Origin: Falsiroseomonas tokyonensis
GTDB taxonomy: Bacteria; Pseudomonadota; Alphaproteobacteria; Acetobacterales; Acetobacteraceae
DNA length: 64,000 nucleotides
Direction: 5' to 3'
Assembly: GCF_019024325.1 (NCBI RefSeq)
Contig: NZ_JAFNJS010000002.1
Span: 186,118-250,117, forward strand
Shown here piece by piece: positions 1 to 64,000 of this stretch. The notes below the pieces were generated by a model. It ran no database searches. It worked only from the letters and a program-made list of their open reading frames with translations, and was not told where the DNA came from. The translations under genes were made by a program, and so were the position numbers. Position 1 is the stretch's first letter; each line of letters opens with the position of its first letter.

Positions 1-548
1 CCCAGCTGCGCGAGAATCCGGGCAAGTACGACTATGCCTCCTCCGGCAATGGCGGCGCGGTGCATCTGGCGACGGAGCTCTTCCTGCATGCTGCCGGCGG
101 GCTGAAGGTGAACCATGTGCCCTATCGCGGCAGCTCGGCCGCGCTGCCGGACGTGCTGTCCGGCCGGGTGCCGATGATCTTCGACATCGCCGCCTCCGCG
201 CTGCCCTATGCCCGGTCCGGCCAGCTGCGGGCGCTGGGCATCAGCACCAAGGAACGCTCCCCGCTGGCGCCCGAGATCCCGACCATGATCGAGCAGGGCG
301 TGGCGGGCTACGAGGCCTATACCTGGCACATGGTCTTCGCCCGCAGCGGCACGCCGCCGGCGGTGATCCAGCAGGTGAACCGTGCGGTGAATGCGGCGGT
401 GAATATCCCCGCCGTGAAGGAACGTCTGCTGAGCTTCGCCATGCAGGTGGTCTCCGACAGCACGCCCGAAAGCGCCGCCGCCTATCTGCGCAGCGAGATC
501 GCGGTGTGGGAGCCGTTGGTGCGCGCAGCGGGCATCCGGGCGAGCTGA
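1..548 (+). CDS. Tripartite tricarboxylate (Bug/TctC) receptor, 5' part missing
   Basis: Periplasmic substrate-binding protein of the Bug family, which captures small carboxylates for TTT-type transport. The gene enters from the left; the reading frame is open from base 3 and ends at TGA 546-548, so about 181 C-terminal residues are visible. Family hallmarks are the segments NPGKYDYASSGNGG, VNHVPYRGSSAALPDVLSG and GISTKERSPLAPEIPTM, which in this family line the ligand cleft and hinge. No TctA/TctB membrane gene is near, as is usual for the many orphan Bug receptors of betaproteobacteria and Acetobacteraceae. The ligand cannot be predicted. It converges on the acyl-CoA dehydrogenase gene with a 4-base gap. 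Confidence 0.9.
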   Translation, partial: QLRENPGKYDYASSGNGGAVHLATELFLHAAGGLKVNHVPYRGSSAALPDVLSGRVPMIFDIAASALPYARSGQLRALGISTKERSPLAPEIPTMIEQGVAGYEAYTWHMVFARSGTPPAVIQQVNRAVNAAVNIPAVKERLLSFAMQVVSDSTPESAAAYLRSEIAVWEPLVRAAGIRAS

Positions 549-552
549 GCCG

Positions 553-2223
553 TCAGGCGCCGGGGTCGGGCAGCAGCGCCTCCGGCACCGGCGCCGCCTC
601 TGCCGCCAGCGGGTCGCGCGGCATCACGCGGTGGCGCAGCACCAGGCGGGCCAGTTCCAGCCGGCCCGCATCCTCCAGCCGCGTCGCCTCCCAGGCCATC
701 GCGGCGGCGGAGGTCAGGTGATAGAGGGCGGAGGCCGCCTGGCGGGCCAGGGCCGGATCCGCCTGCGCACGCTCGGCCAGGGCCAGGGCGCGGTCCAAAG
801 CTTCGGGGGCCTCGGGCAGGGCGGCGCCATTGCCCAGCAGGCCCAGAACATGCCGGCGCAGCACCGGCAGCGCCGCCTCCCGCTTCGCGGCGCGCAGCAC
901 GTCGAGCGCCACGATATTGCTGGTGCCCTCCCAGATGCTGCCGAGATGCGCGTCGCGCAGCAGCCGGGCATCCGGCCATTCCTCGATATAGCCGCAGCCG
1001 CCGCGCACCTCCATCGCATCGCCCGTCACGCGCCGGGCGTCGCGGCAGGCGCGGAATTTCAGCAGCGGCGTCAGGATGCGGAGCAGGGGATAGGCGCCCT
1101 CCTCGCCCAGATCGGCGCGGCGCAGCGCCTCCGCCGCCTGGAACATCAGGCTGCGCGCCTGCTCCATCGGCAGCAGCATTTTTGTCAGCTGCCGGCGCAT
1201 CAGGGGCATGTCCACCAGGCGCTGGCCGAAGGCGCGGCGGCGATGCGCCACATACAGCGCCTCCGTCATCGCGCGGCGCATCAGCCCGGCGGCGCGCATG
1301 CCGTTGGACAGGCGGGAGTTGTTGACCATGTCGGCCATCTGCCGGAAGCCGGCCTCGGGGTCGCCCACCAGATAGGCCGTCGCCCCCTCCAGCCGGATCT
1401 CGCCGCTGGCCATGGACCGCGTGCCGAGCTTCGGCTTCAGCCGCAGGATGCGATAGGCGTTGTCGCTGCCATCCGGCAGCACCCTGGGCAGCAGGAACAG
1501 GGAAACGCCGGCCAGCCCCGGCCCCGTGCCCTCGCGCCGCGCCAGCACCATGGCGAGGCCCGCATCGGGGTTGGAGCAGAACCACTTGTCGCCGGTCAGC
1601 GCCCAGCTGCCATCCGCCCTCGGCGCGGCCATCACGGCGGTGGCGGCGATGTCGCTGCCGGCGCCCTGTTCCGTCATGAACATCGCGCCCTGGTGCAGCG
1701 CATCCAGGTCCTGGCTGGTCAGTGCCGGCAGGTAGCGCGCGACCAGCACCGGGTCGCCGAAGCGGCGCAGCGTGCGCGTCAGGCTGTCGGTCATGGAGAC
1801 CGGGCAGCAGAGGCCGAATTCCGCCTGCACCAGCAGATAGGTGACCAGGTATTTGGCCGATGGCGGCATCGGCGCGGGCCAGCCCAGCACGCCGGCGCGA
1901 TGCGACAGCGCGGCCAGGCCGTAATCGCCGAAGGCCAGCCGCTCCATTTCCCGATAGGCGGGGTGATATTCGATCTGCTGCCGGTCCGCGCCGCGCCGGT
2001 CGCGGCTGTGCAGCACCGGTGGGTTGCGATCCGCGATGGCGGCCAATTCATCCAACCGACCGCCGGCCAGCGCGCCCAGCCGGTCCAGATGCGGCCGCAG
2101 ATGCGCCAGCAGGTCGGGCGGCAGGTACAGCCCGGCCAGGCGCTCCAGCATCGGATCGGCGCGCCAAAGGTTCAGGCCGCGGCTATCGGGCACCGCCTCC
2201 GCGCCCATGGGGACTTGCATCAT
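553..2223 (-). CDS. AidB-like acyl-CoA dehydrogenase
   Basis: FAD flavoprotein of the acyl-CoA dehydrogenase superfamily, about 556 residues. That is longer than the usual 380-400 and matches the AidB-like branch, which has an extended C-terminal region. Visible motifs: MTEQGAGSD at about 183-191 and GDKWFCSN at about 211-218 (the flavin and substrate-binding middle domain), and IWEGTSNIVALD near 430, typical of AidB relatives. The start at 2223 (ATG) gives an ATGA overlap with the stop of the upstream binding-protein gene; a second ATG follows at 2220. An open frame extends further upstream but lies inside the neighbouring gene. The substrate is unknown; AidB itself is linked to the alkylation response, but this protein could be a plain branched-chain acyl-CoA dehydrogenase. 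Confidence 0.85.
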   Translation of the reverse strand: MMQVPMGAEAVPDSRGLNLWRADPMLERLAGLYLPPDLLAHLRPHLDRLGALAGGRLDELAAIADRNPPVLHSRDRRGADRQQIEYHPAYREMERLAFGDYGLAALSHRAGVLGWPAPMPPSAKYLVTYLLVQAEFGLCCPVSMTDSLTRTLRRFGDPVLVARYLPALTSQDLDALHQGAMFMTEQGAGSDIAATAVMAAPRADGSWALTGDKWFCSNPDAGLAMVLARREGTGPGLAGVSLFLLPRVLPDGSDNAYRILRLKPKLGTRSMASGEIRLEGATAYLVGDPEAGFRQMADMVNNSRLSNGMRAAGLMRRAMTEALYVAHRRRAFGQRLVDMPLMRRQLTKMLLPMEQARSLMFQAAEALRRADLGEEGAYPLLRILTPLLKFRACRDARRVTGDAMEVRGGCGYIEEWPDARLLRDAHLGSIWEGTSNIVALDVLRAAKREAALPVLRRHVLGLLGNGAALPEAPEALDRALALAERAQADPALARQAASALYHLTSAAAMAWEATRLEDAGRLELARLVLRHRVMPRDPLAAEAAPVPEALLPDPGA

Positions 2224-3500
2224 AGGCCCAGCCGGCCCAGCGCCTCGGCCACCGCGGCCTCGGCCGGGGCGATCACCACCTGGCGCAATCCGGGCGGGCT
2301 GCCGGGCGCGGCGGGGGCGGGCTGCCATTGGCAGAGCACGGGCCTGGCGCGCAGGTTCTGCCCGCGCTCATCGAATCGCGCGCCCCAGCCGCTGGCGGTG
2401 CTGCCTTCCGGGATATCGGTGGCCAGCACGGCGGCACGGATGCGGTCGCGCTCCGTGCTGCCGGCGCGCTGCAGCGCATCCAGCACAATCCGCGTGCCCG
2501 TGAAGCAGGCCAGGCCGTGGCCGGAGCGCGGATCCGCCCCGTAGCGGCGCAGATAGGCCTCGGCATAGGCCCGCGCGCCCGGCGCCACCCTCTCATTCAC
2601 CGCGGAGGGGGTGAAATCCGCGCTCATCGTGCCGGCGAAATCCGCGCCGATGCTGCGCGCCGTCTCGGCGAGGCCATAGCCGCCGGCGGTGCCGATCACC
2701 ATCCGCGGCCGCCAATTCGCATCCCGCATGGCGCGGAACAGCAGGATCTCGTCGCCCGGCGCGCCGGCATGCAGCACCACCTCCGCATCCAGCCCGCGCA
2801 GCCGCTGCACCAGCGCGGCCAGGTCGGTGGGCCGCGGCGCATAGGTGGCGCGTTGCACCAGCGTCAGCCGGCGCTCCGCCGCCAGGGCTTCCTGCGCGGC
2901 GGCGACGGATTGCGGGCCCAGCGCATCCTCCTGCGCGATGGCCAGGCGCAGCGATTCGGGGCTGCGCGTGAGCGAGGCCGCCAGCAGCGCCACGCCATCC
3001 AGCGCGGTTGCGGCAAAATCCTGCGCGCGCGGGGCGACGCGGAAGACCCAGCGGAAATTGCGCTCCATCACCGCATCGCCGATGGCGCCCAGCTCGAAAT
3101 AGGGCAGCCCCGCCAGCTCCGCGACCTGGGAGGCGGGCAGGGCAATGGCGGTGCTGAAGCTGCCGAGGATGGCGGTGACGCGGTCCGCCCCCTGACTCAA
3201 GCGCCGCGCCTCCGCCGTCGCGGCAGCCTCGTCGGGCGCATCGGCGCGCACCAGGCGGAGGCTGCGGCCGAGGACGCCGCCTGCGGCATTGCGCTCCTCC
3301 ACCGCCAGTTCCACGCCGCGGAAGGATTCGTCGCCGAACAGGCCGGCGGGGCCGGTGAGGGGAAACAGCGCGCCGAGTCGGATCTCCGGGGCGGCGGGCT
3401 GGGCCGGCGCCTGCGCCCGCGCACCGAACGCCGCCAGGCCCAGGCCCGCCCCCGTCGAAATGGCCAGCCCGCCGAAACCCCGGCGGCCGAAGCCCTGCAT
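2220..3500 (-). CDS. LivJ-type ABC transporter substrate-binding protein
   Basis: Periplasmic binding protein of the branched-chain amino acid/amide type (Peripla_BP_6), about 426 residues. The start at 3500 gives an N-terminal signal with a double arginine (GRRGFGG), a hydrophobic stretch and an ARAQA cleavage region, so Tat or Sec export is likely. The mature start, EIRLGALFPLTGPAGLFG, is the canonical first beta strand and ligand loop of the family. No permease or ATPase genes of a Liv system lie nearby. Its stop overlaps the start of the acyl-CoA dehydrogenase by ATGA, so the two are cotranscribed and translationally coupled. That suggests the ligand may be an acid later handled as a CoA ester (inference). 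Confidence 0.88.
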   Translation of the reverse strand: MQGFGRRGFGGLAISTGAGLGLAAFGARAQAPAQPAAPEIRLGALFPLTGPAGLFGDESFRGVELAVEERNAAGGVLGRSLRLVRADAPDEAAATAEARRLSQGADRVTAILGSFSTAIALPASQVAELAGLPYFELGAIGDAVMERNFRWVFRVAPRAQDFAATALDGVALLAASLTRSPESLRLAIAQEDALGPQSVAAAQEALAAERRLTLVQRATYAPRPTDLAALVQRLRGLDAEVVLHAGAPGDEILLFRAMRDANWRPRMVIGTAGGYGLAETARSIGADFAGTMSADFTPSAVNERVAPGARAYAEAYLRRYGADPRSGHGLACFTGTRIVLDALQRAGSTERDRIRAAVLATDIPEGSTASGWGARFDERGQNLRARPVLCQWQPAPAAPGSPPGLRQVVIAPAEAAVAEALGRLGL

Positions 3501-3640
3501 GCTGATCCCCTTCCCCGGGCGCCCCCGCGACTTTCCCATGCGCCGCGCCGCGCGCACAACCCCGCTGGCGCGTGGCGCTGGCCTTGACGGGGCGCGCCGC
3601 CGCATGGTCCCTCGGACCCTCGCCGAGCCGAGGAACCGCC

Positions 3641-4660
3641 ATGCCCAGCCTGCCCGCCGAGATGACGCTGATCGACCACACCCAGGGCGGCACCGGCAAG
3701 GGCGGTGGGCCGGAGGTGCTGGCGGCGGCGCGCGGCCCGGTGCCCAGCCCGGCGGGGGATGAGGTGCTGATCCGCACCCAGGCCGTGGGCGTGAACCGCC
3801 CGGACGTGGCGCAGCGCAATGGCAGCTATCCGCCGCCGCCCGGCGCCAGCCCCGTGCTCGGCCTGGAATGCGCCGGAGAGGTGGTGGCGGTGGGCGCCGC
3901 GGTGAAGCGCTTCAGGGTCGGCGACAAGGTCTGTGCGCTGACCAATGGCGGTGCCTATGCCGAGTATTGCGTGGCGCCCGAGGCGCAGACGCTGCCCTGG
4001 CCTGCCGGCTTCGACGCGCTGCACGCCGCCGCCCTGCCAGAGACCTATTTCACCGTCTGGGCCAATGTCTTCGGGCATGGCCGGCTGGCGGCGGGCGAAA
4101 GCATCCTGATCCATGGCGGCACGTCCGGCATCGGCGTGACGGCCATCCAACTCGCCAAGGCCTTCGGCGCGACGGTCTATGCGACGGCGGGCAGCGCGGA
4201 GAAGGTGGCGGCCTGCCTGGAGCTCGGGGCGGATGCGGCGATCGACTACAAGGCCGAGGACTTCGCCGAGCGCATCAAGGCGCTGACGGGCGGGAAGGGC
4301 GTGGACGTGGTGCTCGACATGGTCGGCGCGCCGTATTTCACGAAGAACCTGCGCTGCCTGAAGCTGGACGGCCGCCTGGTGATGATCGCCTTCCTGAACG
4401 GGCATGTGGCGGAACAGGTGGACCTGCGGCCGATCATGGTGAAGCGCCTGACCGTCACCGGCAGCACCATGCGGCCGCGCAGCACGGCGCAGAAGGGGGA
4501 GATCGCCCAGGCGCTGGAAGCCAAGGTCTGGCCGCTGCTGGCGCAGGGCCAAGCCGCGCCGCGCATCTTCCGCACCTTCCCTCTGGCGCAGGCGGCGGAG
4601 GCGCATCGGCTGATGGAAAGCAGCGCGCATATCGGCAAGATCATGCTGACCATGGGCTGA
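3641..4660 (+). CDS. NAD(P)H:quinone oxidoreductase (PIG3-like, zinc-free MDR)
   Basis: Medium-chain dehydrogenase/reductase of the quinone oxidoreductase branch, about 339 residues. An N-terminal GroES-like domain carries [18 protein letters not shown] and [13 protein letters not shown] Rossmann domain begins near 150 with [20 protein letters not shown], which binds NADPH. There is no structural-zinc cysteine cluster, consistent with the zinc-free group. The C-terminal half has [19 protein letters not shown] and the typical ending [12 protein letters not shown]. The start ATG 3641 is preceded by a GAGGAA-like ribosome site; ATG 3662 is an alternative. The divergent gene is the LivJ-type receptor. 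Substrate: probably quinones or small enones, unspecific. Confidence 0.9.
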
Positions 4661-4669
4661 GGGGGCGCC

Positions 4670-4867
4670 GTGACGCTCTGGCTGGTCTTCGCCGCGGCGC
4701 TGCTGCTGCTGGGCCTGACGATGCGGCTGCGCGATCGTGGCTTGCGGCGGGCCGGGCAGGGGCTTTCGGTGCTGCTGGCGCTGGCCGCCACGCTGCTTCT
4801 GGCCCGCCGCCCCGGCACCGCCCTGCCGCTGCCGGGATCGCGGCCGCGGCCCTGGTATTCCCCCTGA
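4670..4867 (+). CDS. Small membrane protein, unknown function
   Basis: A 65-residue protein starting with GTG nine bases after the oxidoreductase stop. It has two hydrophobic stretches, about residues 2-17 (LWLVFAAALLLLGLTM) and 33-45 (LSVLLALAATLLL), separated by an arginine-rich loop, then a Pro/Arg-rich tail. It looks like a two-helix inner-membrane protein. Spacing places it in the same transcription unit as the oxidoreductase and the downstream SAF-domain dehydrogenase. I do not recognise a family. Confidence 0.6.
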   Translation: MTLWLVFAAALLLLGLTMRLRDRGLRRAGQGLSVLLALAATLLLARRPGTALPLPGSRPRPWYSP

Positions 4868-4877
4868 GAGCCCCGCC

Positions 4878-6233
4878 ATGAACCTGCACCGCCTGCTGCT
4901 GAAGCGCCAAGCGGAAGGCCGCCCGGTCCGCGTCGCCGTGATCGGCGCCGGCAAATTCGGCTCCATGTTCCTGCACCAGGCGCCGCGCACGCCGGGGCTG
5001 CATGTGCTGGGCATCGCCGACCTCTCCATCCCCAATGCCCGCGCCGCCCTGGCGCGCATCCATTGGCCGGCGGAAGCCGGCCAGGCGCCCGATGCCGCGA
5101 CCGCCGCGCGCAGCGGCGCCACCTGGCTGACCGAGGACAGCCTGGCGCTGATCGCCGATCCGCATGTGGAGGTGGTGGTGGAGGCCACCGGCGACCCCGC
5201 CGCCGGCCTGGTCCATGCCCGCCACGCCATCCGCCACGGCAAGCATGTGGTGATGGTGAATGTGGAGGCCGATGTGCTGGCCGGCCCGCTGCTGGCGCGG
5301 GAAGCCGCGGCGGCCGGCGTGGTCTATTCCATGGCCTATGGCGACCAGCCGGCTTTGGTGGCGGAGCTGGTCGACACCATCCGCGCCGGCGGCTTTTCCA
5401 TCGTCGCGGCCGGCAAGGGCACGAAGTATCTGCCCGCCTATCACGCCAGCACGCCCGACACCGTCTGGGACTTCTACGGGCTGACGGCCGAACAGGCGCG
5501 CGCGGGGGCGATGAATCCGCGCATGTTCAACTCCTTCCTCGACGGCACGAAGTCCGGCATCGAGATGGCGGCGATCGCCAATGCCACCGGCCTGGCGCCG
5601 CCCGAAGATGGCCTGGCCTTCCCGCCCGCCGGCACCAGCCAGCTGCCCGACCTGCTGCGCCCGCACAACGAGGGCGGCATCCTGCCGCGCAAGGGCATGG
5701 TGGAAGTCGTCTCCTCCCTGACGCGCGACGGCGCCGAGATTCCGGACAACCTCCGCTGGGGCGTCTATGTCGTCTTCGAGGGCGATACCGAATATGCCCG
5801 CCGCTGCTTCGCGGAATACGGCGTCGCCACCGATTCCTCCGGACGCTATGCCGCGCTGTGGCGGCCCTATCACTTCATCGGGCTGGAGCTCGGCGTCTCC
5901 GTCGCCTCCGCCGCGCTGCGTCGGGAACCCACGGGCAGTTCGGAAAGCTGGTCCGCGGATTGCGTCGCCATCGCCAAGCGCGATCTGCGGCCGGGCGAGG
6001 TGCTGGATGGCGAGGGTGGCGCCATGGTCTGGGGCAGGTGCATTCCCGCCGCGCGATCGCTCGCACTCGGCGCGGTGCCGATCGGGCTGGCGCATGGCGT
6101 GCCGCTGGCGCGTTCGGTGCCGGCCGGCGCGCTGGTGACGGAGGCGGATCTGCAGGCGGCGCGGCCCGGTGGCGCCGGGCAGGCGGCGCGGGAGATGCGG
6201 GCGGAAATGGTGGCACGTTCGGCGCGGGCTTGA
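4878..6233 (+). CDS. NAD(P)-dependent oxidoreductase with C-terminal SAF domain (homoserine-dehydrogenase-like)
   Basis: About 451 residues. The N-terminal Rossmann fold shows VRVAVIGAGKFGSMF near 18-32, and VVVEATGDPAAGL near 103, as in homoserine dehydrogenase and Gfo/Idh enzymes. The middle contains the conserved GKGTKYLPAYHASTPDTVW region. The C-terminal part has the SAF signature KRDLRPGEVLDGEGG and GVPLARSVPAGALVTEADL, the antifreeze/FlgA/sialate-synthase-like beta-clip. Proteins of this architecture are often labelled FlgA, but there is no flagellar context here. It is probably a sugar-acid or amino-acid-type dehydrogenase; the substrate is unknown. The ATG at 4878 lies 10 bases after the small membrane gene. 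Confidence 0.82.
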   Translation: MNLHRLLLKRQAEGRPVRVAVIGAGKFGSMFLHQAPRTPGLHVLGIADLSIPNARAALARIHWPAEAGQAPDAATAARSGATWLTEDSLALIADPHVEVVVEATGDPAAGLVHARHAIRHGKHVVMVNVEADVLAGPLLAREAAAAGVVYSMAYGDQPALVAELVDTIRAGGFSIVAAGKGTKYLPAYHASTPDTVWDFYGLTAEQARAGAMNPRMFNSFLDGTKSGIEMAAIANATGLAPPEDGLAFPPAGTSQLPDLLRPHNEGGILPRKGMVEVVSSLTRDGAEIPDNLRWGVYVVFEGDTEYARRCFAEYGVATDSSGRYAALWRPYHFIGLELGVSVASAALRREPTGSSESWSADCVAIAKRDLRPGEVLDGEGGAMVWGRCIPAARSLALGAVPIGLAHGVPLARSVPAGALVTEADLQAARPGGAGQAAREMRAEMVARSARA

Positions 6234-6348
6234 TGGCGCCGCGGCTTCCGAGGCCTGCGCAGCGACGGTCGACAAATGTCGAATTGTCAGCGTAATCGCA
6301 CAAATCCAGGCTTTTCGCGACGCGACGGGCGCGGCTAGGTTAACGGCA

Positions 6349-7212
6349 ATGCCCATGGCGTCTGCCTTCCGGCTGCTTTTCGCAGCCGTCATCCTCTTTG
6401 GCGGTGCCTGGCCCATCACCAAGGCCGCGCTGGCGGATGCATCCCCACTCTGGTTCGGCACGGGCCGATCGGCGCTTGCGGCGGTGGGCGCCGCCATCCT
6501 GCTGGCGGCGCTCGGGCGGCTGCGCTTTCCCGTGGCGCAGGACCGAAAGGCGGTGCTTTTCCTCGGCCTGTTCCAGCTTGGCGGTTTCTTCGCGCTGACC
6601 CATCTGGCGGTGGCGCTGGTGCCGGCGGGGCGCACGGCGGTGCTGTCCAATGTCGTGACCTATTGGCTCATCCCGCTTTCGGTGCTGGTGCTGGGGGAGA
6701 AGGTCTCCACCGCGCGCTGGATCGCGGCGGGGTTGGGGCTGGCCGGGGCGGGCGTGCTGATCGGGCCCTGGTCGGTGGACTGGACGCAGCACGATGCGCT
6801 GATCGGCCATCTGATGCTGGTGCTGGCCGGGCTGCTCTGGACCATTGCCATCATCGCCTCCCGCAAATGGCCACCCCGCACGCCGATGTTCGAATTGCTG
6901 CCCTGGTGCTTCGGCATCGGCGCGCTGCTGCTGGTGCCGATCACGCTGCTGCTGGAACCGGATGGCGGGGTGGGGCTGAGTTCCTGGCCCTATCTTCTCT
7001 ACATCGGGTTGTTCGCGGCGCCGATCGGCACCTGGTGCGTGATCGAGGCCGGGCGGAAGCTGCCGGGGGCCGTGGCCTCCGTCGGCTTCCTGATGGTGCC
7101 GGCCTTCGGCGTGCTGGTCTCGACGCTCTGGCTCGGCGAGCCGCTGGGCTGGGATGTGATCGTGGGCGGGCTGCTGATCATCGCATCAGTTGTGCTGGCG
7201 GCACGCGGATGA
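6349..7212 (+). CDS. EamA/DMT-family transporter
   Basis: Inner-membrane drug/metabolite transporter of about 287 residues with ten predicted helices arranged as two EamA repeats. Repeat 1 begins FRLLFAAVILFGGAWPITKA; repeat 2 begins near LIGHLMLVLAGLLWTIAII. GRTAVLSNVVTYWLIPL and VLVLGEKVST are typical of helix 3-4 of the family. Starts at ATG 6349 or 6355 (MPMAS); the long upstream open frame is non-coding. The stop TGA 7210-7212 lies in the first copy of a short direct repeat that leads into the hydrolase gene. The substrate is not predictable. Confidence 0.85.
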   Translation: MPMASAFRLLFAAVILFGGAWPITKAALADASPLWFGTGRSALAAVGAAILLAALGRLRFPVAQDRKAVLFLGLFQLGGFFALTHLAVALVPAGRTAVLSNVVTYWLIPLSVLVLGEKVSTARWIAAGLGLAGAGVLIGPWSVDWTQHDALIGHLMLVLAGLLWTIAIIASRKWPPRTPMFELLPWCFGIGALLLVPITLLLEPDGGVGLSSWPYLLYIGLFAAPIGTWCVIEAGRKLPGAVASVGFLMVPAFGVLVSTLWLGEPLGWDVIVGGLLIIASVVLAARG

Positions 7213-7238
7213 AACGCTTCTTGGCGGCACGCGGATGA
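7196..7238 (+). repeat. 17-bp direct repeat at an EamA/hydrolase gene junction
   Basis: TGGCGGCACGCGGATGA occurs at 7196-7212 and again at 7222-7238, starts 26 bases apart. The first copy carries the stop of the transporter; the second carries the start codon of the hydrolase. Between them an ATG at 7209 opens a nine-codon reading frame (MKRFLAARG) that ends at 7238, overlapping both genes. Confidence 0.8.
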
Positions 7239-7999
7239 GGCTTGCCGTCACCGCGATGGGGCAGGGGTCTGCCGTCGTGCTGTTGCACGGGCTGCTCGGC
7301 GCCGGGCAGAATTTCGGCGCGGTGCAGAAGCAGTTGGCGGCCGATGGCTTCCGCGTGCTGGCGCTGGACCTGCGCAACCACGGCGCCTCCCCCCATGCGC
7401 CCGGCATGGACTATGCCGCGATGGCCGCCGATGTGGCGGAGACGCTGCAGGCGGAGGGCGCCTGGCCCGCCGCCGTGATCGGCCATTCCATGGGCGGCAA
7501 GGTCGCCATGGCGCTGGCGCTCGCGCGGCCGGAGGGGGTGGCGCGGCTGATGGTGGCGGATATCGCCCCCGTCACCTATCCGACGCCGCTCTTCACCGCC
7601 TATGTCGCCGCCATGCGCGCCATGGAACTGCGCCCTGGCCTGACGCGGCGGGAGGCCGATGCGGCGCTGGCCCCGGCCGTGCCCGCCGCGCCGCTGCGCG
7701 CCTTCCTGCTGCAGAACCTGGATTTCGCCCAGACCCCGCCCGCCTGGCGAATCGGGCTGGAGGAGATTGCCGCGGGCATGCCGCAGATCGGCGGCTGGCC
7801 GGATCTGCCGGGGCGCTATGAGGGAAGGGTGCTGGTGCTGGCCGGCGACAAGTCCGACTACATCCGCCCCGAGCATGCGCCGCTGTTCCGGCGCCTTTTC
7901 CCGGCGGCCAGCCATGCCAGCATCCCCGCCGGCCATTGGCTGCATGCGGAGAATCCGCAGGCCTTCCTGGCCGCGGCGCGGGACTTCCTGGCCGGTTAG
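7235..7999 (+). CDS. Alpha/beta-fold hydrolase (YbfF-like esterase)
   Basis: About 254 residues. The alpha/beta hydrolase core shows the oxyanion segment VVLLHGLLGAGQNFG near 15-29, DLRNHGASPH near 47-56, the nucleophile elbow GHSMGGKVAM (Ser near 86), and the C-terminal AGHWLHAENPQAFL carrying the catalytic His. The DLRNHG and GHSMGGK motifs are typical of the YbfF/abhydrolase-11 esterases. The start ATG 7235 lies in the second copy of the local direct repeat, 23 bases after the transporter stop, so cotranscription is likely. Cytosolic; it probably acts on short or acyl-CoA-like esters (family knowledge, not shown here). Confidence 0.87.
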   Translation: MRLAVTAMGQGSAVVLLHGLLGAGQNFGAVQKQLAADGFRVLALDLRNHGASPHAPGMDYAAMAADVAETLQAEGAWPAAVIGHSMGGKVAMALALARPEGVARLMVADIAPVTYPTPLFTAYVAAMRAMELRPGLTRREADAALAPAVPAAPLRAFLLQNLDFAQTPPAWRIGLEEIAAGMPQIGGWPDLPGRYEGRVLVLAGDKSDYIRPEHAPLFRRLFPAASHASIPAGHWLHAENPQAFLAAARDFLAG

Positions 8000-8000
8000 C

Positions 8001-8029
8001 TGTCCTGCGCCCCCACGGGGCGCGGGACA
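8001..8029. terminator. Hairpin between convergent genes
   Basis: The arms 8001-8013 and 8017-8029 form a 13-bp stem (one T-G wobble) around a three-base CAC loop. It starts two bases after the hydrolase stop and ends nine bases before the stop of the convergent peptide gene, so it could terminate both directions. There is no T run. Confidence 0.6.
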
Positions 8030-8037
8030 GCGCCATA

Positions 8038-8226
8038 CTACGACCCGCCGCGGTTTCCGGAGCGCGCCTCGGGCACCACCTCGTCATCGGGCGGATCCTG
8101 GTCCGAGGGATCACCGCCGGGCGGGGTCCAGTCGCCGCTGTATTCGAAGTTCAGCGCAACGACGCCACCGGTCACCTGGTCCAGCGCCGCATCGTCCAGG
8201 GGGATCGGCTTCTTGGTCTCCGTCAT
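8038..8226 (-). CDS. Double-glycine-leader acidic peptide 1
   Basis: A 62-residue protein with a strong ribosome site (AAGGA about nine bases before ATG 8226). Residues 1-21 form a leader ending LDDAALDQVTGG, the layout of double-glycine leaders cleaved by C39-peptidase ABC exporters, with L/D/L/V at spaced positions. The predicted core of 41 residues is acidic and rich in Pro, Gly and Asp, has no Cys or Lys, and contains NFEYSGDWTPPGGD. It is therefore neither a classical cationic bacteriocin nor a lanthipeptide. A related gene lies upstream on the same strand at 8382-8576. No exporter or modifying enzyme is in the window. Function unknown; leader processing is inferred from the motif. Confidence 0.72.
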   Translation of the reverse strand: MTETKKPIPLDDAALDQVTGGVVALNFEYSGDWTPPGGDPSDQDPPDDEVVPEARSGNRGGS

Positions 8227-8273
8227 GGCTCACGTCCTTCGGTCATGGAACTCGAAAACGTCTTGCGCGCCTG

Positions 8274-8372
8274 GAGCTGTTTCACCGAAAGCGAAGACGG
8301 CGAAACAGCTCGAGCTCATTGTCTTGACGCGTTTTCCGAGTCGCCTTGCGAAGCCGCAAGGCTTGAAAACGC
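8274..8372 (-). repeat. 99-nt two-hairpin dispersed repeat, copy 1
   Basis: Hairpin A: arms 8274-8287 and 8298-8311 (14 bp, one mismatch, 10-base loop). Hairpin B: outer arms 8329-8336 and 8365-8372, inner arms 8343-8350 and 8355-8362 with an AAGC loop. It aligns without gaps to 17631-17729 (89 of 99 bases by hand count), and several differences are paired changes that keep the stems. It sits 9 bases after the stop of peptide gene 2 and 47 bases before peptide gene 1. Confidence 0.85.
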
Positions 8373-8381
8373 GCTAGCGCG

Positions 8382-8576
8382 TCAGGACCAGCCGTGGCGC
8401 GGCGCGATCTCGGTGTGTTCCTCGTCGCTGCCCTGGTCATTGGTCGGGGTGCCGTAGTCGAAGCCCACCACGCCCTGGTCCGGGTCCTGGCCCGTCTGGT
8501 TGGGCTGGCCCGCGCCACCGACGACCGTCTCCGGCTCCGCATCCGTGATCGGCTGGGGCTGGCTGTTCAGCTTCAT
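8382..8576 (-). CDS. Double-glycine-leader acidic peptide 2
   Basis: A 64-residue protein preceded by a strong GGGGGAGA ribosome site six to seven bases before ATG 8576. The leader of about 21 residues ends ITDAEPETVVGG; the core of 43 residues is acidic, Gly/Asp/Gln/Thr-rich, lacks Cys and Lys, and has GFDYGTPTNDQG. Leader layout, length and an F-(D/E)-Y motif in the core resemble the neighbouring peptide at 8038-8226, so the two are probably distant paralogues or partners. The stop is followed after nine bases by the structured repeat. Export and cleavage at GG are inferred; the activity is unknown. Confidence 0.7.
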   Translation of the reverse strand: MKLNSQPQPITDAEPETVVGGAGQPNQTGQDPDQGVVGFDYGTPTNDQGSDEEHTEIAPRHGWS

Positions 8577-8653
8577 GCGCTGTCTCCCCCTGTGCAGGAG
8601 GGGATTCTGCCTATTTCAAACAGTCCGGGGAGCCTCAAGAATGCGATCAGGCC

Positions 8654-9562
8654 TCAGGTCGCCGCATAGCCCAGCCGCACCAGCGTGATCTCCGGCGGCA
8701 CGCCGATCCGCACCGGCAGGATGGAGGTGCCGAGCCCGCCAGAGACGACCAGATGCTTCCCCGCCTCCTGCACATGCCCATAGGCATAGCGATTGCCGAA
8801 GGCAGAAGGCACATAGGGCGAGAAGCCCGCCACCCGCACCTGCCCGCCATGCGTATGCCCGCAGAGCGTCAGCGCCACGCGGTCCGCCGGCACATCGGGG
8901 AAGACATCGGGCTCGTGGCAGAGCAGGATCACCGGGTCCCGGTCCTGCACGCCGCCCAGGGTGCGGCCGAGGTGGTTGGCGCCCAGGAAGCGGCCGTCAT
9001 CCGTCTCCCGGAAAGCCCAGAGGCTGCCGCTGCCCGCCACCCAGAAGCCGCGGCCGCGAAAACCCGTCTTCACCGCCGCATTGTGCAGCACGGAGATCCC
9101 GGCCTCGGCCAGCACGCGCGCCGTGCGCGGCACGCCGCGGCGGAAGCGCTGCACCTGCGGGTCGTCCCACCAGTCCCGATTGCCGAGCACGGCATGCACG
9201 CCATGTGGCGCCCGAAGCCCGCGCAGCACGGCCGCCGTCTCCGCCACCGGAATCGGGTGCCGCACCAGCGTGCCGCCGCCGACGTAATCGCCCAGCAGCA
9301 CCACGAGGTCCGGCTGCAGGGCATTGGTGGCGGCGACGATCTCGGCCACGCGGTCCAGCGGCATTTGCGGCTCGCAGGCATGGATATCGGCCAGCGCCGC
9401 GATGGTGATGGGCCGGTCCCGCGGCCAGAGCGGCGGGTTCAGCCGGTATTCCGCCACGCCGAGCCGATAGGCGGGCTCGATCCAGAAGCCGTAGAGTCCG
9501 CCCACGGCACCGGCCAGGCCCATCCCCCCCATCATGGTCAGCAGCGCGCGGCGGGTGGACAT
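8654..9562 (-). CDS. Metallophosphoesterase (YkuE/YaeI-like), exported
   Basis: A 302-residue calcineurin-like phosphoesterase. The N terminus STRRALLTMMGG followed by a hydrophobic stretch looks like a Tat signal or anchor. The metal-binding motifs are all present in order: ADIHACEP (D-x-H), LLGDYVGGG (GD), VLGNRDWW (GNxD), LLCHEPDVF (H) and LCGHTHGGQVR (GHxH). YkuE-like enzymes are exported di-metal phosphoesterases, some thought to act on lipid headgroups. It faces the photolyase-like gene divergently with 47 bases between starts. Peptide gene 2 lies 77 bases downstream on the same strand. Confidence 0.9.
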   Translation of the reverse strand: MSTRRALLTMMGGMGLAGAVGGLYGFWIEPAYRLGVAEYRLNPPLWPRDRPITIAALADIHACEPQMPLDRVAEIVAATNALQPDLVVLLGDYVGGGTLVRHPIPVAETAAVLRGLRAPHGVHAVLGNRDWWDDPQVQRFRRGVPRTARVLAEAGISVLHNAAVKTGFRGRGFWVAGSGSLWAFRETDDGRFLGANHLGRTLGGVQDRDPVILLCHEPDVFPDVPADRVALTLCGHTHGGQVRVAGFSPYVPSAFGNRYAYGHVQEAGKHLVVSGGLGTSILPVRIGVPPEITLVRLGYAAT

Positions 9563-9609
9563 GAGGGGCCTCGGTTGCGGGATGGCGAAGCGGGCCGATC
9601 TGAACCCGC

Positions 9610-10821
9610 ATGACGATCGAAGACTTTCCCGCGGATCGCGCCGCGGCGCTGCACCGGCTCCAGGCCTTCGGCCCGCGCATGGGGCATCATTACGCGCGGG
9701 GCCGCAATACGGACCTCGGGCCCGGGCATCGCGCCGATGTCTCCCGCCTCTCGCCCGCGCTGCGCCACCGCCTGGTGACGGAGGCGGAGGTGGTGGCCAC
9801 CGCGCTGCGGCTGCATGGTGCGGAGGCGGCCGGGAAATTCATCGAGGAAGTCTTCTGGCGCAGCTACTGGAAAGGCTTTCTTCAGTTGCGCCCGGCGCTG
9901 TGGGACGACTACCAGGCGGAACTCGCGCAGGACCTGGCGCGGCTGGAGGCGGAGCCGGAGCTGCGCGCGGGTTACGATCGCGCGGTGCATGGCGCGACCG
10001 GCATCGCCGGCTTCGACGCCTGGGCGGCGGAGCTGCGCGAAGCGCACTGGCTGCACAACCACGCGCGGATGTGGTTCGCCAGCATCTGGATCTTCACGCT
10101 CCGCCTGCCCTGGACGCTGGGCGCCGATTTCTTCCTGCGCCATCTGCTGGATGGGGACGCGGCCAGCAATACCCTGTCCTGGCGCTGGGTCGCCGGGCTG
10201 CATACCGCTGGCAAGGCCTATGTCGCGCGCGCCGAGAACATCGCCCGCTGCACCGGCGGGCGCTTCGACCCGGCCGGCCAGCTGGAGGAGGACGCCGCGC
10301 CGCTGCCCTTCCTGCCGCCGTCCGCGCCCCGCCCGCTGCCGGGGCTGGGCCCGCTGCCCGAGGGCCCCGTGGCGCTGCTGCTGCATGAGGACGACCTGCA
10401 CCCCGAAAGCCTGCTGCCGGATGGGGTGCCGGATGGGGTAAAGGTCCGCGCCATCGCCGGCTTCGCCGTGCCGCAGGCGCGCTCCCCGCTCGGCTGTGCG
10501 CCTGGCGTCGCGCGGCATGCCTGGCAGGCCCTGGCCGATGGCCTGGCCCGCGCCGGCCGGCACTTCGACGCCCCCGCCACGGGCCTGGCGCCGGAGGCGG
10601 TGGCCGGATGGGCGGTTGGCCATGGCCTGCCCGTGGTGACGCCGGAAGCGCCAGTCGGCTGGACGGCCGCGGCGCTGGAGGGGCTTGGCATCCCGCTGCA
10701 CCCGATCCGCCGCGACTGGGACGCAGCCTGCTGGCCCGAGGCGACGCGCGGCTACTTCGCCTTCAGGCAGCGGATCCCGGATTGGCTGGCTTCGCTGAGG
10801 CTTTCGCCAGCTTCGGCTTGA
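9610..10821 (+). CDS. Photolyase/cryptochrome-like FAD protein with permuted domain order
   Basis: 403 residues. Residues about 1-225 match the helical FAD-binding domain of DNA photolyases and cryptochromes: SRLSPALRHRLVTEAEVV, FIEEVFWRSYWKGFL, EAHWLHNHARMWFASIW, LLDGDAASNTLSWRWVAG and a GRFDP segment. The usual N-terminal alpha/beta antenna domain is absent in front of it. Instead residues about 245-403 look like such a domain: GPVALLLHEDDLHPE, a helix with LADGLARAG, then ALEGLGIPLHPIRRDWDA and a closing TRGYFAFRQRIP. This would be a circular permutation (inference). The gene converges on a DNA glycosylase with a 59-base overlap. Whether it repairs DNA or senses light is unknown. Confidence 0.78.
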   Translation: MTIEDFPADRAAALHRLQAFGPRMGHHYARGRNTDLGPGHRADVSRLSPALRHRLVTEAEVVATALRLHGAEAAGKFIEEVFWRSYWKGFLQLRPALWDDYQAELAQDLARLEAEPELRAGYDRAVHGATGIAGFDAWAAELREAHWLHNHARMWFASIWIFTLRLPWTLGADFFLRHLLDGDAASNTLSWRWVAGLHTAGKAYVARAENIARCTGGRFDPAGQLEEDAAPLPFLPPSAPRPLPGLGPLPEGPVALLLHEDDLHPESLLPDGVPDGVKVRAIAGFAVPQARSPLGCAPGVARHAWQALADGLARAGRHFDAPATGLAPEAVAGWAVGHGLPVVTPEAPVGWTAAALEGLGIPLHPIRRDWDAACWPEATRGYFAFRQRIPDWLASLRLSPASA

Positions 10822-11461
10822 GCCGCGCCACCTTGTCCGCATCCGTCGCCCGCCACAGGTACCAGGCGGCGACGGAGCGCCAGGGCGCCCAGGCCGCGCC
10901 GATCTCGGCCATCTCCTTCGGCTTCGGCTGCGCTTCCAGCCCCGCCGAGACCTTCCAGCCCTCGCGCACCCCGAAATCATCCACGGGCAGCACGTCCGGC
11001 CGGCCGAGGGTGAAGATGAGAAACATCTCCACCGTCCAGCGGCCGACGCCGCGGATCGCGACCAGGCGCTCGATCAGCGCCTCATCGGCCAGGCGCGTGG
11101 CGACCTCGCTGCTCGGCACCAGGCCGCCCACGGCCTTTTCCGCGATGTCGCGGATGGCAGCCACCTTGTTGCCGGACAGGCCGCAGCCACGCATCGCCTC
11201 CACCGGCGTATCCAGCACCAGCGCCGGCGGCGGGAAATCGTGGCCGGGGTACAGCGCGACGAAGCGGCCCAGGATCGCCTCCGCCGCCCGGCCATGCACC
11301 TGCTGGTGGGTGATGGCGCTGACCAGCGCCTGGTAGGGCTCCCGCACCACCGGCACCAGCGTGCAGGGGCCGATGCGGCGGATGACCTGCTTCAACACGG
11401 GGTCGCGCCGCAGGTGGCGCAGCGCGGCGGCGGTCGCGATGGGGCGGGGCTCGGTCATCAC
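10763..11461 (-). CDS. DNA-3-methyladenine glycosylase (AlkA-type HhH-GPD)
   Basis: Base-excision repair enzyme of 232 residues. The HhH-GPD core is visible: ITHQQVHGRAAEAIL (typical TxQQ-like helix), the helix-hairpin-helix VAIRGVGRWTVEMFLIF and the catalytic-aspartate segment DVLPVDDFGVREG. Length fits the short AlkA/MpgII-like bacterial glycosylases that lack AlkA's N-terminal domain. It removes alkylated purines from DNA. The C-terminal tail is Lys/Ala/Pro-rich and overlaps the 3' end of the photolyase-like gene on the other strand. The pairing of two DNA-repair-type genes tail to tail is notable but not an operon. Confidence 0.88.
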   Translation of the reverse strand: MMTEPRPIATAAALRHLRRDPVLKQVIRRIGPCTLVPVVREPYQALVSAITHQQVHGRAAEAILGRFVALYPGHDFPPPALVLDTPVEAMRGCGLSGNKVAAIRDIAEKAVGGLVPSSEVATRLADEALIERLVAIRGVGRWTVEMFLIFTLGRPDVLPVDDFGVREGWKVSAGLEAQPKPKEMAEIGAAWAPWRSVAAWYLWRATDADKVARLKPKLAKASAKPANPGSAA

Positions 11462-11533
11462 CGCAGTCTAGTGCAGGGGCGATCCGAATCCAGTGTCGCG
11501 GCGGCCGGGTAATGCGGGATCCGGTACGGTTTT

Positions 11534-11547
11534 TGAGCGGCCGCTCA
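11534..11547. promoter_or_regulatory. Perfect 14-bp palindrome upstream of the haloperoxidase gene
   Basis: TGAGCGGCCGCTCA is a perfect inverted repeat in the 221-base gap between the glycosylase and haloperoxidase starts, about 135 bases before the haloperoxidase ATG. It could be an operator for a dimeric regulator. The rest of the gap shows no gene. Confidence 0.35.
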
Positions 11548-11682
11548 TGTCCGCCGCGAAGCGTCGCGTTGCGGAAATGCCTTGCTGCGAAACGGGGTTT
11601 CGCGCGTTTCGGACCGTTGCGGTTCGCTTGAGAAGCGCCCTCGGACTGCGGCCTGATGGGCCACTGCCAAGGGAGAAAAAGG

Positions 11683-13479
11683 ATGACCGCACAGCCCACC
11701 CCCCTGATGCCGGAGCGGCGGAGCCCGAACGACGACGAGACCGTCCTGGGCGCCGCCAGCCGCCATCCCTTCATCGGCCAGTTCCACAAGACCCTGCCGC
11801 ATGACCGCTTCGGCCTGGTCGATCCCGCCGCCTATCAGCGCTTCGTGCAGGCCGCGGCCGATGCCCGCCCCGGCCCGCCCGGCGCGGGCTATGAGGGGCT
11901 GGATGGCGGCATCGTGCCGCCCGGCACCATCCCCAGCGGCGACCGCGGCGCGGCGCCCTTCGTCAGCCCGCAGAGCGGCAGGGCGCGGGAGGCACTGGGC
12001 CTCGATCCCTTCGAGGTCAATCTCTGGCCCGCACCGAAGGTGCTGTCGGACAGCACGGCGGCGGAGATGACGGAGCTGTTCTGGATGGCCCAGTGGCGCG
12101 ACGTGCCGCTGGATTCGCTGCACAGCCCGGACCCGGCGACCATGGTCTCCGTCCAGGATGCGATCGCCGAACTGGCGCCGATTTTCCGCCGCGCCACCGC
12201 CGCGGATGGGGAGGCGGGGATCCGGCTGGGCCTCGACCTGCCCTGCGCGGCCGATGGCAGCCTCGACCTGACGCCCATGACGCTGTTCCGCAGCGGCTTC
12301 ATGGATGAGGAGCGCGGGCCGCTGGTCAGCCAGTTCTTCCTGCACGACGTGCCCTTCGGCACGCAGACCATCAGCCAGGCGCAATTCCCCTATGCCGCGC
12401 GGCGCGACTACCTGCAGAACACGCAGGACTGGCTGATGGCGCAGAATATCGGCCGGGACACCCATTCCCGCCCCTATCCCGGCGCCAATGACGACCGCGC
12501 CGACCCCACCGCCTTCGAGCCCGGCAATCGCCAGCGCCATATCGGCAGCATGCGGGACCTGGCGCGCTTCGTGCACAAGGACGCGCTGCACCAGGCCTAT
12601 TTCAACGCCGCCCTGCTGCTGCTGGACTGGGGCGCGCCGGTGGATGACGGCAATCCCTACAAGACGCGGCTGAAGCGCCAGGCGGGCTTCGCCACGCTGG
12701 GCGGGCCGAACCTGCTGACCATGGTCTCGGAAGTCGCCTCCCGCGCGCTGAAGGTGGTGTGGCGGCAGAAGTGGATGGTGCATCGCCGGCTGCGGCCGGA
12801 GGCCTATGGCGGGCTGATGACCATGCAGCATGTCCAGGACAAGGATTTCGGCCTGCCCGACTGGGTCTTTACCACCCGCGCCGCCGGCGCGATCCGCGAA
12901 CTGAACCGCGCGGCCAATGCCGGCACGCCGCATGCGGCGGAGGACAACTTCCTGCTGCCCATGGCCTTCACCAGCGGGTCGCCCGCGCATCCGGCCTATG
13001 GCGCCGGCCATGCGACGGTCGCCGGCGCCTGCGTCACCGTGCTGAAGGCCTGGTTCGAGGAGAAGACGCCGATCAAGGCGATGGTCGAGGTTTCCCGCCA
13101 CCCGCGGACCCGCGCCGCGCAGCACCTGCTGGATGCGACCGTCACCAGCGGCCCGCTACCGCGCTACCAGCGGGCGGATGCGGCGGAGATGACGGTGGGC
13201 GGCGAGCTGAACAAGATCGCCAGCAATGTCGCCATGGGCCGCACCATGGGCGGCGTGCATTGGCGCAGCGACAATACGCGCAGCCTGCGGCTGGGCGAGG
13301 CCATCGCCACCGTCATCATGGCCCGCGAGGTGAAGGAATTCGCCGAGCCCGACGTCTCCTTCACCTATTGCAGCTTCGATCGGCACGAGGTCCGCATCGA
13401 TGCCAGCGGCATCCAGGTGCCGAGCGATCCGGCCCTGGAAGGCTGGTACGCCCGGCTGCTGCGGCGCTGCCATATCTGA
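11683..13479 (+). CDS. Vanadium-dependent haloperoxidase (PAP2-like)
   Basis: 598 residues, the size of algal- and cyanobacterial-type vanadium bromoperoxidases. Vanadate-binding motifs: QKWMVHRRLRPEAYGG near 360 (Lys...Arg-Pro), YGAGHATVAGA near 440 (in place of PSGHA, keeping the Gly-His acid/base pair), and GRTMGGVHWRSDNTR near 520 (Arg and the vanadate-ligating His). It oxidises halide with hydrogen peroxide to hypohalous acid. No signal peptide is evident. ATG 11683 is preceded by GGGAGAAAAAGG. Halide preference cannot be read from the motifs. Alternatives within the PAP2 superfamily (acid phosphatases) are less likely given length and the third motif. Confidence 0.85.
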   Translation: MTAQPTPLMPERRSPNDDETVLGAASRHPFIGQFHKTLPHDRFGLVDPAAYQRFVQAAADARPGPPGAGYEGLDGGIVPPGTIPSGDRGAAPFVSPQSGRAREALGLDPFEVNLWPAPKVLSDSTAAEMTELFWMAQWRDVPLDSLHSPDPATMVSVQDAIAELAPIFRRATAADGEAGIRLGLDLPCAADGSLDLTPMTLFRSGFMDEERGPLVSQFFLHDVPFGTQTISQAQFPYAARRDYLQNTQDWLMAQNIGRDTHSRPYPGANDDRADPTAFEPGNRQRHIGSMRDLARFVHKDALHQAYFNAALLLLDWGAPVDDGNPYKTRLKRQAGFATLGGPNLLTMVSEVASRALKVVWRQKWMVHRRLRPEAYGGLMTMQHVQDKDFGLPDWVFTTRAAGAIRELNRAANAGTPHAAEDNFLLPMAFTSGSPAHPAYGAGHATVAGACVTVLKAWFEEKTPIKAMVEVSRHPRTRAAQHLLDATVTSGPLPRYQRADAAEMTVGGELNKIASNVAMGRTMGGVHWRSDNTRSLRLGEAIATVIMAREVKEFAEPDVSFTYCSFDRHEVRIDASGIQVPSDPALEGWYARLLRRCHI

Positions 13480-13488
13480 GAACGGGGG

Positions 13489-13504
13489 GAGGGCGCGTGC
13501 CCTC
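13489..13504. terminator. Short hairpin after the haloperoxidase gene
   Basis: GAGGGC (13489-13494), loop GCGT, GCCCTC (13499-13504), located ten bases after the haloperoxidase stop and nine bases before the dctM stop on the other strand. It is a weak bidirectional terminator candidate without a T run. Confidence 0.35.
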
Positions 13505-13512
13505 TCCACCGC

Positions 13513-14790
13513 TCAGCGGAAGACCAGGTTCGGAAGCGTCATGGTCAGCGCCGGGATGTAGGTGATGACCATCAGGCAGGCGAAGATGACGCCGAGGAAG
13601 ATCGGCAGGTAGCGCATCATCTTGTCGACGCTGGTGCCCGCCACCTGGGCTGCCGCGAAAAGGTTCACGCCGAAGGGCGGCGTGATCATGCCCATGGCCA
13701 GGTTCACCACCATCACCGTGCCGAAATGCACGCCGTCGATGCCGAAGCGTTCCGCCGCCTCGGCCAGGATCGGTGCCAGCACGATGATGCTGGCGCTGGT
13801 CTCGACGAACATGCCGATGACGAAGAGGAACAGGTTCACGCCCAGCAGGTACATGGCCGCGCCGTCGAAGGTGGCGACCAGCCACGCGGCGGCCGCATCC
13901 GGCACGCCCTGCCGGTTCAGCAGCCAGGAGAAGACGGCCGCGCAGGCGATGATGAACAGGATCACCGCGCTGCTGATCACCGACTTGCGGAAGATCGGGT
14001 ACAGGTCCCGCCAGCCGATCTCCCGATGCAGGAACATCCCCACCAGGATGGCATAGGCGACCGCGACCACGCTGGCCTCCGTCGGCGTGGTGATGCCGCC
14101 ATAGATGCCGCCCAGCACCACCACCGGCATGAACAGCGCGAAGCCGGCCTGGCGCGTCGCGGTCAGGAAGGGCAGCCGGCCCTCCCCATCCTGCTTGCCC
14201 CAGCCCTTGATGCGGCACCAGATCAGCACCGTGGCGACCAGCGCGCCGGAGATCAGGATGCCCGGCGCGATGCCCGCGATGAACAGCTCCGGGATGCTGA
14301 CCTGCGCGGTCACACCATAGAGGATCATCGGGATGGAGGGCGGGATGATGACGCCGAGCTCGGCCGCCGTGGCCTGCAGCGCGGCGGCGAAGGCCACCGG
14401 ATAGCCGGCGCGCACCAGGGCCGGGATCATGATGGCGCCGACCGCGAAGGTGGTGGCGACGGAGCTTCCGCTGATGGCGGCGAAGATCATGCAGGTGACG
14501 ACGCAGGTGGCCGGAAGCCCGCCCTGGATGCCGCCCACGATGGATTGCGCGAAGGCGACCAGGCGGCGGGAGATGCCGCCAACATCCATCAGGTTGCCGG
14601 CCAGGATGAAGAAGGGAATCGCGGCCAGCGGAAACTTGTCCAGCGCCACGAACAGCTGCTGCGCGGCGACGATCAGCGGGAAGTTGGTATAGCCATGGAT
14701 GCCGACGACGGCGGCAAGCCCGATGGCGACGGCAACCGGCACGCTGATGGCAAACAGCACCAGCATGACCGTCAGCATCATGCCGCTCAT
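13513..14790 (-). CDS. dctM: TRAP transporter large permease DctM
   Basis: The 12-helix membrane subunit of a TRAP transporter, about 425 residues, which carries sodium-coupled transport of a carboxylate delivered by DctP. The start at 14790 (MSGMMLTVMLVLF) overlaps the dctQ stop by ATGA. Family motifs include IPFFILAGNLMDVGGISRR, a conserved GSSVATTFAVGAIMIPAL segment, PPSIPMILYG and GMITPPFGVNLF. An open frame continues upstream but belongs to the dctQ region. It forms an operon with dctQ and the dctP genes upstream on the same strand. Confidence 0.95.
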   Translation of the reverse strand: MSGMMLTVMLVLFAISVPVAVAIGLAAVVGIHGYTNFPLIVAAQQLFVALDKFPLAAIPFFILAGNLMDVGGISRRLVAFAQSIVGGIQGGLPATCVVTCMIFAAISGSSVATTFAVGAIMIPALVRAGYPVAFAAALQATAAELGVIIPPSIPMILYGVTAQVSIPELFIAGIAPGILISGALVATVLIWCRIKGWGKQDGEGRLPFLTATRQAGFALFMPVVVLGGIYGGITTPTEASVVAVAYAILVGMFLHREIGWRDLYPIFRKSVISSAVILFIIACAAVFSWLLNRQGVPDAAAAWLVATFDGAAMYLLGVNLFLFVIGMFVETSASIIVLAPILAEAAERFGIDGVHFGTVMVVNLAMGMITPPFGVNLFAAAQVAGTSVDKMMRYLPIFLGVIFACLMVITYIPALTMTLPNLVFR

Positions 14791-15383
14791 GCGGCGTACT
14801 CCAGCTCTTCGGCGCGGCGGTCGAGGAAATGCGCCAGCGCGCCCACCATGGCGAAGACCGCGCCGATCGGGATCGCCGCATAGCCCCAGGACATGGAGAC
14901 CTCGAGCCCCGCCATTTCCTGGAACTGCACGCGCTGCGCCATGGTCCAGCCGAACCAGAACATGATGCCCATGAGGGAGAGCGAGCAGGCCAGGGCCGCG
15001 GCCTCCAGCCCCCGCTGCAGGGCGCCGGCGGACAGGCGATGCGCCACGTCGATCGAGACCAGCGCCCCGCCGCGCAGCGCCAGCGCCACGCCCAGATAGG
15101 CCATCCAGATCAGCGCGGTGCGCACCAGCGCCTCGGACCAGATGGAGGGGGTTTCGGTGGCGAAGCGCGCAAACACCTGCCACAGCCCGGCGGCCACCGC
15201 GATGGCCAGCGCCAGGCAGGCGAGGATGGCGGCAAGCCCGGTGGAAATCCGGTCCAGCCGCAGCACCGCCGCGCGCACCATCGCGCGGGCGCCGCCGCCG
15301 GAGCCGGCCCAGAGCGCCAGCAGCACGACGGCGAGCGTTGCCGCCCCCGTCACCTGCAATGGCACCACGTTCATCATGTTCAT
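14787..15383 (-). CDS. dctQ: TRAP transporter small permease DctQ
   Basis: 198 residues with four to six hydrophobic helices. The DctQ core shows WQVFARFATETPSIWSEALV (typical N-W-S/E motif region) and ALRGGALVSIDVAHRL. It is longer than the usual 160-180 residues because of an extra N-terminal helix (TGAATLAVVLLALWAGSG). It pairs with DctM in the inner membrane. It lies 58 bases downstream of dctP and overlaps dctM by four bases. Confidence 0.92.
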   Translation of the reverse strand: MNMMNVVPLQVTGAATLAVVLLALWAGSGGGARAMVRAAVLRLDRISTGLAAILACLALAIAVAAGLWQVFARFATETPSIWSEALVRTALIWMAYLGVALALRGGALVSIDVAHRLSAGALQRGLEAAALACSLSLMGIMFWFGWTMAQRVQFQEMAGLEVSMSWGYAAIPIGAVFAMVGALAHFLDRRAEELEYAA

Positions 15384-15441
15384 CGCATGGATTCCGGATG
15401 CGGCTGGGGCAGGGCGGCATGCCCGGCCCCGAGGAAGGATC

Positions 15442-16413
15442 TCAGTTGCCGCGCCATTCGCGGATGCGGCTCAGCATGGCGGCATCCAGCGTCCGCTGCC
15501 ATTCGGCGAAGGCCGGTGCCAGGGCGGTCTGGAAGGCGGCGGTGTCCACCTCCGTCACCACCGTCATGCCGCGGCGGCGCAACTCCGCCACGCCCGCCTC
15601 CTCATCCGCCGTGACGCGGGCGCGGTTGGCCGTCTGCGCTTCCCGCGCCGCCTGCTGGAACAGGGCGCGATCGGCGGGGCTGAGGCGCGCCACCATCGCC
15701 GGGTTGCAGATCATCACCTGCGGCGAATAGACGTGGCGCGTCATGGTCATGTAGCGCTGCACCTGGTTCAGGTTGTTCGCCACGATGACCGAAATCGGGT
15801 TCTCCTGCCCATCCACCGTGCCCTGCTGCAGGGCCGGCACCAGCTCGCTGAAGGCCATGGGCGTGGGCAGCGCGCCCAGCGTGGTGAAGGCGCGCATATG
15901 CACCTGGTTTTCCATGGTGCGGATCTTCATGCCGCGCAGGTCGGCGGGCGTATGCACCTCGCGCCGCGAATTGGTCAGGTTGCGGAAGCCGTTCTCGATC
16001 CAGATCACGCCGACCAGGCCGCGCGGCTCGAAGCGCGCCAGGACCTGCTGGCCGATCTCGGAATCCAGCACCCCGCGCGCATGGGTCGCGTCGCGGAACA
16101 GGAAGGGCACGTCGAAGATGCGCACCTCCGGCACGAAATTGCCGACCGGGCCGGTGGAGGTGAAGGTGCAGTCGATGGTGCCGATTTGCACGCTTTCCAC
16201 CATCTCGCGCTCATTGTCGTTGCGCTGGGTGGTGACGCTGAAGCGCCCGTTCGTCAGCCGCTCCATCGCCGTCTTGAAGGTATGGGCGCCGACGCCGGTA
16301 TGGCTGTCGAGCGGCAGGGCGTGCTGCACGGTCAGGCGGGTCTGCGCCTGCGCTGGCAGGGCGAGAGGCAGCAGGGCCATGGCGGCAAGCGCCAGGCGGC
16401 CGTAGGCTTTCAT
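15442..16413 (-). CDS. dctP: TRAP transporter solute receptor DctP (copy proximal to dctQM)
   Basis: Periplasmic receptor of 323 residues with a clean Sec signal (MKAYGRLALAAMALLPLALPAQAQ). DctP-family features: LTVQHALPLDSHTGVGAH at the mature start, VESVQIGTIDCTFTSTGPVGNF, the conserved arginine segment DLRGMKIRTMENQVHM that binds the carboxylate, and FSELVPALQQGTVDGQENPI. Most of these segments recur nearly unchanged in the gene at 16561-17541, so this is a recent tandem duplicate. The order dctP, dctQ, dctM on the minus strand is a standard TRAP operon. Confidence 0.94.
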   Translation of the reverse strand: MKAYGRLALAAMALLPLALPAQAQTRLTVQHALPLDSHTGVGAHTFKTAMERLTNGRFSVTTQRNDNEREMVESVQIGTIDCTFTSTGPVGNFVPEVRIFDVPFLFRDATHARGVLDSEIGQQVLARFEPRGLVGVIWIENGFRNLTNSRREVHTPADLRGMKIRTMENQVHMRAFTTLGALPTPMAFSELVPALQQGTVDGQENPISVIVANNLNQVQRYMTMTRHVYSPQVMICNPAMVARLSPADRALFQQAAREAQTANRARVTADEEAGVAELRRRGMTVVTEVDTAAFQTALAPAFAEWQRTLDAAMLSRIREWRGN

Positions 16414-16523
16414 GGATGGAGACTCCCTGGGAGATGCGCGCCGTTGTTTCGGCGCTGCATGCTGGATGCGTATAGATGCATTGCGGCCGCGGCATCAACC
16501 AGGGGGCAGGGCCGGCATAGGGG

Positions 16524-16545
16524 GGGCGCGGAACGTCCCGCGCCC
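16524..16545 (-). terminator. GC hairpin between the two dctP genes
   Basis: Arms GGGCGCGG (16524-16531) and CCGCGCCC (16538-16545) with a six-base loop, 16 bases after the stop of the upstream dctP paralogue. It may reduce read-through into the second dctP-dctQ-dctM part of the cluster. The remainder of the 147-base gap has an inverted repeat ATGC-N8-GCAT at 16466-16481 that could be an operator. Confidence 0.4.
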
Positions 16546-16560
16546 GCCGTCAGGCCAGGC

Positions 16561-17541
16561 TCAGTTCGCGCGCCACTCCCGGATGCGGCGCAGCAGGGCG
16601 CCGTCCAGCGTGCGCTCATACTCGGTGAAGGCGGCGGCCAGCGCGGTCTGGAAGGCGGCCGAGTCCACCTGCGTCACCACCGTCATGCCGCGGCGGCGCA
16701 GCTCCTCCACGCCCGACTGCTCGTCGGAGGTGACGCGGGCGCGGTTGGCGGCGGCGCCGGCCTTGGCGGCTTCCATGAAGGCGGCCCGGTCGGCGGCCGT
16801 CATGCGCGCCAGCATGGCCGGGTTGCAGATCAGGATGGCCGGCGAATAGACGTGGCCGGTCAACGTCAGGTAGCGCTGCACCTGGTTCAGGTTGTTCGCC
16901 ACGATGACCGGGATCGGGTTCTCCTGCCCGTCCACCGTGCCCTGCTGCAGGGCGGGCACCAGCTCGGAGAAGGCCATCGGCGTCGGCAGCGCGCCGAGGG
17001 TGGAGAAGGCGCGCATATGCACCTGGTTCTCCATGGTGCGCACCTTCAGGCCGCGCACATCGGCCGGCGTATTCACCTCGCGCCGCGAATTGGTCAGGTG
17101 GCGGAAGCCGTTCTCCATCCAGACCACGCCGGCCAGGCCGCGGGCGGAGAAGCGGCCGAGCATCGTCTGGCCGATCTCGCTGTCCAGCACGCCGCGGGCA
17201 TGGGCGGTGTCACGGAACAGGAAGGGCACGTCGAGGTTGCGCGTCTCCGGCACGAAGTTGCCGACCGGGCCGGTGGAGGTGATGACGCATTCGATCGTGC
17301 CGATCTGCACACTCTCGATCGCCTCGCGCTCATTGTCATTGCGCTGGATGACCACGTTGTAGCGGGCGCCGGCCGCACGCTCGAAGGCTTCCTTCAGCGC
17401 GGTGGCGCCGGCGCCGTAGTGGCTGTTGAGCGGCAGCGGGTGCTGGATGGTGATCTGCGTCTGCGCGAGGGCCGGCGCGGCCATCGGCAGGGCGAGCGCG
17501 GCGGCCAGGGCCAGCCGGCGGGTCATGGTGATCAAAGGCAT
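16561..17541 (-). CDS. TRAP transporter solute receptor DctP (second, upstream paralogue)
   Basis: 326 residues with a Sec signal ending ALAQ. It shares with the neighbouring DctP long near-identical stretches: RNDNEREAIESVQIGTIEC, STGPVGNFVPE, MENQVHMRAF, ALQQGTVDGQENPIPVIVAN and AWRRN-like ends (here REWRAN). The differences concentrate in the signal and in the 50 residues after it. The ATG at 17541 has a GGGGAG site only two bases away; ATG 17526 (MTRRLALAAA) is the alternative start and gives a more typical signal. It may feed the same DctQM pair with a different ligand range. Confidence 0.9.
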   Translation of the reverse strand: MPLITMTRRLALAAALALPMAAPALAQTQITIQHPLPLNSHYGAGATALKEAFERAAGARYNVVIQRNDNEREAIESVQIGTIECVITSTGPVGNFVPETRNLDVPFLFRDTAHARGVLDSEIGQTMLGRFSARGLAGVVWMENGFRHLTNSRREVNTPADVRGLKVRTMENQVHMRAFSTLGALPTPMAFSELVPALQQGTVDGQENPIPVIVANNLNQVQRYLTLTGHVYSPAILICNPAMLARMTAADRAAFMEAAKAGAAANRARVTSDEQSGVEELRRRGMTVVTQVDSAAFQTALAAAFTEYERTLDGALLRRIREWRAN

Positions 17542-17630
17542 CTCTCCCCAGGGTTGGGGCGCCCTTGGCGGCGCCCCTTGCTGTCCCCGGGTATATTGAA
17601 GCGGCCCTGCCGCTTCAACCCGCGTGGCTA

Positions 17631-17729
17631 GAGCCGTTTCACCGTAAGCGAAGACGGTGAAACGGCTCTAGCTCTTTGTTTTGTCGCATTTTCCGAGTCG
17701 CCTTGCGAAGCCGCAAGGCTTGAAAATGC
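17631..17729 (-). repeat. 99-nt two-hairpin dispersed repeat, copy 2
   Basis: Hairpin A: arms 17631-17644 and 17655-17668, a perfect 14-bp stem. Hairpin B: outer arms 17686-17693 and 17722-17729, inner arms 17700-17707 and 17712-17719 with an AAGC loop. It is the same length as copy 1 at 8274-8372, with about ten differences. It begins one base after the terC stop, in the same orientation relative to the flanking gene as copy 1. Confidence 0.85.
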
Positions 17730-17730
17730 T

Positions 17731-18360
17731 CTAATGCGCGGCCACGGCGGGCAGCGGCAGGCCGAGATGCAGCGCCTCATTCGCCGCGGCCGTGCCTTCC
17801 CACAGCAACTCCACGCCGATCCAGGCGATCAGCGCCAGGCCGACATAGGCGATGATCTTGTAGCGATCGAGCAGCTTCGCCAGCGCGCCGCCCAGCAGGC
17901 CCATCAGCAGGATGGAGACGGTGAGGCCGATGACCAGCATGGTGATGTTGTTGCGCGCCACGGCGGCCACGGCCAGCACATTGTCCAGGCTCATGGAGAC
18001 ATCGGCGATGATGATCTGGCGCAGCGCCTGCATCAGCGTCTTGTCCGGCACCGCGTGGCCGGCTTCCTGTTCCTCGGCCTGGTGGCGCAGTTCCTTCCAG
18101 AAGCCCCAGGCGATGTAGAGCAGTGCCAGCCCGCCGATGATCTCGACCCACCAGAGCCCCAGCAGCCAGGTCGCGCCGAGCGAGAAGACGATGCGGAGGA
18201 ATGCCGCGGCCAGGATGCCGAACAGCACGGCGCGGGACCGCAGGGCGGGGGGCAGGCCGGCGGCGGCCATGCCGATGACGACGGCGTTGTCACCCGACAG
18301 GATGATGTTGAGCCAGAGAATCTCCAGGAACTGCGGTCCCTGGGCAAGCAGCGAGTCCAT
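17731..18360 (-). CDS. TerC-family membrane protein (YjbE-like)
   Basis: 209 residues, seven hydrophobic helices. The two TerC signature motifs are present: ILSGDNAVVIGMAAAGLP near 21-38 and ADVSMSLDNVLAVAAVA near 119-135, whose aspartates are thought to coordinate metal. Related proteins export manganese or act in tellurite and metal homeostasis. The start ATG 18360 has GGAGGA six bases upstream. A manganese riboswitch of the yybP-ykoY type was looked for in the 135-base upstream gap but its conserved bases are not there. Confidence 0.9.
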   Translation of the reverse strand: MDSLLAQGPQFLEILWLNIILSGDNAVVIGMAAAGLPPALRSRAVLFGILAAAFLRIVFSLGATWLLGLWWVEIIGGLALLYIAWGFWKELRHQAEEQEAGHAVPDKTLMQALRQIIIADVSMSLDNVLAVAAVARNNITMLVIGLTVSILLMGLLGGALAKLLDRYKIIAYVGLALIAWIGVELLWEGTAAANEALHLGLPLPAVAAH

Positions 18361-18495
18361 ACCATTCCTCCGGGCACGGCACGCTTCGTGGCCGTTTCAA
18401 CCCGGGCGCAGGCTATGGCGCGCTGATCATTTTCCACAGTTTCAACGCGGCAATCCCGCGGCCATGCGCAACATGCCCGCGGGATTACCGGCGCG

Positions 18496-19929
18496 TCAGC
18501 CGTGGCGGATGGCGATGGTCTTCAGCGCGCCGAAGCCGTGCAGGGCGGCAAAGCCCTTCTCCCGCCCATGGCCGCTGCGCTTCACCCCGCCGAAGGGCAG
18601 TTCCACGCCGCCGCCGGCGCCGTAGTTGTTGACGAAGACCTGGCCCGCGCGGATGTGGCGCGCCAGCCGCAACCCGCGGCCGATGTCCCGGGTCCAGACC
18701 CCCGCCACCAGGCCATAGGCGGTGCCATTGGCGATGCGCAGCGCCGCGTCCTCATCGGTGAAGCGCGTGGCGACCAGGACCGGGCCGAAGATTTCCTCCT
18801 GCGCCAGGGTGTGGGCCGCATCGACATCGTCGAGCAGCACGGGCTTCACGTAGTAGCCGCCCTCCGGCGCGTTGGAGGCCAGCCGGCCCGTCGCCGCATG
18901 GCGCAAACCATCGCGCCGCGCGGTCTCGAGAAACCCTTCCACCCGCCGCTGCTGCGCCCGCGTCACCAGCGGGCCGAGGTCGAGGTCGCGCTCCGCCGGC
19001 CCGGCCTCCAGCGCGGCGAAGCGGTCTGCCAGCGCGGCCAGCAGCCGGTCATGCACCGAATCCTGCACCAGCAGGCGGGACCCGGCGGAGCAGGTCTGGC
19101 CGGCATTCTGGATGATGGCGCCCATCACGGCGGGCACCACCTGGTCCAGATCCGCATCGGCGAAGACGATCTGCGGGCTCTTGCCGCCCAGCTCCAGCGT
19201 CACGGGGATCGTGCGCTCCGCCGCCGCGCGCTGGATCAGCGTGCCGACCTCCGGGCTGCCGGTGAAGGAGATATGGGCGACCAGCGGATGCGCCGTCAGC
19301 GCCGCGCCGGCCTCCTCGCCGAGGCCGGTCACGACATTCACCGCGCCGTCCGGGAAGCCAGCCTCGGCGGCCAGTTCGGCGATGGCGAGGGTGGTGAGGG
19401 AGGCTTCCTCGGCCGGCTTCACCACCGCCGCATTGCCCATGGCCAGCGCGCCGCCCAGCGACCGGCCGAGGATCTGCATCGGGTAGTTCCAGGGGATGAT
19501 GTGCGCGGTGACGCCATGCGGCTCCCAGACCGTCATGGCCAGGATCCCCTCGGCGGAGGGGATGGTCTCGCCATGCACCTTGTCGGCCGCGCCGCCGTAG
19601 AATTCGAAGTAGCGGGCGCAGGCGGCGGCGTCCTGGCGGGCCTGGCGGATCGGCTTGCCGACATCGAGGGATTCGAGGGTCGCCAGCTTCTCCCCGTCGC
19701 GCCGCACCAGCTCCGCCAGCTTCAGCAGCAGGCGGCCGCGCTCGGCGGCGGGCATGCGGCCCCAGGGGCCGGCGAGTGCGGCATCGGCTGCGCGGCAGGC
19801 GGCATCCACCTCCCGCGCCGTGCCGCGGGCGATGCGGCCGATCTCGGCGCCGTCGGAGGGGTTGAGGACGGGGAGCGCGGCATCCGAGGCCAGGGCGCGG
19901 CCGCCGATGAAATGCAGGTGCTGGGTCAT
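18496..19929 (-). CDS. NAD(P)-dependent aldehyde dehydrogenase
   Basis: About 477 residues, full length for the ALDH superfamily. Motifs: IPWNYPMQILGRSLGGALAM, FTGSPEVGTLIQ (cofactor), LELGGKSPQIVFADAD (general-base Glu), GQTCSAGSRLLV (catalytic Cys), EEIFGPVL, and the C-terminal LPFGGVKRSGHGREKG. It resembles betaine/4-aminobutyraldehyde-type ALDHs. The start at ATG 19929 (MTQHLHFIGG) is chosen because the longer open frame runs into the LysR gene. A LysR gene lies 31 bases upstream on the same strand, suggesting a regulator-enzyme pair. Confidence 0.93.
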   Translation of the reverse strand: MTQHLHFIGGRALASDAALPVLNPSDGAEIGRIARGTAREVDAACRAADAALAGPWGRMPAAERGRLLLKLAELVRRDGEKLATLESLDVGKPIRQARQDAAACARYFEFYGGAADKVHGETIPSAEGILAMTVWEPHGVTAHIIPWNYPMQILGRSLGGALAMGNAAVVKPAEEASLTTLAIAELAAEAGFPDGAVNVVTGLGEEAGAALTAHPLVAHISFTGSPEVGTLIQRAAAERTIPVTLELGGKSPQIVFADADLDQVVPAVMGAIIQNAGQTCSAGSRLLVQDSVHDRLLAALADRFAALEAGPAERDLDLGPLVTRAQQRRVEGFLETARRDGLRHAATGRLASNAPEGGYYVKPVLLDDVDAAHTLAQEEIFGPVLVATRFTDEDAALRIANGTAYGLVAGVWTRDIGRGLRLARHIRAGQVFVNNYGAGGGVELPFGGVKRSGHGREKGFAALHGFGALKTIAIRHG

Positions 19930-19960
19930 GCCAGGCTGGTAGCGTCGGGCCCTGGCGTCT

Positions 19961-20839
19961 TCAAGCCGCGGCCTGGGCCAGCAGCCAGTCGCGGAAGGCC
20001 CGAAAACCCGGCTCCGCCTCCCGCCCCGCCGCATGCACCAGGTACCAGGCGGTGCCGCGCGCCACCGGCAGCGGGAAGGGCGCCACCAGCCGGCCGGCGG
20101 CCAGGTCATCGTCGATATAGGGCCGGACGCCCATGGCGACCCCGAGCCCATCGCCCGCGGCCTGCTGTGCCTGGCCGTAGAAATCGAAGACCGGCCCTGC
20201 CGCCGTGATGCCCGAAAGGCCCGCCGCCCCAAGCCAACGCGGCCAGTCCTGCGGCGCATGCGTCACCCGCAGCAGCGTCGCCTCGGCGAGTCCGGCCGGG
20301 TCGCGCAGCCGCCGGGCGAGCGCCGGGCTGCAGACCGGCAGCAAATCGGCGCCGAACAGCCGCGTCGCCACCAGCCCCGGCCAGTCGCCATCGCCCATGC
20401 GGATGCCGCAGGTCCAGCGGGGGGAAAAGGGCAGGGTGGCGCCGCCGGTGGCGATGCGCACCTCCAGCTTCGGCTGGCGGCGCTGCAGATCGGCCAGGCG
20501 TGGGATCAGCCAGCGGATGGCGAAGCTGGGGCCGACGCCGACCGTCAGCGCGCCGCCGCCGGCGGCCTCCGCCACCTGCTCCGTCAGCCGGGCGAGGGCG
20601 GCGAGCAGGGGTACCAGCCCATCGCGGTACTGCTGGCCGGCCTCGGTCAGGGCCAGGCGATCGGCGTGGCGGGTGAACAGCGCCAGGCCCATCCGTTCCT
20701 CCAGCAGCTTCACCAGGCGGCTGACGGCGGCGGGCGTCACATGCAGCTCCGCCGCCGCGGCGACGAAGCTGCCGGTGCGGGCGGCGGCCTCGAAGGCGCG
20801 GATGCCGTTGAGGAAGGGTTGGGCGGCGGGGGGCAGCAT
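19961..20839 (-). CDS. LysR-family transcriptional regulator (GcvA-like)
   Basis: 292 residues. The N-terminal winged helix is clear: FLNGIRAFEAAARTGSFVAA, LHVTPAAVSRLVKLLEER, LFTRHADRLALTEAGQQY. The effector domain covers about 90-292. The GLRAFEAAAR / VTPAAVSRL style is typical of GcvA-like LysRs. It is transcribed away from the TauE-like gene (84 bases between starts) and toward the aldehyde dehydrogenase, either of which it may control. Two TCAGGAAATC direct repeats lie in the divergent gap. Confidence 0.92.
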   Translation of the reverse strand: MLPPAAQPFLNGIRAFEAAARTGSFVAAAAELHVTPAAVSRLVKLLEERMGLALFTRHADRLALTEAGQQYRDGLVPLLAALARLTEQVAEAAGGGALTVGVGPSFAIRWLIPRLADLQRRQPKLEVRIATGGATLPFSPRWTCGIRMGDGDWPGLVATRLFGADLLPVCSPALARRLRDPAGLAEATLLRVTHAPQDWPRWLGAAGLSGITAAGPVFDFYGQAQQAAGDGLGVAMGVRPYIDDDLAAGRLVAPFPLPVARGTAWYLVHAAGREAEPGFRAFRDWLLAQAAA

Positions 20840-20869
20840 CAGGAAATCTCATCCTGGCCTCAGGAAATC
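20839..20869. promoter_or_regulatory. Direct repeats TCAGGAAATC in a divergent promoter region
   Basis: Two exact copies at 20839-20848 and 20860-20869, 21 bases start to start, i.e. two helical turns on one DNA face. They lie between the divergent LysR and TauE genes, and the first copy touches the LysR start codon. Autoregulatory binding by the LysR protein is a reasonable guess. Confidence 0.35.
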
Positions 20870-20923
20870 CAGTTTGTGCGCGGAAGGATCGCGGCGCAAT
20901 CAGGCGGCGGAGGATGCGCGCCC

Positions 20924-21667
20924 ATGACCCTGCCTTTCATGCTGATGCTGTGGCTCGTGATGATCGCCACCTCGCTGCTGTCGGGCATCTTCGGGATGGC
21001 GGGCGGGCTGGTGCTGGTGGGCGTGCTGCTGCTGGTGCTGCCCCTGCCGGCGGCGATGGCGCTGCATGCGGTGACGCAGATCGCCTCCAACGCCTGGCGC
21101 GCCGCCTTCCTGCTGGGGCATGTGCGCTGGCGGATCGTCGGGCTTTACAGCCTGGGCTGCCTGGTGGCGCTGGGCCTCTGGTCGCTGGTGCTCTTCGTGC
21201 CGCCCAAGCCGCTGGCGCTGATCGCCCTCGGCCTCAGCCCCTTCCTGCTTCGGCTGCTGCCGGCCGGCGCCAAGGCGGATCCGGAACGGCCGTCCCATGC
21301 GCTGGGCAGCGGCATGGCCAGCATGTCGCTGATGCTGCTGACCGGCGTCGCCGGGCCGCTGCTCGATGCCTTTTTCCTGGGCGGCAGGCTGGACCGGCAT
21401 GGCATCGTCGCCACCAAGGCGGTGTGCCAGGTGCAGGGCCATGCGCTGAAGCTGCTGTATTTCGGCGGGCTGATCGGCGCGGCGGAGGCGCTGGACCCGG
21501 TGCTGGCCGGCGGCGCCGTGCTGGCCTCGCTGCTCGGCACGTTGGCGGCGCGGCCGCTGCTGGCCGCGCTGACCGAACAGCAATACCGGCGCTGGGCCGG
21601 GCGGCTGGTGGCGGGCATCGCCGCCTTCTACCTGGCCCAGGGCGGCTGGCTGCTGGTCTTTCCATGA
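20924..21667 (+). CDS. TauE/SafE-family sulfite/organic-anion exporter
   Basis: 247 residues with about eight hydrophobic helices. The family pattern shows in SGIFGMAGGLVLVGVLLLVL near the N terminus (the G-x-GGG-like first repeat) and GVAGPLLDAFFLGGRLDRH in the middle (second repeat), plus IVATKAVCQVQGHALKLLYF. ATG 20924 has a GGCGGAGGA site 10 bases upstream. Transport of sulfite, sulfoacetate or other anions is family-level knowledge only. It is divergent from the LysR gene. Confidence 0.85.
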   Translation: MTLPFMLMLWLVMIATSLLSGIFGMAGGLVLVGVLLLVLPLPAAMALHAVTQIASNAWRAAFLLGHVRWRIVGLYSLGCLVALGLWSLVLFVPPKPLALIALGLSPFLLRLLPAGAKADPERPSHALGSGMASMSLMLLTGVAGPLLDAFFLGGRLDRHGIVATKAVCQVQGHALKLLYFGGLIGAAEALDPVLAGGAVLASLLGTLAARPLLAALTEQQYRRWAGRLVAGIAAFYLAQGGWLLVFP

Positions 21668-21683
21668 CCCGTGACAGGAGACG

Positions 21684-21920
21684 ATGCCGATGACCGATCC
21701 GAAGGAACCGCTGATCCGCGACCTGGTGGCCTGGATCGCCGCCGCGCCGCGCCCCTATGCCGAGGTGATGGAGACCTGGCGCACCAGCTGCCCGCGCCTG
21801 ACGGTGTGGGAGGATGCGGCCGATCGCGGCCTGGTGGCCTGCGAGACGCGCAGCGGCGCGCTGTGGGTGGTGGCCACCCCCGCCGGCCGCGCCGCGATCA
21901 CCCCAGCAGCGCCACCATAG
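21684..21920 (+). CDS. Conserved small protein, unknown function
   Basis: 78 residues starting at ATG 21684 (or 21690) after an AGGAGA ribosome site, 16 bases from the TauE gene stop. It is soluble, with a predicted amphipathic helix (IRDLVAWIAAAPRPYAEVMETWRT, split by Pro) followed by a short beta-rich part (LTVWEDAADRGLVAC, GALWVVATPAGRA). The pattern of a helix with W-R-T-S-C-P-R-L resembles short winged-helix-like proteins seen in Acetobacteraceae, but I do not assign a family. The last 23 bases overlap the 3' end of the permease gene on the other strand. Confidence 0.65.
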   Translation: MPMTDPKEPLIRDLVAWIAAAPRPYAEVMETWRTSCPRLTVWEDAADRGLVACETRSGALWVVATPAGRAAITPAAPP

Positions 21921-23295
21921 CCCAGCCCAGCAGCACGACCCCGGCCAGCGAGGGCGCCAGCAGCCGCCAGATCTGCGCCGGCCTGGCGCCATCGGCCAGC
22001 AATCCGCAGATCATCGCCGTGCCGGCGAAGGACATGCCCGCCCCGGCGGCGCCTGAGAAATTGTGCAGGGCGGGCGCCAGCAGCGGCGGTAGCCCTGCCG
22101 CCTGGCCGAGCGCCGCCTGCACCGGCATCAGCGCGGCATTGGAGCCGACATTGCTGCCGGTGACGATGCCGGAGGCAAGCCCCAGCACCGGCACGGCATA
22201 GGGTGCCGCCGGCCCGAGCCCCTCCGCCGCCGCCTGCGCCAGCGCGCCGGCGATGCCGGCCCCGGCCATCCAGCGCGCCAGCACCACATAAAGCAACATG
22301 GCGAGCGCCGGCCGAAGCCCGCGGGCCAGCGCCGTGCGGCCGCGTGCCAAAGGCTCCGCCCGGTGCAGCATCAGGCCGCCCGCCACCAGCCAGAGCACCA
22401 CCGCCACATGGGTGATGGGAAAGCCCGGCAGGTCGGCATAGGGCGTCCAGGCCGGCGCCGTGGTCCAGGACCGCGCCAGCAGCAGCGCCGCGGTCAGCAG
22501 CAGATAGGGGGCGAGCGACCGGAAGGCCCTGCGCCAGCCCTCGGCGCCGCGCGGCGGGTCCAGCCGGTACAGCATGGCCAGCAGCGGGATGCCGGTGGCC
22601 AGGATGCCCGCGACCTCGAAGGGGAACAGCGCGTGGGAGGCAAGCAGGATGCCGGACATGGCCAGCAGCACCCCCATCTGCACCGCCTTCTCCCGCGCGG
22701 GCACCGCCACGCCGGCGGCCGAACACAGCCGCCAGAGCACCGGCCCCATCAGCAGCAGCCAGGCGGCATTCGGCCAGGCGGTCAGCGCCGCCACCTGCTG
22801 CGCCGGCAGGCCGGTCAGCGCCGCGCCGAGCGAGGTGCCCGGCCCCAGCCCGCCCCAGGGCACCAAAGTGAGGGACAGCAGCGCCATGGCCCCCGCCGGC
22901 GCGCCACGCAGACCCATGCCGCGGATGGCGGAGAGCGCGAAGACCGCGCCGACCGCAAAGCCGGTGACGCTTTCCATGAAGCCGCCCATCAGCAGCGAAG
23001 CCACGAAGATGCGGCGCGGGGCGGGATCGGCCGGCGCTGCGGCGCCGCCGCGCCCGCTGACGGCGGCATGGAACAGCAACCCGCCCATCACCACCGCGAT
23101 CGGCTTCAGCGCCAGGAAGGCGCCGCGCAGCGTCTCCTCCGCCAGGAAGGGCAGGGTGGGCGCATCGAGCGTCGCGACCACGGCGGGCAGGCTGGCCAGC
23201 AGGGCGGCCAGCACCGCCGGCACCGGACCGGCGCGGCCGGAGAGCAGCAGCGCCACCAGCAGCAGCAGCGGCGCGGCTTGCAGTAACAGCATCAT
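21898..23295 (-). CDS. L-lactate permease (LctP)-like transporter
   Basis: 465 residues, about 12 hydrophobic helices. The LctP hallmark GGFMESVTGFAVGAVFALSA is present, with GLGPGTSLGAALTGLP and SGIVTGSNVGSNAALM later. E. coli LctP is about 550 residues, so this is a shorter member. Transport of lactate, glycolate or related hydroxyacids is likely from the family. The N terminus is hydrophobic from residue 2. It converges with the small gene at 21684 and is divergent from the cyclotransferase gene. Confidence 0.82.
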   Translation of the reverse strand: MMLLLQAAPLLLLVALLLSGRAGPVPAVLAALLASLPAVVATLDAPTLPFLAEETLRGAFLALKPIAVVMGGLLFHAAVSGRGGAAAPADPAPRRIFVASLLMGGFMESVTGFAVGAVFALSAIRGMGLRGAPAGAMALLSLTLVPWGGLGPGTSLGAALTGLPAQQVAALTAWPNAAWLLLMGPVLWRLCSAAGVAVPAREKAVQMGVLLAMSGILLASHALFPFEVAGILATGIPLLAMLYRLDPPRGAEGWRRAFRSLAPYLLLTAALLLARSWTTAPAWTPYADLPGFPITHVAVVLWLVAGGLMLHRAEPLARGRTALARGLRPALAMLLYVVLARWMAGAGIAGALAQAAAEGLGPAAPYAVPVLGLASGIVTGSNVGSNAALMPVQAALGQAAGLPPLLAPALHNFSGAAGAGMSFAGTAMICGLLADGARPAQIWRLLAPSLAGVVLLGWAMVALLG

Positions 23296-23336
23296 GGCCT
23301 TGCCAATCCCACGGCGGCGCCCCGATCCTGCGCGCC

Positions 23337-23753
23337 ATGCCCCTTCTCTACGCCGCCTATGGCAGCAACCTCGACCACGCCCGCATGCGCGACCGCTGCG
23401 CCGGCGCCGAGCCCGCCGGTACCGCGCTGCTGCCCGGCTGGCGCCTGGTGCTGCGGCGCTTCGCGGATATCGCGCCGCAGGCGGGCGCGCTGCTGCCGTT
23501 GGGGCTCTGGCGCATCCGGCCCGCGCATCTGCGCAGCCTGGACAAGTTCGAGGGCACGGCGCTCGGCATCTACGAACGCCTGAAGGTCACGCTGCCGGAC
23601 GGGACGCAGGCCTGGATCTATGCCGGGCGGCGGCTGCGGGCCGGGCCGCCGGAGGGCTGGTATGTGCAGCATCTGCGCCTCGGCTACCGGGAATTCGGGC
23701 TGGAGCCCGGGCCGCTTGAGGAGGCCCTCGCGGCCTCGGGCTTCACCGGCTGA
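23337..23753 (+). CDS. Gamma-glutamylcyclotransferase-family protein
   Basis: 138 residues with the AIG2/GGCT fold. YAAYGSNLDHARM holds the substrate-binding YGSN loop; LRSLDKFEGTALGIYER contains the conserved Glu expected for catalysis; AWIYAGRR is a typical strand. Such enzymes release 5-oxoproline from gamma-glutamyl peptides or amines. The last 70 bases overlap the 3' end of the convergent EamA gene. Confidence 0.85.
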   Translation: MPLLYAAYGSNLDHARMRDRCAGAEPAGTALLPGWRLVLRRFADIAPQAGALLPLGLWRIRPAHLRSLDKFEGTALGIYERLKVTLPDGTQAWIYAGRRLRAGPPEGWYVQHLRLGYREFGLEPGPLEEALAASGFTG

Positions 23754-24667
23754 ATCGCCGATTGAATTGGAATTGCCGCCTGGGCATTGGCCGCCAGCGG
23801 CGCCGCCCGGCGCTGCGCCACCTGCGCCTCCCGCCGCGTGATATAGAGGGCGGAGCCCACGATCAGCGCCGCACCCAGGCCGAGCCAGGCATCCGGCACC
23901 TCCTCGAACAGCAGCACGCCGGTGGCGGCGGCGAAGACCAGGCGCACATAGGAGATCGGCGCGACGACGCTGGCATCCACCATGCGCAGCGCATTGATCC
24001 AGAGATGCATGGCGAAAGGCCCGCAGAGGCCGCACAGGACCAATAGAAGAAGGTTGGTCCAGCCCGGCCAGGCCAGGCCCGGCAGTGCCACGGGCAGGGC
24101 GACGGCCACCGCCACCACGCCGATCCAGAACATGATGGTGCCGGTGCGCTCCGTCCGCGCCAGGGTCTTCGTGGTCAGCACGATCGCCGCCCCCATCAGC
24201 GCCGAGGCCAGCGACGCCGCCAGCGGCCAGTCCAGCGCCACGGCGCCCACCGAGCCCGGGCGGACAATGGCGACGACGCCGGCGAAGCCGATCAGCGTCG
24301 CGCTCCAGCGGCGCCAGCGCACCTTCTCGCCCAGCACCGGCCCGGCCAGCGCCGTGACGAACAGGACGGAGGTGAAGGACAGCACCGTGGCGGTGGCCAG
24401 CGGCAGGCCGACGAAGGCGATGTAGTAGGTGTACCAGGACACCACCGAAAGCAGGCCGCGGAAGACCTGCATGGGCAGGGCGCGGGTGCGCGGCAGGGTC
24501 GGGTCGCGCAGCAGCGCGGGCAGCGTCCAGCCGAGCTGGCCCAGCGCGCGCGCCAGCACGAGGGTGGCCAGTGGCACGCCCTCGATGGCCTTCACCACCG
24601 TGGTTTCCAGGTTGAAGATGAAGCCGGCCGCGACCGAGAGCAGCGCCGCCTTAGCGAAGGGGCTCAC
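23684..24667 (-). CDS. EamA/DMT-family transporter, second of a coupled pair
   Basis: About 327 residues, ten helices. It starts with GTG at 24667, overlapping the stop of the upstream EamA gene by GTGA; no ATG is well placed. Motifs: TVLSFTSVLFVTALAGPVLGEKVRWRRW (end of repeat 1, given in two parts TVLSFTSVLFVTAL and GPVLGEKVRWRRW) and PISYVRLVFAAATGVLLFEE. A polar C-terminal tail of about 50 residues (ITRREAQVAQRRAAPL onward) lies in the overlap with the convergent cyclotransferase gene. The two coupled EamA genes may form a heteromeric carrier (inference). Confidence 0.85.
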   Translation of the reverse strand: MSPFAKAALLSVAAGFIFNLETTVVKAIEGVPLATLVLARALGQLGWTLPALLRDPTLPRTRALPMQVFRGLLSVVSWYTYYIAFVGLPLATATVLSFTSVLFVTALAGPVLGEKVRWRRWSATLIGFAGVVAIVRPGSVGAVALDWPLAASLASALMGAAIVLTTKTLARTERTGTIMFWIGVVAVAVALPVALPGLAWPGWTNLLLLVLCGLCGPFAMHLWINALRMVDASVVAPISYVRLVFAAATGVLLFEEVPDAWLGLGAALIVGSALYITRREAQVAQRRAAPLAANAQAAIPIQSAIQPVKPEAARASSSGPGSSPNSR

Positions 24668-25518
24668 CGCCGGCGCGCCTCCGCCACGGTGATGACCACG
24701 GCGCCGGTCAGGATGATGGCGGCGCCGATCCAGCCGAACAGGTCCGGCACCTCGTTGAACAGGATCCAGCCGGCCGCCGTCACCACCACCAGGCGCAGAT
24801 ACTGGAAGGGCGCGATGGCGCTGGCCTCGCCATGGCGCAGCGCCTCCGTCACCATGAAGATGATGCCGGGCATGACGGTGGCCACCACCATCAACAAACC
24901 GAACTCGAACAGGCCGAGCGGCACCCAGGCATGCCAGGCCAGCGGCAGCACGCCAAGGCTGGTGAAGACGCCGACCCAGGCCAGCACCGTCAGCGTGCTG
25001 TCCGTGCGCGTCAGGCTGCGGGAGGACAGTGTGATGCCGCACCAGGCGATGGCCGCGGCGATGGCCGCCGCCGCCCCCAGCGCATCCACCTGCGCCCCCG
25101 GCCGCAGCATGACGGCGACGCCCAGCAGCCCCGCGATGGTGCCGAACCAGCGCCAGCGATCCACGCGCTCGCCCAGGATCGGGGCGGCCAGCAGCGTGGT
25201 GAACATCACATTGGTGAAGGACAGCACCGTGCCCGTCGCCATGTCGAGCCGGGTGAAGGAATAGTAGTAGAGTCCCCAGCAGATGAGGGAGGAGGCGCCG
25301 CGCAGCAGATGCATCGGCAGCCGCCGGGTACGGAACACGGCGAGGCCGCTGGTCGCGATGCGCGGCGTCACCCACAGAAGCTGGCCGAGGGCGCGGGCCA
25401 TCAGCTGCACCTCCACCGGAATGCCGCGCGCGGTCATCCAGCGGATCATCAGCACCTCCGCCGCGAAAAGCACGGCGGCGGCGGACATCAAGGCCGCGCC
25501 CTTCAGATTGCCACTCAT
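24664..25518 (-). CDS. EamA/DMT-family transporter, first of a coupled pair
   Basis: About 284 residues from ATG 25518 (MSGNLKGAALMSAAAVLFAAE); an upstream in-frame ATG at 25581 would add a hydrophilic Pro-rich stretch unlike the family. Ten helices. Segments VLSFTNVMFTTLLAAPILGE and APFQYLRLVVVTAAGWILF match the same positions of the downstream EamA protein, so the pair arose by duplication. It is divergent from the ketopantoate-reductase gene with 77 bases between starts. Confidence 0.86.
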   Translation of the reverse strand: MSGNLKGAALMSAAAVLFAAEVLMIRWMTARGIPVEVQLMARALGQLLWVTPRIATSGLAVFRTRRLPMHLLRGASSLICWGLYYYSFTRLDMATGTVLSFTNVMFTTLLAAPILGERVDRWRWFGTIAGLLGVAVMLRPGAQVDALGAAAAIAAAIAWCGITLSSRSLTRTDSTLTVLAWVGVFTSLGVLPLAWHAWVPLGLFEFGLLMVVATVMPGIIFMVTEALRHGEASAIAPFQYLRLVVVTAAGWILFNEVPDLFGWIGAAIILTGAVVITVAEARRR

Positions 25519-25595
25519 TGACGCGGCGCTGGTCCTGTCTAGCCTGGGGGCAGGGTGCTTTGGCGGCGGCATGTCGCGCAAGGGCGCCCGCGCGC

Positions 25596-26693
25596 ATGAC
25601 GGGTATCGGCGGAGAGGGATACAGCTTGGCTGCCAGGAACTTGGGCGAACGGGATGGGGCGCGGGAAGCGGTGGATCATGGGCCGATCCTGATCTGGGGC
25701 GCGGGGGCCATCGGCGGTACGGTGGGGGCGCATCTGGTGCGCGCGCGCCACGCGGTGGTGTTCTGCGACGTGGTGCCGGAGCATGTGGCCGCCATCGCGG
25801 ACCCCGCGCGGGGCCTGGTGATCGAGGGACCGGTGGCGCAGATGAAGGTCAGCGCCCCGGCCAGCCTGCCGGGCGCGGTGAAAGGCGTCTTCCGCCGCAT
25901 CTTCCTGGCCGTGAAGACCCACGACACGGAAGCCGCCTGCCGCCAGCTGCTGCCGCACCTGGCCGAGGACGGCTATGTGCTCTCCCTGCAGAACGGCCTC
26001 TGCGAGCGGGTGATCGCCGAGGTGTGTGGCGCGCATCGGACCATGGGCGCCTTCGTGAATTTCGGCGCGGACTGGATCGAGCCCGGCCGCATCCTCTACG
26101 GCAATCGCGGCGCGGTCGTGGTGGGCGAGCTGGACGGCGCGGCGACTCCGCGCGTGACGGCGCTGCACAAGCTGCTGGCCGAGACCTTCGAGCCGGATGC
26201 CGTGCTGACCCCCAATATCTGGGGCTATCTCTGGGGCAAGCTGGCCTATTCCAGCCTGCTCTATGCCCAGGGCCTGGCTGAGAAGGGCATTGCCGACACG
26301 CTGGCGCGCACGGAACTGCTGCCACTGGTCCGCGCGCTCTGCGGCGAAGTGATCACGGTCGCGCGGGCAGAGGGCGTGACGCCGCTCGGCTTCAACGGCT
26401 TCGATCCCAATGCCTTCGGGCCGGGCGGGACGGAGGACGCAGCGCGCGCCTCCATGATCGCCATGGAGGCCTTCAACCGCCCCAACGCCAAGACGCATTC
26501 GGGCATCTGGCGCGACCTCTGGGTGCGGCATCGCGCCACGCCCGCCGATGCGCAGATCGGCGCCGTACCGCCCATCGGCCGCGCCCATGGCCTGGCCTGC
26601 CCGAAGCTGGAGCGGTTGATCGCCATGATCCATGAATGCGAGCGCGGCGCGCGCCCGATGTCGGACTCGAACCTGACGGAGCTGATGGCATGA
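25596..26693 (+). CDS. Ketopantoate reductase family (PanE/ApbA-like) protein
   Basis: About 365 residues. The NADP-binding GAGAIGGTVGAHLVRARH near 48-65 and LAVKTHDTEAACRQL, LSLQNGLCERVIAE match 2-dehydropantoate reductases, as does YLWGKLAYSSLLYAQGL in the helical C-terminal domain. The end (THSGIWRDLWVRHRATPAD) differs from the PanE consensus, so another 2-oxoacid may be the substrate. The start is uncertain: ATG 25596 has no ribosome site, while a TTG at 25626 has GGAGAGGG seven bases upstream and would give about 355 residues. Its stop overlaps the SDR start by ATGA, so the two oxidoreductases work together. Confidence 0.85.
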   Translation: MTGIGGEGYSLAARNLGERDGAREAVDHGPILIWGAGAIGGTVGAHLVRARHAVVFCDVVPEHVAAIADPARGLVIEGPVAQMKVSAPASLPGAVKGVFRRIFLAVKTHDTEAACRQLLPHLAEDGYVLSLQNGLCERVIAEVCGAHRTMGAFVNFGADWIEPGRILYGNRGAVVVGELDGAATPRVTALHKLLAETFEPDAVLTPNIWGYLWGKLAYSSLLYAQGLAEKGIADTLARTELLPLVRALCGEVITVARAEGVTPLGFNGFDPNAFGPGGTEDAARASMIAMEAFNRPNAKTHSGIWRDLWVRHRATPADAQIGAVPPIGRAHGLACPKLERLIAMIHECERGARPMSDSNLTELMA

Positions 26694-27448
26694 ACATCCG
26701 ATATGACGGCGTGGTGGTGGCGGTGACCGGCGCCGGCCACGGCTACGGTCGCGCCATCGCCCGCGGCTTTGCCGCCCTCGGCGCCAAGGTCTTCGCCTGC
26801 GACCTCTCGGCCGATGAGCTGAAGGAAACGGCGGAGACCGAGGGCAGCATCACCACCGCCGCCTTCGACCTGACGGCCAAGGGCGCCGCCGCCGGCTGGA
26901 TCCGCGACATCGAATCCGCAACCGGCCAGCCCATCGGCGTGCTGGTCTGCAATGCCGGCGGCGTGCGCGGCCAGGTGATGCGCCCGATCGAGGAAGTGCC
27001 GGAGGAGGACTGGCACGCGATCTTCGACATCAACACCCACGCCGCCTTCAACCTGGCCAAGGCCGTGGCCCCCGGCATGAAGCGCGCCAAGACCGGCCGC
27101 ATCGTCACCATCAGCAGCGGCGCCGGGCTGAAGGCCAGCCTCACCGGCATCCAGGCCTATTGCAGCTCGAAGCACGCGCTCGTCGGCCTGACGCGCCAGC
27201 TCTCCCGCGAATTCGGCCCCTTCGGCATCACGGTGAATTCCGTGGCGCCGGGCTTCGCCCTGTCCAACCCCGCCTCGATCAAGCAGTTCGAGAGCTATGG
27301 CGAGGAAGGCCAGAAGGCCATGCTGAACCGCATCGCCATGCGCCGGCTCGGCGAGCCGGAGGACATGGCGAACGCCGTGCTGTTCTTCGCCTCGCCGTTT
27401 GCGAGCTGGATCACCGGCCAGGTGCTGCAGGTCGACGGCGGCAGCTGA
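26690..27448 (+). CDS. Short-chain dehydrogenase/reductase
   Basis: 252 residues, classical SDR. Cofactor motif VTGAGHGYGRAIARGFA, structural LVCNAGGVRG, catalytic Ser in TISSGAGLKAS, catalytic YCSSKHALVG (Y-x-x-x-K), and the C-terminal ITGQVLQVDGGS ending. No Asp/Arg pattern decides clearly between NAD and NADP, though ACDLSADELKE has the Asp after strand 2 that favours NAD. Translationally coupled to the ketopantoate-reductase-like gene. Confidence 0.92.
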   Translation: MNIRYDGVVVAVTGAGHGYGRAIARGFAALGAKVFACDLSADELKETAETEGSITTAAFDLTAKGAAAGWIRDIESATGQPIGVLVCNAGGVRGQVMRPIEEVPEEDWHAIFDINTHAAFNLAKAVAPGMKRAKTGRIVTISSGAGLKASLTGIQAYCSSKHALVGLTRQLSREFGPFGITVNSVAPGFALSNPASIKQFESYGEEGQKAMLNRIAMRRLGEPEDMANAVLFFASPFASWITGQVLQVDGGS

Positions 27449-27772
27449 TCAGCGCGGCGTCGTCGTCGCCGGCTGCGGCGTCTGGGGCGGCCGGGCCTGG
27501 CGCTGCTGGGCCTGCTGCCGCTGGCGCTGCTGGGCCTGCTGGCGCGCGGCGCGGCGCTGCGCCTCGGTCTGCTGCGCCTGCCGGCGCAACCGCTGGGTGC
27601 GGGTCTGCGGCGGGCCGCCGGGCGGCGTCGCGCTGTGCAGATCCTGGCGCATGTTCCAATTCTGCCCATGGACGGCACCGGAATTGGGACCGGTGATCGG
27701 CGCGCTCTGCGCCCGGGCCAGGCCAGGCAGCGCCAGCAGGCAGGCAAGAACGATGGCAGCGCGCATGGTCAT
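27449..27772 (-). CDS. Secreted Gln/Arg-rich protein, unknown function
   Basis: 107 residues. A signal peptide (MRAAIVLACLLALPGLARAQ) is followed by a short conserved-looking part (PITGPNSGAVHGQNWNMRQD) and then a low-complexity region made almost only of Gln, Arg and Ala, ending in a Pro/Thr tail. It probably resides in the periplasm. The gene abuts the SDR stop tail to tail with no gap. I do not recognise a family. Confidence 0.65.
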   Translation of the reverse strand: MTMRAAIVLACLLALPGLARAQSAPITGPNSGAVHGQNWNMRQDLHSATPPGGPPQTRTQRLRRQAQQTEAQRRAARQQAQQRQRQQAQQRQARPPQTPQPATTTPR

Positions 27773-27827
27773 TCCCTCCCGCTCATGCGGTGGGATTATA
27801 GACCAGGAAGCGGACGTTTCGCCAATC

Positions 27828-28979
27828 TCAAGAAAGGCGCGTCAACAGCCCCGCGAAAAGCCGCGCGCGCGGCACCAGGCTGCCAACCTGGATATGCTCG
27901 TCCAGCGTATGCGCCCCGGCCCCGGCCACGCCGAGCCCGTCCAGCGTCGGGATGCCCATCGCGCCGGTGAAATTGCCGTCCGAGCCGCCGCCCGAGGATT
28001 GGTGCGCAATATCGAAGCCCAGGCTCCGCGCCAGGCCGCGCGCCACATTGTACAGCGCCATGGTGCCTGAATCCGGCTCCCAGACCGGTCGCGTCACGCC
28101 GCGCGTCACCTCCAGCGCCACATCCGGCGCGGCGGGCTTCAGCGCCAGCATGCGCGAAACGCCGGCGTCGAGATCCGCCTGCCGCTTGGCCATGGACAGC
28201 ACCTCGGCATCGCAATGCGTCGCCACGCAATTCACCCATTGCCCGCCATGGATCACGCCGGCGGAGAAGGTGCAGTCCTCCGTCGTCATCGCCTCGATCG
28301 CCAGCACCTGGCGGCACATCTCGCGGATCGCGCTGCGCCCCTCGCCGAGCGTCGCGCCGGCATGGCTCGGGCGGCCGGTGGTGCGCAGCCTGAAGCGGGC
28401 GATGGCATAGCGGCCGGTCACCACGCCGCCATCGGGGCGGGCCGGCTCCGGCACCAGCACGAAGCGGGCGCGGCGTGCCTCGGCCTCGATCATGTCCCGC
28501 GTCGAGGGGCTGCCCACCTCCTCGTCCGAGGTCAGCAGGAAGGTGACGGGCAGCGGCGTCGGCAGGCCGGCGCGCAGGATCTGGCGCATCGCCTCCACCG
28601 CCAGGAAGGTGCCGCCCTTCATGTCGAAGATGCCCGGGCCGCGGCAGGTGCCGCCCTCGCGCTTCCAGGGCAGTTTTTGCAGCGTCCCCACGGGGTGGAC
28701 GGTGTCCAGATGCGCCAGCACCAGGATGCCGGGCGTGGTATCGCCGGCCGGATGCGGGAAGCGGGCGCGGATGCAGTCGCCGAAGCCGAGGCGGCCGGGG
28801 ATGCGCTCCACCCGCGCGCCGAGCAGCGCCAGGTCGCGGCCGGCCAAATCCATCATCCGCCCCACCGCCGCGGCATCGAAGGTCGGGCTTTCGCATTCCA
28901 CCCAGGGGCGCAGCCCGTCCAGCATGGCCTCGGTGTCGAAGGGCAGGTCGAGGGCGGGGGTGGTGGGGGCGTCGTCCAT
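27828..28979 (-). CDS. M20-family metallopeptidase (carboxypeptidase G2-like)
   Basis: 383 residues from ATG 28979. Zinc-binding and catalytic motifs in order: VLAHLDTVHPVGTL (H-x-D), FDMKGG (bridging Asp), TSDEEVGSPS (catalytic Glu-Glu), and a distal HTLDEHIQ with the last His ligand. QSSGGGSDGNFTG is typical of the CPG2/ArgE branch. The dimerisation (lid) domain is in the middle, beginning near GRPSHAG. No signal peptide. Cleaves an amide or peptide bond of an N-acylated amino acid; the exact substrate is unknown. It is divergent from the TauD-like gene across a tandem-repeat promoter gap. Confidence 0.88.
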   Translation of the reverse strand: MDDAPTTPALDLPFDTEAMLDGLRPWVECESPTFDAAAVGRMMDLAGRDLALLGARVERIPGRLGFGDCIRARFPHPAGDTTPGILVLAHLDTVHPVGTLQKLPWKREGGTCRGPGIFDMKGGTFLAVEAMRQILRAGLPTPLPVTFLLTSDEEVGSPSTRDMIEAEARRARFVLVPEPARPDGGVVTGRYAIARFRLRTTGRPSHAGATLGEGRSAIREMCRQVLAIEAMTTEDCTFSAGVIHGGQWVNCVATHCDAEVLSMAKRQADLDAGVSRMLALKPAAPDVALEVTRGVTRPVWEPDSGTMALYNVARGLARSLGFDIAHQSSGGGSDGNFTGAMGIPTLDGLGVAGAGAHTLDEHIQVGSLVPRARLFAGLLTRLS

Positions 28980-29030
28980 GTCGGGCTCTCCGGCGAAGGC
29001 GGCAGCCTGGGGGCAGGGGGGGCGGGAAGG

Positions 29031-29079
29031 CAAGACACCCGCCCCAGGACACCCGCCCCAGGACACCCGCCCCAAGACA
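29031..29079. repeat. 14-bp tandem repeat in a divergent intergenic region
   Basis: Three full units (29031-29044, 29045-29058, 29059-29072) of CAGGACACCCGCCC (first unit CAAGAC...), then seven bases of a fourth unit. The array lies in the 136-base gap between the M20 peptidase and TauD-like starts. Confidence 0.85.
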
Positions 29080-29115
29080 TGGGCGGCCGGCGCCTGGGCT
29101 GTTAGTGTGGCGGGA

Positions 29116-30147
29116 ATGAGTGACACGCCCCAGGCTTCCCCACCCACTCCCCCGCCCGCCCAGCGGCTCCGCCTGGTGCCGCAGGCCGGCCCCGCCGCCT
29201 GGCGCGCCGCGGATCTCCGTCCCTCCGACTGGATGATCCCGGTGGGCGCCGAGGATCTGGCCGAGCTCGAACAGGCGCTGACCGCCCTCGGCGGCCGCGC
29301 CCCGGCCACGGCGGCGGAGGCGCCGCTGCCGCGCCTCGGCGCCGTGCTGCATGGCGCGGCGTCCCGCCTCGATACCGGTCGCGGATTCGCGCTGCTGCGC
29401 GGCCTGACCCTGGAAAGGCTGGGGGAGGCGCTGGCCGAGCCCCTGCTGATGGCCATCGGCACCCATCTCGGCCGGCCGCTGCCGGGCGAGGCAGGCGCGG
29501 TGCAGCGCCTGTCGAGTGCGGCCGGCGGCGCGCTGCGCTGGCGCTTCCATGCCGATGCGGCGGATGTCGTGGCGCTGCTGGTGATGCGCCAGCCGCCGGA
29601 TGTGGACCCGGCCATGCTGGTCGCCGCCGCCTCCGTGCACAATGAGATGATGAAGCGCGACCGCGCGGCGCTGGAGCTGCTGTATCGCCCGCTGCCGCAT
29701 GCGGCACCGGGCGGGGCGGTGCTGGACCTGCCGGTCTTCAGCATCGCCTCCGGCGCCTTCGTCGGCCGCTATGCGCGCGACGCGATCGATGCCGCGCAGC
29801 GCCTGCCGGAAACGCCGCGGCTGACGGGGGCGCAGATGCAGGCGCTGGACCTGCTCGACAGCCTTTGCGCCGAGCCGGGCCTGGCGCTGCGGATGGAGGT
29901 GCGGCCCGGCGACGTGCTGCTGTTCAATCCGCTGCAGGTCTGGAAGCGCCGGGCCGAGGGCCTGGCCGAGCCGCCAGTGGAACCCTCGCCCGCCGCCGAG
30001 GCCGAGCCGGCGCCGCCCGCGGCGATTTCCACCGGCAAGCGCGAATCGCTGCGCCTGCTGCTGCTGACCGAAACCTCCCGCGCCCTGCCGGAGGGGCTGC
30101 CGGCCCTGGTCGGTGCGCCCGAGAATGGCGGCATGGTGGGGGGCTAG
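29116..30147 (+). CDS. TauD/TfdA dioxygenase-fold protein lacking the distal iron-binding His
   Basis: 343 residues. The fold is recognisable from GFALLRGLTLERL, RWRFHADAADVVALLVM (the H-x-D iron motif, His145 and Asp147), ASVHNEMMKRDRAALELLY and the C-terminal EVRPGDVLLFNPLQVWKRRA. In active members the last segment reads like NN-x-x-x-LH-x-R; here Lys277 stands where the second iron-binding His is expected, while Arg279 (2-oxoglutarate) remains. A Pro/Ala/Glu-rich insert precedes the last strand. ATG 29116 was chosen as the first codon clear of the repeats. The racemase-like gene follows after four bases. Confidence 0.72.
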   Translation: MSDTPQASPPTPPPAQRLRLVPQAGPAAWRAADLRPSDWMIPVGAEDLAELEQALTALGGRAPATAAEAPLPRLGAVLHGAASRLDTGRGFALLRGLTLERLGEALAEPLLMAIGTHLGRPLPGEAGAVQRLSSAAGGALRWRFHADAADVVALLVMRQPPDVDPAMLVAAASVHNEMMKRDRAALELLYRPLPHAAPGGAVLDLPVFSIASGAFVGRYARDAIDAAQRLPETPRLTGAQMQALDLLDSLCAEPGLALRMEVRPGDVLLFNPLQVWKRRAEGLAEPPVEPSPAAEAEPAPPAAISTGKRESLRLLLLTETSRALPEGLPALVGAPENGGMVGG

Positions 30148-30151
30148 GCGC

Positions 30152-30883
30152 ATGCGCATCCTGGTGGCCAATGCCAATACCACCCAGGCCATCACCGCCG
30201 CCTGCGTCGCCGCCGCCCAGGCCGCGGCCGCGCCGGGCACCGAGATTATCGGCGCCACGCCCGCCTTCGGCCCGGCGGTGATCTCGACCCGGGCGGAGAA
30301 TGCCATCGCCGCCCATGCGCTGCTGGCGACGCTGGCCGAATATGCCGGGACCATTGACGCGGCAGTGCTGGCCGTCAGCCACGACACGGCGCTGGAGGCG
30401 GCGCGGCAGCTGATGCCCTGCCCGGTGATCGGCATGACGGAGGCCGCCTGCCTGACCGCCTGCCTGGTCGGCGGCCAGTTCGGCGTGCTGACCCTGGGCC
30501 AGGCCGGACCCTATGAGGAGTTGGTGGCGCGCCACGGGCTGACGGCGCGCTGCGGCCAGGTGCTGGGCCTGCCGCTGACGCCGCAGCAGGCCATCGCCAA
30601 TCCGGATGGCGCGGCCGGCCAGGTGCTGGCGGCGGCGGAGGCGATGGCGGCGCGCTGCGATTCGGTGGTGCTGGCCGGCGCGGCACTGGCCGGCATGGCC
30701 GCCGCCTTGCAGCCGCGCGCCGCCCTGCCCCTGCTGGATGGCATCGCCTGCGCGGTGAAGCTGGCCGAGGCGCTGGCGGCGCTGCGCCTGCCGAAGCCGC
30801 GCAGCGGCAGCTATGCCGCGCCGGAGGGCCGCGCGGCGCTCGGCCTTTCGCCCGCGCTGGCGGCGCTGCTGCGCGGCGCCTGA
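30152..30883 (+). CDS. Asp/Glu/hydantoin racemase-fold protein lacking both catalytic cysteines
   Basis: 243 residues. The overall match to hydantoin/allantoin racemases is good: NANTTQAITAACVAAAQAAA, GATPAFGPAVIS, CPVIGMTEAACLTACLVG and LPLLDGIACAVKLAEAL. The two catalytic Cys positions (usually ACF-D and LGCAGM) read LAVSHDT (Val75) and LAGAAL (Gly176) here. So the two-base racemase mechanism should not work. It may be a decarboxylase-like, binding or regulatory relative. It is four bases downstream of the TauD-like gene and probably cotranscribed. Confidence 0.75.
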   Translation: MRILVANANTTQAITAACVAAAQAAAAPGTEIIGATPAFGPAVISTRAENAIAAHALLATLAEYAGTIDAAVLAVSHDTALEAARQLMPCPVIGMTEAACLTACLVGGQFGVLTLGQAGPYEELVARHGLTARCGQVLGLPLTPQQAIANPDGAAGQVLAAAEAMAARCDSVVLAGAALAGMAAALQPRAALPLLDGIACAVKLAEALAALRLPKPRSGSYAAPEGRAALGLSPALAALLRGA

Positions 30884-30935
30884 CAGGAACTCCGCCGGTC
30901 GCGCGACGTTGCCTTGCCGACACGGAGGCAGCGCG

Positions 30936-31769
30936 ATGCGGTTGGGCGGTGGACGCGAAAGCGGGAATGTCGAGGACCGGCGCGGTGGCGGCGGAATCGG
31001 CCGCGGGGGCATCGCCATCGGCGGCGGCTTCGGTGGCGTGGTGCTGGTGGTGCTGGCGCTGCTCTTCGGTGTCGATCCCTCGGTCATCCTCTCCGGTATG
31101 GACCCGGCGCCCCAGACCCAGCAGCGCCAGGCGGATGGCGCCCCGGCGCAGGATGAGGGTGCGCGCTTCGTGCGCCGCGTCCTGGCCGAGACCGAGGATG
31201 TCTGGACCCCCGCCTTCCGCGAGATCGGCCGCGAATACCGCGCGCCGAAGCTGGTCCTGTTCAGCGGCGCGGTGCAGAGCGCCTGCGGCGTGGCCCAGGC
31301 GCAGGTCGGCCCCTTCTACTGCCCGGGCGACCAGCAGGTGTATATCGACCTCGACTTCCTGGCCGAGATGCAGCGCCGGCTCGGCGCGCCGGGCGATTTC
31401 GCCGCCGCCTATGTCATCGCGCATGAGGTCGGCCACCATGTGCAGAACCAGCTCGGCGTGCTGGGCCGGGCGCAGCGCGGCGACAATGCCATGCAGGTGC
31501 GGATCGAGCTGCAGGCCGATTGCCTTGCCGGCCTCTGGGCCCGGCGCGCGCAGGATGCGCGGCAGATCCTGGAGGATGGCGATATCGAGGAAGGCCTGGG
31601 CGCCGCCGCTGCCGTGGGCGATGACCGGCTGCAGCGCCGGGGCGGCGGGCAGGTGGTGCCGGAAAGCTTCACCCATGGCAGTTCCGCGCAGCGCGTGCGT
31701 TGGTTCCGCGCCGGGCTGCAATCGGGCCAGCTGACTGCCTGCGACACTTTCGGGGCGCGCCAGCTTTAG
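30936..31769 (+). CDS. Neutral zinc metallopeptidase (YpfJ/KPN_02809 family)
   Basis: 277 residues. After a short Gly/Arg-rich N terminus there is one membrane helix (GGVVLVVLALLFGVDPSVI, about 35-53). The zinc-binding motif is VIAHEVGHHVQN (HExxH), with the family's paired ELQADCLAGLWA downstream providing the third ligand, and SACGVAQAQVGPFYCPGDQQ typical of the family. Likely anchored in the inner membrane with the catalytic domain outside. CACGGAGG lies just before ATG 30936. The physiological substrate is unknown for the whole family. Confidence 0.92.
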   Translation: MRLGGGRESGNVEDRRGGGGIGRGGIAIGGGFGGVVLVVLALLFGVDPSVILSGMDPAPQTQQRQADGAPAQDEGARFVRRVLAETEDVWTPAFREIGREYRAPKLVLFSGAVQSACGVAQAQVGPFYCPGDQQVYIDLDFLAEMQRRLGAPGDFAAAYVIAHEVGHHVQNQLGVLGRAQRGDNAMQVRIELQADCLAGLWARRAQDARQILEDGDIEEGLGAAAAVGDDRLQRRGGGQVVPESFTHGSSAQRVRWFRAGLQSGQLTACDTFGARQL

Positions 31770-31798
31770 TCTTTCGACGGCATGGCTAGACTAGGCGC

Positions 31799-33262
31799 AT
31801 GCCGAAGATCGCAGTCGCCCGCCTCTGGTTCGAGGGCAATTCCTTCTCCCCCACCGTGACGGCGCCCGAGGCGCTGCGGTCCCGCGAATGGGTGGCGGGG
31901 CCGGAGGCGCTGGCGCGCTATGCCGGCACCGCCACCGAACTGGGCGGGCTGGCGCGCTTCCTGGCGGCGCGGCCGGATTGGCAGGCCACCATCCTGCGCT
32001 GCACCTCCGCCCAGCCCGGCGGCCCGCTGACCAAGGACGCCTTCGAAGGCTGGCTGGAGGAGGTGCTGAAGGGCCTGCGCGCCGGCGGCCCCTGGGATGG
32101 CGTCTATCTTTCCCTTCACGGCGCCTGCGTGGCGGAGGGGGAGCCGGCGGCGGATCTCGCCATCGTCCGGCAGGTGCGCGCGGCCATCGGCGCCACGCCG
32201 CTGACCGCCAGCTTCGACTTCCACGGCAATATGGCGCCCGAACTGGCGACCCTGCTGGACGGCGCCAGCGTCTATCGCACCTATCCCCACCTCGACATGG
32301 ATGCGACCGCGCTGCGGGCCCTGGCCCTGCTGGAACGCCGCATGGCCGGCCAGCGCATCTTCGGAGCAATCGCGAAACTGCCGCAGGTGCTGCATTCCTT
32401 CCACATGCGCTCCGAGGCCGGGCCGATGGCGGAGGTCTGGGCGGAGGCCGCGGCGCTGGAGCACGGCGAGGTGCTGGAGGCCGCGCCCTTCGGCGGCTTC
32501 TCCTGGGGCGATACGCCGCATGCCGGCCCCAGCGGCATGGCCTGGGTCACCAGCCCGGAGGCCGCCAGCCGCGCCGCCCAGGCGGTGCTGGACGCCATCG
32601 CACGACGCCTGCCGCGCTTCGCCGTGACGCTGCCGGGGCCGGAGGCCGCGCTGGCCACGGCGCTGGCCGCGCCGCCTGGCCTGGTGGCGCTGCTCGACCC
32701 GGCCGACAATCCGCTTTCGGGCGGCGTCGCGGACAGCCCCGGCCTGCTGCGCGCCCTTGTGGAGGCGGCGCCGGGCGTGCCCACCGTCTTCGCCTTCCTG
32801 CATGACCCTGTCACCGTCACCGCGGCGCAGCAGGTGGGGGAGGGAGGCCTTGCCGACTTCGCGCTCGGCGCCCGCACCACCGCGGATTTCGGCCCGCCGG
32901 TCGCGGTCTCCGCCACGGTCGAAAAACTGACCGACGGCCGCTTCACCAATGCCGGCCCGATGGAGCGTGGCGCGCCCGTCGATCTCGGCGCCACCGCGGT
33001 GCTGCTGGTGGGCGGCTGGCTGCGCATCATCGTCACCAGCCGCAAGGAAGCCGCGGTGGACCCCGGCTTCTTCGCGCTGCATGGCATCGACCTCGGCGCC
33101 ACGCGGCTGCTGGCGAACAAGGCGAAGAACCACTTCCGGGCCGCCTTCGCCGGGCGCTGCGCCGCGATCGTGGAATGCGATTGCCCGGGCCCCGCGGCGC
33201 TCGACCTCGCCGCGCTGCCCTTCCGGCATGTGCCGGCCGCCTGGCTGCGGCCGGTGGGCTGA
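31799..33262 (+). CDS. M81-family metallopeptidase (MlrC-like)
   Basis: 487 residues, full length for the MlrC family named after the microcystin-degrading peptidase of Sphingomonas. Conserved segments: IAVARLWFEGNSFSP, YLSLHGACVAEGEPAADL, ASFDFHGNMAPEL, YRTYPHLDMDATA, LDPADNPLSGGVADS and the C-terminal LLANKAKNHFRAAF. Members are common in Acetobacteraceae and usually sit beside binding proteins for unknown peptides or amides. Here it lies 29 bases after the zinc peptidase gene and converges on two Bug receptor genes. No microcystin role is implied. Confidence 0.9.
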   Translation: MPKIAVARLWFEGNSFSPTVTAPEALRSREWVAGPEALARYAGTATELGGLARFLAARPDWQATILRCTSAQPGGPLTKDAFEGWLEEVLKGLRAGGPWDGVYLSLHGACVAEGEPAADLAIVRQVRAAIGATPLTASFDFHGNMAPELATLLDGASVYRTYPHLDMDATALRALALLERRMAGQRIFGAIAKLPQVLHSFHMRSEAGPMAEVWAEAAALEHGEVLEAAPFGGFSWGDTPHAGPSGMAWVTSPEAASRAAQAVLDAIARRLPRFAVTLPGPEAALATALAAPPGLVALLDPADNPLSGGVADSPGLLRALVEAAPGVPTVFAFLHDPVTVTAAQQVGEGGLADFALGARTTADFGPPVAVSATVEKLTDGRFTNAGPMERGAPVDLGATAVLLVGGWLRIIVTSRKEAAVDPGFFALHGIDLGATRLLANKAKNHFRAAFAGRCAAIVECDCPGPAALDLAALPFRHVPAAWLRPVG

Positions 33263-33268
33263 CGCCGC

Positions 33269-34249
33269 TCAGTCCAGCCGCGCGCCGGACAGGCGGACCA
33301 CCTCCTGCCACTTGGTGTTCTCGGCGGCGATGAAGGCGGCGAATTCATCCGGGCCGAGCGGATGCGGCTCGGCGCCGATGCTGCGCTGGCGTTCCACCAC
33401 CTCCGGGATGCGGCTGATCTCGGCGATGGCGGTCGCATAGCGCTGCAGGATGGGGCGCGGCATCCGCGCCGGCGCCTGCACGCCGAACCAGGCCACCGCC
33501 TCGAAGTCGGAGATGCCCGATTCCTGCACCGTCGGCACCTCCGGCAGGGCGAACCAGCGCTCCTTGCTGGTGACTGCCAGGATCTTCATGCGGCCCTCGC
33601 GCCCATGCGGCAGATAGGCCGGCAGATTGTCCACCGCGAGGTCGATATTGCCGGCGATCAGGTCCGGAATCACGCCGCCGGTGCCGCGATAGGGCACATG
33701 CGTCATCTGGATGCCGGCGCGCACCTTCAGGTATTCGCCGCAGAGATGGCCGGAGGTGCCGTTGCCCGGCGTGCCGTAGTTCAGCTTGCCGGGATTGGCC
33801 TTCGCATAGGCCAGCAGCTCGGCCAGATTTCGCACCGGCAGGTTGGCGTTCACCATGATGCCATTGGCCACCAGATTGGCCAGCGCGACGGCGGCCAGGT
33901 CCTCCTGCCGGTAGGGCATGCGGCTGTAGAGGAACTGGTTGATGCTGGCCGTGCCGATTGTGCACATCAGCAGCGTATGGCCATCGGGGTCGGACTTGGC
34001 GACCATGTCGGCGCCGAGATTGCCCCCGGCGCCGGGCCGGTTGTCCACCACCACCGGCTGGCCGAGCATCGGCGTCAGCCGCTCCGCCAGCAGCCGGGCC
34101 GTCAGGTCCGTCGCGCCGCCGCCCTGGAAGGGCACCACGATCCGCACCGGGCGGTTGGGGGCCCAAGGAGACTGGGCCTGGGCCTGGCTGGCGCCGATGA
34201 AGGGCAGGGCGAGGGCGGCGCCGAGCGCGCCGCGGCGGGTGATGGACAT
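33269..34249 (-). CDS. Tripartite tricarboxylate (Bug/TctC) receptor
   Basis: 326 residues with a signal peptide (TRRGALGAALALPFIGASQAQA; twin Arg present). Family segments: RPVRIVVPFQGGGATDLTAR, VVDNRPGAGGNLGADMVAKS, NPGKLNYGTPGNGTSGHL, MTHVPYRGTGGVIPDLIAG and VTSKERWFALPEVPTVQE. It follows a second Bug receptor gene on the same strand by 107 bases. Ligand unknown; no TctAB nearby. Confidence 0.93.
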   Translation of the reverse strand: MSITRRGALGAALALPFIGASQAQAQSPWAPNRPVRIVVPFQGGGATDLTARLLAERLTPMLGQPVVVDNRPGAGGNLGADMVAKSDPDGHTLLMCTIGTASINQFLYSRMPYRQEDLAAVALANLVANGIMVNANLPVRNLAELLAYAKANPGKLNYGTPGNGTSGHLCGEYLKVRAGIQMTHVPYRGTGGVIPDLIAGNIDLAVDNLPAYLPHGREGRMKILAVTSKERWFALPEVPTVQESGISDFEAVAWFGVQAPARMPRPILQRYATAIAEISRIPEVVERQRSIGAEPHPLGPDEFAAFIAAENTKWQEVVRLSGARLD

Positions 34250-34356
34250 GATGGACGAGATCCCGGCTCTGGAAGCTGTTGGCTCAGCATTGGCGTGCCG
34301 GGCCCGGCTTTAGGATGGCGGGGCCGCCAGGCACAAGGCCGCCCCGCCGGCGGGCC

Positions 34357-35355
34357 CTATTCCACCCTGGCGCCGGAGCGCTGCACCACCACGGCCCATT
34401 TGGCGATCTCGGCCTTCACGAAGGCGTCGAAGGTCTCCGGGCTGGTGCCGCCATCGGGCGTGAGGTTGGGCGGCATGCCGCCGAGATCGGCCAGGCGGCG
34501 CTGCATCTCCGGCTCCCGGATGATGACGTTCATCTCGTCCGACAGGCGCTTGAGGACCGGCGCCGGGGTGCGGGCCGGGGCCTGCACGCCGAACCAGGCG
34601 GTCGCCTCCACGCCGGGGAAGCCGGCCTCCGCCGTGGTCGGCACCTCCGGCATGGCGGGCGTCCGTTCCTTGGTGGTCACCGCCAGCGGCCGCAGCCTGC
34701 CGTCGCGCAGATGGCCGATGACGGAGGGCAGGTTGTCCACGCCCACTTCCACCCGGCCGGCGATGATCTCCTGCAGCATCGGGCCGGCGCCGCGGAAGGG
34801 CACATGGGTCATGTCGATCCCGGCCTCCAGCTTCAGCAGCTCCCCGGTCATGTGCAGCGAGGTGCCGGCGCCGGAGGAGCCGTGGTTCAGCGTGCCGGGC
34901 CGCGCCTTGGCCAGCGCCACCAGCTCGCCCAGCGTGCGGGCCGGCAGCTGGGGATTCACGAAGATGGCATTGGGCACCCGCAGCATCAGCCCAACCGCGG
35001 CCAGGTCCTCCGGCTTCACCGGCATGCGGGCGCCATAGAGCGCGTAGTTGATGGCGCCGCCGCTGATGGTCTGCATCAGCAGGGTCTGGCCATCCGGTTC
35101 CGACTTGGCCACCACGTCATTGCCGATATTGCCGCCGGCTCCGGGCCGGTTTTCCACCACCACCTGGGTGCCCAGCCGGCGGCCCAGCGGTTCCGCCAGC
35201 AGCCGCGCGGCGATATCCGTGGTGCCGGCGGGGGGGAAGCCCACCACCAGGCGGATGGGGCGGGTGGGCTGCCAGCCTTGCGCGCGGGCGGCGCTCGGGA
35301 CAATGGCAGGGGCGGCCAGGGCCGCGGCCAGCGTGGCGCGGCGGGTGATGGTCAT
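34357..35355 (-). CDS. Tripartite tricarboxylate (Bug/TctC) receptor
   Basis: 332 residues, signal peptide TRRATLAAALAAPAIVPSAARA. Family segments: RPIRLVVGFPPAGTTDIAAR, VVENRPGAGGNIGNDVVAKS, GTLNHGSSGAGTSLHM, MTHVPFRGAGPMLQEIIAG and VTTKERTPAMPEVPTTAE. It is clearly paralogous to the receptor downstream at 33269 but diverged in the middle domain. Its start faces the palindrome array and the NdvA-like exporter. Confidence 0.93.
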   Translation of the reverse strand: MTITRRATLAAALAAPAIVPSAARAQGWQPTRPIRLVVGFPPAGTTDIAARLLAEPLGRRLGTQVVVENRPGAGGNIGNDVVAKSEPDGQTLLMQTISGGAINYALYGARMPVKPEDLAAVGLMLRVPNAIFVNPQLPARTLGELVALAKARPGTLNHGSSGAGTSLHMTGELLKLEAGIDMTHVPFRGAGPMLQEIIAGRVEVGVDNLPSVIGHLRDGRLRPLAVTTKERTPAMPEVPTTAEAGFPGVEATAWFGVQAPARTPAPVLKRLSDEMNVIIREPEMQRRLADLGGMPPNLTPDGGTSPETFDAFVKAEIAKWAVVVQRSGARVE

Positions 35356-35441
35356 GGATTTGTCCTCCGTTGATCGGCTGCGGAAACTTCTGCCCCGCTC
35401 TGCCGCTTGCAGGATGTTCCTGCCGCAACTGGCCGGGCCGT

Positions 35442-35548
35442 TGCAAGCTGGCAGCTTGCACGGGGGTTAGGTGCAAGCTGGCAGCTTGCACGGGGTTAGG
35501 TGCAAGCTGGCAGCTTGCGCCGGGGCAGGTGCAAGCCGCCGGCTTGCA
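35442..35548. repeat. Array of four 19-bp palindromes
   Basis: Units at 35442-35460, 35472-35490, 35501-35519 and 35530-35548: TGCAAGCT-GGC-AGCTTGCA in the first two, one end base changed in the third, and TGCAAGCC-GCC-GGCTTGCA in the fourth, where the innermost pair changes on both arms. Spacers of 10-11 bases (CGGGGTTAGG type) are also repeated. Period 29-30 bases. It lies in the 291-base gap between a Bug receptor (minus) and the ABC exporter (plus). The rest of that gap holds an imperfect hairpin 35554-35574 followed by a T run at 35582-35586, and no gene. Confidence 0.9.
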
Positions 35549-35646
35549 ACGGTGCTGGCGGGCTACTTGCCAGCCAGCGGGTTTTTCGCGACGAGAGAGG
35601 CGGCCTCCGCCCGCCTCGCCAGGCTGGGGGAGGGAAGGGCCCGTCG

Positions 35647-37413
35647 ATGCAGTTCATGCGGCTTTACCTGCGGGTGCTCCAGCTTCTCGGGCCGGATCGC
35701 TGGATTGCCTACGGCCTTGGCTTCGCCGCCCTGGCCCTGGCCGGGCTGCAGTTCCTGGAGCCCGTGCTGTTCGGCCGGGTGATCGACCTGCTGTCCCGGT
35801 CCGAGCGGATGAGCAGCTCCGCCCTCTGGACCGAGGCGCTGGCGTTGCTGGTGCTGTGGGCCGCGGTCGGGCTTTCGCTGATCGGCGCCAATGTCGCCAT
35901 CGCCCTGCTGTCCGACCGCATGGCGCATCGCAACCGCCTGACCATCATGGCGCGCTACTTCGAGCACGTCCTGTCCCTGCCGCTATCCTTCCACGGGGAT
36001 ACGCAATCCGGCCGGCTGATGAAGGTGATGCTGGTCGGCGCCGACAACCTGTTCGGCCTGTGGCTGTCCTTCTTCCGCGAGCACCTGACCACCTTCATCG
36101 CCGCCGTGGTGCTGCTGCCGCTGACCCTGATGATGAACTGGCGGCTCGGCCTGCTGCTGATCGCGCTGGTGATCCTGTTTGCCGTTGTCTCCGCCTGGGT
36201 GATCCAGAAGACGGAAGCAGCCCAGGGCCGGGTGGAGACGCTGCAGACGCGGCTCGCCGGCAATGCGCAGGATGCGCTGTCCAATGTCGTTGTGGTGCAG
36301 TCCTTCTCGCGCCTGGCCTCCGAGGCCCGGCTGTTCGGCGACATCGTGCGCCAGGTGATGGACAACCAGTTCCCGGTGCTGACCTGGTGGGCCGTGGTCT
36401 CCGTGCTCACGCGCGCGGCCTCGACCATCACCGTCATCGCCATCTTCGTCCTCGGCACCATCCTGCATGTGCAGGGCCAGGCGACCGTGGGCGAGATCGT
36501 CTCCTTCATGGGCTTCGCGACCCTGCTGATCGGGCGGCTGGAGGGGGCGGTGGGCTTCGTCTCCCGCCTGGTGTTCCAGATGCCGTCGCTGGAGGAATTC
36601 TTCGCGGTGCTCGATGCCCGCTCCTCCGTGCCGGAGAAGCCGGATGCGCTGACCATCGCGCGGGCGACGGGCGCGGTGCGCTTCGAGAATGTGGCCTTCG
36701 CCTATCCCGGCGGCCCGCCCATCCTGCGCGAGGTGGACATGGATGCGCCGCCCGGCCGCACCATCGCGCTGGTCGGCCAGACAGGCGCGGGAAAATCCAC
36801 CGCCATGGCGCTGCTGCAGCGGCTGTGGGACCCGGTGGAGGGGCGCATCACACTGGATGGCCATGACCTGCGCGACCTGACGCTGGACAGCCTGCGCCGC
36901 AACGTGGGCGTTGTGTTCCAGGAAAGCCTGTTGTTCAACCGCACCATCCGCGCCAATCTGCTGATAGGCCGCCCCGATGCGACGCAGGAGGATCTGGAGC
37001 GCTGCTGCCGCATGGCGGAGGCGCATGATTTCATCATGGCCAAGCCGCAGGGATACGACACGCTGGTGGGGGAGCGTGGCAGCGCGCTTTCGGGTGGCCA
37101 GCGGCAACGCCTGGCCATCGCCCGCGCGCTGCTGAAGGATCCGCCGGTGCTGATCCTGGACGAGGCGACCAGCGCGCTGGATGCGGCGACGGAGGCCCGG
37201 GTGCAGCGCGCACTCCGCGCCCTGATGAACGGCCGCACCACCTTCGTCATCGCGCATCGCCTGTCCACGGTACGGGATGCCGAGGAGATCCTGGTCTTCG
37301 AGCAGGGCCGCGTGGTGGAGCGCGGCAGCTTTGCCGAGTTGGTGGCGCTGGACGGGCGCTTCGCGGAGCTGGTCAGGACCCAGCTGACCGGGAGTGAGCC
37401 CGCCGCTGCCTGA
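35647..37413 (+). CDS. ABC exporter, NdvA/ChvA-like (beta-glucan exporter family)
   Basis: 588 residues; membrane domain (about 1-330, six helices) fused to an ATPase domain. Walker A GQTGAGKST, signature LSGGQRQRLAIARAL, Walker B VLILDEATSALD, and the switch His in VIAHRLSTV. The size and segments such as LPLSFHGDTQSGRLMKVMLVG and GFVSRLVFQMPSLEEFF match cyclic beta-1,2-glucan exporters NdvA/ChvA of rhizobia. No glucan synthase (NdvB) is in the window, so the substrate is inferred only. ATG 35647 follows a GGGGAGGGAAGG site. The upstream palindrome array is likely part of its control region. Confidence 0.88.
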   Translation: MQFMRLYLRVLQLLGPDRWIAYGLGFAALALAGLQFLEPVLFGRVIDLLSRSERMSSSALWTEALALLVLWAAVGLSLIGANVAIALLSDRMAHRNRLTIMARYFEHVLSLPLSFHGDTQSGRLMKVMLVGADNLFGLWLSFFREHLTTFIAAVVLLPLTLMMNWRLGLLLIALVILFAVVSAWVIQKTEAAQGRVETLQTRLAGNAQDALSNVVVVQSFSRLASEARLFGDIVRQVMDNQFPVLTWWAVVSVLTRAASTITVIAIFVLGTILHVQGQATVGEIVSFMGFATLLIGRLEGAVGFVSRLVFQMPSLEEFFAVLDARSSVPEKPDALTIARATGAVRFENVAFAYPGGPPILREVDMDAPPGRTIALVGQTGAGKSTAMALLQRLWDPVEGRITLDGHDLRDLTLDSLRRNVGVVFQESLLFNRTIRANLLIGRPDATQEDLERCCRMAEAHDFIMAKPQGYDTLVGERGSALSGGQRQRLAIARALLKDPPVLILDEATSALDAATEARVQRALRALMNGRTTFVIAHRLSTVRDAEEILVFEQGRVVERGSFAELVALDGRFAELVRTQLTGSEPAAA

Positions 37414-37551
37414 ATGCGGCAGCGCACAACGCAGGCTTGCGGCGCGGGTGCCGCCACACGGAATGCTTGAACCCGCCCCCGCCGGCCTGTCACCATCCCC
37501 CGGCGGCCGGACGGCGCTGATCGTCCTTCCGCAACGGGAGGATCAACAACC

Positions 37552-37989
37552 ATGACCATCGCCATCATCCTGAAGCGCAAAGGCGCCGAGGTGATCTCGG
37601 TTGCGGCGCAGGACGAGGTGGGCCACGTGGCACAGGTGCTGGCCCAGAACCGGATCGGTGCGGTGCTGGTGCGCGATGCCGGCGGCGACGTGCTCGGCAT
37701 CGTCAGTGAACGCGATATCGTGCGCGTCGTCGGCGCCCATGGCGCGGAGGCGGTGACCATGCCGGTGGCACAGCTGATGACCCGCGCGCTGCACACGGTC
37801 ACGCCGCGCACCCGCATCCCCGAGGCGCTGGGCCTGATGACCGACCGGCGCGTTCGTCACTTGCCGGTGTTGGAGGAGGATGGCAGCCTCGCCGGCATGG
37901 TCTCGATCGGCGACCTGGTGAAGGCGCGGATCGAGGAAGCGGTGCATGAGGCCGAGGAACTGCGGCACTACGTCGAAAGCGCGGGGTGA
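37552..37989 (+). CDS. CBS-domain pair protein
   Basis: 145 residues consisting of two CBS motifs: about 8-60 (VAQVLAQNRIGAVLVRDAGG, GIVSERDIVRVV) and 72-130 (MTRALHTVTPRTRIPEALGL, VRHLPVLEEDGSLAGMVSIG). Stand-alone CBS pairs bind adenine nucleotides and act as energy sensors. Its start has a GGGAGGA site seven to eight bases before ATG 37552. The binding-protein gene begins five bases after its stop, so the two share a transcript. Confidence 0.92.
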   Translation: MTIAIILKRKGAEVISVAAQDEVGHVAQVLAQNRIGAVLVRDAGGDVLGIVSERDIVRVVGAHGAEAVTMPVAQLMTRALHTVTPRTRIPEALGLMTDRRVRHLPVLEEDGSLAGMVSIGDLVKARIEEAVHEAEELRHYVESAG

Positions 37990-37993
37990 CAAG

Positions 37994-39556
37994 ATGCGGC
38001 TTGGGGTTCTGACCACTTTCCTGGCGGTGGCTTCCACCGCCGCCCTGGCGCAGAACCTCACGGTCGCGACCGGCGCGCCACCCACTTCGGTGGATCCGCA
38101 TTTTTACAACGCGGCGCCGAACTTCGCGCTGTCCATGCATATCTTCGACCGCCTGGTGGAGCGCGATGCGGAGGTGAAGGCCTATCCGGGCCTCGCCGAA
38201 TCCTGGACCGCGATCGCGCCCACCGTCTGGGAATTCAAGCTGCGCCGCGGCGTCACCTGGCACGACGGCACGCCCTTCACGGCGGAGGATGTGGCCTTTT
38301 CCGTCGCGCGGCCGCCCCTGGTGCCCAACAGCCCGGCCAGCTTCAGCCCCTTCGTGCGCGCCATCCAGCGGACGGAGATCGTGGACAGCCACACGCTGCG
38401 CTTCCACACGGCTGCGCCGCATCCGCTGCTGCCGGTGGAGCTCGGCTCCATCGCCATCGTGGCCAAGCATGCGGCGGAAGGGCGCACGACGGAGGATTTC
38501 AATTCCGGCCGCGCCGCCATCGGCACCGGGCCCTATCGGCTGGCCAGCTCCGTCCCCGGCGACCGCTTCGAACTGGTGCGCAACGCAGCCTGGTTCGGCC
38601 CGCGCCAGCCCTGGGAACGCGTGACCTACCGCGTCGTCGCCAATGACACGGCCCGCGTGTCCGCTTTGCTGGCCGGCGATGTCGACCTGATCGACCAGGT
38701 GCCGTCTTCCGACCTTGCGCGCCTGCGCCGGGACAGCCGTGTTTCCATTGCGGAGGTGCAGGGGCTGCGCCTGATCTTCATCGCCTTCGACCGGTCCCGC
38801 ACCGGCAGCCTGCCGCAGGTGACGGACAATGACGGCCGGCCGCTGGAGGCGAACCCCTTCGACGACCTTCGGGTGCGACGGGCGCTGAACATCTCCGTCA
38901 ACCGCCAGGCGCTGGTGGAGCGGGTGATGGAGGGTGCGGCGGCGCCCGCCGGCCAGTGGATGCCGCCCGGCACCACCACCCATGCGCCCGAAGTGCCGGT
39001 GCCGGACTTCGATGTGGAAGCCGCGCGCCGGTTGCTGGCGGAGGCGGGCTTCCCCAATGGCTTCCGGATGACGCTCTTCACGCCGAACGACCGCTACCCC
39101 AACGATGCCCGCACCGCCCAGGCCGTGGCGCAGATGTGGACGCGGATCGGCGTGCGCACGGCGGTGGAGGCGCTGCCCTGGACCAGCTATTCGGCACGCT
39201 CCGCCCGGCAGGAATTCCCCATCCGCCTGGCCGGCTGGGGGTCCTCGACCGGGGAGGCGGGCAGCTTCCTCATCAGCGTGCTCGGCACCTTCGACCGCCG
39301 GGCGCAGCGCGGCGCCGCCAATGCCGCGCGCTATTCGAACCCGGCGCTGGACGCGCTGACCGATCGCGCCGCGACGCTGCTGCCGCTGGAGGAGCGTGCG
39401 GCGGTGCTGCGCCAGGCGATCCGCCTGGCAACGGACGACGTGGCCATGGTGCCGCTCTACAACCTCACCAATTCCTGGGCGACGCGACGCGGGCTTGTGC
39501 ATGAACCGCGGATGGATGAACGCACGGTCGCGATGGGCACGCGCCCGGCGCCGTAG
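37994..39556 (+). CDS. ABC transporter substrate-binding protein, family 5 (peptide/nickel type)
   Basis: 520 residues. Signal peptide MRLGVLTTFLAVASTAALAQ, then the SBP_bac_5 fold: PPTSVDPHFYNAAPNFALS, WEFKLRRGVTWHDGTPFTAE, TGPYRLASSVPGDRFELVRN, DDLRVRRALNISVNRQALV. Ligands in this family are oligopeptides, glutathione, opines or nickel chelates. No Dpp/Opp permease genes are adjacent, so it is an orphan receptor in this window. It follows the CBS gene after five bases. Confidence 0.92.
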   Translation: MRLGVLTTFLAVASTAALAQNLTVATGAPPTSVDPHFYNAAPNFALSMHIFDRLVERDAEVKAYPGLAESWTAIAPTVWEFKLRRGVTWHDGTPFTAEDVAFSVARPPLVPNSPASFSPFVRAIQRTEIVDSHTLRFHTAAPHPLLPVELGSIAIVAKHAAEGRTTEDFNSGRAAIGTGPYRLASSVPGDRFELVRNAAWFGPRQPWERVTYRVVANDTARVSALLAGDVDLIDQVPSSDLARLRRDSRVSIAEVQGLRLIFIAFDRSRTGSLPQVTDNDGRPLEANPFDDLRVRRALNISVNRQALVERVMEGAAAPAGQWMPPGTTTHAPEVPVPDFDVEAARRLLAEAGFPNGFRMTLFTPNDRYPNDARTAQAVAQMWTRIGVRTAVEALPWTSYSARSARQEFPIRLAGWGSSTGEAGSFLISVLGTFDRRAQRGAANAARYSNPALDALTDRAATLLPLEERAAVLRQAIRLATDDVAMVPLYNLTNSWATRRGLVHEPRMDERTVAMGTRPAP

Positions 39557-39630
39557 GGCGTTGATGCAGGTCAAGGACCCCCGCGCCGCACCGGCCGAGA
39601 CTGCCTGGACGACAACGCCAGGAGTCCCGC

Positions 39631-39897
39631 ATGAACCACCAGCACCGCAAGGTCCTGCACGCCCTCTTCGCGCATCCCGTCAGCGCCAATATCGACCCGA
39701 AGCAGGCCTTCGCGGTCTTCGAGGCGGTGGGTGCGGAGGTCAGCACGGGCGGACATGGCCAGGTGAAGGTCTCCCTCAACGGCCATAGCCGAGGATTCCA
39801 TGAGACCCGCCACAGCCTGTCGAAGCAGGAAGTGGTGGAGATGCGGTCCTTCCTGGCCAGTGCGGGCATCGACCCGGAGCGCGATTTTCCGCTCTAG
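39631..39897 (+). CDS. Solitary HicA-like protein
   Basis: 88 residues. The pattern HRKVLHALFAHPVSANIDP followed by AFAVFEAVGAEVSTGGHGQVK and VSLNGHSRGFH resembles HicA-type mRNA interferase folds, a small double-stranded-RNA-binding fold. The active-site His of HicA (G-S/G-H) would be in TGGHGQ. No hicB antitoxin gene lies on either side: the next gene begins 88 bases later and encodes a TRAP receptor. Toxin activity is therefore uncertain. Ribosome site CAGGAG about 7 bases before ATG 39631. Confidence 0.65.
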   Translation: MNHQHRKVLHALFAHPVSANIDPKQAFAVFEAVGAEVSTGGHGQVKVSLNGHSRGFHETRHSLSKQEVVEMRSFLASAGIDPERDFPL

Positions 39898-39984
39898 CGC
39901 GCCCGGACCAAGGGGGTTGCTCATCCGGCCGGTTGGGGGCGATGCTCGCGCCACGAAGAGCAACATCCGAGGGACAGCTTCACC

Positions 39985-40968
39985 ATGATCTTCCGCCGCC
40001 ACATCCTCGCCGCCGCCGGCGCCGCCCTGGCCACACCCGCGCTGACCCGCGGCGCCGCCGCCCAGACGCGCTGGCAGATGGCCACCCCCTATGCCGACGG
40101 CAATTTCCACACCCGCAACATCCGCCAGATGCTGACGGAGATCGAAGCCGCCACCAGTGGCCGCCTGTCCATCCAGCTGCATTCCAACGGCGCGCTGCTG
40201 CCGATGCCGCAGATCAAGCGCGGCGTGCAGACCGGCCAGGTGCAGGCGGGCGAGATCCTGCTGACCGCCTATTCGAACGAGGATGTCTTCTTCGACGCGG
40301 ATGCGATCCCGCAGCTGGTCACCAACTACCCGCAGGCGAAGAAGCTGGCGGATCTGCAGAAGCCCTATATCGAGACGCGGCTGGCGCGGCAGGGCCTGAC
40401 CCTTCTCTACATGGTGCCCTGGCCGCCCGCGGGCCTCTATGCGCAGAACCCGATCCCGACCATCGAGGGCCTGCGCGGCCTGCGCTTCCGCACCTTCAGC
40501 CCGGCGACGAACCGCTTCGCGGCGCTGGTCGGCGCGCAGCCCACGCTGGTGCAGTCCGCCGAACTCGCCCAGGCCTTCGCCACCGGCGTGGTGCAGGCGC
40601 AGATCACCTCCGCCGCCACGGGCGTGGACACCGCGGCCTGGGACTATGCGAAGGTCTTCACGCCGCTCGGCTTCTCCATGACCAAGAACGCCGTTCTCGT
40701 CTCCCGCCGCGCGCTCGATGCGCTGTCCGCTGCCGACCAGGCCGCGGTGCGGACGGCGGCGGCGGCCGCCGAGGCGCGGGGCTATGAGCTGAGCGCGGAG
40801 GCGCAGCGCAGCACGGAGGCGACGCTGGGCAGCCGCGGCATGCAGATCGTCCCGCCCACCGAGGAATTCCTCGAGGGCCTGCGCCGTATCAGCACCACCA
40901 TGACGGATGAATGGGTGGCCCGCGCCGGCGCCGATGGCGCGAAGCTGATCGCCGACTACAAGGCCTGA
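39985..40968 (+). CDS. TRAP transporter solute receptor DctP-type, orphan
   Basis: 327 residues. Signal with twin arginine-like FRRHILAAAGAALATPALTRG ending AAAQ (given as FRRHILAAAGAALATPAL). DctP-fold features: NGALLPMPQIKRGVQTGQVQ, IEGLRGLRFRTFSPATNRF (the Arg that binds the carboxylate) and SAELAQAFATGVVQAQITS. It is a different subgroup from the two DctP proteins at 15-17 kb. No DctQM partner nearby. Confidence 0.9.
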   Translation: MIFRRHILAAAGAALATPALTRGAAAQTRWQMATPYADGNFHTRNIRQMLTEIEAATSGRLSIQLHSNGALLPMPQIKRGVQTGQVQAGEILLTAYSNEDVFFDADAIPQLVTNYPQAKKLADLQKPYIETRLARQGLTLLYMVPWPPAGLYAQNPIPTIEGLRGLRFRTFSPATNRFAALVGAQPTLVQSAELAQAFATGVVQAQITSAATGVDTAAWDYAKVFTPLGFSMTKNAVLVSRRALDALSAADQAAVRTAAAAAEARGYELSAEAQRSTEATLGSRGMQIVPPTEEFLEGLRRISTTMTDEWVARAGADGAKLIADYKA

Positions 40969-40989
40969 GCCAGGGCCGCGGCGTCGGGT

Positions 40990-41901
40990 TCACCGGCGCC
41001 GCATCAGGACGGCGGCCAGCTGGTCGGCAAACACCACCAGCACGGCCGCCAGCACCACCAGCACCGCGCCCAGCAGGCTGGGCAGCGCCGGCACCAGGCC
41101 GAAGACCAGCAGGTCGAACAGCACGGCCCACAACAGGGCGGTGTACTCGAAAGGTGCGAGGAGGGAGATCGGCGCGCGCGCCACCGCCTCCGTCATGCAG
41201 ATATGCGCGAGGCCCCCCGCAATGCCGGCGCCGACCAGCCAGGCGAAGGACAGGCCGTGCAGCGACGCCCAGCCGAAGGGCAGCGTCGCCAGCCCGCCCG
41301 CGGCGCAGATCAGCGAGAAATACAGCACGATGGTGCCCGGCAGCTCCGTCGCCGTCAGCCGCTTCACCTCCACCCGCGCGCCCAGCGTGGTGGCGGCCGC
41401 GGCGAGTGCGGCGCCGACGCCGATCAGGGTGGCGGCATCCAGCCTCGGGCCGATGAAGGCCGGCGCCAGCATCAGCAGCACGCCGCCGAAACCCAGCAGC
41501 GCAGCGCCGCCCACCAGCCAGCTCGGCCTTTCCCGCAGTACGATGACGCCGACCGGCACCGCCAGCAGCGGCGCCAGGAAGCTGAGCGCGGTGGCCAGCG
41601 CCAGCGGCAGCTTCGACAGCGCCAGGAAGGAGAAGAACATGGAGGCGCATCCATAGGCGCTGCGGCGGACATGGCTGAAGGGATTGCGCGTGCGCAGCCC
41701 GCGCGGGAACTGGCCGCGCCAGGCCAGGTAGCCCAGCACCGGAATCAGCGCCCAGGCGCTGCGGTGGAAGACGATCTGCCCAACCGGCGCCTCGGCCGAG
41801 GCCAGCCGCACCATCATCGACATGATCGTGAACAGCAGCGTCGCCGTCAGCCGCAGGGCGATGCCCCAGCCCGGATGCTCCTTCCTGCCGCTCATGCCCA
41901 C
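40990..41901 (-). CDS. EamA/DMT-family transporter
   Basis: 303 residues, ten helices. Repeat 1 includes LRLTATLLFTIMSMMVRLAS, FHRSAWALIPVLGYLAWRG and LALATALSFLAPLLAVPVGV; repeat 2 includes AHICMTEAVARAPISLLAPF and YTALLWAVLFDLLVFG. This resembles S-adenosylmethionine/riboflavin-type DMT carriers of alphaproteobacteria, but the substrate is not assignable. It converges on the orphan TRAP receptor gene; its start faces the ECF41 promoter. Confidence 0.86.
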   Translation of the reverse strand: MGMSGRKEHPGWGIALRLTATLLFTIMSMMVRLASAEAPVGQIVFHRSAWALIPVLGYLAWRGQFPRGLRTRNPFSHVRRSAYGCASMFFSFLALSKLPLALATALSFLAPLLAVPVGVIVLRERPSWLVGGAALLGFGGVLLMLAPAFIGPRLDAATLIGVGAALAAAATTLGARVEVKRLTATELPGTIVLYFSLICAAGGLATLPFGWASLHGLSFAWLVGAGIAGGLAHICMTEAVARAPISLLAPFEYTALLWAVLFDLLVFGLVPALPSLLGAVLVVLAAVLVVFADQLAAVLMRRR

Positions 41902-41951
41902 TCCCGCCGCCTCGGGTCGGTCCTACCAGAGGGCGCGGCGATGCGGCAGCC

Positions 41952-41978
41952 TGTCACAAGCGGGGCGGCTGCCTCGTC
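41952..41978 (+). promoter_or_regulatory. Predicted ECF41-type promoter
   Basis: TGTCACA at 41952-41958, a 16-base spacer, and CGTC at 41975-41978 match the published consensus of ECF41 sigma factors (TGTCACA and CGTC with 16 bases between). It lies 33 bases upstream of the carboxymuconolactone-decarboxylase gene that is coupled to the ECF41 sigma gene, which fits autoregulation. Confidence 0.82.
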
Positions 41979-42010
41979 CTGTGCATGATCGCATGACAAG
42001 GAGCAGGATC

Positions 42011-42460
42011 ATGACACCGCGCCTGGACTATTTCGCCGCCGCCCCCGAAGCCTTGAAGGGCATGCTCGCCCTGGAAAAGGCGGTGGCGGCCGGCCCGCTG
42101 GAGCACAGCCTTCGGGAGCTGGTGAAGCTCCGCGCCTCGCAGATCAATGGCTGCGCCTTCTGCATCGACATGCATGCCCGCGACGCCCGCAAGGCCGGCG
42201 AGACCGAAGCCCGCATCTATCTGCTGAATGCCTGGCGGGAGGCGCCGCACTATACGCCGCGCGAACGCGCCGCCCTGGCCTGGACCGAGGCGCTGACCCT
42301 GGTCGCCAGCACCGCCGCGCTGGATGCGGCCTGGGAAGGGCTGGAGGGGCATTTCACCGATGCCGAGAAGGTGGCGCTCAGCCTGCAGATCTGTGCCATC
42401 AACAGCTGGAACCGCCTGGCCATCGGCTTCCGTTCCGTGCCGCCGCTGCCGCAGGCATGA
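42011..42460 (+). CDS. Carboxymuconolactone decarboxylase/AhpD-like protein (ECF41 partner)
   Basis: 149 residues, AhpD-like fold. The redox motif NGCAFCIDMHARDARKAG contains C-x-x-C and the adjacent His of AhpD-type peroxidases; LRELVKLRASQ precedes it. Genes of this family are one of the three conserved partners of ECF41 sigma factors, and its stop overlaps the sigma gene start by ATGA. The ECF41-type promoter 33 bases upstream suggests sigma-dependent expression. Substrate unknown; a role in a peroxide or disulfide-linked response is plausible. Confidence 0.92.
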   Translation: MTPRLDYFAAAPEALKGMLALEKAVAAGPLEHSLRELVKLRASQINGCAFCIDMHARDARKAGETEARIYLLNAWREAPHYTPRERAALAWTEALTLVASTAALDAAWEGLEGHFTDAEKVALSLQICAINSWNRLAIGFRSVPPLPQA

Positions 42461-43338
42461 CCGAGGACGCGCTGCGCGATTTCGTGCCGGTGCGGCCGGA
42501 GCTGGTCGGGCTGGCCTATCGCATGACCGGGTCGCGCGCCCAGGCCGAGGATATCGCGCAGGAGGCCTTCCTGCGCTGGGCCGCGACGGATCGCGCGGCG
42601 GTGGAGGTGCCGCGCGCCTTCCTGCTCAAGATCGCGGCGCGGCTCAGCCTGGACCACCTGAAATCCGCGGCGCATCGGCGAGAGGACTATGTCGGACCCT
42701 GGCTGCCGGAGCCGGTGGTGGAGGATCTGGCGGCGCCGCAGCAGGTGGCGCTGGACCAGGCGCAGGATCTCTCGGTGGCCTTCCTGCTGACGCTGCAGCG
42801 ACTGTCGCCGGCGGAGCGCGCGGTCTTCCTGCTGCACGACCTGTTCGAGACGCCCTTCGAGGAGATCGCCAGCCTGCTCGGCCGCAGCGCCCCCGCCTGC
42901 CGCAAGCTGGCGGAGCGCGCGCGGGACCGGCTCGGCACGCCGGTGCCGCGCTTCGCGGTGGCGGAGGAGGAAGCGGCGCGCATCGCCCGGGCCTTCTTCG
43001 CCGCCTCCCGCGGCGGGGACCTGGCGCCGCTGCGCGACATGCTGGCAGAGGATGTGGTGCTGCATACGGATGGCGGCGGCGTGCGGCCGGCGGCGCGCAA
43101 CCTGATCACGGGGGCAGACCGCGTTGCACGCTTCTTCCTGGGCCTCGCGACGAAATGGCCGGGGCCGGCGGTGCCGCTGCATGTCGGACGGATCAACGCG
43201 CTGCCGGGCTTCGTGACGCGGGAGGCGGATGGCCTGCCGCAGACCACGGCGCTGGACTGGCGGGACGGCCGCATCGTCGCGATCTATGTGGTGCGCAACC
43301 CGGCCAAGCTGGCGGCGATCCGGGCCGGGCTGGGCTGA
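42457..43338 (+). CDS. RNA polymerase sigma factor, ECF41 family
   Basis: 293 residues. Region 2 shows LVGLAYRMTGSRAQAEDIAQ and EAFLRWAATDR; region 4 shows RLSPAERAVFLLHDLFETPF and EEIASLLGRSAPACRKLAER. In place of an anti-sigma partner it has a fused C-terminal SnoaL-like domain (about 170-293) with the ECF41 marks DGGG (DGGGVRPAA) and NPAKL, close to the consensus DGGGK and NPDKL. The domain both activates and restrains the sigma factor in characterised members. It is translationally coupled to the AhpD-like gene. Confidence 0.93.
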   Translation: MTEDALRDFVPVRPELVGLAYRMTGSRAQAEDIAQEAFLRWAATDRAAVEVPRAFLLKIAARLSLDHLKSAAHRREDYVGPWLPEPVVEDLAAPQQVALDQAQDLSVAFLLTLQRLSPAERAVFLLHDLFETPFEEIASLLGRSAPACRKLAERARDRLGTPVPRFAVAEEEAARIARAFFAASRGGDLAPLRDMLAEDVVLHTDGGGVRPAARNLITGADRVARFFLGLATKWPGPAVPLHVGRINALPGFVTREADGLPQTTALDWRDGRIVAIYVVRNPAKLAAIRAGLG

Positions 43339-43342
43339 CGGC

Positions 43343-43522
43343 TCATCCCCGATCGGAGGAATCGCGTCGCTGCATCCAGGTCATCAGCCCCAGCACCAGG
43401 GCGATCACGCCGGCCACCGCCGCCACGCCCAGCAAGGCGAGCGAGATGCCGAGTTGCAGCACGCGCGCCACCAGCGCGATGGCGGTCATCGCCACCGCGA
43501 TCCCGATCACCCATTTCAGCAT
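43343..43522 (-). CDS. Small two-helix membrane protein
   Basis: 59 residues, MLKWVIGIAVAMTAIALVAR at the start and then two hydrophobic helices (about 4-22 and 26-48) with a charged C-terminal tail QRRDSSDRG. The stop lies 5 bases from the convergent sigma-factor stop. It begins 57 bases after the mcd stop on the same strand. Codon use is as GC-rich as the neighbours. Function unknown. Confidence 0.6.
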   Translation of the reverse strand: MLKWVIGIAVAMTAIALVARVLQLGISLALLGVAAVAGVIALVLGLMTWMQRRDSSDRG

Positions 43523-43579
43523 GCGTCGCGGTCCCCCTCGGCTTCGCGAAATCAGCGCGCCGAGGGTGAAAGGGTTCCG

Positions 43580-45253
43580 TCAGTTGATCCGGCCGAGCAT
43601 GCCCCGCACGATCACCTGCGCCTGGATCTCCGCCGCCCCCTCGAAGATCGACAGGATGCGCGCGTCGCACAGCACGCGGCTGATCGGGTATTCCACCGCA
43701 TAGCCATTGCCGCCATGGATCTGCAGGGCGCAGTCCGCATTGGACCAGGCGACGCGGGCGGCGAGCAGCTTGGCCATGCCGGCCTCGATGTCGCAGCGGC
43801 GGTCGGCGTCCTTCTGGCGCGCGGCGAAGTAGGTCAGCTGCCGCGCCATCATGGTCTCCGCCACCATGAAGCCGAGCTTGCCGTAGACGCGCGGGAAATG
43901 CTGGATCGCCTTGCCGAACTGCTTGCGGTCCCGCGCATAGCCGGCGCCCAGCTCAATGGCGTTGCGCGCGACGCCGAGTGCGCGCGCGGCGGTCTGGATG
44001 CGGGCGCTTTCGAAGGTTTCCATCAGCTGCTTGAAGCCGCGGCCCTCGACGCCGCCGAGCAGGTTGGCGACGGGGACTTCGAAACCGTCGAAAGTGATCT
44101 CGTATTCCTTCATGCCGCGATAGCCGAGCACGGGGATTTCCGTGCCGCTCATGCCGGGGGCGGGGAAGGGGTTTTCGTCCGTCCCGCGCGGCTTCTCGGC
44201 CAGCAGCATGGACAGGCCCTGGTAGCCGGGGGCGTCGGGGTCGGTGCGGACCAGCAGCGTCATCAGGTCCGACCGCGCGCCATGCGTGATCCAGGTCTTC
44301 GCGCCATACACCTTGAAGACGTCGCCCTCGCGGACGGCGCGGGTGCGCAGGCTGCCGAGGTCGGAGCCGGTATCGGGTTCGGTGAAGACCGCGGTGGGCA
44401 GGATCTCGCCCGAGGCGATGCCGGGCAGGAATTTCTGTTGCTGCTCAGGCGTGCCGCCGAGGCGGATGAGTTCGGCCGCGATCTCGGACCGGGTGCCGAG
44501 CGAGCCGACCCCCAGGAAGGCGCCGGAGAGCGCCTCGGAGACCAGGCACATCGCCACCTTGCCGAGGCCGAGGCCGCCATGTTCCTCCGGCACCGTCAGG
44601 CCGAAGACGCCCATCTCCGCCAGTTTCTCCACCGTCGGCAGCGGGATCAGCGCGTCGCGGCGGTGCCAGTCCTGGGCATAGGGGGCGATCTCGGCGGCGG
44701 CGAAGCGCAGGAATTCAGCCTGGGTCGCTTCCAGCAGCTCGTCCTGCAGGAAGTCGGCGCCATGGCCGCCCTCCGTCGCGGCCTCCGCCAGCAGGCGGCG
44801 CGCGGCGTCCAGCGCGGGCAGGTCGGACAGCGCGGCCAGCGCCGGCTCGGCCAGGAAGCGGGCGACGGCTTCGGGCGAAACGCCCATATCGGCGGGGCGG
44901 ATGAATTCGGACTGGCTCATCGGAATGCCGCCGGCGAGCTGCGCCAGATACTCGGCGAAGCCTAGATCCAGGATGGCCTGTTCCACCACGCCGAAGCGCC
45001 CGGCTGCCTCCAGCCGCTGCGCCCAGGCCAGCGTCTCCCGCAGCGCCGCCACATAGGTGGCCTGCCAGGCCAGGCCGTGGCCGGCGAGCTGGTGGCGCTC
45101 CAGCAGATCGGCGCGCACCTTGCCGGCGGGCGCCACCAGCGCCGCGATGGCGCGGCGGGTGTCGTCATGCAGGCGCTCCGCCGCCGCGAGGCCGGCGGCG
45201 GCGCGGGAGAGCAGGTCGCGCGTCGTGGTGAGGTTGGCGACGATCTGGTCCAT
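43580..45253 (-). CDS. mcd: (2S)-Methylsuccinyl-CoA dehydrogenase
   Basis: 557 residues: an acyl-CoA dehydrogenase (about 150-557) with the N-terminal extension that distinguishes Mcd of the ethylmalonyl-CoA pathway. The extension reads like known Mcd: HGLAWQATYVAALRETLAW, FGVVEQAILDLGFAEYLAQ and GGIPMSQSE. Core motifs: FTEPDTGSDLGSLRTRAV, AKTWITHGARSDLMTLLVR, GVEGRGFKQLMETFESARIQ (split), IHGGNGYAVEYPISRVLCDA. It oxidises (2S)-methylsuccinyl-CoA to mesaconyl-C1-CoA with an electron-transfer flavoprotein. The ATG at 45253 lies five bases after the mct stop, so the two genes form an operon. The other pathway genes (ccr, ecm, mch) are not in the window. Confidence 0.85.
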   Translation of the reverse strand: MDQIVANLTTTRDLLSRAAAGLAAAERLHDDTRRAIAALVAPAGKVRADLLERHQLAGHGLAWQATYVAALRETLAWAQRLEAAGRFGVVEQAILDLGFAEYLAQLAGGIPMSQSEFIRPADMGVSPEAVARFLAEPALAALSDLPALDAARRLLAEAATEGGHGADFLQDELLEATQAEFLRFAAAEIAPYAQDWHRRDALIPLPTVEKLAEMGVFGLTVPEEHGGLGLGKVAMCLVSEALSGAFLGVGSLGTRSEIAAELIRLGGTPEQQQKFLPGIASGEILPTAVFTEPDTGSDLGSLRTRAVREGDVFKVYGAKTWITHGARSDLMTLLVRTDPDAPGYQGLSMLLAEKPRGTDENPFPAPGMSGTEIPVLGYRGMKEYEITFDGFEVPVANLLGGVEGRGFKQLMETFESARIQTAARALGVARNAIELGAGYARDRKQFGKAIQHFPRVYGKLGFMVAETMMARQLTYFAARQKDADRRCDIEAGMAKLLAARVAWSNADCALQIHGGNGYAVEYPISRVLCDARILSIFEGAAEIQAQVIVRGMLGRIN

Positions 45254-45258
45254 GCGTC

Positions 45259-46467
45259 CTACTCCTGGGGGCCGGCGATGGTGCCGGCGTCGTGCAACTT
45301 GCCGATGGCGGAAGTGGTGAGGCCGAGCACTTCCGCCAGCACCCGATCGGTATCCTCGCCGAGACGCGGCGCCGGTGCCGCCGGCGCGCGTTCGGCAAAA
45401 CCCAGCGGCACGGCCGGCGCCAGGATCTCGCCGACGCCCTGCTGGGAAATCTGCGAAAACATCGGATTGGCGGTGGAGCACCGCGCATCCTCGCGGACCA
45501 GCTGGCCAAAATCCTGATAGGGGCCCCAGAGCACGCCGGTTCCGGCGAAGGCTTCGCCGATCTCGGCCAGGGTGTGCTTCGCGAACCAGGGGGCGAGCAC
45601 CGCATTGATGGCGTGGCGCGCCTCGAACCGGCCGCCCTCGTCGTTCAGGTCGACATCCAGCATGGGGCCGATCATCGCGATCTTCTCGGCCAGGCCCGTG
45701 GCCTTGCCGACGGCCGCCCATTGCCGGTTGGAGATGGCGCAGACCATCACGCGGCGGCCGTCCTTCGTGGGGAAGTCCCGCCCCCAGGCGCCGTAGAGGT
45801 CATTGCCCATGGGCGGGCGCACGCTGTTGTTCACCTGGACGTCGGCGACATAGCCGAGGGTGGCCACCGAGGCGAGCATCACGTCCGACAGCGCCAGCGT
45901 CACCTCCCGCCCCTGTCCGTCGCGCCGGCGGGCGCGTTCGGCGGCGAGCAGGCCGGTGGAGAGATAGAGGCCCGCGGCAATGTCCCAGGCCGGCAGCACA
46001 TGGTTCACGGGCTCGCCCCCGCTGCCGGTCGCGGTCGGGAAGCCGCTGGCGCAGTTCACCGTGTAGTCCACGGCGCCCGAGCCATCATGATTGCCGGTCA
46101 GCCGCATCATGATGAGGTCGGCGCGGTGCTTGGAAAGCTCCGCATGGCTCATCCAGCCGCTGGCGGGCAGGTTGGTCAGCAGGATGCCCTTGCCCTCGCC
46201 CGGGGCACAGATCAGCGCGCGGGCGATCTCCCGCCCCTCCGGCTTGTGCAGGGCCAGGGCCACGCTGCGCTTCGATTTGTTCAGCCCGGTCCAATAGAGC
46301 GAGGTGCCGGTGGGGGCGAGCGGCCAGCGGCGGTAGTCGATGTTGCCGCCGATCGGGTCGATGCGGATGACCTCCGCGCCCATCTGCGCCAGCGTCATGC
46401 CGCCGATCGGGGCCGCGATGAAGGCGGAGACTTCCACCACCCGAAGATCGCCGAGAAAGCCCGCCAT
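45259..46467 (-). CDS. mct: 2-Methylfumaryl-CoA isomerase (mesaconyl-CoA C1-C4 transferase)-like, CoA-transferase family III
   Basis: 402 residues, CaiB/BaiF-type CoA transferase. The N terminus LRVVEVSAFIAAPIGGMTLA, then RIDPIGGNIDYRRWPL, GLNKSKRSVALAL, DYTVNCASGFP and VNHVLPAWDIAAGLYLSTGL follow the sequence I remember for Chloroflexus Mct almost segment by segment, as does the end LGLTTSAIGKLHDAGTIAGP. That enzyme moves CoA intramolecularly from C1 to C4 of mesaconate. It lies five bases upstream of mcd, whose product is mesaconyl-C1-CoA. The alternative is a general class III CoA transferase for another acid. Confidence 0.8.
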   Translation of the reverse strand: MAGFLGDLRVVEVSAFIAAPIGGMTLAQMGAEVIRIDPIGGNIDYRRWPLAPTGTSLYWTGLNKSKRSVALALHKPEGREIARALICAPGEGKGILLTNLPASGWMSHAELSKHRADLIMMRLTGNHDGSGAVDYTVNCASGFPTATGSGGEPVNHVLPAWDIAAGLYLSTGLLAAERARRRDGQGREVTLALSDVMLASVATLGYVADVQVNNSVRPPMGNDLYGAWGRDFPTKDGRRVMVCAISNRQWAAVGKATGLAEKIAMIGPMLDVDLNDEGGRFEARHAINAVLAPWFAKHTLAEIGEAFAGTGVLWGPYQDFGQLVREDARCSTANPMFSQISQQGVGEILAPAVPLGFAERAPAAPAPRLGEDTDRVLAEVLGLTTSAIGKLHDAGTIAGPQE

Positions 46468-46735
46468 GTGAAAGTCCCGTATGTGCGGAGCCGGTCTAGA
46501 CTATTTCGAGCCCCCGCAAAATTGCCACCAGGGCCCTCATCCTGCCGCCGGCTGGCCGCCTGGCGCGCCCGCAGACCAACTGCCCTCGGATCCTAGCCCA
46601 TTGCGCCTTCGCTGGACGCCTTGGATCTCTGGATGACCCTCCAAGGTATGAGCCGCGAGGTGCCCGGAAGATGCAGTATTGCTGCGTCTTGGTCGTGTTA
46701 CAGTTCGTTCCAGAAAATATTCGGGGCCAGAGATC

Positions 46736-47974
46736 ATGGGTGTAGCTGTATCCGGCATTCCTGTCACTGATCAGCCTCGTGCAGCAGTCCACCCGTATCA
46801 GATGGAACGCATCGCAGCCCTGGATTCGATGCGTGGAATAGCTGCAGTTATCATCATCATATATCACAGCATTACAGTTTATCCCCAGATATTTCAGGTT
46901 CTCGACGGGGCCGGTCGCAATGCTTTCGAAGGCGGCGGCCTAACGGTCTTCCTGCTGACCACGCTGCCGCCCAGCCTGCTGTGGTCGGGGCGCGAGGCCG
47001 TGCTGTTCTTCTTTGCGCTCAGCGGCTTCGTCCTGACCCTCCCCTTCATGACGCAGCGGCCGCCGCGCTACGTGTCGTTCCTGCTGCAGCGATTCGTCCG
47101 GCTGCTGCCGCCCTGCGTCTTCACGGTCCTGGTCATCGTCGCCCTGATGTCGGTGCTGCCGGCCGGCACGAAGAACGACACGCCGATGACCGTCCTCGAC
47201 TACTGCTGGTTCGAGGCGCCCGATCTCTGGATGGTTCTGAAGCAGGCCTTCCTGATCGGCGATTTCTACTCGCTCAACCCGGTGCTCTGGACGCTGCACT
47301 ACGAATGGCACGCCTCCATCGTCTTCCCGCTTCTCGTCCTGCTGACCGCGGCGGGCACCCGGCTGACGCTCGCGGTGATGCTGCTGGGCACCGCCGTGGC
47401 CTATGCGGAGCTGCGGCTGACGGGCAGGACCGGCTATGCCATGACGTTGTACTACCTGCCCTACTTCGCGCTCGGCAGCCTGCTGGCGCGGCACCGGGCG
47501 GAGGTCCGGGCCTGGGTGGCCCGCCTGTCCGATGGCCAGCGGATCGGGCTTTGGGTCGGATGCTACATCCTTCTGAAGTTCCGGTGGCTGGTGCCGGCGC
47601 CGGCCGTGGTGGATGATCTGGTGAACGGTGCCGGCGCGGCCTTGCTCATCGCGCTGGTGATCAGTTCGCCTGCCATGCAGGCGCTGCTGATGCGGGGTCC
47701 ACTGCCCTGGCTCGGCAAGGTGTCATTCAGCCTCTACCTGGTGCATCTCCCCGTCATCCTGATCCTGGTGAGCCACATGCCGGCGGAGGTGCCGCTACCG
47801 GTGACGCTGCTGCTCGCCGCCACCCTGTCCTTCGCCCTGGCCGCGCTGATGTTCAGGACCGTGGAACTGCCCTGCATCCAGCTCAGCCGCCGCATCGCCA
47901 AGGCGGTCGCCCGGCCTGCATCAGAAGCGGATCAGCAGCCGGGTGAAGACCGCACCCTCATCCAGCGCGCGTAG
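46736..47974 (+). CDS. Membrane acyltransferase, OafA/acyltransferase-3 family
   Basis: 412 residues, about ten helices. The AT3 hallmark near the start is MERIAALDSMRGIAAVIII followed by YHS (catalytic His region R-G-x-A...H), then FFFALSGFVLTLPFM, LQRFVRLLPPCVFTVLVI and LWTLHYEWHASIVFPLLVLL. Such proteins O-acylate surface polysaccharides or lipids. The first 170 bases of the gene and the 250 bases before it are far more AT-rich than the surroundings (for example codons for IIIIYHSITVYPQIFQ), unlike the rest of the gene, which suggests transfer of or recombination in the 5' part. The last 54 bases overlap the convergent TpsB gene. Confidence 0.86.
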   Translation: MGVAVSGIPVTDQPRAAVHPYQMERIAALDSMRGIAAVIIIIYHSITVYPQIFQVLDGAGRNAFEGGGLTVFLLTTLPPSLLWSGREAVLFFFALSGFVLTLPFMTQRPPRYVSFLLQRFVRLLPPCVFTVLVIVALMSVLPAGTKNDTPMTVLDYCWFEAPDLWMVLKQAFLIGDFYSLNPVLWTLHYEWHASIVFPLLVLLTAAGTRLTLAVMLLGTAVAYAELRLTGRTGYAMTLYYLPYFALGSLLARHRAEVRAWVARLSDGQRIGLWVGCYILLKFRWLVPAPAVVDDLVNGAGAALLIALVISSPAMQALLMRGPLPWLGKVSFSLYLVHLPVILILVSHMPAEVPLPVTLLLAATLSFALAALMFRTVELPCIQLSRRIAKAVARPASEADQQPGEDRTLIQRA

Positions 47975-49657
47975 GCCCGCGCCGTCCGGCTGGCGGGTGA
48001 TGCGGCGCAGGCCCTCGAATTCGATCTGCGCCTGCTCCGACAGCTGCAGCCGCACCCCGCCGCCCCAGGACGCCAGGCGCCGCGCGCCGACATCGCTGCC
48101 ATTGTCCGTCGCGCGGGCCTCGTCGTGGAACAGGTAGAACTGCACGCCGCGCGGATCCCCCGACCAGGGCAGCGACAGATGGGTGTCGGCCCGGATCTCC
48201 AGGCTGCCGGCGATCGCCCGGTCGCCGGCCAGCTGCCCGGAATGGAAGCCGCGGCCCAGGCGGTTGCCGCCGAGGTAGAATTTCTCGGCGGGCGGCAGCG
48301 CGTCATCCGCCCATTGCACGGCGCCGGCGCCATACAGCGAAAGCATCCAGCCTTCCGCCGGCTGGAACAGCGGTTGCAGCCGGGATGCCTCGGCGACCAG
48401 GCGGGCAAAGCCGAAGTCGCTGCCGAACCGGGCGCTGGTGCCGTGGCTGCCGTCGCTGGCGCCGAACACTTCGAGCCCGCGATGCAGGCGCAGGCTGGCG
48501 GTGCTGACCGCGGCGGCGGGCGCGAAGCCGAGCAGCGCATCGCGCGCCTCGCCCTCCAGCCCCAGGCGCAGTGCGCGCACCGCGTCCCGGCTGAACCGCT
48601 CGCGCGGGGCACCATCGCCCCTGCGGAGCCGCACCAGGCTTTCGAAGGCATCGAGCTGCGCCGTCAGGGTCAGGTTGCGCGGGCGGGACCGGATCAGCGG
48701 CTGGGCCAGGCTGAGTCCTGCCACCCGCGTCTTCCCGGCATAGCCGAGCGCCGCCAGCGCCCCGCCCGGCGCGGCACGGCCGGCGCCGGCAAAGCCGCGC
48801 AGCCGCAGGCCGGAGCCGCCGAGGAAGACCTCCTGGCTGAACTGGCCGAAGGTCTGGCCATGCTGGTCGGACTGGAACACCGCCAGCTCGCTGCGCTCGC
48901 CGAAGCGGGTGAAGGCGTTCAGCTGGCCGACCAGAAGGCCCTGCCAGGCGCCGGTCGCGGTATTGCCGCGGTTGTCCAGGCTGGCGAAGCCGGAAATGGG
49001 TTCGCGTTCGAGTTGCACCAGCAGCTGCAGCGCGCCGGGGTCGCCCTCGATCGGGCGCAACAGCCCGCGGGCGGTGATGCCCGCAATGTCGCCGGCCAGC
49101 AGCAGGGCGCGTTCCAGCGCGGCATGGGGCAGGGGGCGCTGGCCGACCAGCGGGTCCAGGAAGCGCCGCACCTGCCGGGCCGCGGGGCCGATTGCGCCCT
49201 CCAGCGCCACCTCGGCCACGAAGCCTTCGGTGACCGTCAGCAGCAGGTCCAGCTGGCCCTCCGCCCCGGCCACCAGGCTGGCGCCGACCGCGACATAGGC
49301 GAAGCCGGCGGCGCGATAGGCGCCCAGCACGGCCAGCCGCGCCGCCTCGATCTCCGCCAGGGTGACGATGCGCTGGGCGAGATGGCCCGGGCGCAGCGCG
49401 GAGTCGGGCAGGGCGGTGTTGCCCCGGATCCGCACGGCGCCCAGCGCCAGGCGACGGCTGGCGCCCGGTCCGGTGGTGGCCAGGGGTTCCGGCGGCAGCA
49501 AGGGCGGGCCGAGGCTGGGGGCGGGGGCGGGGGCCACGCGCTCGATGAGGCCCGGCTGCGGCGGCACGGCCTGGGCCAGCGCCAGGGCCGGCGCGCAGGC
49601 CAAGGCGAAAGCGGCCAGGCGGGTCGCGGAAAAAGCCCGATACGCCCCCACTGCCAC
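47921..49657 (-). CDS. ShlB/FhaC/HecB-type two-partner-secretion outer-membrane protein (TpsB)
   Basis: 578 residues from a GTG start. Signal peptide (ATRLAAFALACAPALALAQA), a Pro-rich linker, POTRA-type domains (ASRRLALGAVRIRGNTALPD; YRAAGFAYVAVGASLVAG), then an outer-membrane beta-barrel starting near GFASLDNRGNTATGAWQGLL. Barrel signatures FYLGGNRLGRGFHSGQLAGD (the VRGY/F-like loop 6 motif) and a C-terminal phenylalanine (LLIRF) are present. It is 52 bases downstream of hmuV on the same strand, so it probably belongs to the heme-uptake transcript, like HxuB in Haemophilus. The TpsA partner is not in the window. Confidence 0.86.
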   Translation of the reverse strand: MAVGAYRAFSATRLAAFALACAPALALAQAVPPQPGLIERVAPAPAPSLGPPLLPPEPLATTGPGASRRLALGAVRIRGNTALPDSALRPGHLAQRIVTLAEIEAARLAVLGAYRAAGFAYVAVGASLVAGAEGQLDLLLTVTEGFVAEVALEGAIGPAARQVRRFLDPLVGQRPLPHAALERALLLAGDIAGITARGLLRPIEGDPGALQLLVQLEREPISGFASLDNRGNTATGAWQGLLVGQLNAFTRFGERSELAVFQSDQHGQTFGQFSQEVFLGGSGLRLRGFAGAGRAAPGGALAALGYAGKTRVAGLSLAQPLIRSRPRNLTLTAQLDAFESLVRLRRGDGAPRERFSRDAVRALRLGLEGEARDALLGFAPAAAVSTASLRLHRGLEVFGASDGSHGTSARFGSDFGFARLVAEASRLQPLFQPAEGWMLSLYGAGAVQWADDALPPAEKFYLGGNRLGRGFHSGQLAGDRAIAGSLEIRADTHLSLPWSGDPRGVQFYLFHDEARATDNGSDVGARRLASWGGGVRLQLSEQAQIEFEGLRRITRQPDGAGLRALDEGAVFTRLLIRF

Positions 49658-49709
49658 CCGAAACCCCGCGCCTTGTTCAACCGCCGCGCGATGGACCGTG
49701 GCGTAACGT

Positions 49710-50501
49710 CTAGCCTGGCGTCAACGCACCTTCGGCGCCGAGCATCGGAATCGGCCCCAGCCCGGGCAGGTGGCGGAAGGGCAGGCCATAGACGCGTTGC
49801 AGCAGCGCCGGGTGCAGCGCCTGCTCCGGCGGGCCGCAGGCGATCAGCCGGCCTTTTTCCAGCAGGGCCACGCGATCCGCGACGAAGGCGGCCTCCTGCA
49901 GGTCGTGCAGAACCACCAGCACCGCGAGGCCGCGGCGTGCCAGGCGCTTCAGCAGGCGCAGCAGACTGGCGCGGTGGCCGGCATCCAGGCTGGCGGTGGG
50001 CTCGTCCAGCAGCAGTGCCGCCGGCATGGCGGCGCCATCCAGCTGCGCCAAGGCGCGCGCCAGATGCACACGCTGGCGCTCGCCGCCCGAAAGCGTGGCG
50101 TGGTCGCGACCGGCCAGATGCGCGACATCGGCCTCGGCCAGGGCGGCGGCGATGGCGTCCTGGTCCCGTGCGGTCTGGGCCGGCTCGCCATGCCAGGGCA
50201 GGCGGCCGAGCGCCACCACGGCCCGCGCCTGCATCGGGAAGGCGACGCCGACATGCTGGCCCAGCACGGCGCGGCGTCGCGCCAAAGCGCGCGGATGCCA
50301 GGCGGAAAGGCTGCGGCCCTCCAGGCTTGCGGTGCCGGCGCCGGGCTTCGTCTCGCCGGCCAGGATCTTCAGCAGGCTGGACTTGCCCGCGCCATTCGGC
50401 CCGGCCAGCACCAGCACCTCGCCCGGCCGCAGCTCCAGCGACACATCGGTGAGCAGCGCGCGTCCGCCGGCGCGCAGCCCGAGGCCCTGGCCGGCGATCA
50501 T
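49710..50501 (-). CDS. hmuV: Heme ABC transporter ATP-binding protein HmuV
   Basis: 263 residues. Walker A AGPNGAGKSSLLKIL, signature TLSGGERQRVHLARAL, Walker B ALLLDEPTASLD, and switch VVLHDLQEAAFVADRV. GQHVGVAFPMQARAVVALGR is typical of HmuV/BhuV. ATG 50501 overlaps the hmuU stop by ATGA; upstream in-frame codons belong to hmuU. It supplies energy for heme import across the inner membrane. Confidence 0.93.
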   Translation of the reverse strand: MIAGQGLGLRAGGRALLTDVSLELRPGEVLVLAGPNGAGKSSLLKILAGETKPGAGTASLEGRSLSAWHPRALARRRAVLGQHVGVAFPMQARAVVALGRLPWHGEPAQTARDQDAIAAALAEADVAHLAGRDHATLSGGERQRVHLARALAQLDGAAMPAALLLDEPTASLDAGHRASLLRLLKRLARRGLAVLVVLHDLQEAAFVADRVALLEKGRLIACGPPEQALHPALLQRVYGLPFRHLPGLGPIPMLGAEGALTPG

Positions 50502-51568
50502 GCCGCAGCCTTCCGGCGCAGCAGCCACAGGAAGAACGGTGCGCCGAGCAAGGCGGTGACCACGCCCACCGGCAATTCGGCCGGCGCCGCCAGGCTGCGC
50601 GCCGCCAGGTCCGCCAGCACCAGCAAGGCGCCGCCCAGCAGCGCGGAGCCCGGCAGCACCAGCCGATGGCCGGACCCGAAGCCAAGCCGCAGCAGATGCG
50701 GCACCACCAGGCCGACGAAGCCGATCAGCCCGGTGAAGGCGACGCCCGCGGCGACGGCGATGGCGGCCAGAGTCACCGCCAGGTGTTTCAGGGCTTCGAC
50801 GCGGTGGCCCAGGTGAAACGCCTCCGCCTCGCCAAGCAGCAGCGCATCCAGCGGCCGGGCGAGGGCGATCAGGCCCAGCGTCGGCAGGCCGATCAGCACG
50901 GCCACCACCGGAACCTGCTCCCAGCGCGACCCGGCCAGGCTGCCCAGCGTCCAGAAGGTGATGTCGCGCACCTGGCGGTCATCGGCTGTGAAGATCAGCA
51001 GCCCGGTCAGCGCGCCGGCCAGGGCATTCACCGCGACGCCCGCCAGCAGTAGCGTGGCCACGCCGGTGACGCCGCCGATGCTGCCGAGGCGGGCCATCAG
51101 CAGCGTCGCCCCCAGCCCGCCGAGGAAGGCGGCCAGCGGCAGCATCCACAGCCCGAGCGCACCCGCGGCGACGCCGAAGACGGTGGCGCCGAAGACGATG
51201 GCGGCCACCGCCGCCAGCGCCGCGCCGGCCGAGACGCCGATCAGCCCCGGATCGGCCAGCGAATTGCGGAACAGTCCCTGCATCGCCGCCCCCGCCGCGC
51301 CGAGCCCGGCGCCGACCAGCGCCGCCATCAGCACGCGCGGCAGGCGTATGACGCCGAGTACCGCGGCATCCCGCCGGAATTCCGGCGGCAGCGGCGCCAG
51401 GCCCAGCCAATCCGCCAGCACCGCGCCGAGCCCGCCGGGCGAAATCCGCGCCGGTCCCAGCAGCACGCCCGCCGCCATGGCCGCCAGCAGCAGAACCGCG
51501 CCGCCGGCCAGGACGACGGCCGTCAGGTCACGCGCGGCCGGCGGGGCGATTCGAGAAATATGCATCAC
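50498..51568 (-). CDS. hmuU: Heme ABC transporter permease HmuU
   Basis: 356 residues, FecCD-type permease with about ten helices. Motifs: IRLPRVLMAALVGAGLGAAG, MQGLFRNSLADPGLIGVSAG and the C-terminal GFVGLVVPHLLRLGFGSGHR. It starts at GTG 51568 (GTGA overlap with the hmuT stop) or at ATG 51565. With HmuV it forms the heme importer fed by HmuT. Confidence 0.94.
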   Translation of the reverse strand: MMHISRIAPPAARDLTAVVLAGGAVLLLAAMAAGVLLGPARISPGGLGAVLADWLGLAPLPPEFRRDAAVLGVIRLPRVLMAALVGAGLGAAGAAMQGLFRNSLADPGLIGVSAGAALAAVAAIVFGATVFGVAAGALGLWMLPLAAFLGGLGATLLMARLGSIGGVTGVATLLLAGVAVNALAGALTGLLIFTADDRQVRDITFWTLGSLAGSRWEQVPVVAVLIGLPTLGLIALARPLDALLLGEAEAFHLGHRVEALKHLAVTLAAIAVAAGVAFTGLIGFVGLVVPHLLRLGFGSGHRLVLPGSALLGGALLVLADLAARSLAAPAELPVGVVTALLGAPFFLWLLRRKAAA

Positions 51569-52428
51569 ACCCAGGGCCGGGCGGGCAGGGAAGGCAGGTT
51601 CGCCCGGGGATGTAGCAGCGCCGCCAGGTCGCGCCGAGCATGGGCGGCGCGCGGGCCGAAGCCCAGCGCATAGGCGCCGTCCACGGCCATCACGCGCCGC
51701 GCCGCGGCGGCCGGTGTCACCGCCAGCGCGGTGGTGCGCAGCACGGCATCCACGCCACCCGCCTCGGCCAAGGCATGCTGCATCATCACGATCGCCTCTG
51801 GCGCCAGCAGTGCCGCGGCCTCGGCCGAAAGGGGGCGGTAGCCGGTGAAGTCGCGCAACACATTCTCCGCCCCCACGGCGCCGAGCAGCGCATCGGCATG
51901 GGTGCCGCGGCCGGAGACCAGCGGCGCGCCGCGCGCGGCGGAGAGCACGAAGATCGCCCGCACCGGGCGCAGCGCCGCCACCGGCGCATCCAGCCGCGCC
52001 CAGTCATCCGCCACCGCTTCCGCCAGCGGCCGGCCCTCCAGCCCCAGCGCCTGGGCGATGGCCAGGATCTTGCGCGGCACCGCCGCCGCCCCCGCGCCGT
52101 CCGGTATCAACGCCACCGGCGCACCGGCGGCGCGCAGCACGGCGATGGCCTGCGGCGGCCCGGCCTCATCCGACAGCAGGAGCAGGTCCGGATTCAGCGA
52201 GATCAGCCCCTCCGGCGCCAGGGACCGCAGGTAGCCCACCTGCGGCAACGCCCGGACCGGCGCGGGGAACAGGCTGGTGCTGTCCACCGCCGCCACCTGC
52301 GACCCGGCGCCGAGGGCGAAAACCGTTTCCGTCACCGCGCCGCCTACCGTCACAAGGCGGCGCTCGGCCGCCCGGGCCGCCAGCGGCAGCGTAGCCGCCA
52401 GGCCGAGCAGGGCGCGGCGCCGCATCAC
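51565..52428 (-). CDS. hmuT: Periplasmic heme-binding protein HmuT
   Basis: 287 residues with a signal peptide (RRRALLGLAATLPLAARA). LPQVGYLRSLAPEGLISLNP carries the tyrosine that is the heme ligand in HmuT/PhuT/ShuT, and NVLRDFTGYRPLSAEAAALL is a further family segment. GTG 52428 overlaps the hmuS stop (GTGA); ATG 52425 is the alternative. It receives heme from the TonB receptor and passes it to HmuUV. Confidence 0.93.
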   Translation of the reverse strand: MMRRRALLGLAATLPLAARAAERRLVTVGGAVTETVFALGAGSQVAAVDSTSLFPAPVRALPQVGYLRSLAPEGLISLNPDLLLLSDEAGPPQAIAVLRAAGAPVALIPDGAGAAAVPRKILAIAQALGLEGRPLAEAVADDWARLDAPVAALRPVRAIFVLSAARGAPLVSGRGTHADALLGAVGAENVLRDFTGYRPLSAEAAALLAPEAIVMMQHALAEAGGVDAVLRTTALAVTPAAAARRVMAVDGAYALGFGPRAAHARRDLAALLHPRANLPSLPARPWV

Positions 52429-53453
52429 GCGGCGCGGTCCGAAGGCCAGGGCGAGCCGGACACCTCGGCCACCACCGCGCGCCAGTCCTCGCGTTCCGGC
52501 TGGCCCGGCTTGCGGGCGCCGAAGAGCAGGGCGATGGTCTCGCCCGCCGCGTCCAGCAACTCGATCGAGGTCACCTCGCCATCCGCGGTCGGCTTCACGA
52601 CGCGCCAGGCCTCGGCGACCCCCGCCTCGCGCAGATGCAGGTTGAAGATCGGGTCCAGCACATTGAACCAGCCCGGCGTGGGACGCAGGCGGGTCACCGG
52701 GCCGGTGTGGATCTGGATGGCGCTGCGATTGCCGACGAAGACCATGATCGGCACCTCGGCGCTCGCCGCGCGCTGCAGCGTGGCGGCGGCGGCGGAGGGC
52801 GGCAGGCGCAGCGCCAGGTCCTCGCCGGCCAGCCGGAACGCCTGGCGGCGGCTGGCCTTGTGGCGGCGCAGCAGGGTGATGAAGTCGTGCGTGTCCTGCA
52901 GCGCCAGCCAGTCCTCGCGCAGCCTGGCCTGGTCCACCGGCGTCTCGACGGCGGGTGCCGTGGGCTCCGGCGGCGTCATCGGCGGCAGGGCGGCCAGCGG
53001 GGTGGCGAATTCAGCCACCAGCGCGTCCCAGGCGGCGCGGTCGGTTTCCTCGGTGGCGAAGACCTTGTGGACCGCCACGCCGTCCTTCTCGAAGATCTGG
53101 ATCGAGGGGCGTTCGCCGGCCAGCGCATAGGCATGCGCCCAGCGGCTGGGAAACAGCCGCAGGTCGATATCGGGCCCCAGCACCAGGATATGGCCGGGGC
53201 CGGAGGAGACATCCTGGAAGGCGCCGTGCCGCTCATGCACCGCATGCTCGTTGCGGGTCAGCGCCATGATCCGGCCGAGGCGCGGCATGGCCCCGACCAG
53301 CGCCGCCCATTCCGGCTTCAGCGCCGTGACCGTGCCGGTGGCGCCGCAAGCGACCAGCGCGGCTTCCGTGGTGCCGAGGCGCTGCGCCGCGTCGCGGGCC
53401 CGCACCGGGCCCGACTTCAGCAGCTCCGCATGGCGTTCGTTCAGGCTGGGCAT
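52425..53453 (-). CDS. hmuS: Heme-degrading/trafficking factor HmuS
   Basis: 342 residues, HemS/HmuS/ChuX fold in two internal repeats: about 1-165 (VMALTRNEHAVHERHGAF-like segment, given here as MALTRNEHAVHERHGAF, and IQIFEKDGVAVHKVF) and about 185-342 (VPIMVFVGNRSAIQIHTGPV, WFNVLDPIFNLHLREAGVAE). Cytosolic; binds imported heme and helps degrade or deliver it. ATG 53453 is used because the upstream open frame lies within the receptor gene. It is 19 bases downstream of hmuR. Confidence 0.92.
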   Translation of the reverse strand: MPSLNERHAELLKSGPVRARDAAQRLGTTEAALVACGATGTVTALKPEWAALVGAMPRLGRIMALTRNEHAVHERHGAFQDVSSGPGHILVLGPDIDLRLFPSRWAHAYALAGERPSIQIFEKDGVAVHKVFATEETDRAAWDALVAEFATPLAALPPMTPPEPTAPAVETPVDQARLREDWLALQDTHDFITLLRRHKASRRQAFRLAGEDLALRLPPSAAAATLQRAASAEVPIMVFVGNRSAIQIHTGPVTRLRPTPGWFNVLDPIFNLHLREAGVAEAWRVVKPTADGEVTSIELLDAAGETIALLFGARKPGQPEREDWRAVVAEVSGSPWPSDRAA

Positions 53454-53472
53454 CTTGGGTTCACTCCCTGGA

Positions 53473-55509
53473 TCAGAAGCTGACGCGCAGCGCGCCGCGG
53501 ATGTTGCGGCCCACATCGTAGAAGGGCGGGGAGGGGTCGCTGTTCCAATTGGCCCGGCGGTAGGCCTGGTCGAAGACGTTATCGATCGCGAGGGAGAGCC
53601 GGACATTCGGGGCGAAGTTCGGCGTCCAGGCCGCATGCAGGTCGAGCAGCCCGTAGCCGCTGGTCTGCTGCGCCACGCCCGCCACATTCGGCGCCCGGTC
53701 CTGTTCGGCGGTGGCGGTGATGCGTCCGCCCACCACCACGCCATGCTCCAGGAAGCGATAGCCGGCCGAGAGCGTCACCCGATGCGCGGGGATGGAGGCC
53801 AGCGGCTGGTCGGTGACGCGGTTGTCGCCCTTCAGCGCCGCGGCGCCGATGCCGGCATACCAGAGGCCCGCATCATACTGCGCCTCCGCCTCCACGCCCT
53901 CGATCCGCGCCTCCGCCACATTGGCGCTGACGGTGGTGGTGCGCAGCACGGTCTGCTCGATGAAGTCGTCGATGTCGTTGCGGAAGGCCGCGACGCGGAT
54001 GCGCAGGCGGTCGCCGCCCTGCAGCACGTCGGAGAAGCGGAGATTCGCGCCCACTTCCTTGTTGCGCGAGACCTCGGGCCGCAGATTGGGGTTGGGCACG
54101 AAGCTGTTGCCCGGGAAGTGCTGCCCGCCGACATAGAGCTCGGTCAGGGACGGCGCCCGGAAACCCTCGGCATAGCTGACATAGGGCTGCAGCCAGGGCG
54201 TCACCTGCCAGGCGAGGGAGATGCGGGGCGAGGCGCGTTCGGAATTGCGGTCGTTCCGCCCGTCCGGGCTTTCCTGCTCGAAGCGGTCGAGGCGCACGCC
54301 CGGGGTCAGGGTGAAGGCGCCGAGGCCGATCTCATCCTGCACGAAGAAGGCGGTGATGGATTGCTGGGCGGAAGGGAATTGCTGGCGCGGCACGCCGTTC
54401 GCGGTGCCTTCCTGCTCGTCCCGGTAGAGCTCGGTGCCGAAGGTCAGGGCGTGCCGCGTCGGGCCGAGGCCGAAGCGGGAGGTGTTCTGGGCATCAATGC
54501 CGACCGTCGTCAGCTCCGTCCGGTCGCGCACCCGCGTGCCGGTCAGGCGCTGCTCCGTCAGGTCCACATGGGTGCGGTAGAGCACCACCTGCGGGTTGAA
54601 CAGCGGCAAGGCGGGGTCGTCATAGGACCAGCGGAAGGAAAGGTTTTCCGACACCGTGTCGCGGTCGGTGATGCCGGTGGTGGTCGCGGTATTGGCCGAG
54701 ATCGGGATCTGGTGGTCGTCGCGGAAGCGCAGCGCGGAGAGCTGGAAGCGGTGATGGCCGGGGTTCCAGCTCAGCTTGCCGAGCAGGGAGGTCGCATTGT
54801 CCCCCGTATAGGGAATGGTGTTGTCCGCGCCGTCCGTGAAATTGTTGTTGGTGAAGCCCGCCACGGCGCCGAGCAGCGAGAAATCGCCGGCCCGCGCGCC
54901 GAGCGCCAGGCTGCCGCGCGGCCCGCTGCCCTGGCTCTGCCAGCCGGCGCCGAGCGTGCCGCCGAAGGCAGCCCCCGGCTGCAGGATATCCTCCACCTCG
55001 ATGGTGCGCAGCGAGATCGCGCCGCCCAGCGCGCCGGAGCCATAGAGGGTGGAGGCCGGGCCGCGCAGCACCTCGACCTGGCGCAGCAGGTCCGGGTCGA
55101 CGAAGGTGCGGCCGCGATGGCCGGCATTGAAATTGTTCCGCGCCCCATCGGTGCGCAGCACGATGCGCTCATCGCCCAGGCCGCGGATGATCGGCTGCAG
55201 CGCCGTCGTCCGGGGGGCACCGGAAGACTCGATGCCGGGGATGTCGCGGATCAGGTCCACCACGCTGCGCGCGTCGCGACGCTCGATCTCCTCCCGCCCC
55301 ACCACCGTCACCGGCGCGGCGACATCGCCGGAGACGGCGGGCGTGCGGGTGGCCGTGGTGGTCACCGCATCGAGCGGCGTGACCGCGGTGCCGGCCGGCA
55401 CGGCCGGCTGGGTGCTGGCCGGCGCCGCCTGCTGGGCGGAAGCCGGGGTGGCGGCGAGGGCAAGGATGGCGGCAGTCAGCGAGGCATGGGCCAGGCGGCG
55501 GTGAGCCAT
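53473..55509 (-). CDS. hmuR: TonB-dependent heme receptor HmuR
   Basis: 678 residues. Signal peptide ending ATPASAQQ, a TonB-box-like TPLDAVTTTATRTP, the plug (about 60-165: IRDIPGIESSGAPRTTALQP, DLLRQVEVLRGPASTLYGSG) and a 22-strand barrel. YAEGFRAPSLTELYVGGQHF and PNPNLRPEVS are the FRAP and NPNL loop motifs of heme receptors, with a His between them as expected. A C-terminal phenylalanine closes the barrel. It is the first large gene of the operon, 85 bases after hemP. Confidence 0.94.
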   Translation of the reverse strand: MAHRRLAHASLTAAILALAATPASAQQAAPASTQPAVPAGTAVTPLDAVTTTATRTPAVSGDVAAPVTVVGREEIERRDARSVVDLIRDIPGIESSGAPRTTALQPIIRGLGDERIVLRTDGARNNFNAGHRGRTFVDPDLLRQVEVLRGPASTLYGSGALGGAISLRTIEVEDILQPGAAFGGTLGAGWQSQGSGPRGSLALGARAGDFSLLGAVAGFTNNNFTDGADNTIPYTGDNATSLLGKLSWNPGHHRFQLSALRFRDDHQIPISANTATTTGITDRDTVSENLSFRWSYDDPALPLFNPQVVLYRTHVDLTEQRLTGTRVRDRTELTTVGIDAQNTSRFGLGPTRHALTFGTELYRDEQEGTANGVPRQQFPSAQQSITAFFVQDEIGLGAFTLTPGVRLDRFEQESPDGRNDRNSERASPRISLAWQVTPWLQPYVSYAEGFRAPSLTELYVGGQHFPGNSFVPNPNLRPEVSRNKEVGANLRFSDVLQGGDRLRIRVAAFRNDIDDFIEQTVLRTTTVSANVAEARIEGVEAEAQYDAGLWYAGIGAAALKGDNRVTDQPLASIPAHRVTLSAGYRFLEHGVVVGGRITATAEQDRAPNVAGVAQQTSGYGLLDLHAAWTPNFAPNVRLSLAIDNVFDQAYRRANWNSDPSPPFYDVGRNIRGALRVSF

Positions 55510-55594
55510 GGGGGCGCTCCGGTTCGAGGTCGGGGGGCCTGGCTGGCAGTCACGGGGGCTGGTGCGCGTGGGCTGGCTGGGCGGCAGGTCGCGG

Positions 55595-55753
55595 CTATTT
55601 CGTCAGGATGAGCTTGTCGTTGCTGGTCAGGCGCAGTCGGTAGATCTCGCCATGATGCTCGATCAGCAATTCACGCGCGCCGCGCAGCAATTCGGTGCTT
55701 GGCACCATCGCGGGGGCCGGTGTGTCCCGGGTCACGAGGGCGGGCTGGGTCAT
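55595..55753 (-). CDS. hemP: HemP/HmuP family regulator or hemin-uptake protein
   Basis: 52 residues. PSTELLRGARELLIEHHGEI and YRLRLTSNDKLILTK are the HemP/HmuP hallmark (S-x-x-L-x-G-x-x-x-L-x-I-x-H-x-G-x-x-Y-x-L-R-L-T-x-x-x-K-L-I-L-T-K). In Bradyrhizobium and Ensifer HmuP is needed for expression of heme-uptake genes; elsewhere it is called HemP. It heads the operon hemP-hmuR-hmuS-hmuT-hmuU-hmuV. A TGCGA-N5-TCGCA element lies 43 bases upstream of its start. Confidence 0.93.
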   Translation of the reverse strand: MTQPALVTRDTPAPAMVPSTELLRGARELLIEHHGEIYRLRLTSNDKLILTK

Positions 55754-55795
55754 GTGGGGACTCACTGGGAGGTGTCACAAGCTTGCTACCGCAAG

Positions 55796-55810
55796 TGCGA
55801 GTCATTCGCA
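55796..55810 (-). promoter_or_regulatory. Probable iron-responsive operator of the heme operon
   Basis: TGCGA-GTCAT-TCGCA is an inverted repeat 43 bases upstream of hemP, flanked by a second GCAAGTGCGA-like half. Read on the coding strand it has the form TTGCGAATGACTCGCA, similar to Fur boxes of proteobacteria. Position and context favour iron repression by Fur or a related regulator. The adjoining bases 55811-55895 hold no gene. Confidence 0.6.
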
Positions 55811-55895
55811 ATAGATGTGACGCCGCGCCGGCATCCGGCGCGCCTCGGCGCCGGGACTCAGCCGCGGAAGTTGGCGGGGCCTTGCGCCCCGCCGG

Positions 55896-56246
55896 TCAGC
55901 CCCCGCGCGGGCCGCGCGGCCGGCCGCGCCGGATGACCTGCGCGCCGCGCCCGGCGCGGCTTTCGGTGGCCAGGGCCAGGGTGGCGGAGGCATCGGCGGC
56001 TTCCGCTTCCTGCAGCGTCTCCGCCGGTGGGGCCGAGACCTCCCCTTCGGTGGCGCCGAGCAGCGGCTTCAGCGTGCCATGCGTCTCGTAGAAGCCGCTA
56101 TCGGCGCGTTGGGCCAGATGCGGCACGCCCTCGATGCGGAAGATGCGCCGCTGCATGGTGAGACGGGCCACCTGATCGTCGGTGGCGGGGATGAAGGCGC
56201 AACCCGCCGCGCGGGCTGCCCTGACCTGGTCGGGGGAGAGATCCAT
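55896..56246 (-). CDS. Hypothetical protein
   Basis: 116 residues, soluble, no signal. The N-terminal half (DLSPDQVRAARAAGCAFIPA, QRRIFRIEGVPHLAQRADSG) looks globular; the C-terminal third is Ala/Glu-rich and ends in a basic GRGAQVIRRGRPRGPRGG tail that could bind nucleic acid. No good ribosome site precedes ATG 56246, which lies 21 bases after the LysR stop. I do not recognise a family. A start further inside cannot be excluded. Confidence 0.55.
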   Translation of the reverse strand: MDLSPDQVRAARAAGCAFIPATDDQVARLTMQRRIFRIEGVPHLAQRADSGFYETHGTLKPLLGATEGEVSAPPAETLQEAEAADASATLALATESRAGRGAQVIRRGRPRGPRGG

Positions 56247-56267
56247 GCGCCGGGGTTAGCGCATCCG

Positions 56268-57218
56268 TCAGGCTTTGTCTGCCGGGGGAAGCGACGCCAC
56301 AGCCTGTTGTTGTGCCTCCGCCGGGCCGGGGAACAGGCTCTCGGCGAGGGACAGGGCCAGGCGCACCGCCTCGCTCTCCCGCTCCGCATGCCAGGCGAGC
56401 GCCACGCCCACGGCATGGATCGGCCCGGCCAGCGCCCGGAAGGCGACTCCGGGCGGCCGCAGCCGCGCCATGCCGGCCGAGACCAGCGCCACGCCGAGTC
56501 CCGCCGCGACGAAGCCGAGCTGCGCCATGGCGGAGCCGACCTCCCGCTCCGCGCGCGGCGCGAAGCCGGCATCGCGGCAGGCGGCGACCATGGCATCCGA
56601 ATAGGCAGGGCTGATGGCGCGCGGCAGCACCAGCATCGGCTCGTCTGCCAGTTCGGAGAGGTCCAGCGGACCGCTGCCCGCGGCCAGGCGATGCGCCTCC
56701 GGCAGCGCCGCCGCCAGCACGTCCCGGCCGAGGCTGCGCAGCCGCAGCGGGTGGCGATCGCGATCCAGGCGCAGCAGCGCGAGGTCCACCTCGCCCCGGC
56801 GCAGCGCCTCCACCGCATCGGCCGTGTCCATCTCCCGCACCGCGATGGCGGAGGACGGGCGCGCCGCCTGCAGGCCGCGCACCAGCGGCGGCAGATAGTC
56901 AAACAGTGCGGAGGTGACGCAGGCCAGCGCCACCGGCGCATGGCGGCCCTCGCGCAATTCGCGGGCGAGCTGTTCGACCTGGCCCGCGCCTTCGGCCAGG
57001 CGGCGCGCCAGCGGCAGAAGCGCCTCCCCGGCGCGGGTCGGGCGCACGCCCTTGCCGGTGCGGTGCAGAAGCAGCACGCCGAGCTCCCGCTCCAGCGCCT
57101 GGATCTGCGCCGTCAGCGGCGGCTGGGAAATGCCGAGCCGCGCGGCGGCGCGGCCGAAATGCCCTTCCTCGGCGACGGCGAGGAAATGGCCGAGGCGTCG
57201 GACGAGACGGAAATCCAT
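56268..57218 (-). CDS. LysR-family transcriptional regulator
   Basis: 316 residues. DNA-binding domain: [59 protein letters not shown]. The effector domain has [20 protein letters not shown]. This resembles BenM/CatM/CbbR-style regulators that sense aromatic or organic acids. It is divergent from the prpD-like gene across a 130-base gap that contains a T-N11-A operator candidate, so it most likely controls that operon. Confidence 0.93.
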
Positions 57219-57233
57219 GTGCCTTCAGCCTCA

Positions 57234-57256
57234 CGCGATCCGGAAAGCCTATCGCG
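57234..57256. promoter_or_regulatory. LysR-type T-N11-A operator candidate
   Basis: CGCGAT (57234-57239), 11 bases, ATCGCG (57251-57256): an inverted repeat whose central T and A are exactly 11 bases apart, the rule for LysR binding sites. It lies between the divergent LysR start (57218) and the prpD-like start (57349). Confidence 0.55.
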
Positions 57257-57348
57257 TTGTCACGGCAATCGGAATGGACGATGACGCGCATGCGGTCCAC
57301 AAGAACCGCGGGCCCATTTCCGTCCACGGCAGATCGAGGAAGCCACAC

Positions 57349-58890
57349 ATGAAACTGCATCCCGTGAAGGTGCATCCCTCCAAGGCGCTGCTGGCGCGCG
57401 AGGACCAGCTGGCCTGGAAGATGGCTGGCGTGGCGACGGACAAGGTGGCGGTGCCGAAGGACACCGCCGCGATGATCATCAACCGCATGATCGACAATGC
57501 CAGCGTGGCGATCGCCGCGATCAACCGCCGCCCCGTCGTCTCCGCCCGCGGCATGGCACTGGGCCATGCCAAGAAGGCCGGCGGCGCGACCGTGTTCGGC
57601 GTGAAGTCCGGCACCACCGTCTCCCCCGAATGGGCGGCCTGGGCGAATGGCACGGCGGTGCGCGAGCTCGACATGCACGACACCTTCCTGGCCGCCGACT
57701 ATTCGCACCCCGGCGACAACATCCCGCCCGTTCTGGCGGTGGCGCAGGCCATGGGCCGATCGGGGCGGGACCTGCTGCGCGGCCTGGCCACGGCCTATGA
57801 GCTGCACATCAACCTGGTGAAGGCGATCTGCCTGCACGAGCACAAGGTCGACCACATCGCCCATCTCTGCCCCGCGGCGGCGGCCGGCATCGGCACGCTG
57901 CTCGGCCTGAAGCAGGAGGTGGTGTTCCAGTCCATCCAGCAGGCGCTGCATACCAGCATCTCCTTCCGCCAGTCGCGCAAGGGCGAGATCAGCAGCTGGA
58001 AGGCCTATGCCCCCGCCCATGCCGGCAAGCTGGCGGTGGAGGCGGTGGACCGCTGCATGCGCGGTGAGGGCGCGCCGAGCCCGATCTATGAAGGCGAGGA
58101 TTCGGTCATCGCCTGGGTGCTCTCGGGCCGCACCCAGGCCGACAGCAAGGGCCGCAAGACGGTCTATGACCCTATCTACTACGAGGTGCCGCTGCCCGAG
58201 CCCGGCGAGGGCAAGCGCGCCATCCTGGACAGCTACACCAAGGAACACTCGGCCGAGTACCAGTCCCAGGCGCTGATCGACCTGGCCTTCCGGATGCGGG
58301 AGCAGATCGCGGACATGGAGGCGATCGAGAAGATCATCATCCATACCTCGCATCACACCCACTACGTGATCGGCACCGGCGCCAACGACCCGCAGAAGAT
58401 GGACCCGAAGGCGAGCCGGGAGACGCTGGACCACTCCATCATGTACATCTTCGCCGTCGCCCTGCAGGACGGGCGCTGGCACCATGTGGACAGCTACGCG
58501 CCGAAGCGCGCCGGACGGGCGGATACGGTCCGCCTCTGGCACAAGATCGAGACCACCGAGGATCCGGAGTGGACGCGCAAGTACCACTCCCGCGATCCGA
58601 ACGAGCTGTCCTTCGGCGGCCGGGTGGAGATCCTGATGAAGGATGGCTCCAGGCTGGTGGATGAGCTGGGCGTGGCGAACGCCCATCCGAACGGCGCCCG
58701 CCCCTTCGGCCGGGAGCAGTACATCCACAAGTTCCGCACCCTGACCGAGGGCATCATCACCACGCGGGAGCAGAACCGCTTCCTCGAACTGGTGCAGGAC
58801 CTGCCGCGGCTGACGGCGGAGCAGCTGGCGGGGCTGAACGTGGTGCTGCCGGCGGGGACGCTGGCCGAGGCGAAGCCGGGCATCTTCTGA
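57349..58890 (+). CDS. MmgE/PrpD-family dehydratase (2-methylcitrate dehydratase-like)
   Basis: 513 residues, slightly longer than PrpD (483). Segments: [80 protein letters not shown] and [20 protein letters not shown] match PrpD proteins. It dehydrates 2-methylcitrate to 2-methyl-cis-aconitate if it is true PrpD. ATG 57349 has an AGGA site upstream. It is coupled by TGATG to a GNAT gene and then to a citrate/2-methylcitrate synthase gene. No prpB (lyase) is in the window. Confidence 0.85.
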
Positions 58891-59378
58891 TGGCCGCGGT
58901 GGCGCTGCGGGACGCGGTGGCGGGGGATGCGGCGGCTTTGGCGTGCATCTACCTGTCGGCGCGCCAGGCAGCGCTGCCCGGCCTGGTGGAACGCTTCGAC
59001 ACGACACAGGTGGCGGGCTGGCTGGCAGGGCATCTGATGGCCCGGCACGCCGTCCGCCTGGCCGAGGCCGAGGGCCTGCCGGTGGGCTATGTCGGCCACG
59101 GGGTGGATCCTCAGCACGGGCCGATGGTCTTCCACCTCTACATCCATCCCGACTGGCGGCGCCGCGGCCTGGGCAGGCTGCTGCTGGCGGAGGCGTTAAG
59201 CGCCCATGCCGGGCGCCTGTCGCTGTTCTGCATCGCGCGCAACGCCGCCGCGCGCCGCTTCTACGAGACGCAAGGCTTCCGCATCATCGGCCGGTCCGAT
59301 GGCGCCGAGACGGAAGAAGGGGAGCCGGATCTGCTCTACGCGATCTCTCCCACGCCGAAACACGGAGAATCCCAATGA
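58890..59378 (+). CDS. GNAT-family N-acetyltransferase within the prp-like operon
   Basis: 162 residues. The acetyl-CoA-binding motif A is LYIHPDWRRRGLGRLLL, followed by LFCIARNAAARRFYETQGF (motif B, typical of small-molecule or protein N-acetyltransferases) and a DLLYAIS ending. Its start overlaps the prpD-like stop (TGATG) and its stop overlaps the synthase start (ATGA), so it is translated with both. Whether it acetylates one of these enzymes is open. Confidence 0.85.
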   Translation: MAAVALRDAVAGDAAALACIYLSARQAALPGLVERFDTTQVAGWLAGHLMARHAVRLAEAEGLPVGYVGHGVDPQHGPMVFHLYIHPDWRRRGLGRLLLAEALSAHAGRLSLFCIARNAAARRFYETQGFRIIGRSDGAETEEGEPDLLYAISPTPKHGESQ

Positions 59379-60505
59379 CCGAACCCACCCTCTACAAGGG
59401 CCTCGTCGGCGTCTACGCCGATGTCTCCGCCATCTCCAAGGTGATGCCGGAGACCAACAGCCTGACCTATCGCGGCTATGCCGTGCAGGACCTCTGCGAG
59501 GAGACCGACTTCGAGCAGGTGGCCTATCTGCTGTGGAACGGGGAACTTCCCACCGCGGCGCAGCTTCAGGCCTTCCAGGCGGAGGAGCGCGCCAATCGCG
59601 CGCTGTCGCCGGCGCTGCTGCGCGTGCTGCGGGACTTCCCGAAGGACGCCCACCCGATGGACGCCATCCGCACCGCCGTGTCCTTCATGGGCATGGAGGA
59701 TCCGGAGGCGGGCGATGTCTCCGACGCTGCCCAGCGGCGCAAGGCGATGCGGCTTTTCGCCAAGGCGCCCACCGCCGTGGCCGCGGCCAATCGCCTGTCG
59801 AAGGGGCTGGAGCCGATCGAGCCCGATCCCGCGCTGCCCTATTGCGAGAACTTTTTCCACCTGGTCTTCGGCAAGGTGCCGCAGCCGGAGGTTATCAAGT
59901 CCTTCGACGTCTCGATGATCCTTTACGCCGAGCACACCTTCAACGCCTCCACCTTCACGGCGCGGACGGTGACCTCGACCGGGGCGGACATCCACGGCGC
60001 CATCACCGCCGGCATCGCCGCCCTGAAGGGGCCGCTGCATGGCGGCGCCAACGAAGCCGTGATGCATATGTTGAAGGAAGTCGGCAGCCCGGAAGCGGCG
60101 GTGGACTGGCTGGAAGGCAAGTTCGACCACCGCGCCTTGGTGATGGGCTTCGGCCACCGCGTCTACAAGAGCGGCGACAGCCGGGTGCCCACCATGACCA
60201 AATACGCCGAGAAGATGGCAGAGGTGGTGGGCGACCGGCGCTGGATGGAGACCAGCCGCGTGCTGGCGAAGCAGATGCTGGAGCGCAAGAACATCCATCC
60301 CAACCTCGATTTCCCGGCAGGCCCCGCCTACTACCTGATGGGATTCGACATCCCGATGTTCACGCCGATCTTCGTCTGCTCCCGCATCACCGGCTGGGCG
60401 GCGCATGTCTTCGAACAGGCCGCCGACAACCGGCTGATCCGCCCGCTGTCGCACTACACCGGCGTGGAGCAGCGTGCGGTTCCGCCTCTCGCAGCAAGGG
60501 GTTAA
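59375..60505 (+). CDS. prpC: 2-Methylcitrate synthase / citrate synthase
   Basis: 376 residues, the short citrate-synthase form typical of PrpC rather than GltA (about 430). Motifs: ETNSLTYRGYAVQDLCEETD, the catalytic His regions LHGGANEAVM and GFGHRVYK, and MFTPIFVCSRITGWAAHVFE followed by QAADNRLIRPLSHYTG (split; the last Arg binds substrate). Condenses propionyl-CoA (or acetyl-CoA) with oxaloacetate. Coupled to the GNAT gene by ATGA. Its partner prpD-like gene makes 2-methylcitrate synthase the likelier role, though citrate synthase activity cannot be excluded. Confidence 0.85.
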   Translation: MTEPTLYKGLVGVYADVSAISKVMPETNSLTYRGYAVQDLCEETDFEQVAYLLWNGELPTAAQLQAFQAEERANRALSPALLRVLRDFPKDAHPMDAIRTAVSFMGMEDPEAGDVSDAAQRRKAMRLFAKAPTAVAAANRLSKGLEPIEPDPALPYCENFFHLVFGKVPQPEVIKSFDVSMILYAEHTFNASTFTARTVTSTGADIHGAITAGIAALKGPLHGGANEAVMHMLKEVGSPEAAVDWLEGKFDHRALVMGFGHRVYKSGDSRVPTMTKYAEKMAEVVGDRRWMETSRVLAKQMLERKNIHPNLDFPAGPAYYLMGFDIPMFTPIFVCSRITGWAAHVFEQAADNRLIRPLSHYTGVEQRAVPPLAARG

Positions 60506-60513
60506 TGCAATCC

Positions 60514-60569
60514 GTCGCGCCGGCTTCGGTCGGCGCGACGCAGCGATTTGCGCCGGCCGTGGCCGGCGC
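60514..60569 (+). terminator. Two successive hairpins after prpC
   Basis: GTCGCGCCG (60514-60522) pairs with CGGCGCGAC (60531-60539) over an eight-base loop; then GCGCCGGCC (60550-60558) pairs with GGCCGGCGC (60561-60569) over two bases. They begin nine bases after the prpC stop. There is no T run, so they may stall or protect the transcript rather than end it on their own. Confidence 0.5.
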
Positions 60570-60951
60570 GATGGGCATCGCGCGGCGTCCTTCCCGCATC
60601 CTGCGCCGCGCTTCGTGCACAGCGGATGCACAAGCCTGCACCGCTTTCGTGCGATTCCGTTTGACAGGCAGGTTGCACACACGGATAGCGTGACGATGCA
60701 CGCATCGCTTGACGCGATTCGCGCAGCTTCCGCCGCCAGATTACGCGACAGAACGCTGCGCATCGCGACAGCGAGGTGCGCAGCAGGAAGGATCGGTCCA
60801 TGGACCGCAGGCTCGTGGGGCAAAGGATCGTGCATCGCACGCCGCGTCCCGCACCGTCGCAGGACATCACCCTGGCGCTGCCACAAGGCGCCATCGTGAT
60901 GCCGCCTTGCGGCGGGAGAGTGGTCGGGGAAGGCGTCGCGCGGCATTCCGT

Positions 60952-61005
60952 CGCGCGCCACGCAATGCGGCAGGGCGCCGCGCGCCATGCGATGCGGCAG
61001 AGCGC
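60952..61005. repeat. 27-bp tandem duplication
   Basis: 60952-60978 and 60979-61005 are adjacent copies of a 27-base unit (CGCGCGCCACGCAATGCGGC and seven more bases), differing at three positions. No gene is supported here. Confidence 0.85.
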
Positions 61006-61206
61006 CGCAGCGCGGGCGCCTTTCACCGGCACCGGCGCGAGACGGACGGCGGCAGGACGTGGCACGGCGCGATACGGGATTCGTGCCGACCTCGGAACCG
61101 CAGGTTCCAACCTGACTTTGTGGGGTGCGGCGCGGCGCGAGCCGGGCAGCCCCGCCAGCACCAGCGGAACACCAATCACCGGAACGAAGCGGAGATCCTG
61201 ACCAAC

Positions 61207-61836
61207 ATGACCGACATCAACGAGACCATCGCGACCGAAGAGGCCGCGTCGCGCGCCCAGCCGATGGCGATGGCCGCCGCCCGCAAGACGGCGAAGAAGC
61301 CGGCCGCGAAGAAGCCTGCGGCGAAGAAGCCGGCCGCGAAGAAGGCCGCGCCGAAGAAGGCCGCCGCTGCCAAGAAGCCGGCCGCGAAGAAGGCCGCGCC
61401 GAAGAAGGCCGTTGCCGCCAAGAAGCCGGCTGCCAAGAAGGCCGCGCCGAAGAAGGCCGCCGCTGCCAAGAAGCCGGCCGCGAAGAAGGCCGCGCCTAAG
61501 AAGGCCGCCGCGCCGAAGAAGGCCGCTGCTGCCAAGAAGCCGGCTGCCAAGAAGGCCGCGCCGAAGAAGGCTGCCGCGCCGAAGAAGGCCGCCGCTGCCA
61601 AGAAGCCGGCTGCCAGGAAGGCCGCGCCGAAGAAGGCCGCTGCGCCGAAGAAGGCTGCTCCGAAGAAGGCCGCCGCGCCGCGCAAGCCTTCGCCGACCGC
61701 CGCCGCCAAGGCCGCGTCCTCCGCCCGTTCGGAAGCCGCCCGCAAGGGTGCGGCGACCCGCGCCGCGAAGAAGGCCGCCGCCGCTGCGGCTGCTGCCTCC
61801 GACGCGCCGGCCGCGACGCCCGAGGCCGCTTCCTAA
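61207..61836 (+). CDS. Histone H1-like Lys/Ala/Pro-repeat protein
   Basis: 209 residues. After an acidic start (MTDINETIATEEAAS) residues about 25-160 consist of repeats such as KKPAAKKAAPKKAAAA, ten or so in number, as in bacterial H1-like proteins (Hc1, AlgP, BpH1). A C-terminal TAAAKAASSARSEAARKGA segment and an Ala-rich tail follow. Lysine positively charges the repeat region, so it should bind DNA or RNA in the nucleoid. Repeat number is expected to vary between strains. A strong terminator follows at 61858. Confidence 0.82.
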   Translation: MTDINETIATEEAASRAQPMAMAAARKTAKKPAAKKPAAKKPAAKKAAPKKAAAAKKPAAKKAAPKKAVAAKKPAAKKAAPKKAAAAKKPAAKKAAPKKAAAPKKAAAAKKPAAKKAAPKKAAAPKKAAAAKKPAARKAAPKKAAAPKKAAPKKAAAPRKPSPTAAAKAASSARSEAARKGAATRAAKKAAAAAAAASDAPAATPEAAS

Positions 61837-61857
61837 GCCTTACCTGCCATCCCGGCG

Positions 61858-61892
61858 AAAGGGCGTCGTCCGCTTGCGGGCGGCGCCCTTTT
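61858..61892 (+). terminator. Rho-independent terminator of the H1-like gene
   Basis: Arms 61858-61873 and 61876-61891 form a 16-bp stem (two G-T wobbles) around a TT loop, and the right arm ends in a T run (61889-61892). It starts 22 bases after the stop. Confidence 0.88.
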
Positions 61893-61911
61893 CGCGTCCG
61901 AGGCCCCACGC

Positions 61912-62382
61912 ATGACCCCTCGCATCATCGCCCTGCCGCGCGACCAGCGGCATCGCCTGGCGCCGCTGCTGGCCCTCTATGCGGCGGAGATGCGCGGCGT
62001 GCTCAACGGCGCCGTCACGGCGGCGCCGGAGGCCCAGGCCGCGCTGCTGGCCGCGCATCCGGTGGCGGAGGTGCTGCTGGCCGAGGATGCGGCCGGCGCG
62101 CCGCTCGGCTTCGCCATTCTCTTCGACCTGCCGGAGGTGGTCTTCGCCCGCCATTGCGGCATGCTCGACGACCTGTTCGTGCGGCCGGAAGCGCGGGGCC
62201 GCGGCCTCGCCCGCGCGCTGATCGCCGCCGCCGTGGAGCAGGGCCAGGCGCGTGGCTGGAGCCATCTGCGCTGGATCGTGCCGGAGGGCGATGTCGCCGC
62301 CATCGCGCTCTATGACCGCATCGCGACCCGCGCCGACTGGCGCAGCTATGTGGTGCGGATCGACCCGGCCGCCTCGCTGTGA
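61912..62382 (+). CDS. GNAT-family N-acetyltransferase
   Basis: 156 residues. Motif A is MLDDLFVRPEARGRGLARAL; VPEGDVAAIALYDRIATRAD is the typical helix 4 region (normally N-x-x-A-x-x-x-Y). Unlike many members it starts directly with a hydrophobic strand (RIIALPRDQRHRLAPLLALY). Substrate unknown. It converges on otnC with one base between stops. Confidence 0.83.
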   Translation: MTPRIIALPRDQRHRLAPLLALYAAEMRGVLNGAVTAAPEAQAALLAAHPVAEVLLAEDAAGAPLGFAILFDLPEVVFARHCGMLDDLFVRPEARGRGLARALIAAAVEQGQARGWSHLRWIVPEGDVAAIALYDRIATRADWRSYVVRIDPAASL

Positions 62383-62383
62383 G

Positions 62384-63019
62384 TCAGCCGAAGGTCCGCA
62401 GCAGGTCGTCCACCTGTTCCGCGTTCAGGCTCCGCACGCCGGGCACGCCGCGCAGCAGCAGCGCGAGGCGCGCGGCCTCCTCCAGCTCCTCCGCCGCATG
62501 CACCGCTTCGGCCAGCGTGGCGCCGGAGACGACGGGGCCGTGGTTCGCCAGCAGCAGTGCCTTGGCCGCGCGCGCGGCCTCATGCACGGCCGGTTCCATC
62601 GCCGCATCGCCGGGTCGGTAGTAGGGCACGCAGGGCAGGCGGCGGCCGATGCGCATGACGAAATAGGGCGTCAGCGGCGGGATCTCGGCATCGCCGCCTT
62701 CCGGCGCGAGGCAGGAGATGGCGGTGGCGTGGGTGCTGTGCAGATGCACCACCGCCCCCGCCTCCGGCCGCGCATCCAGCACGGCGCGATGCAGGAAGAC
62801 CTCCTTGGACGGCTTGTCGCCCGAGAGATGCGCCCAATCCGGGGCGAGCTTGCTGATCCGCCCCGCCTCCAGCCGGCCGAGGCAGGAATTGGTGGGCGTC
62901 ATCAGATAGCCGTCCGGCAGCCGCACGCTGATATTGCCCGCGGTGCCGACGCTGTAGCCGCGCTCGAACAGGCTCTTGGCGAGTTCGACGAGCTGGGTGC
63001 GGGCGGCCTCTTCAGACAT
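62384..63019 (-). CDS. otnC: 3-Oxo-tetronate 4-phosphate decarboxylase
   Basis: 211 residues, class II aldolase/adducin fold. Zinc-binding VVHLHSTHATAISCLAPEGG (H-x-H), PSKEVFLHRAVLDARPEAG with the catalytic Glu, and LLANHGPVVSGATLAEAV with the third His. Decarboxylates 3-oxo-tetronate 4-phosphate to dihydroxyacetone phosphate in four-carbon sugar-acid catabolism (family knowledge). Its first eight bases overlap the end of otnK, the kinase that makes its substrate. Confidence 0.88.
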   Translation of the reverse strand: MSEEAARTQLVELAKSLFERGYSVGTAGNISVRLPDGYLMTPTNSCLGRLEAGRISKLAPDWAHLSGDKPSKEVFLHRAVLDARPEAGAVVHLHSTHATAISCLAPEGGDAEIPPLTPYFVMRIGRRLPCVPYYRPGDAAMEPAVHEAARAAKALLLANHGPVVSGATLAEAVHAAEELEEAARLALLLRGVPGVRSLNAEQVDDLLRTFG

Positions 63020-64000
63020 GGGCGAAGGCCTTCAGGAAGAAGTCGCGGGCACCGAAATTGCCGGACTTCAGGGCCAGATGAATCCCGGCAGGCTCCGCAA
63101 AGGTCCAGGGCACGCCGGGGTCGATCTCGGCACCGATGCGCAGCTGCCGCACGCCGAGCGCGGAGACCACGGCGCCCGAAGTCTCGCCACCCGCCACCAC
63201 CAGCCGGCCGACGCCACGTGCCACCAACCCCTGCGCCACGGCCGCCAGCGCGTGTTCCACCAGCGCGCCGGCAGCGTCCCGCCCGACCTTCGCCTGCAGC
63301 GCCGCCACCTTCTCGGGCGGCGCGCTGGCGGCGATCACCACCGGTGTCTCGGCATTCAGCTTGCCCTCGGTCCAGGACAGGGCCTGCGCCGCCAGCGCGG
63401 CGGCATCGGGGGTTGCCAGCACATCGAGCTCCAGCACAGGCGCGTGGTCGCGGGCAAAGCCGATCTGGCCGAGCGTGGCGCGCGAACAGCTGCCGGCGAC
63501 GACCGCGCAGAAACCTTTGGCGGGCGGCAGGTCCGCGGCGTCGGGTCGCAGCGGCAGCAGGCCGCGCGCGCGGAAATTGGCCGGCAGGCCCATGGCGATG
63601 CCGGAGCCGCCGGTGATCAGCGGATGGCTCGCCGCGGCTTCCCCGATCGCGACCAGATGCGCATCCGTCACCGCATCGACGATGGCATAGCGCCGGCCGC
63701 CCTCGGCCAGGCGGGTCATGGCGTCGCGGATGGCATGCGCGCCCTGTTCCACCACGGCGAAGGGCACCAGCCCCACCGAGCCCTCCGTCTGCCGGCCCAG
63801 CACGCGCACCAGGTTGGGGTCGCGCATCGGCGTCAGCGGATGGTTCTCCATGCCGCTCTCGTTCAGCAGATGCGCCCCGGCAAACAGGTGCCCCTGGTAG
63901 ATGCTGCGGCCATTGGCGGGGAAGGCCGGGCAGGCCAGGGCGAAGCCGGCGCCGAGGCGCTTCAGCAGCGCATCCGCGACGGGGCCGATATTGCCGGCAT
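63012..64000 (-). CDS. otnK: 3-Oxo-tetronate kinase, 5' part missing
   Basis: DUF1537-type kinase, cut by the right window edge; about 329 C-terminal residues are visible from base 63998. The frame is open through the edge and the internal ATG at 63851 is not the start: the preceding residues read NIGPVADALLKRLGAGFALA, then PAFPANGRSIYQGHLFAG and LLNESGM, as in OtnK. Later: HPLTPMRDPNLVRVLGRQTE, ITGGSGIAMGLPAN and VVAGGETSGAVVSALGVRQL. It phosphorylates 3-oxo-tetronate for OtnC. The two form an operon. Confidence 0.9.
   Translation of the reverse strand, partial: AGNIGPVADALLKRLGAGFALACPAFPANGRSIYQGHLFAGAHLLNESGMENHPLTPMRDPNLVRVLGRQTEGSVGLVPFAVVEQGAHAIRDAMTRLAEGGRRYAIVDAVTDAHLVAIGEAAASHPLITGGSGIAMGLPANFRARGLLPLRPDAADLPPAKGFCAVVAGSCSRATLGQIGFARDHAPVLELDVLATPDAAALAAQALSWTEGKLNAETPVVIAASAPPEKVAALQAKVGRDAAGALVEHALAAVAQGLVARGVGRLVVAGGETSGAVVSALGVRQLRIGAEIDPGVPWTFAEPAGIHLALKSGNFGARDFFLKAFAHV

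What the first reader, a model, noticed from the sequence alone, without database searches (positions are those of the whole stretch)
8038..8576. Tandem pair of acidic peptides with double-glycine leaders
Two short genes (62 and 64 residues), each with a strong ribosome site, encode leaders of 21 residues ending TGG and VGG, and Cys-free, Lys-free acidic cores of 41 and 43 residues. Both cores carry F-(D/E)-Y next to Gly and Thr/Pro/Asp-rich stretches. The leader style fits C39-peptidase ABC export, but the acidic cores fit neither bacteriocins nor known RiPP classes, and no modifying enzyme or exporter is nearby. This may be an undescribed two-peptide secreted system.
Basis: partly seen in the sequence, partly recalled or inferred. 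Interest (0 to 1): 0.75.

Follow-up and report, generated by a model that had tools for sequence, protein, structure and literature searches.

The report
Acidic peptides sharing a secretion tag
Two small acidic peptides of a Roseomonas-like bacterium carry the same short, cleavable export tag as a dozen other genes scattered over its genome, and one tag-cutting exporter encoded elsewhere in that genome probably secretes them.

Summary
Both frames are real. pepA (8038-8226, -) has a canonical double-glycine leader, pepB (8382-8576, -) a weaker one. A leader matrix from 31 other genes, excluding both peptides and their orthologs, ranks these leaders 1st and 2nd of 110,671 window 13-mers. Each peptide has one ortholog at the same site in a different relative; only this genome had both.

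The leader also starts at least 12 other dispersed genes here, eight with RTX-type repeats. The genome's only C39 exporter is an NHLM-type HlyD-ABC1-ABC2 operon on another contig. In five named relatives of that operon a leader-RTX gene lies beside or close to it, against 0 of 75 more distant loci; none was seen beside the operon in this genome or G004. In 299 family genomes, exporter clade and leader-RTX cargo occur in the same five.

So pepA, and less surely pepB, are probably cargos of one multi-substrate exporter, not a dedicated two-peptide system. Cleavage, secretion and function are untested. A new variant of NHLM/C39 secretion.

The parts
8038..8226 (-). pepA, 62-aa precursor; leader codons 8164-8226, core 8041-8163, stop 8038-8040
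   Evidence: ortholog in G004 53% identical at the same site; leader ranks 1st of 110,671 13-mers
8382..8576 (-). pepB, 64-aa precursor; leader codons 8514-8576, core 8385-8513, stop 8382-8384; Pro instead of Leu at -7 of the leader
   Evidence: ortholog in G008 47% identical at the same site; leader ranks 2nd
8235..8239 (-). AAGGA, ribosome-site-like, 8 nt before pepA ATG
   Evidence: read by eye
8265..8381 (-). copy of a dispersed palindromic repeat that fills most of the pepB-pepA spacer; not part of the secretion system
   Evidence: 22 matches in the own genome including itself, the longer ones within query bases 1-117; folds 4.45 sd below shuffles
7190..7999 (+). neighbour: alpha/beta-hydrolase-like ORF (name by eye); conserved neighbour, no sign that it belongs to the system
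8654..9562 (-). neighbour: metallophosphoesterase-like ORF (name by eye); used to find the site in relatives

Best explanation
pepA and pepB encode precursors of small secreted peptides. They belong to a genome-wide set of cargos that share a short N-terminal leader (consensus PLDDxALxxVxGG). The C39 domain of one NHLM-type exporter (HlyD, C39-ABC1, ABC2; contig C23 of the same genome) is proposed to dock the leader through L(-12), L(-7) and V(-4), cut after GG and pass the acidic core out of the cell by a type I route. Shown by sequence: the shared leader on dispersed genes, one C39 exporter with Cys, His and Asp positions conserved, exporter-cargo adjacency in relatives, co-occurrence across genomes. 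Inferred: cleavage, secretion, and that pepA and pepB use this exporter. Guessed, at about one chance in three: the mature flexible acidic peptides act outside the cell with the RTX-type and DxDGDG-repeat cargos as calcium-linked surface or matrix components rather than as toxins. pepB of this strain is probably a weak or decaying substrate, since Pro stands at -7.
For: Leader matrix without A/B families ranks pepA 1st and pepB 2nd of 110,671. Profile from six leaders: 15 non-seed hits at E<=0.01 in 15 genus genomes, all 15 at ORF starts with GG, 14 of 15 in the four genomes of the exporter clade. One C39 domain in the own genome, named NHLM_micro_ABC1 over cut-off with an NHLM HlyD over cut-off. 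Leader-RTX gene beside or near the exporter in 5 of 5 named loci with 73-87% ABC1 identity, 0 of 75 other kept loci with an RTX-type ORF (directly adjacent in four; in L168 about 2.1 kb from ABC1). Exporter at >=74% in G000, G004, G008, G017, G213 and leader-RTX profile in exactly these five of 299. G012 has the same two neighbours end to end, no peptide, and no exporter of this clade by score. Leader positions match those that dock in the PCAT1 structure (PMC6959990, passages).
Against: No leader gene was seen beside the exporter in the own genome or in G004. Five genomes in two genera are few, and shared descent explains part of the co-occurrence; four of the five positive genomes supplied rows of the profile used. 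The short leader profile alone missed G017 and G213. pepB breaks the -7 rule and its dN/dS is near 0.9. Most RTX labels rest on GGxGxD counts; Pfam was run on two of them. Whether RTX cargos also carry C-terminal signals was not tested. No expression or secretion data.
Confidence: 0.72

Rival explanations
1. A dedicated two-peptide secreted system: A and B act together, like two-peptide bacteriocins.
For: Neighbouring genes on one strand with similar length and composition; another pair of small leader peptides lies 4 nt apart in G001 (L074).
Against: A without B at the site in G004, B without A in G008; only one of 299 genomes had both; cores not alike; spacer holds a dispersed repeat; pepB leader weakened.
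Confidence: 0.08
2. Antibacterial class II microcins or bacteriocins.
For: Double-glycine leader and C39 exporter, the usual microcin route (PMC10231218, passages).
Against: Cores acidic and hydrophilic (pI 4.05, GRAVY -1.0 and -1.4); no small immunity-like gene noticed between the two conserved neighbours, where only pepA and pepB lie (by eye); most sister cargos are RTX-type.
Confidence: 0.08
3. RiPP precursors: the cores are modified before export, as for other NHLM-linked precursors.
For: NHLM exporters were defined by link to modified peptides (PMC2887384, passages); Thr and Ser are present in the cores.
Against: No Cys in either core; no enzyme beside the genes or in the exporter operon by eye; a genome-wide search for modifying enzymes was not made.
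Confidence: 0.07
4. The leader is not an export signal for this exporter: the RTX cargos leave by C-terminal signals through other type I systems and the shared N-terminus has another role.
For: RTX proteins usually have uncleaved C-terminal signals (PMC6959990 introduction); the own genome has many other ABC exporters.
Against: The leader is shared by non-RTX small cargos; exporter clade and leader co-occur and are neighbours; docking positions match.
Confidence: 0.04
5. Chance ORFs in GC-rich DNA.
For: 123 ORFs of 50 aa or more overlap the first 20 kb.
Against: Leader ranks 1 and 2 of 110,671; orthologs at the same site.
Confidence: 0.01

Closest known systems
NHLP/NHLM export system (TIGR03794, TIGR03796, TIGR03797; Haft et al. 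2010, PMC2887384, passages seen)
   Same: The exporter operon has the same three parts and matches two of the three models over cut-off. NHLP and Nif11-type precursors also end their leader in a bacteriocin-like motif before GG, and some lie far from the exporter genes.
   Different: Leaders here are about 15-33 aa, not about 70-83; pepA and pepB match no NHLP or Nif11 model; cargos are mainly RTX-type or acidic, most without Cys; ABC2 is below its cut-off.
EbfG1-4 and PteB of Synechococcus elongatus (PMC4997328, passages seen)
   Same: Several small GG-leader proteins with a non-antibiotic role depend on one C39 transporter.
   Different: EbfG genes form one polycistronic unit and serve biofilm formation; here genes are dispersed, cargos include large RTX-type proteins and the role is unknown.
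Microcin V system of E. coli (PMC10231218, passages seen)
   Same: Short leader cut by a C39 ABC exporter; export largely independent of cargo chemistry.
   Different: Antibacterial cargo and a single ABC protein; the paper finds export limited by cargo length, whereas precursors here reach 349 aa (L140) and perhaps 460 aa (L163).
Prochlorosins (search listing and abstracts only; dispersal recalled)
   Same: One leader type with many variable cores per genome.
   Different: Nif11-type leader and a lanthionine enzyme; no such enzyme seen here.

Membership tests
C39 double-glycine leader precursor | Hydrophobic -12, -7 and -4 with GG at -2/-1, at the N-terminus | tested here: met
   pepA: L(-12), L(-7), V(-4), GG (positions from PMC6959990). 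pepB meets -12 (Ile), -4 and GG but has Pro at -7.
C39 double-glycine leader precursor | C39 exporter in the same genome | tested here: met
   one C39 domain, G000 contig C23; Cys, His and Asp positions invariant in the clade (roles recalled)
C39 double-glycine leader precursor | Cleavage after GG and export | not testable with these tools
   needs protein chemistry
NHLM export system (the exporter) | TIGR03796 and TIGR03794 over curated cut-off | tested here: met
   898.1 against 853.3 and 258.3 against 156.2 bits
NHLM export system (the exporter) | TIGR03797 over curated cut-off | tested here: not met
   609.9 against 709.4 bits, though it is the best model for that protein; so the operon is filed as NHLM-type, not as a full equivalog
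NHLP or Nif11-type precursor | Match to the NHLP or Nif11 leader models | tested here: not met
   no NCBIfam match for pepA, only an irrelevant one for pepB at E<=10
Bacteriocin / class II microcin | Match to bacteriocin models of Pfam or NCBIfam | tested here: not met
Bacteriocin / class II microcin | Antibacterial activity and immunity gene | not tested
   activity needs the bench; no immunity-like ORF noticed by eye
Two-peptide system | The two genes kept together in relatives | tested here: not met
   A alone in G004, B alone in G008 at this site; both only in G000
RiPP | Post-translational modification of the core | not testable with these tools
   no Cys in the cores; no enzyme seen beside them

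The most novel reading that the evidence does not exclude
In Falsiroseomonas and Roseomonas an NHLM exporter, a type known for modified peptides, has become a general protein secretion system. It exports at least 14 dispersed, mostly unmodified cargos from this genome by one cleavable N-terminal leader, among them RTX-type calcium-binding proteins that elsewhere leave by uncleaved C-terminal signals, and small acidic peptides such as PepA. Together they may form a calcium-responsive extracellular layer whose small members change quickly between species.
Probability: 0.45. Interest if true: 0.78.

Novelty: new variant of a known kind. Interest (0 to 1): 0.58.

Why it matters
It would give a cargo class to NHLM exporters that have no modifying enzyme beside them; Haft et al. 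noted that the export system is more widespread than its known precursors (PMC2887384, passage). It would put RTX-type proteins behind a cleavable N-terminal leader, whereas type I substrates of Gram-negatives typically have an uncleaved C-terminal signal (PMC6959990, introduction passage). It offers a sequence rule, PLDDxALxxVxGG at the start of a gene, that names candidate secreted proteins across a little-studied group, and one exporter deletion with secretome mass spectrometry would test all of them at once.

Tried and rejected
Homology of the two cores, suggested by F-(D/E)-Y and similar tails: rejected; local scores reach shuffled scores in fractions 0.559, 0.759, 0.812 and 0.386 of 1000 shuffles.

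Counting G010 with the exporter clade because of its 911-bit TIGR03796 match: rejected; its ABC1 is 45-47% identical to the clade. A gene beside it looks LanM-like to my eye (L085 113-3073; not tested). The roughly 800-810-bit exporters of seven genus genomes are taken as a third type from score; one of them (G004) was aligned, 51-52% identical to the clade.

Leader hits opened: 22 places. Kept 10 (L145, L148, L149, L151, L152, L154, L155, L157, L163, second L074 hit). Dropped 12: L146 and L158 (no ORF found), L147 (GG lost), L153, L156, L159, two in L160, L162, L164 (no GG leader at an ORF start), and by judgement L150 and L161, which are leader-like but have doubtful ORFs. The 37 curated cargos leave out L269, L270, L271, L275, L276, L168 and the type-Y-like L082 and L084. 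In one search the cut-site finder failed for L154 and L163, so their core figures are for whole proteins and they are not among the 31 matrix leaders. The count of 24 with two or more GGxGxD includes L070, which looks Gly-rich rather than RTX.

Profile A3 was built from hits of profile A2, so its own hits are partly circular; I rest the count on the 15 non-seed hits of A2. pepB was not searched in the eight genus genomes outside the family sample.

No result: Rfam 7500-9000; promoter and terminator patterns, 0 and 0; pepA in plasmid records; exporter in viral contigs. Structure prediction was not used.

Literature searches that listed no paper describing RTX or acidic cargos of an NHLM exporter, judged from titles and abstract starts and a few passages. 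The library lacks most subscription papers. PMC6959600 passages describe NHLP-type exporters in another genus; PMC12710304, one passage, was irrelevant.

Full report
Observation. The two ORFs stand as described on the minus strand, 8038-8226 and 8382-8576, each with a purine-rich ribosome-site-like run 7-8 nt before ATG (by eye). Leaders are 21 aa; cores are 41 and 43 aa, without Cys or Lys, pI about 4.05, hydrophilic. Neither matches a Pfam family at E<=10; NCBIfam gives nothing for pepA and one irrelevant hit (E 0.13) for pepB.

Are they genes? G004 of the same genus has a 62-aa ortholog of pepA, 53% identical, between the same two neighbours, a hydrolase-like and a metallophosphoesterase-like gene. 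G008 has an ortholog of pepB, 47% identical, next to the same metallophosphoesterase. G012 has the two neighbours end to end with no room for a peptide, and in G005 no leader ORF was found at the site. For the A pair dN is 0.43 and dS 0.91 (ratio about 0.26 in the leader, 0.63 in the core); for the B pair 0.55 and 0.62. These are single pairs and rough. A is under constraint, most in the leader; B keeps its VVGGAGQ and GFDYGTP blocks but is near neutral overall.

Not a conserved pair. In 299 genomes of the family, 7 of them from the genus, the A profile matched full length in 2 and the B profile in 2; only the window's genome had both. A protein search with pepA in all 15 genus genomes found full-length matches only in G000 and G004; pepB was not searched in all 15. 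The cores are no more alike than shuffled sequence. Most of the 155-nt spacer is a palindromic repeat with 22 matches in the genome, itself included.

A dispersed leader. The search with pepA also hit the N-terminus of a 198-aa protein in the own genome with RTX repeats. A profile of six leaders run on 15 genus genomes gave 15 non-seed hits at E<=0.01; all 15 lay at ORF starts with GG, 14 of them in G000, G001, G004 and G008, one in G007. Reading these and weaker hits gave 37 curated cargos in six genomes, 13 of them in the own genome with pepA and pepB, and one more there later (L276). Of the 12 others in the own genome, eight have RTX-type repeats (L008, L067, L068, L069, L072, L154, L163, L276); the rest are L066 with DxDGDGxPD repeats, L070 Gly-rich, L071 Gln-rich and L145. 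RTX was confirmed by Pfam only for L008 and L011; elsewhere it rests on GGxGxD. Of the 37, 36 are Cys-free, 36 have pI under 5, 24 have two or more GGxGxD. The pI exception is an 81-aa ORF of G004 that looks Nif11-like to my eye (L148).

Independent check of the two leaders. A matrix from 31 leaders, without pepA, pepB or their orthologs, puts pepA first (43.5 bits) and pepB second (21.9) of 110,671 six-frame 13-mers of the window; the next has 10.6. pepB lacks the Leu at -7 that all 31 have and carries Pro there. In the PCAT1 structure, leader positions -7 and -12 form the docking knot, -10 to -4 a helix, and -4 gives specificity (PMC6959990, passages). So pepB of this strain is expected to be a poor substrate; its G008 ortholog has Leu at -7.

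The exporter. The own genome has one C39 domain at E<=0.001, in a three-gene operon on contig C23: HlyD, C39-ABC1 and a second ABC (L007 8500-9789, 6326-8503, 3369-6329). TIGR03794 and TIGR03796 are over cut-off; TIGR03797 is the best model for the third but below cut-off. ABC1 relatives in G001, G004, G008, G017 and G213 are 73-87% identical to it; two other NHLM-like types of the genus are 45% and 52%.

Linking leader and exporter. In the named genome collection, five loci match this ABC1 at 73-87% (Falsiroseomonas selenitidurans, F. algicola, Roseomonas rosea, Roseomonas sp. SXEYE001, Pseudoroseomonas deserti). All five hold a gene with short GG leader and RTX-type repeats: directly next to the operon in four, about 2.1 kb from ABC1 in the fifth (L168). 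Against this, no such gene was seen beside the exporter in the own genome (L007) or in G004 (L139), so adjacency holds in five of the seven clade members seen. In the family sample, ABC1 at 74% or more occurs in G000, G004, G008, G017 and G213; 13 further genomes match at 46% or less. A profile of leader plus RTX start hits exactly these five of 299 at E<=1e-5. The chance figure of 5e-11 overstates it, because the genomes are related and four of the five gave rows to the profile; G004 did not. The 16-column leader profile alone hit G000, G004, G008 and two marginal genomes whose hits are not leaders, and missed G017 and G213.

Mechanism. Proposed: the leader helix docks on the C39 domain, is cut after GG, and the unfolded acidic core passes through ABC1, HlyD and an outer-membrane channel that I did not look for. 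What is shown is sequence anatomy and linkage. For the role outside, the company of RTX-type and DxDGDG-repeat proteins suggests calcium-linked surface or matrix functions; EbfG1-4 of Synechococcus show that small GG-leader proteins can serve biofilm formation through one C39 transporter (PMC4997328, passages). I give this guess about one chance in three.

Novelty. C39 export, NHLM operons and precursors far from their exporter are known. In the searches listed under Tried and rejected I found no account of an NHLM-type exporter with many dispersed RTX-type and acidic cargos behind a short shared leader. I call it a new variant of a known kind.

Noticed in passing
window 8265-8381 and about 17622-17740: Copies of a dispersed palindromic repeat of roughly 105-117 nt; 22 matches in the own genome including the first.
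   Followed up: partly
L074 2801-3152 (G001): Two small leader peptides (55 and 59 aa) in tandem, 4 nt apart, another pair of the same leader type with different cores.
   Followed up: partly
L148 3086-3331 (G004): An 81-aa ORF that looks Nif11-like and ends its long leader in the same kind of motif (DAELDQVAGG), with a short basic core.
   Followed up: no
L084 2097-9879 (G004): A second NHLM-like exporter type with a 449-aa GG-leader protein upstream; leader-profile hits at a similar distance from such exporters appear in G001, G007, G010, G011, G012 and G014.
   Followed up: partly
L085 113-11882 (G010): A third NHLM-type exporter beside a 986-aa ORF that looks LanM-like by eye; its precursor peptide was not looked for.
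   Followed up: no
L147 2838-3032 (own genome, contig C23): A decayed leader copy (GG changed to RG) on a 64-aa ORF with an end like that of the RTX-type cargos, probably a pseudogene remnant.
   Followed up: no
   Followed up: no
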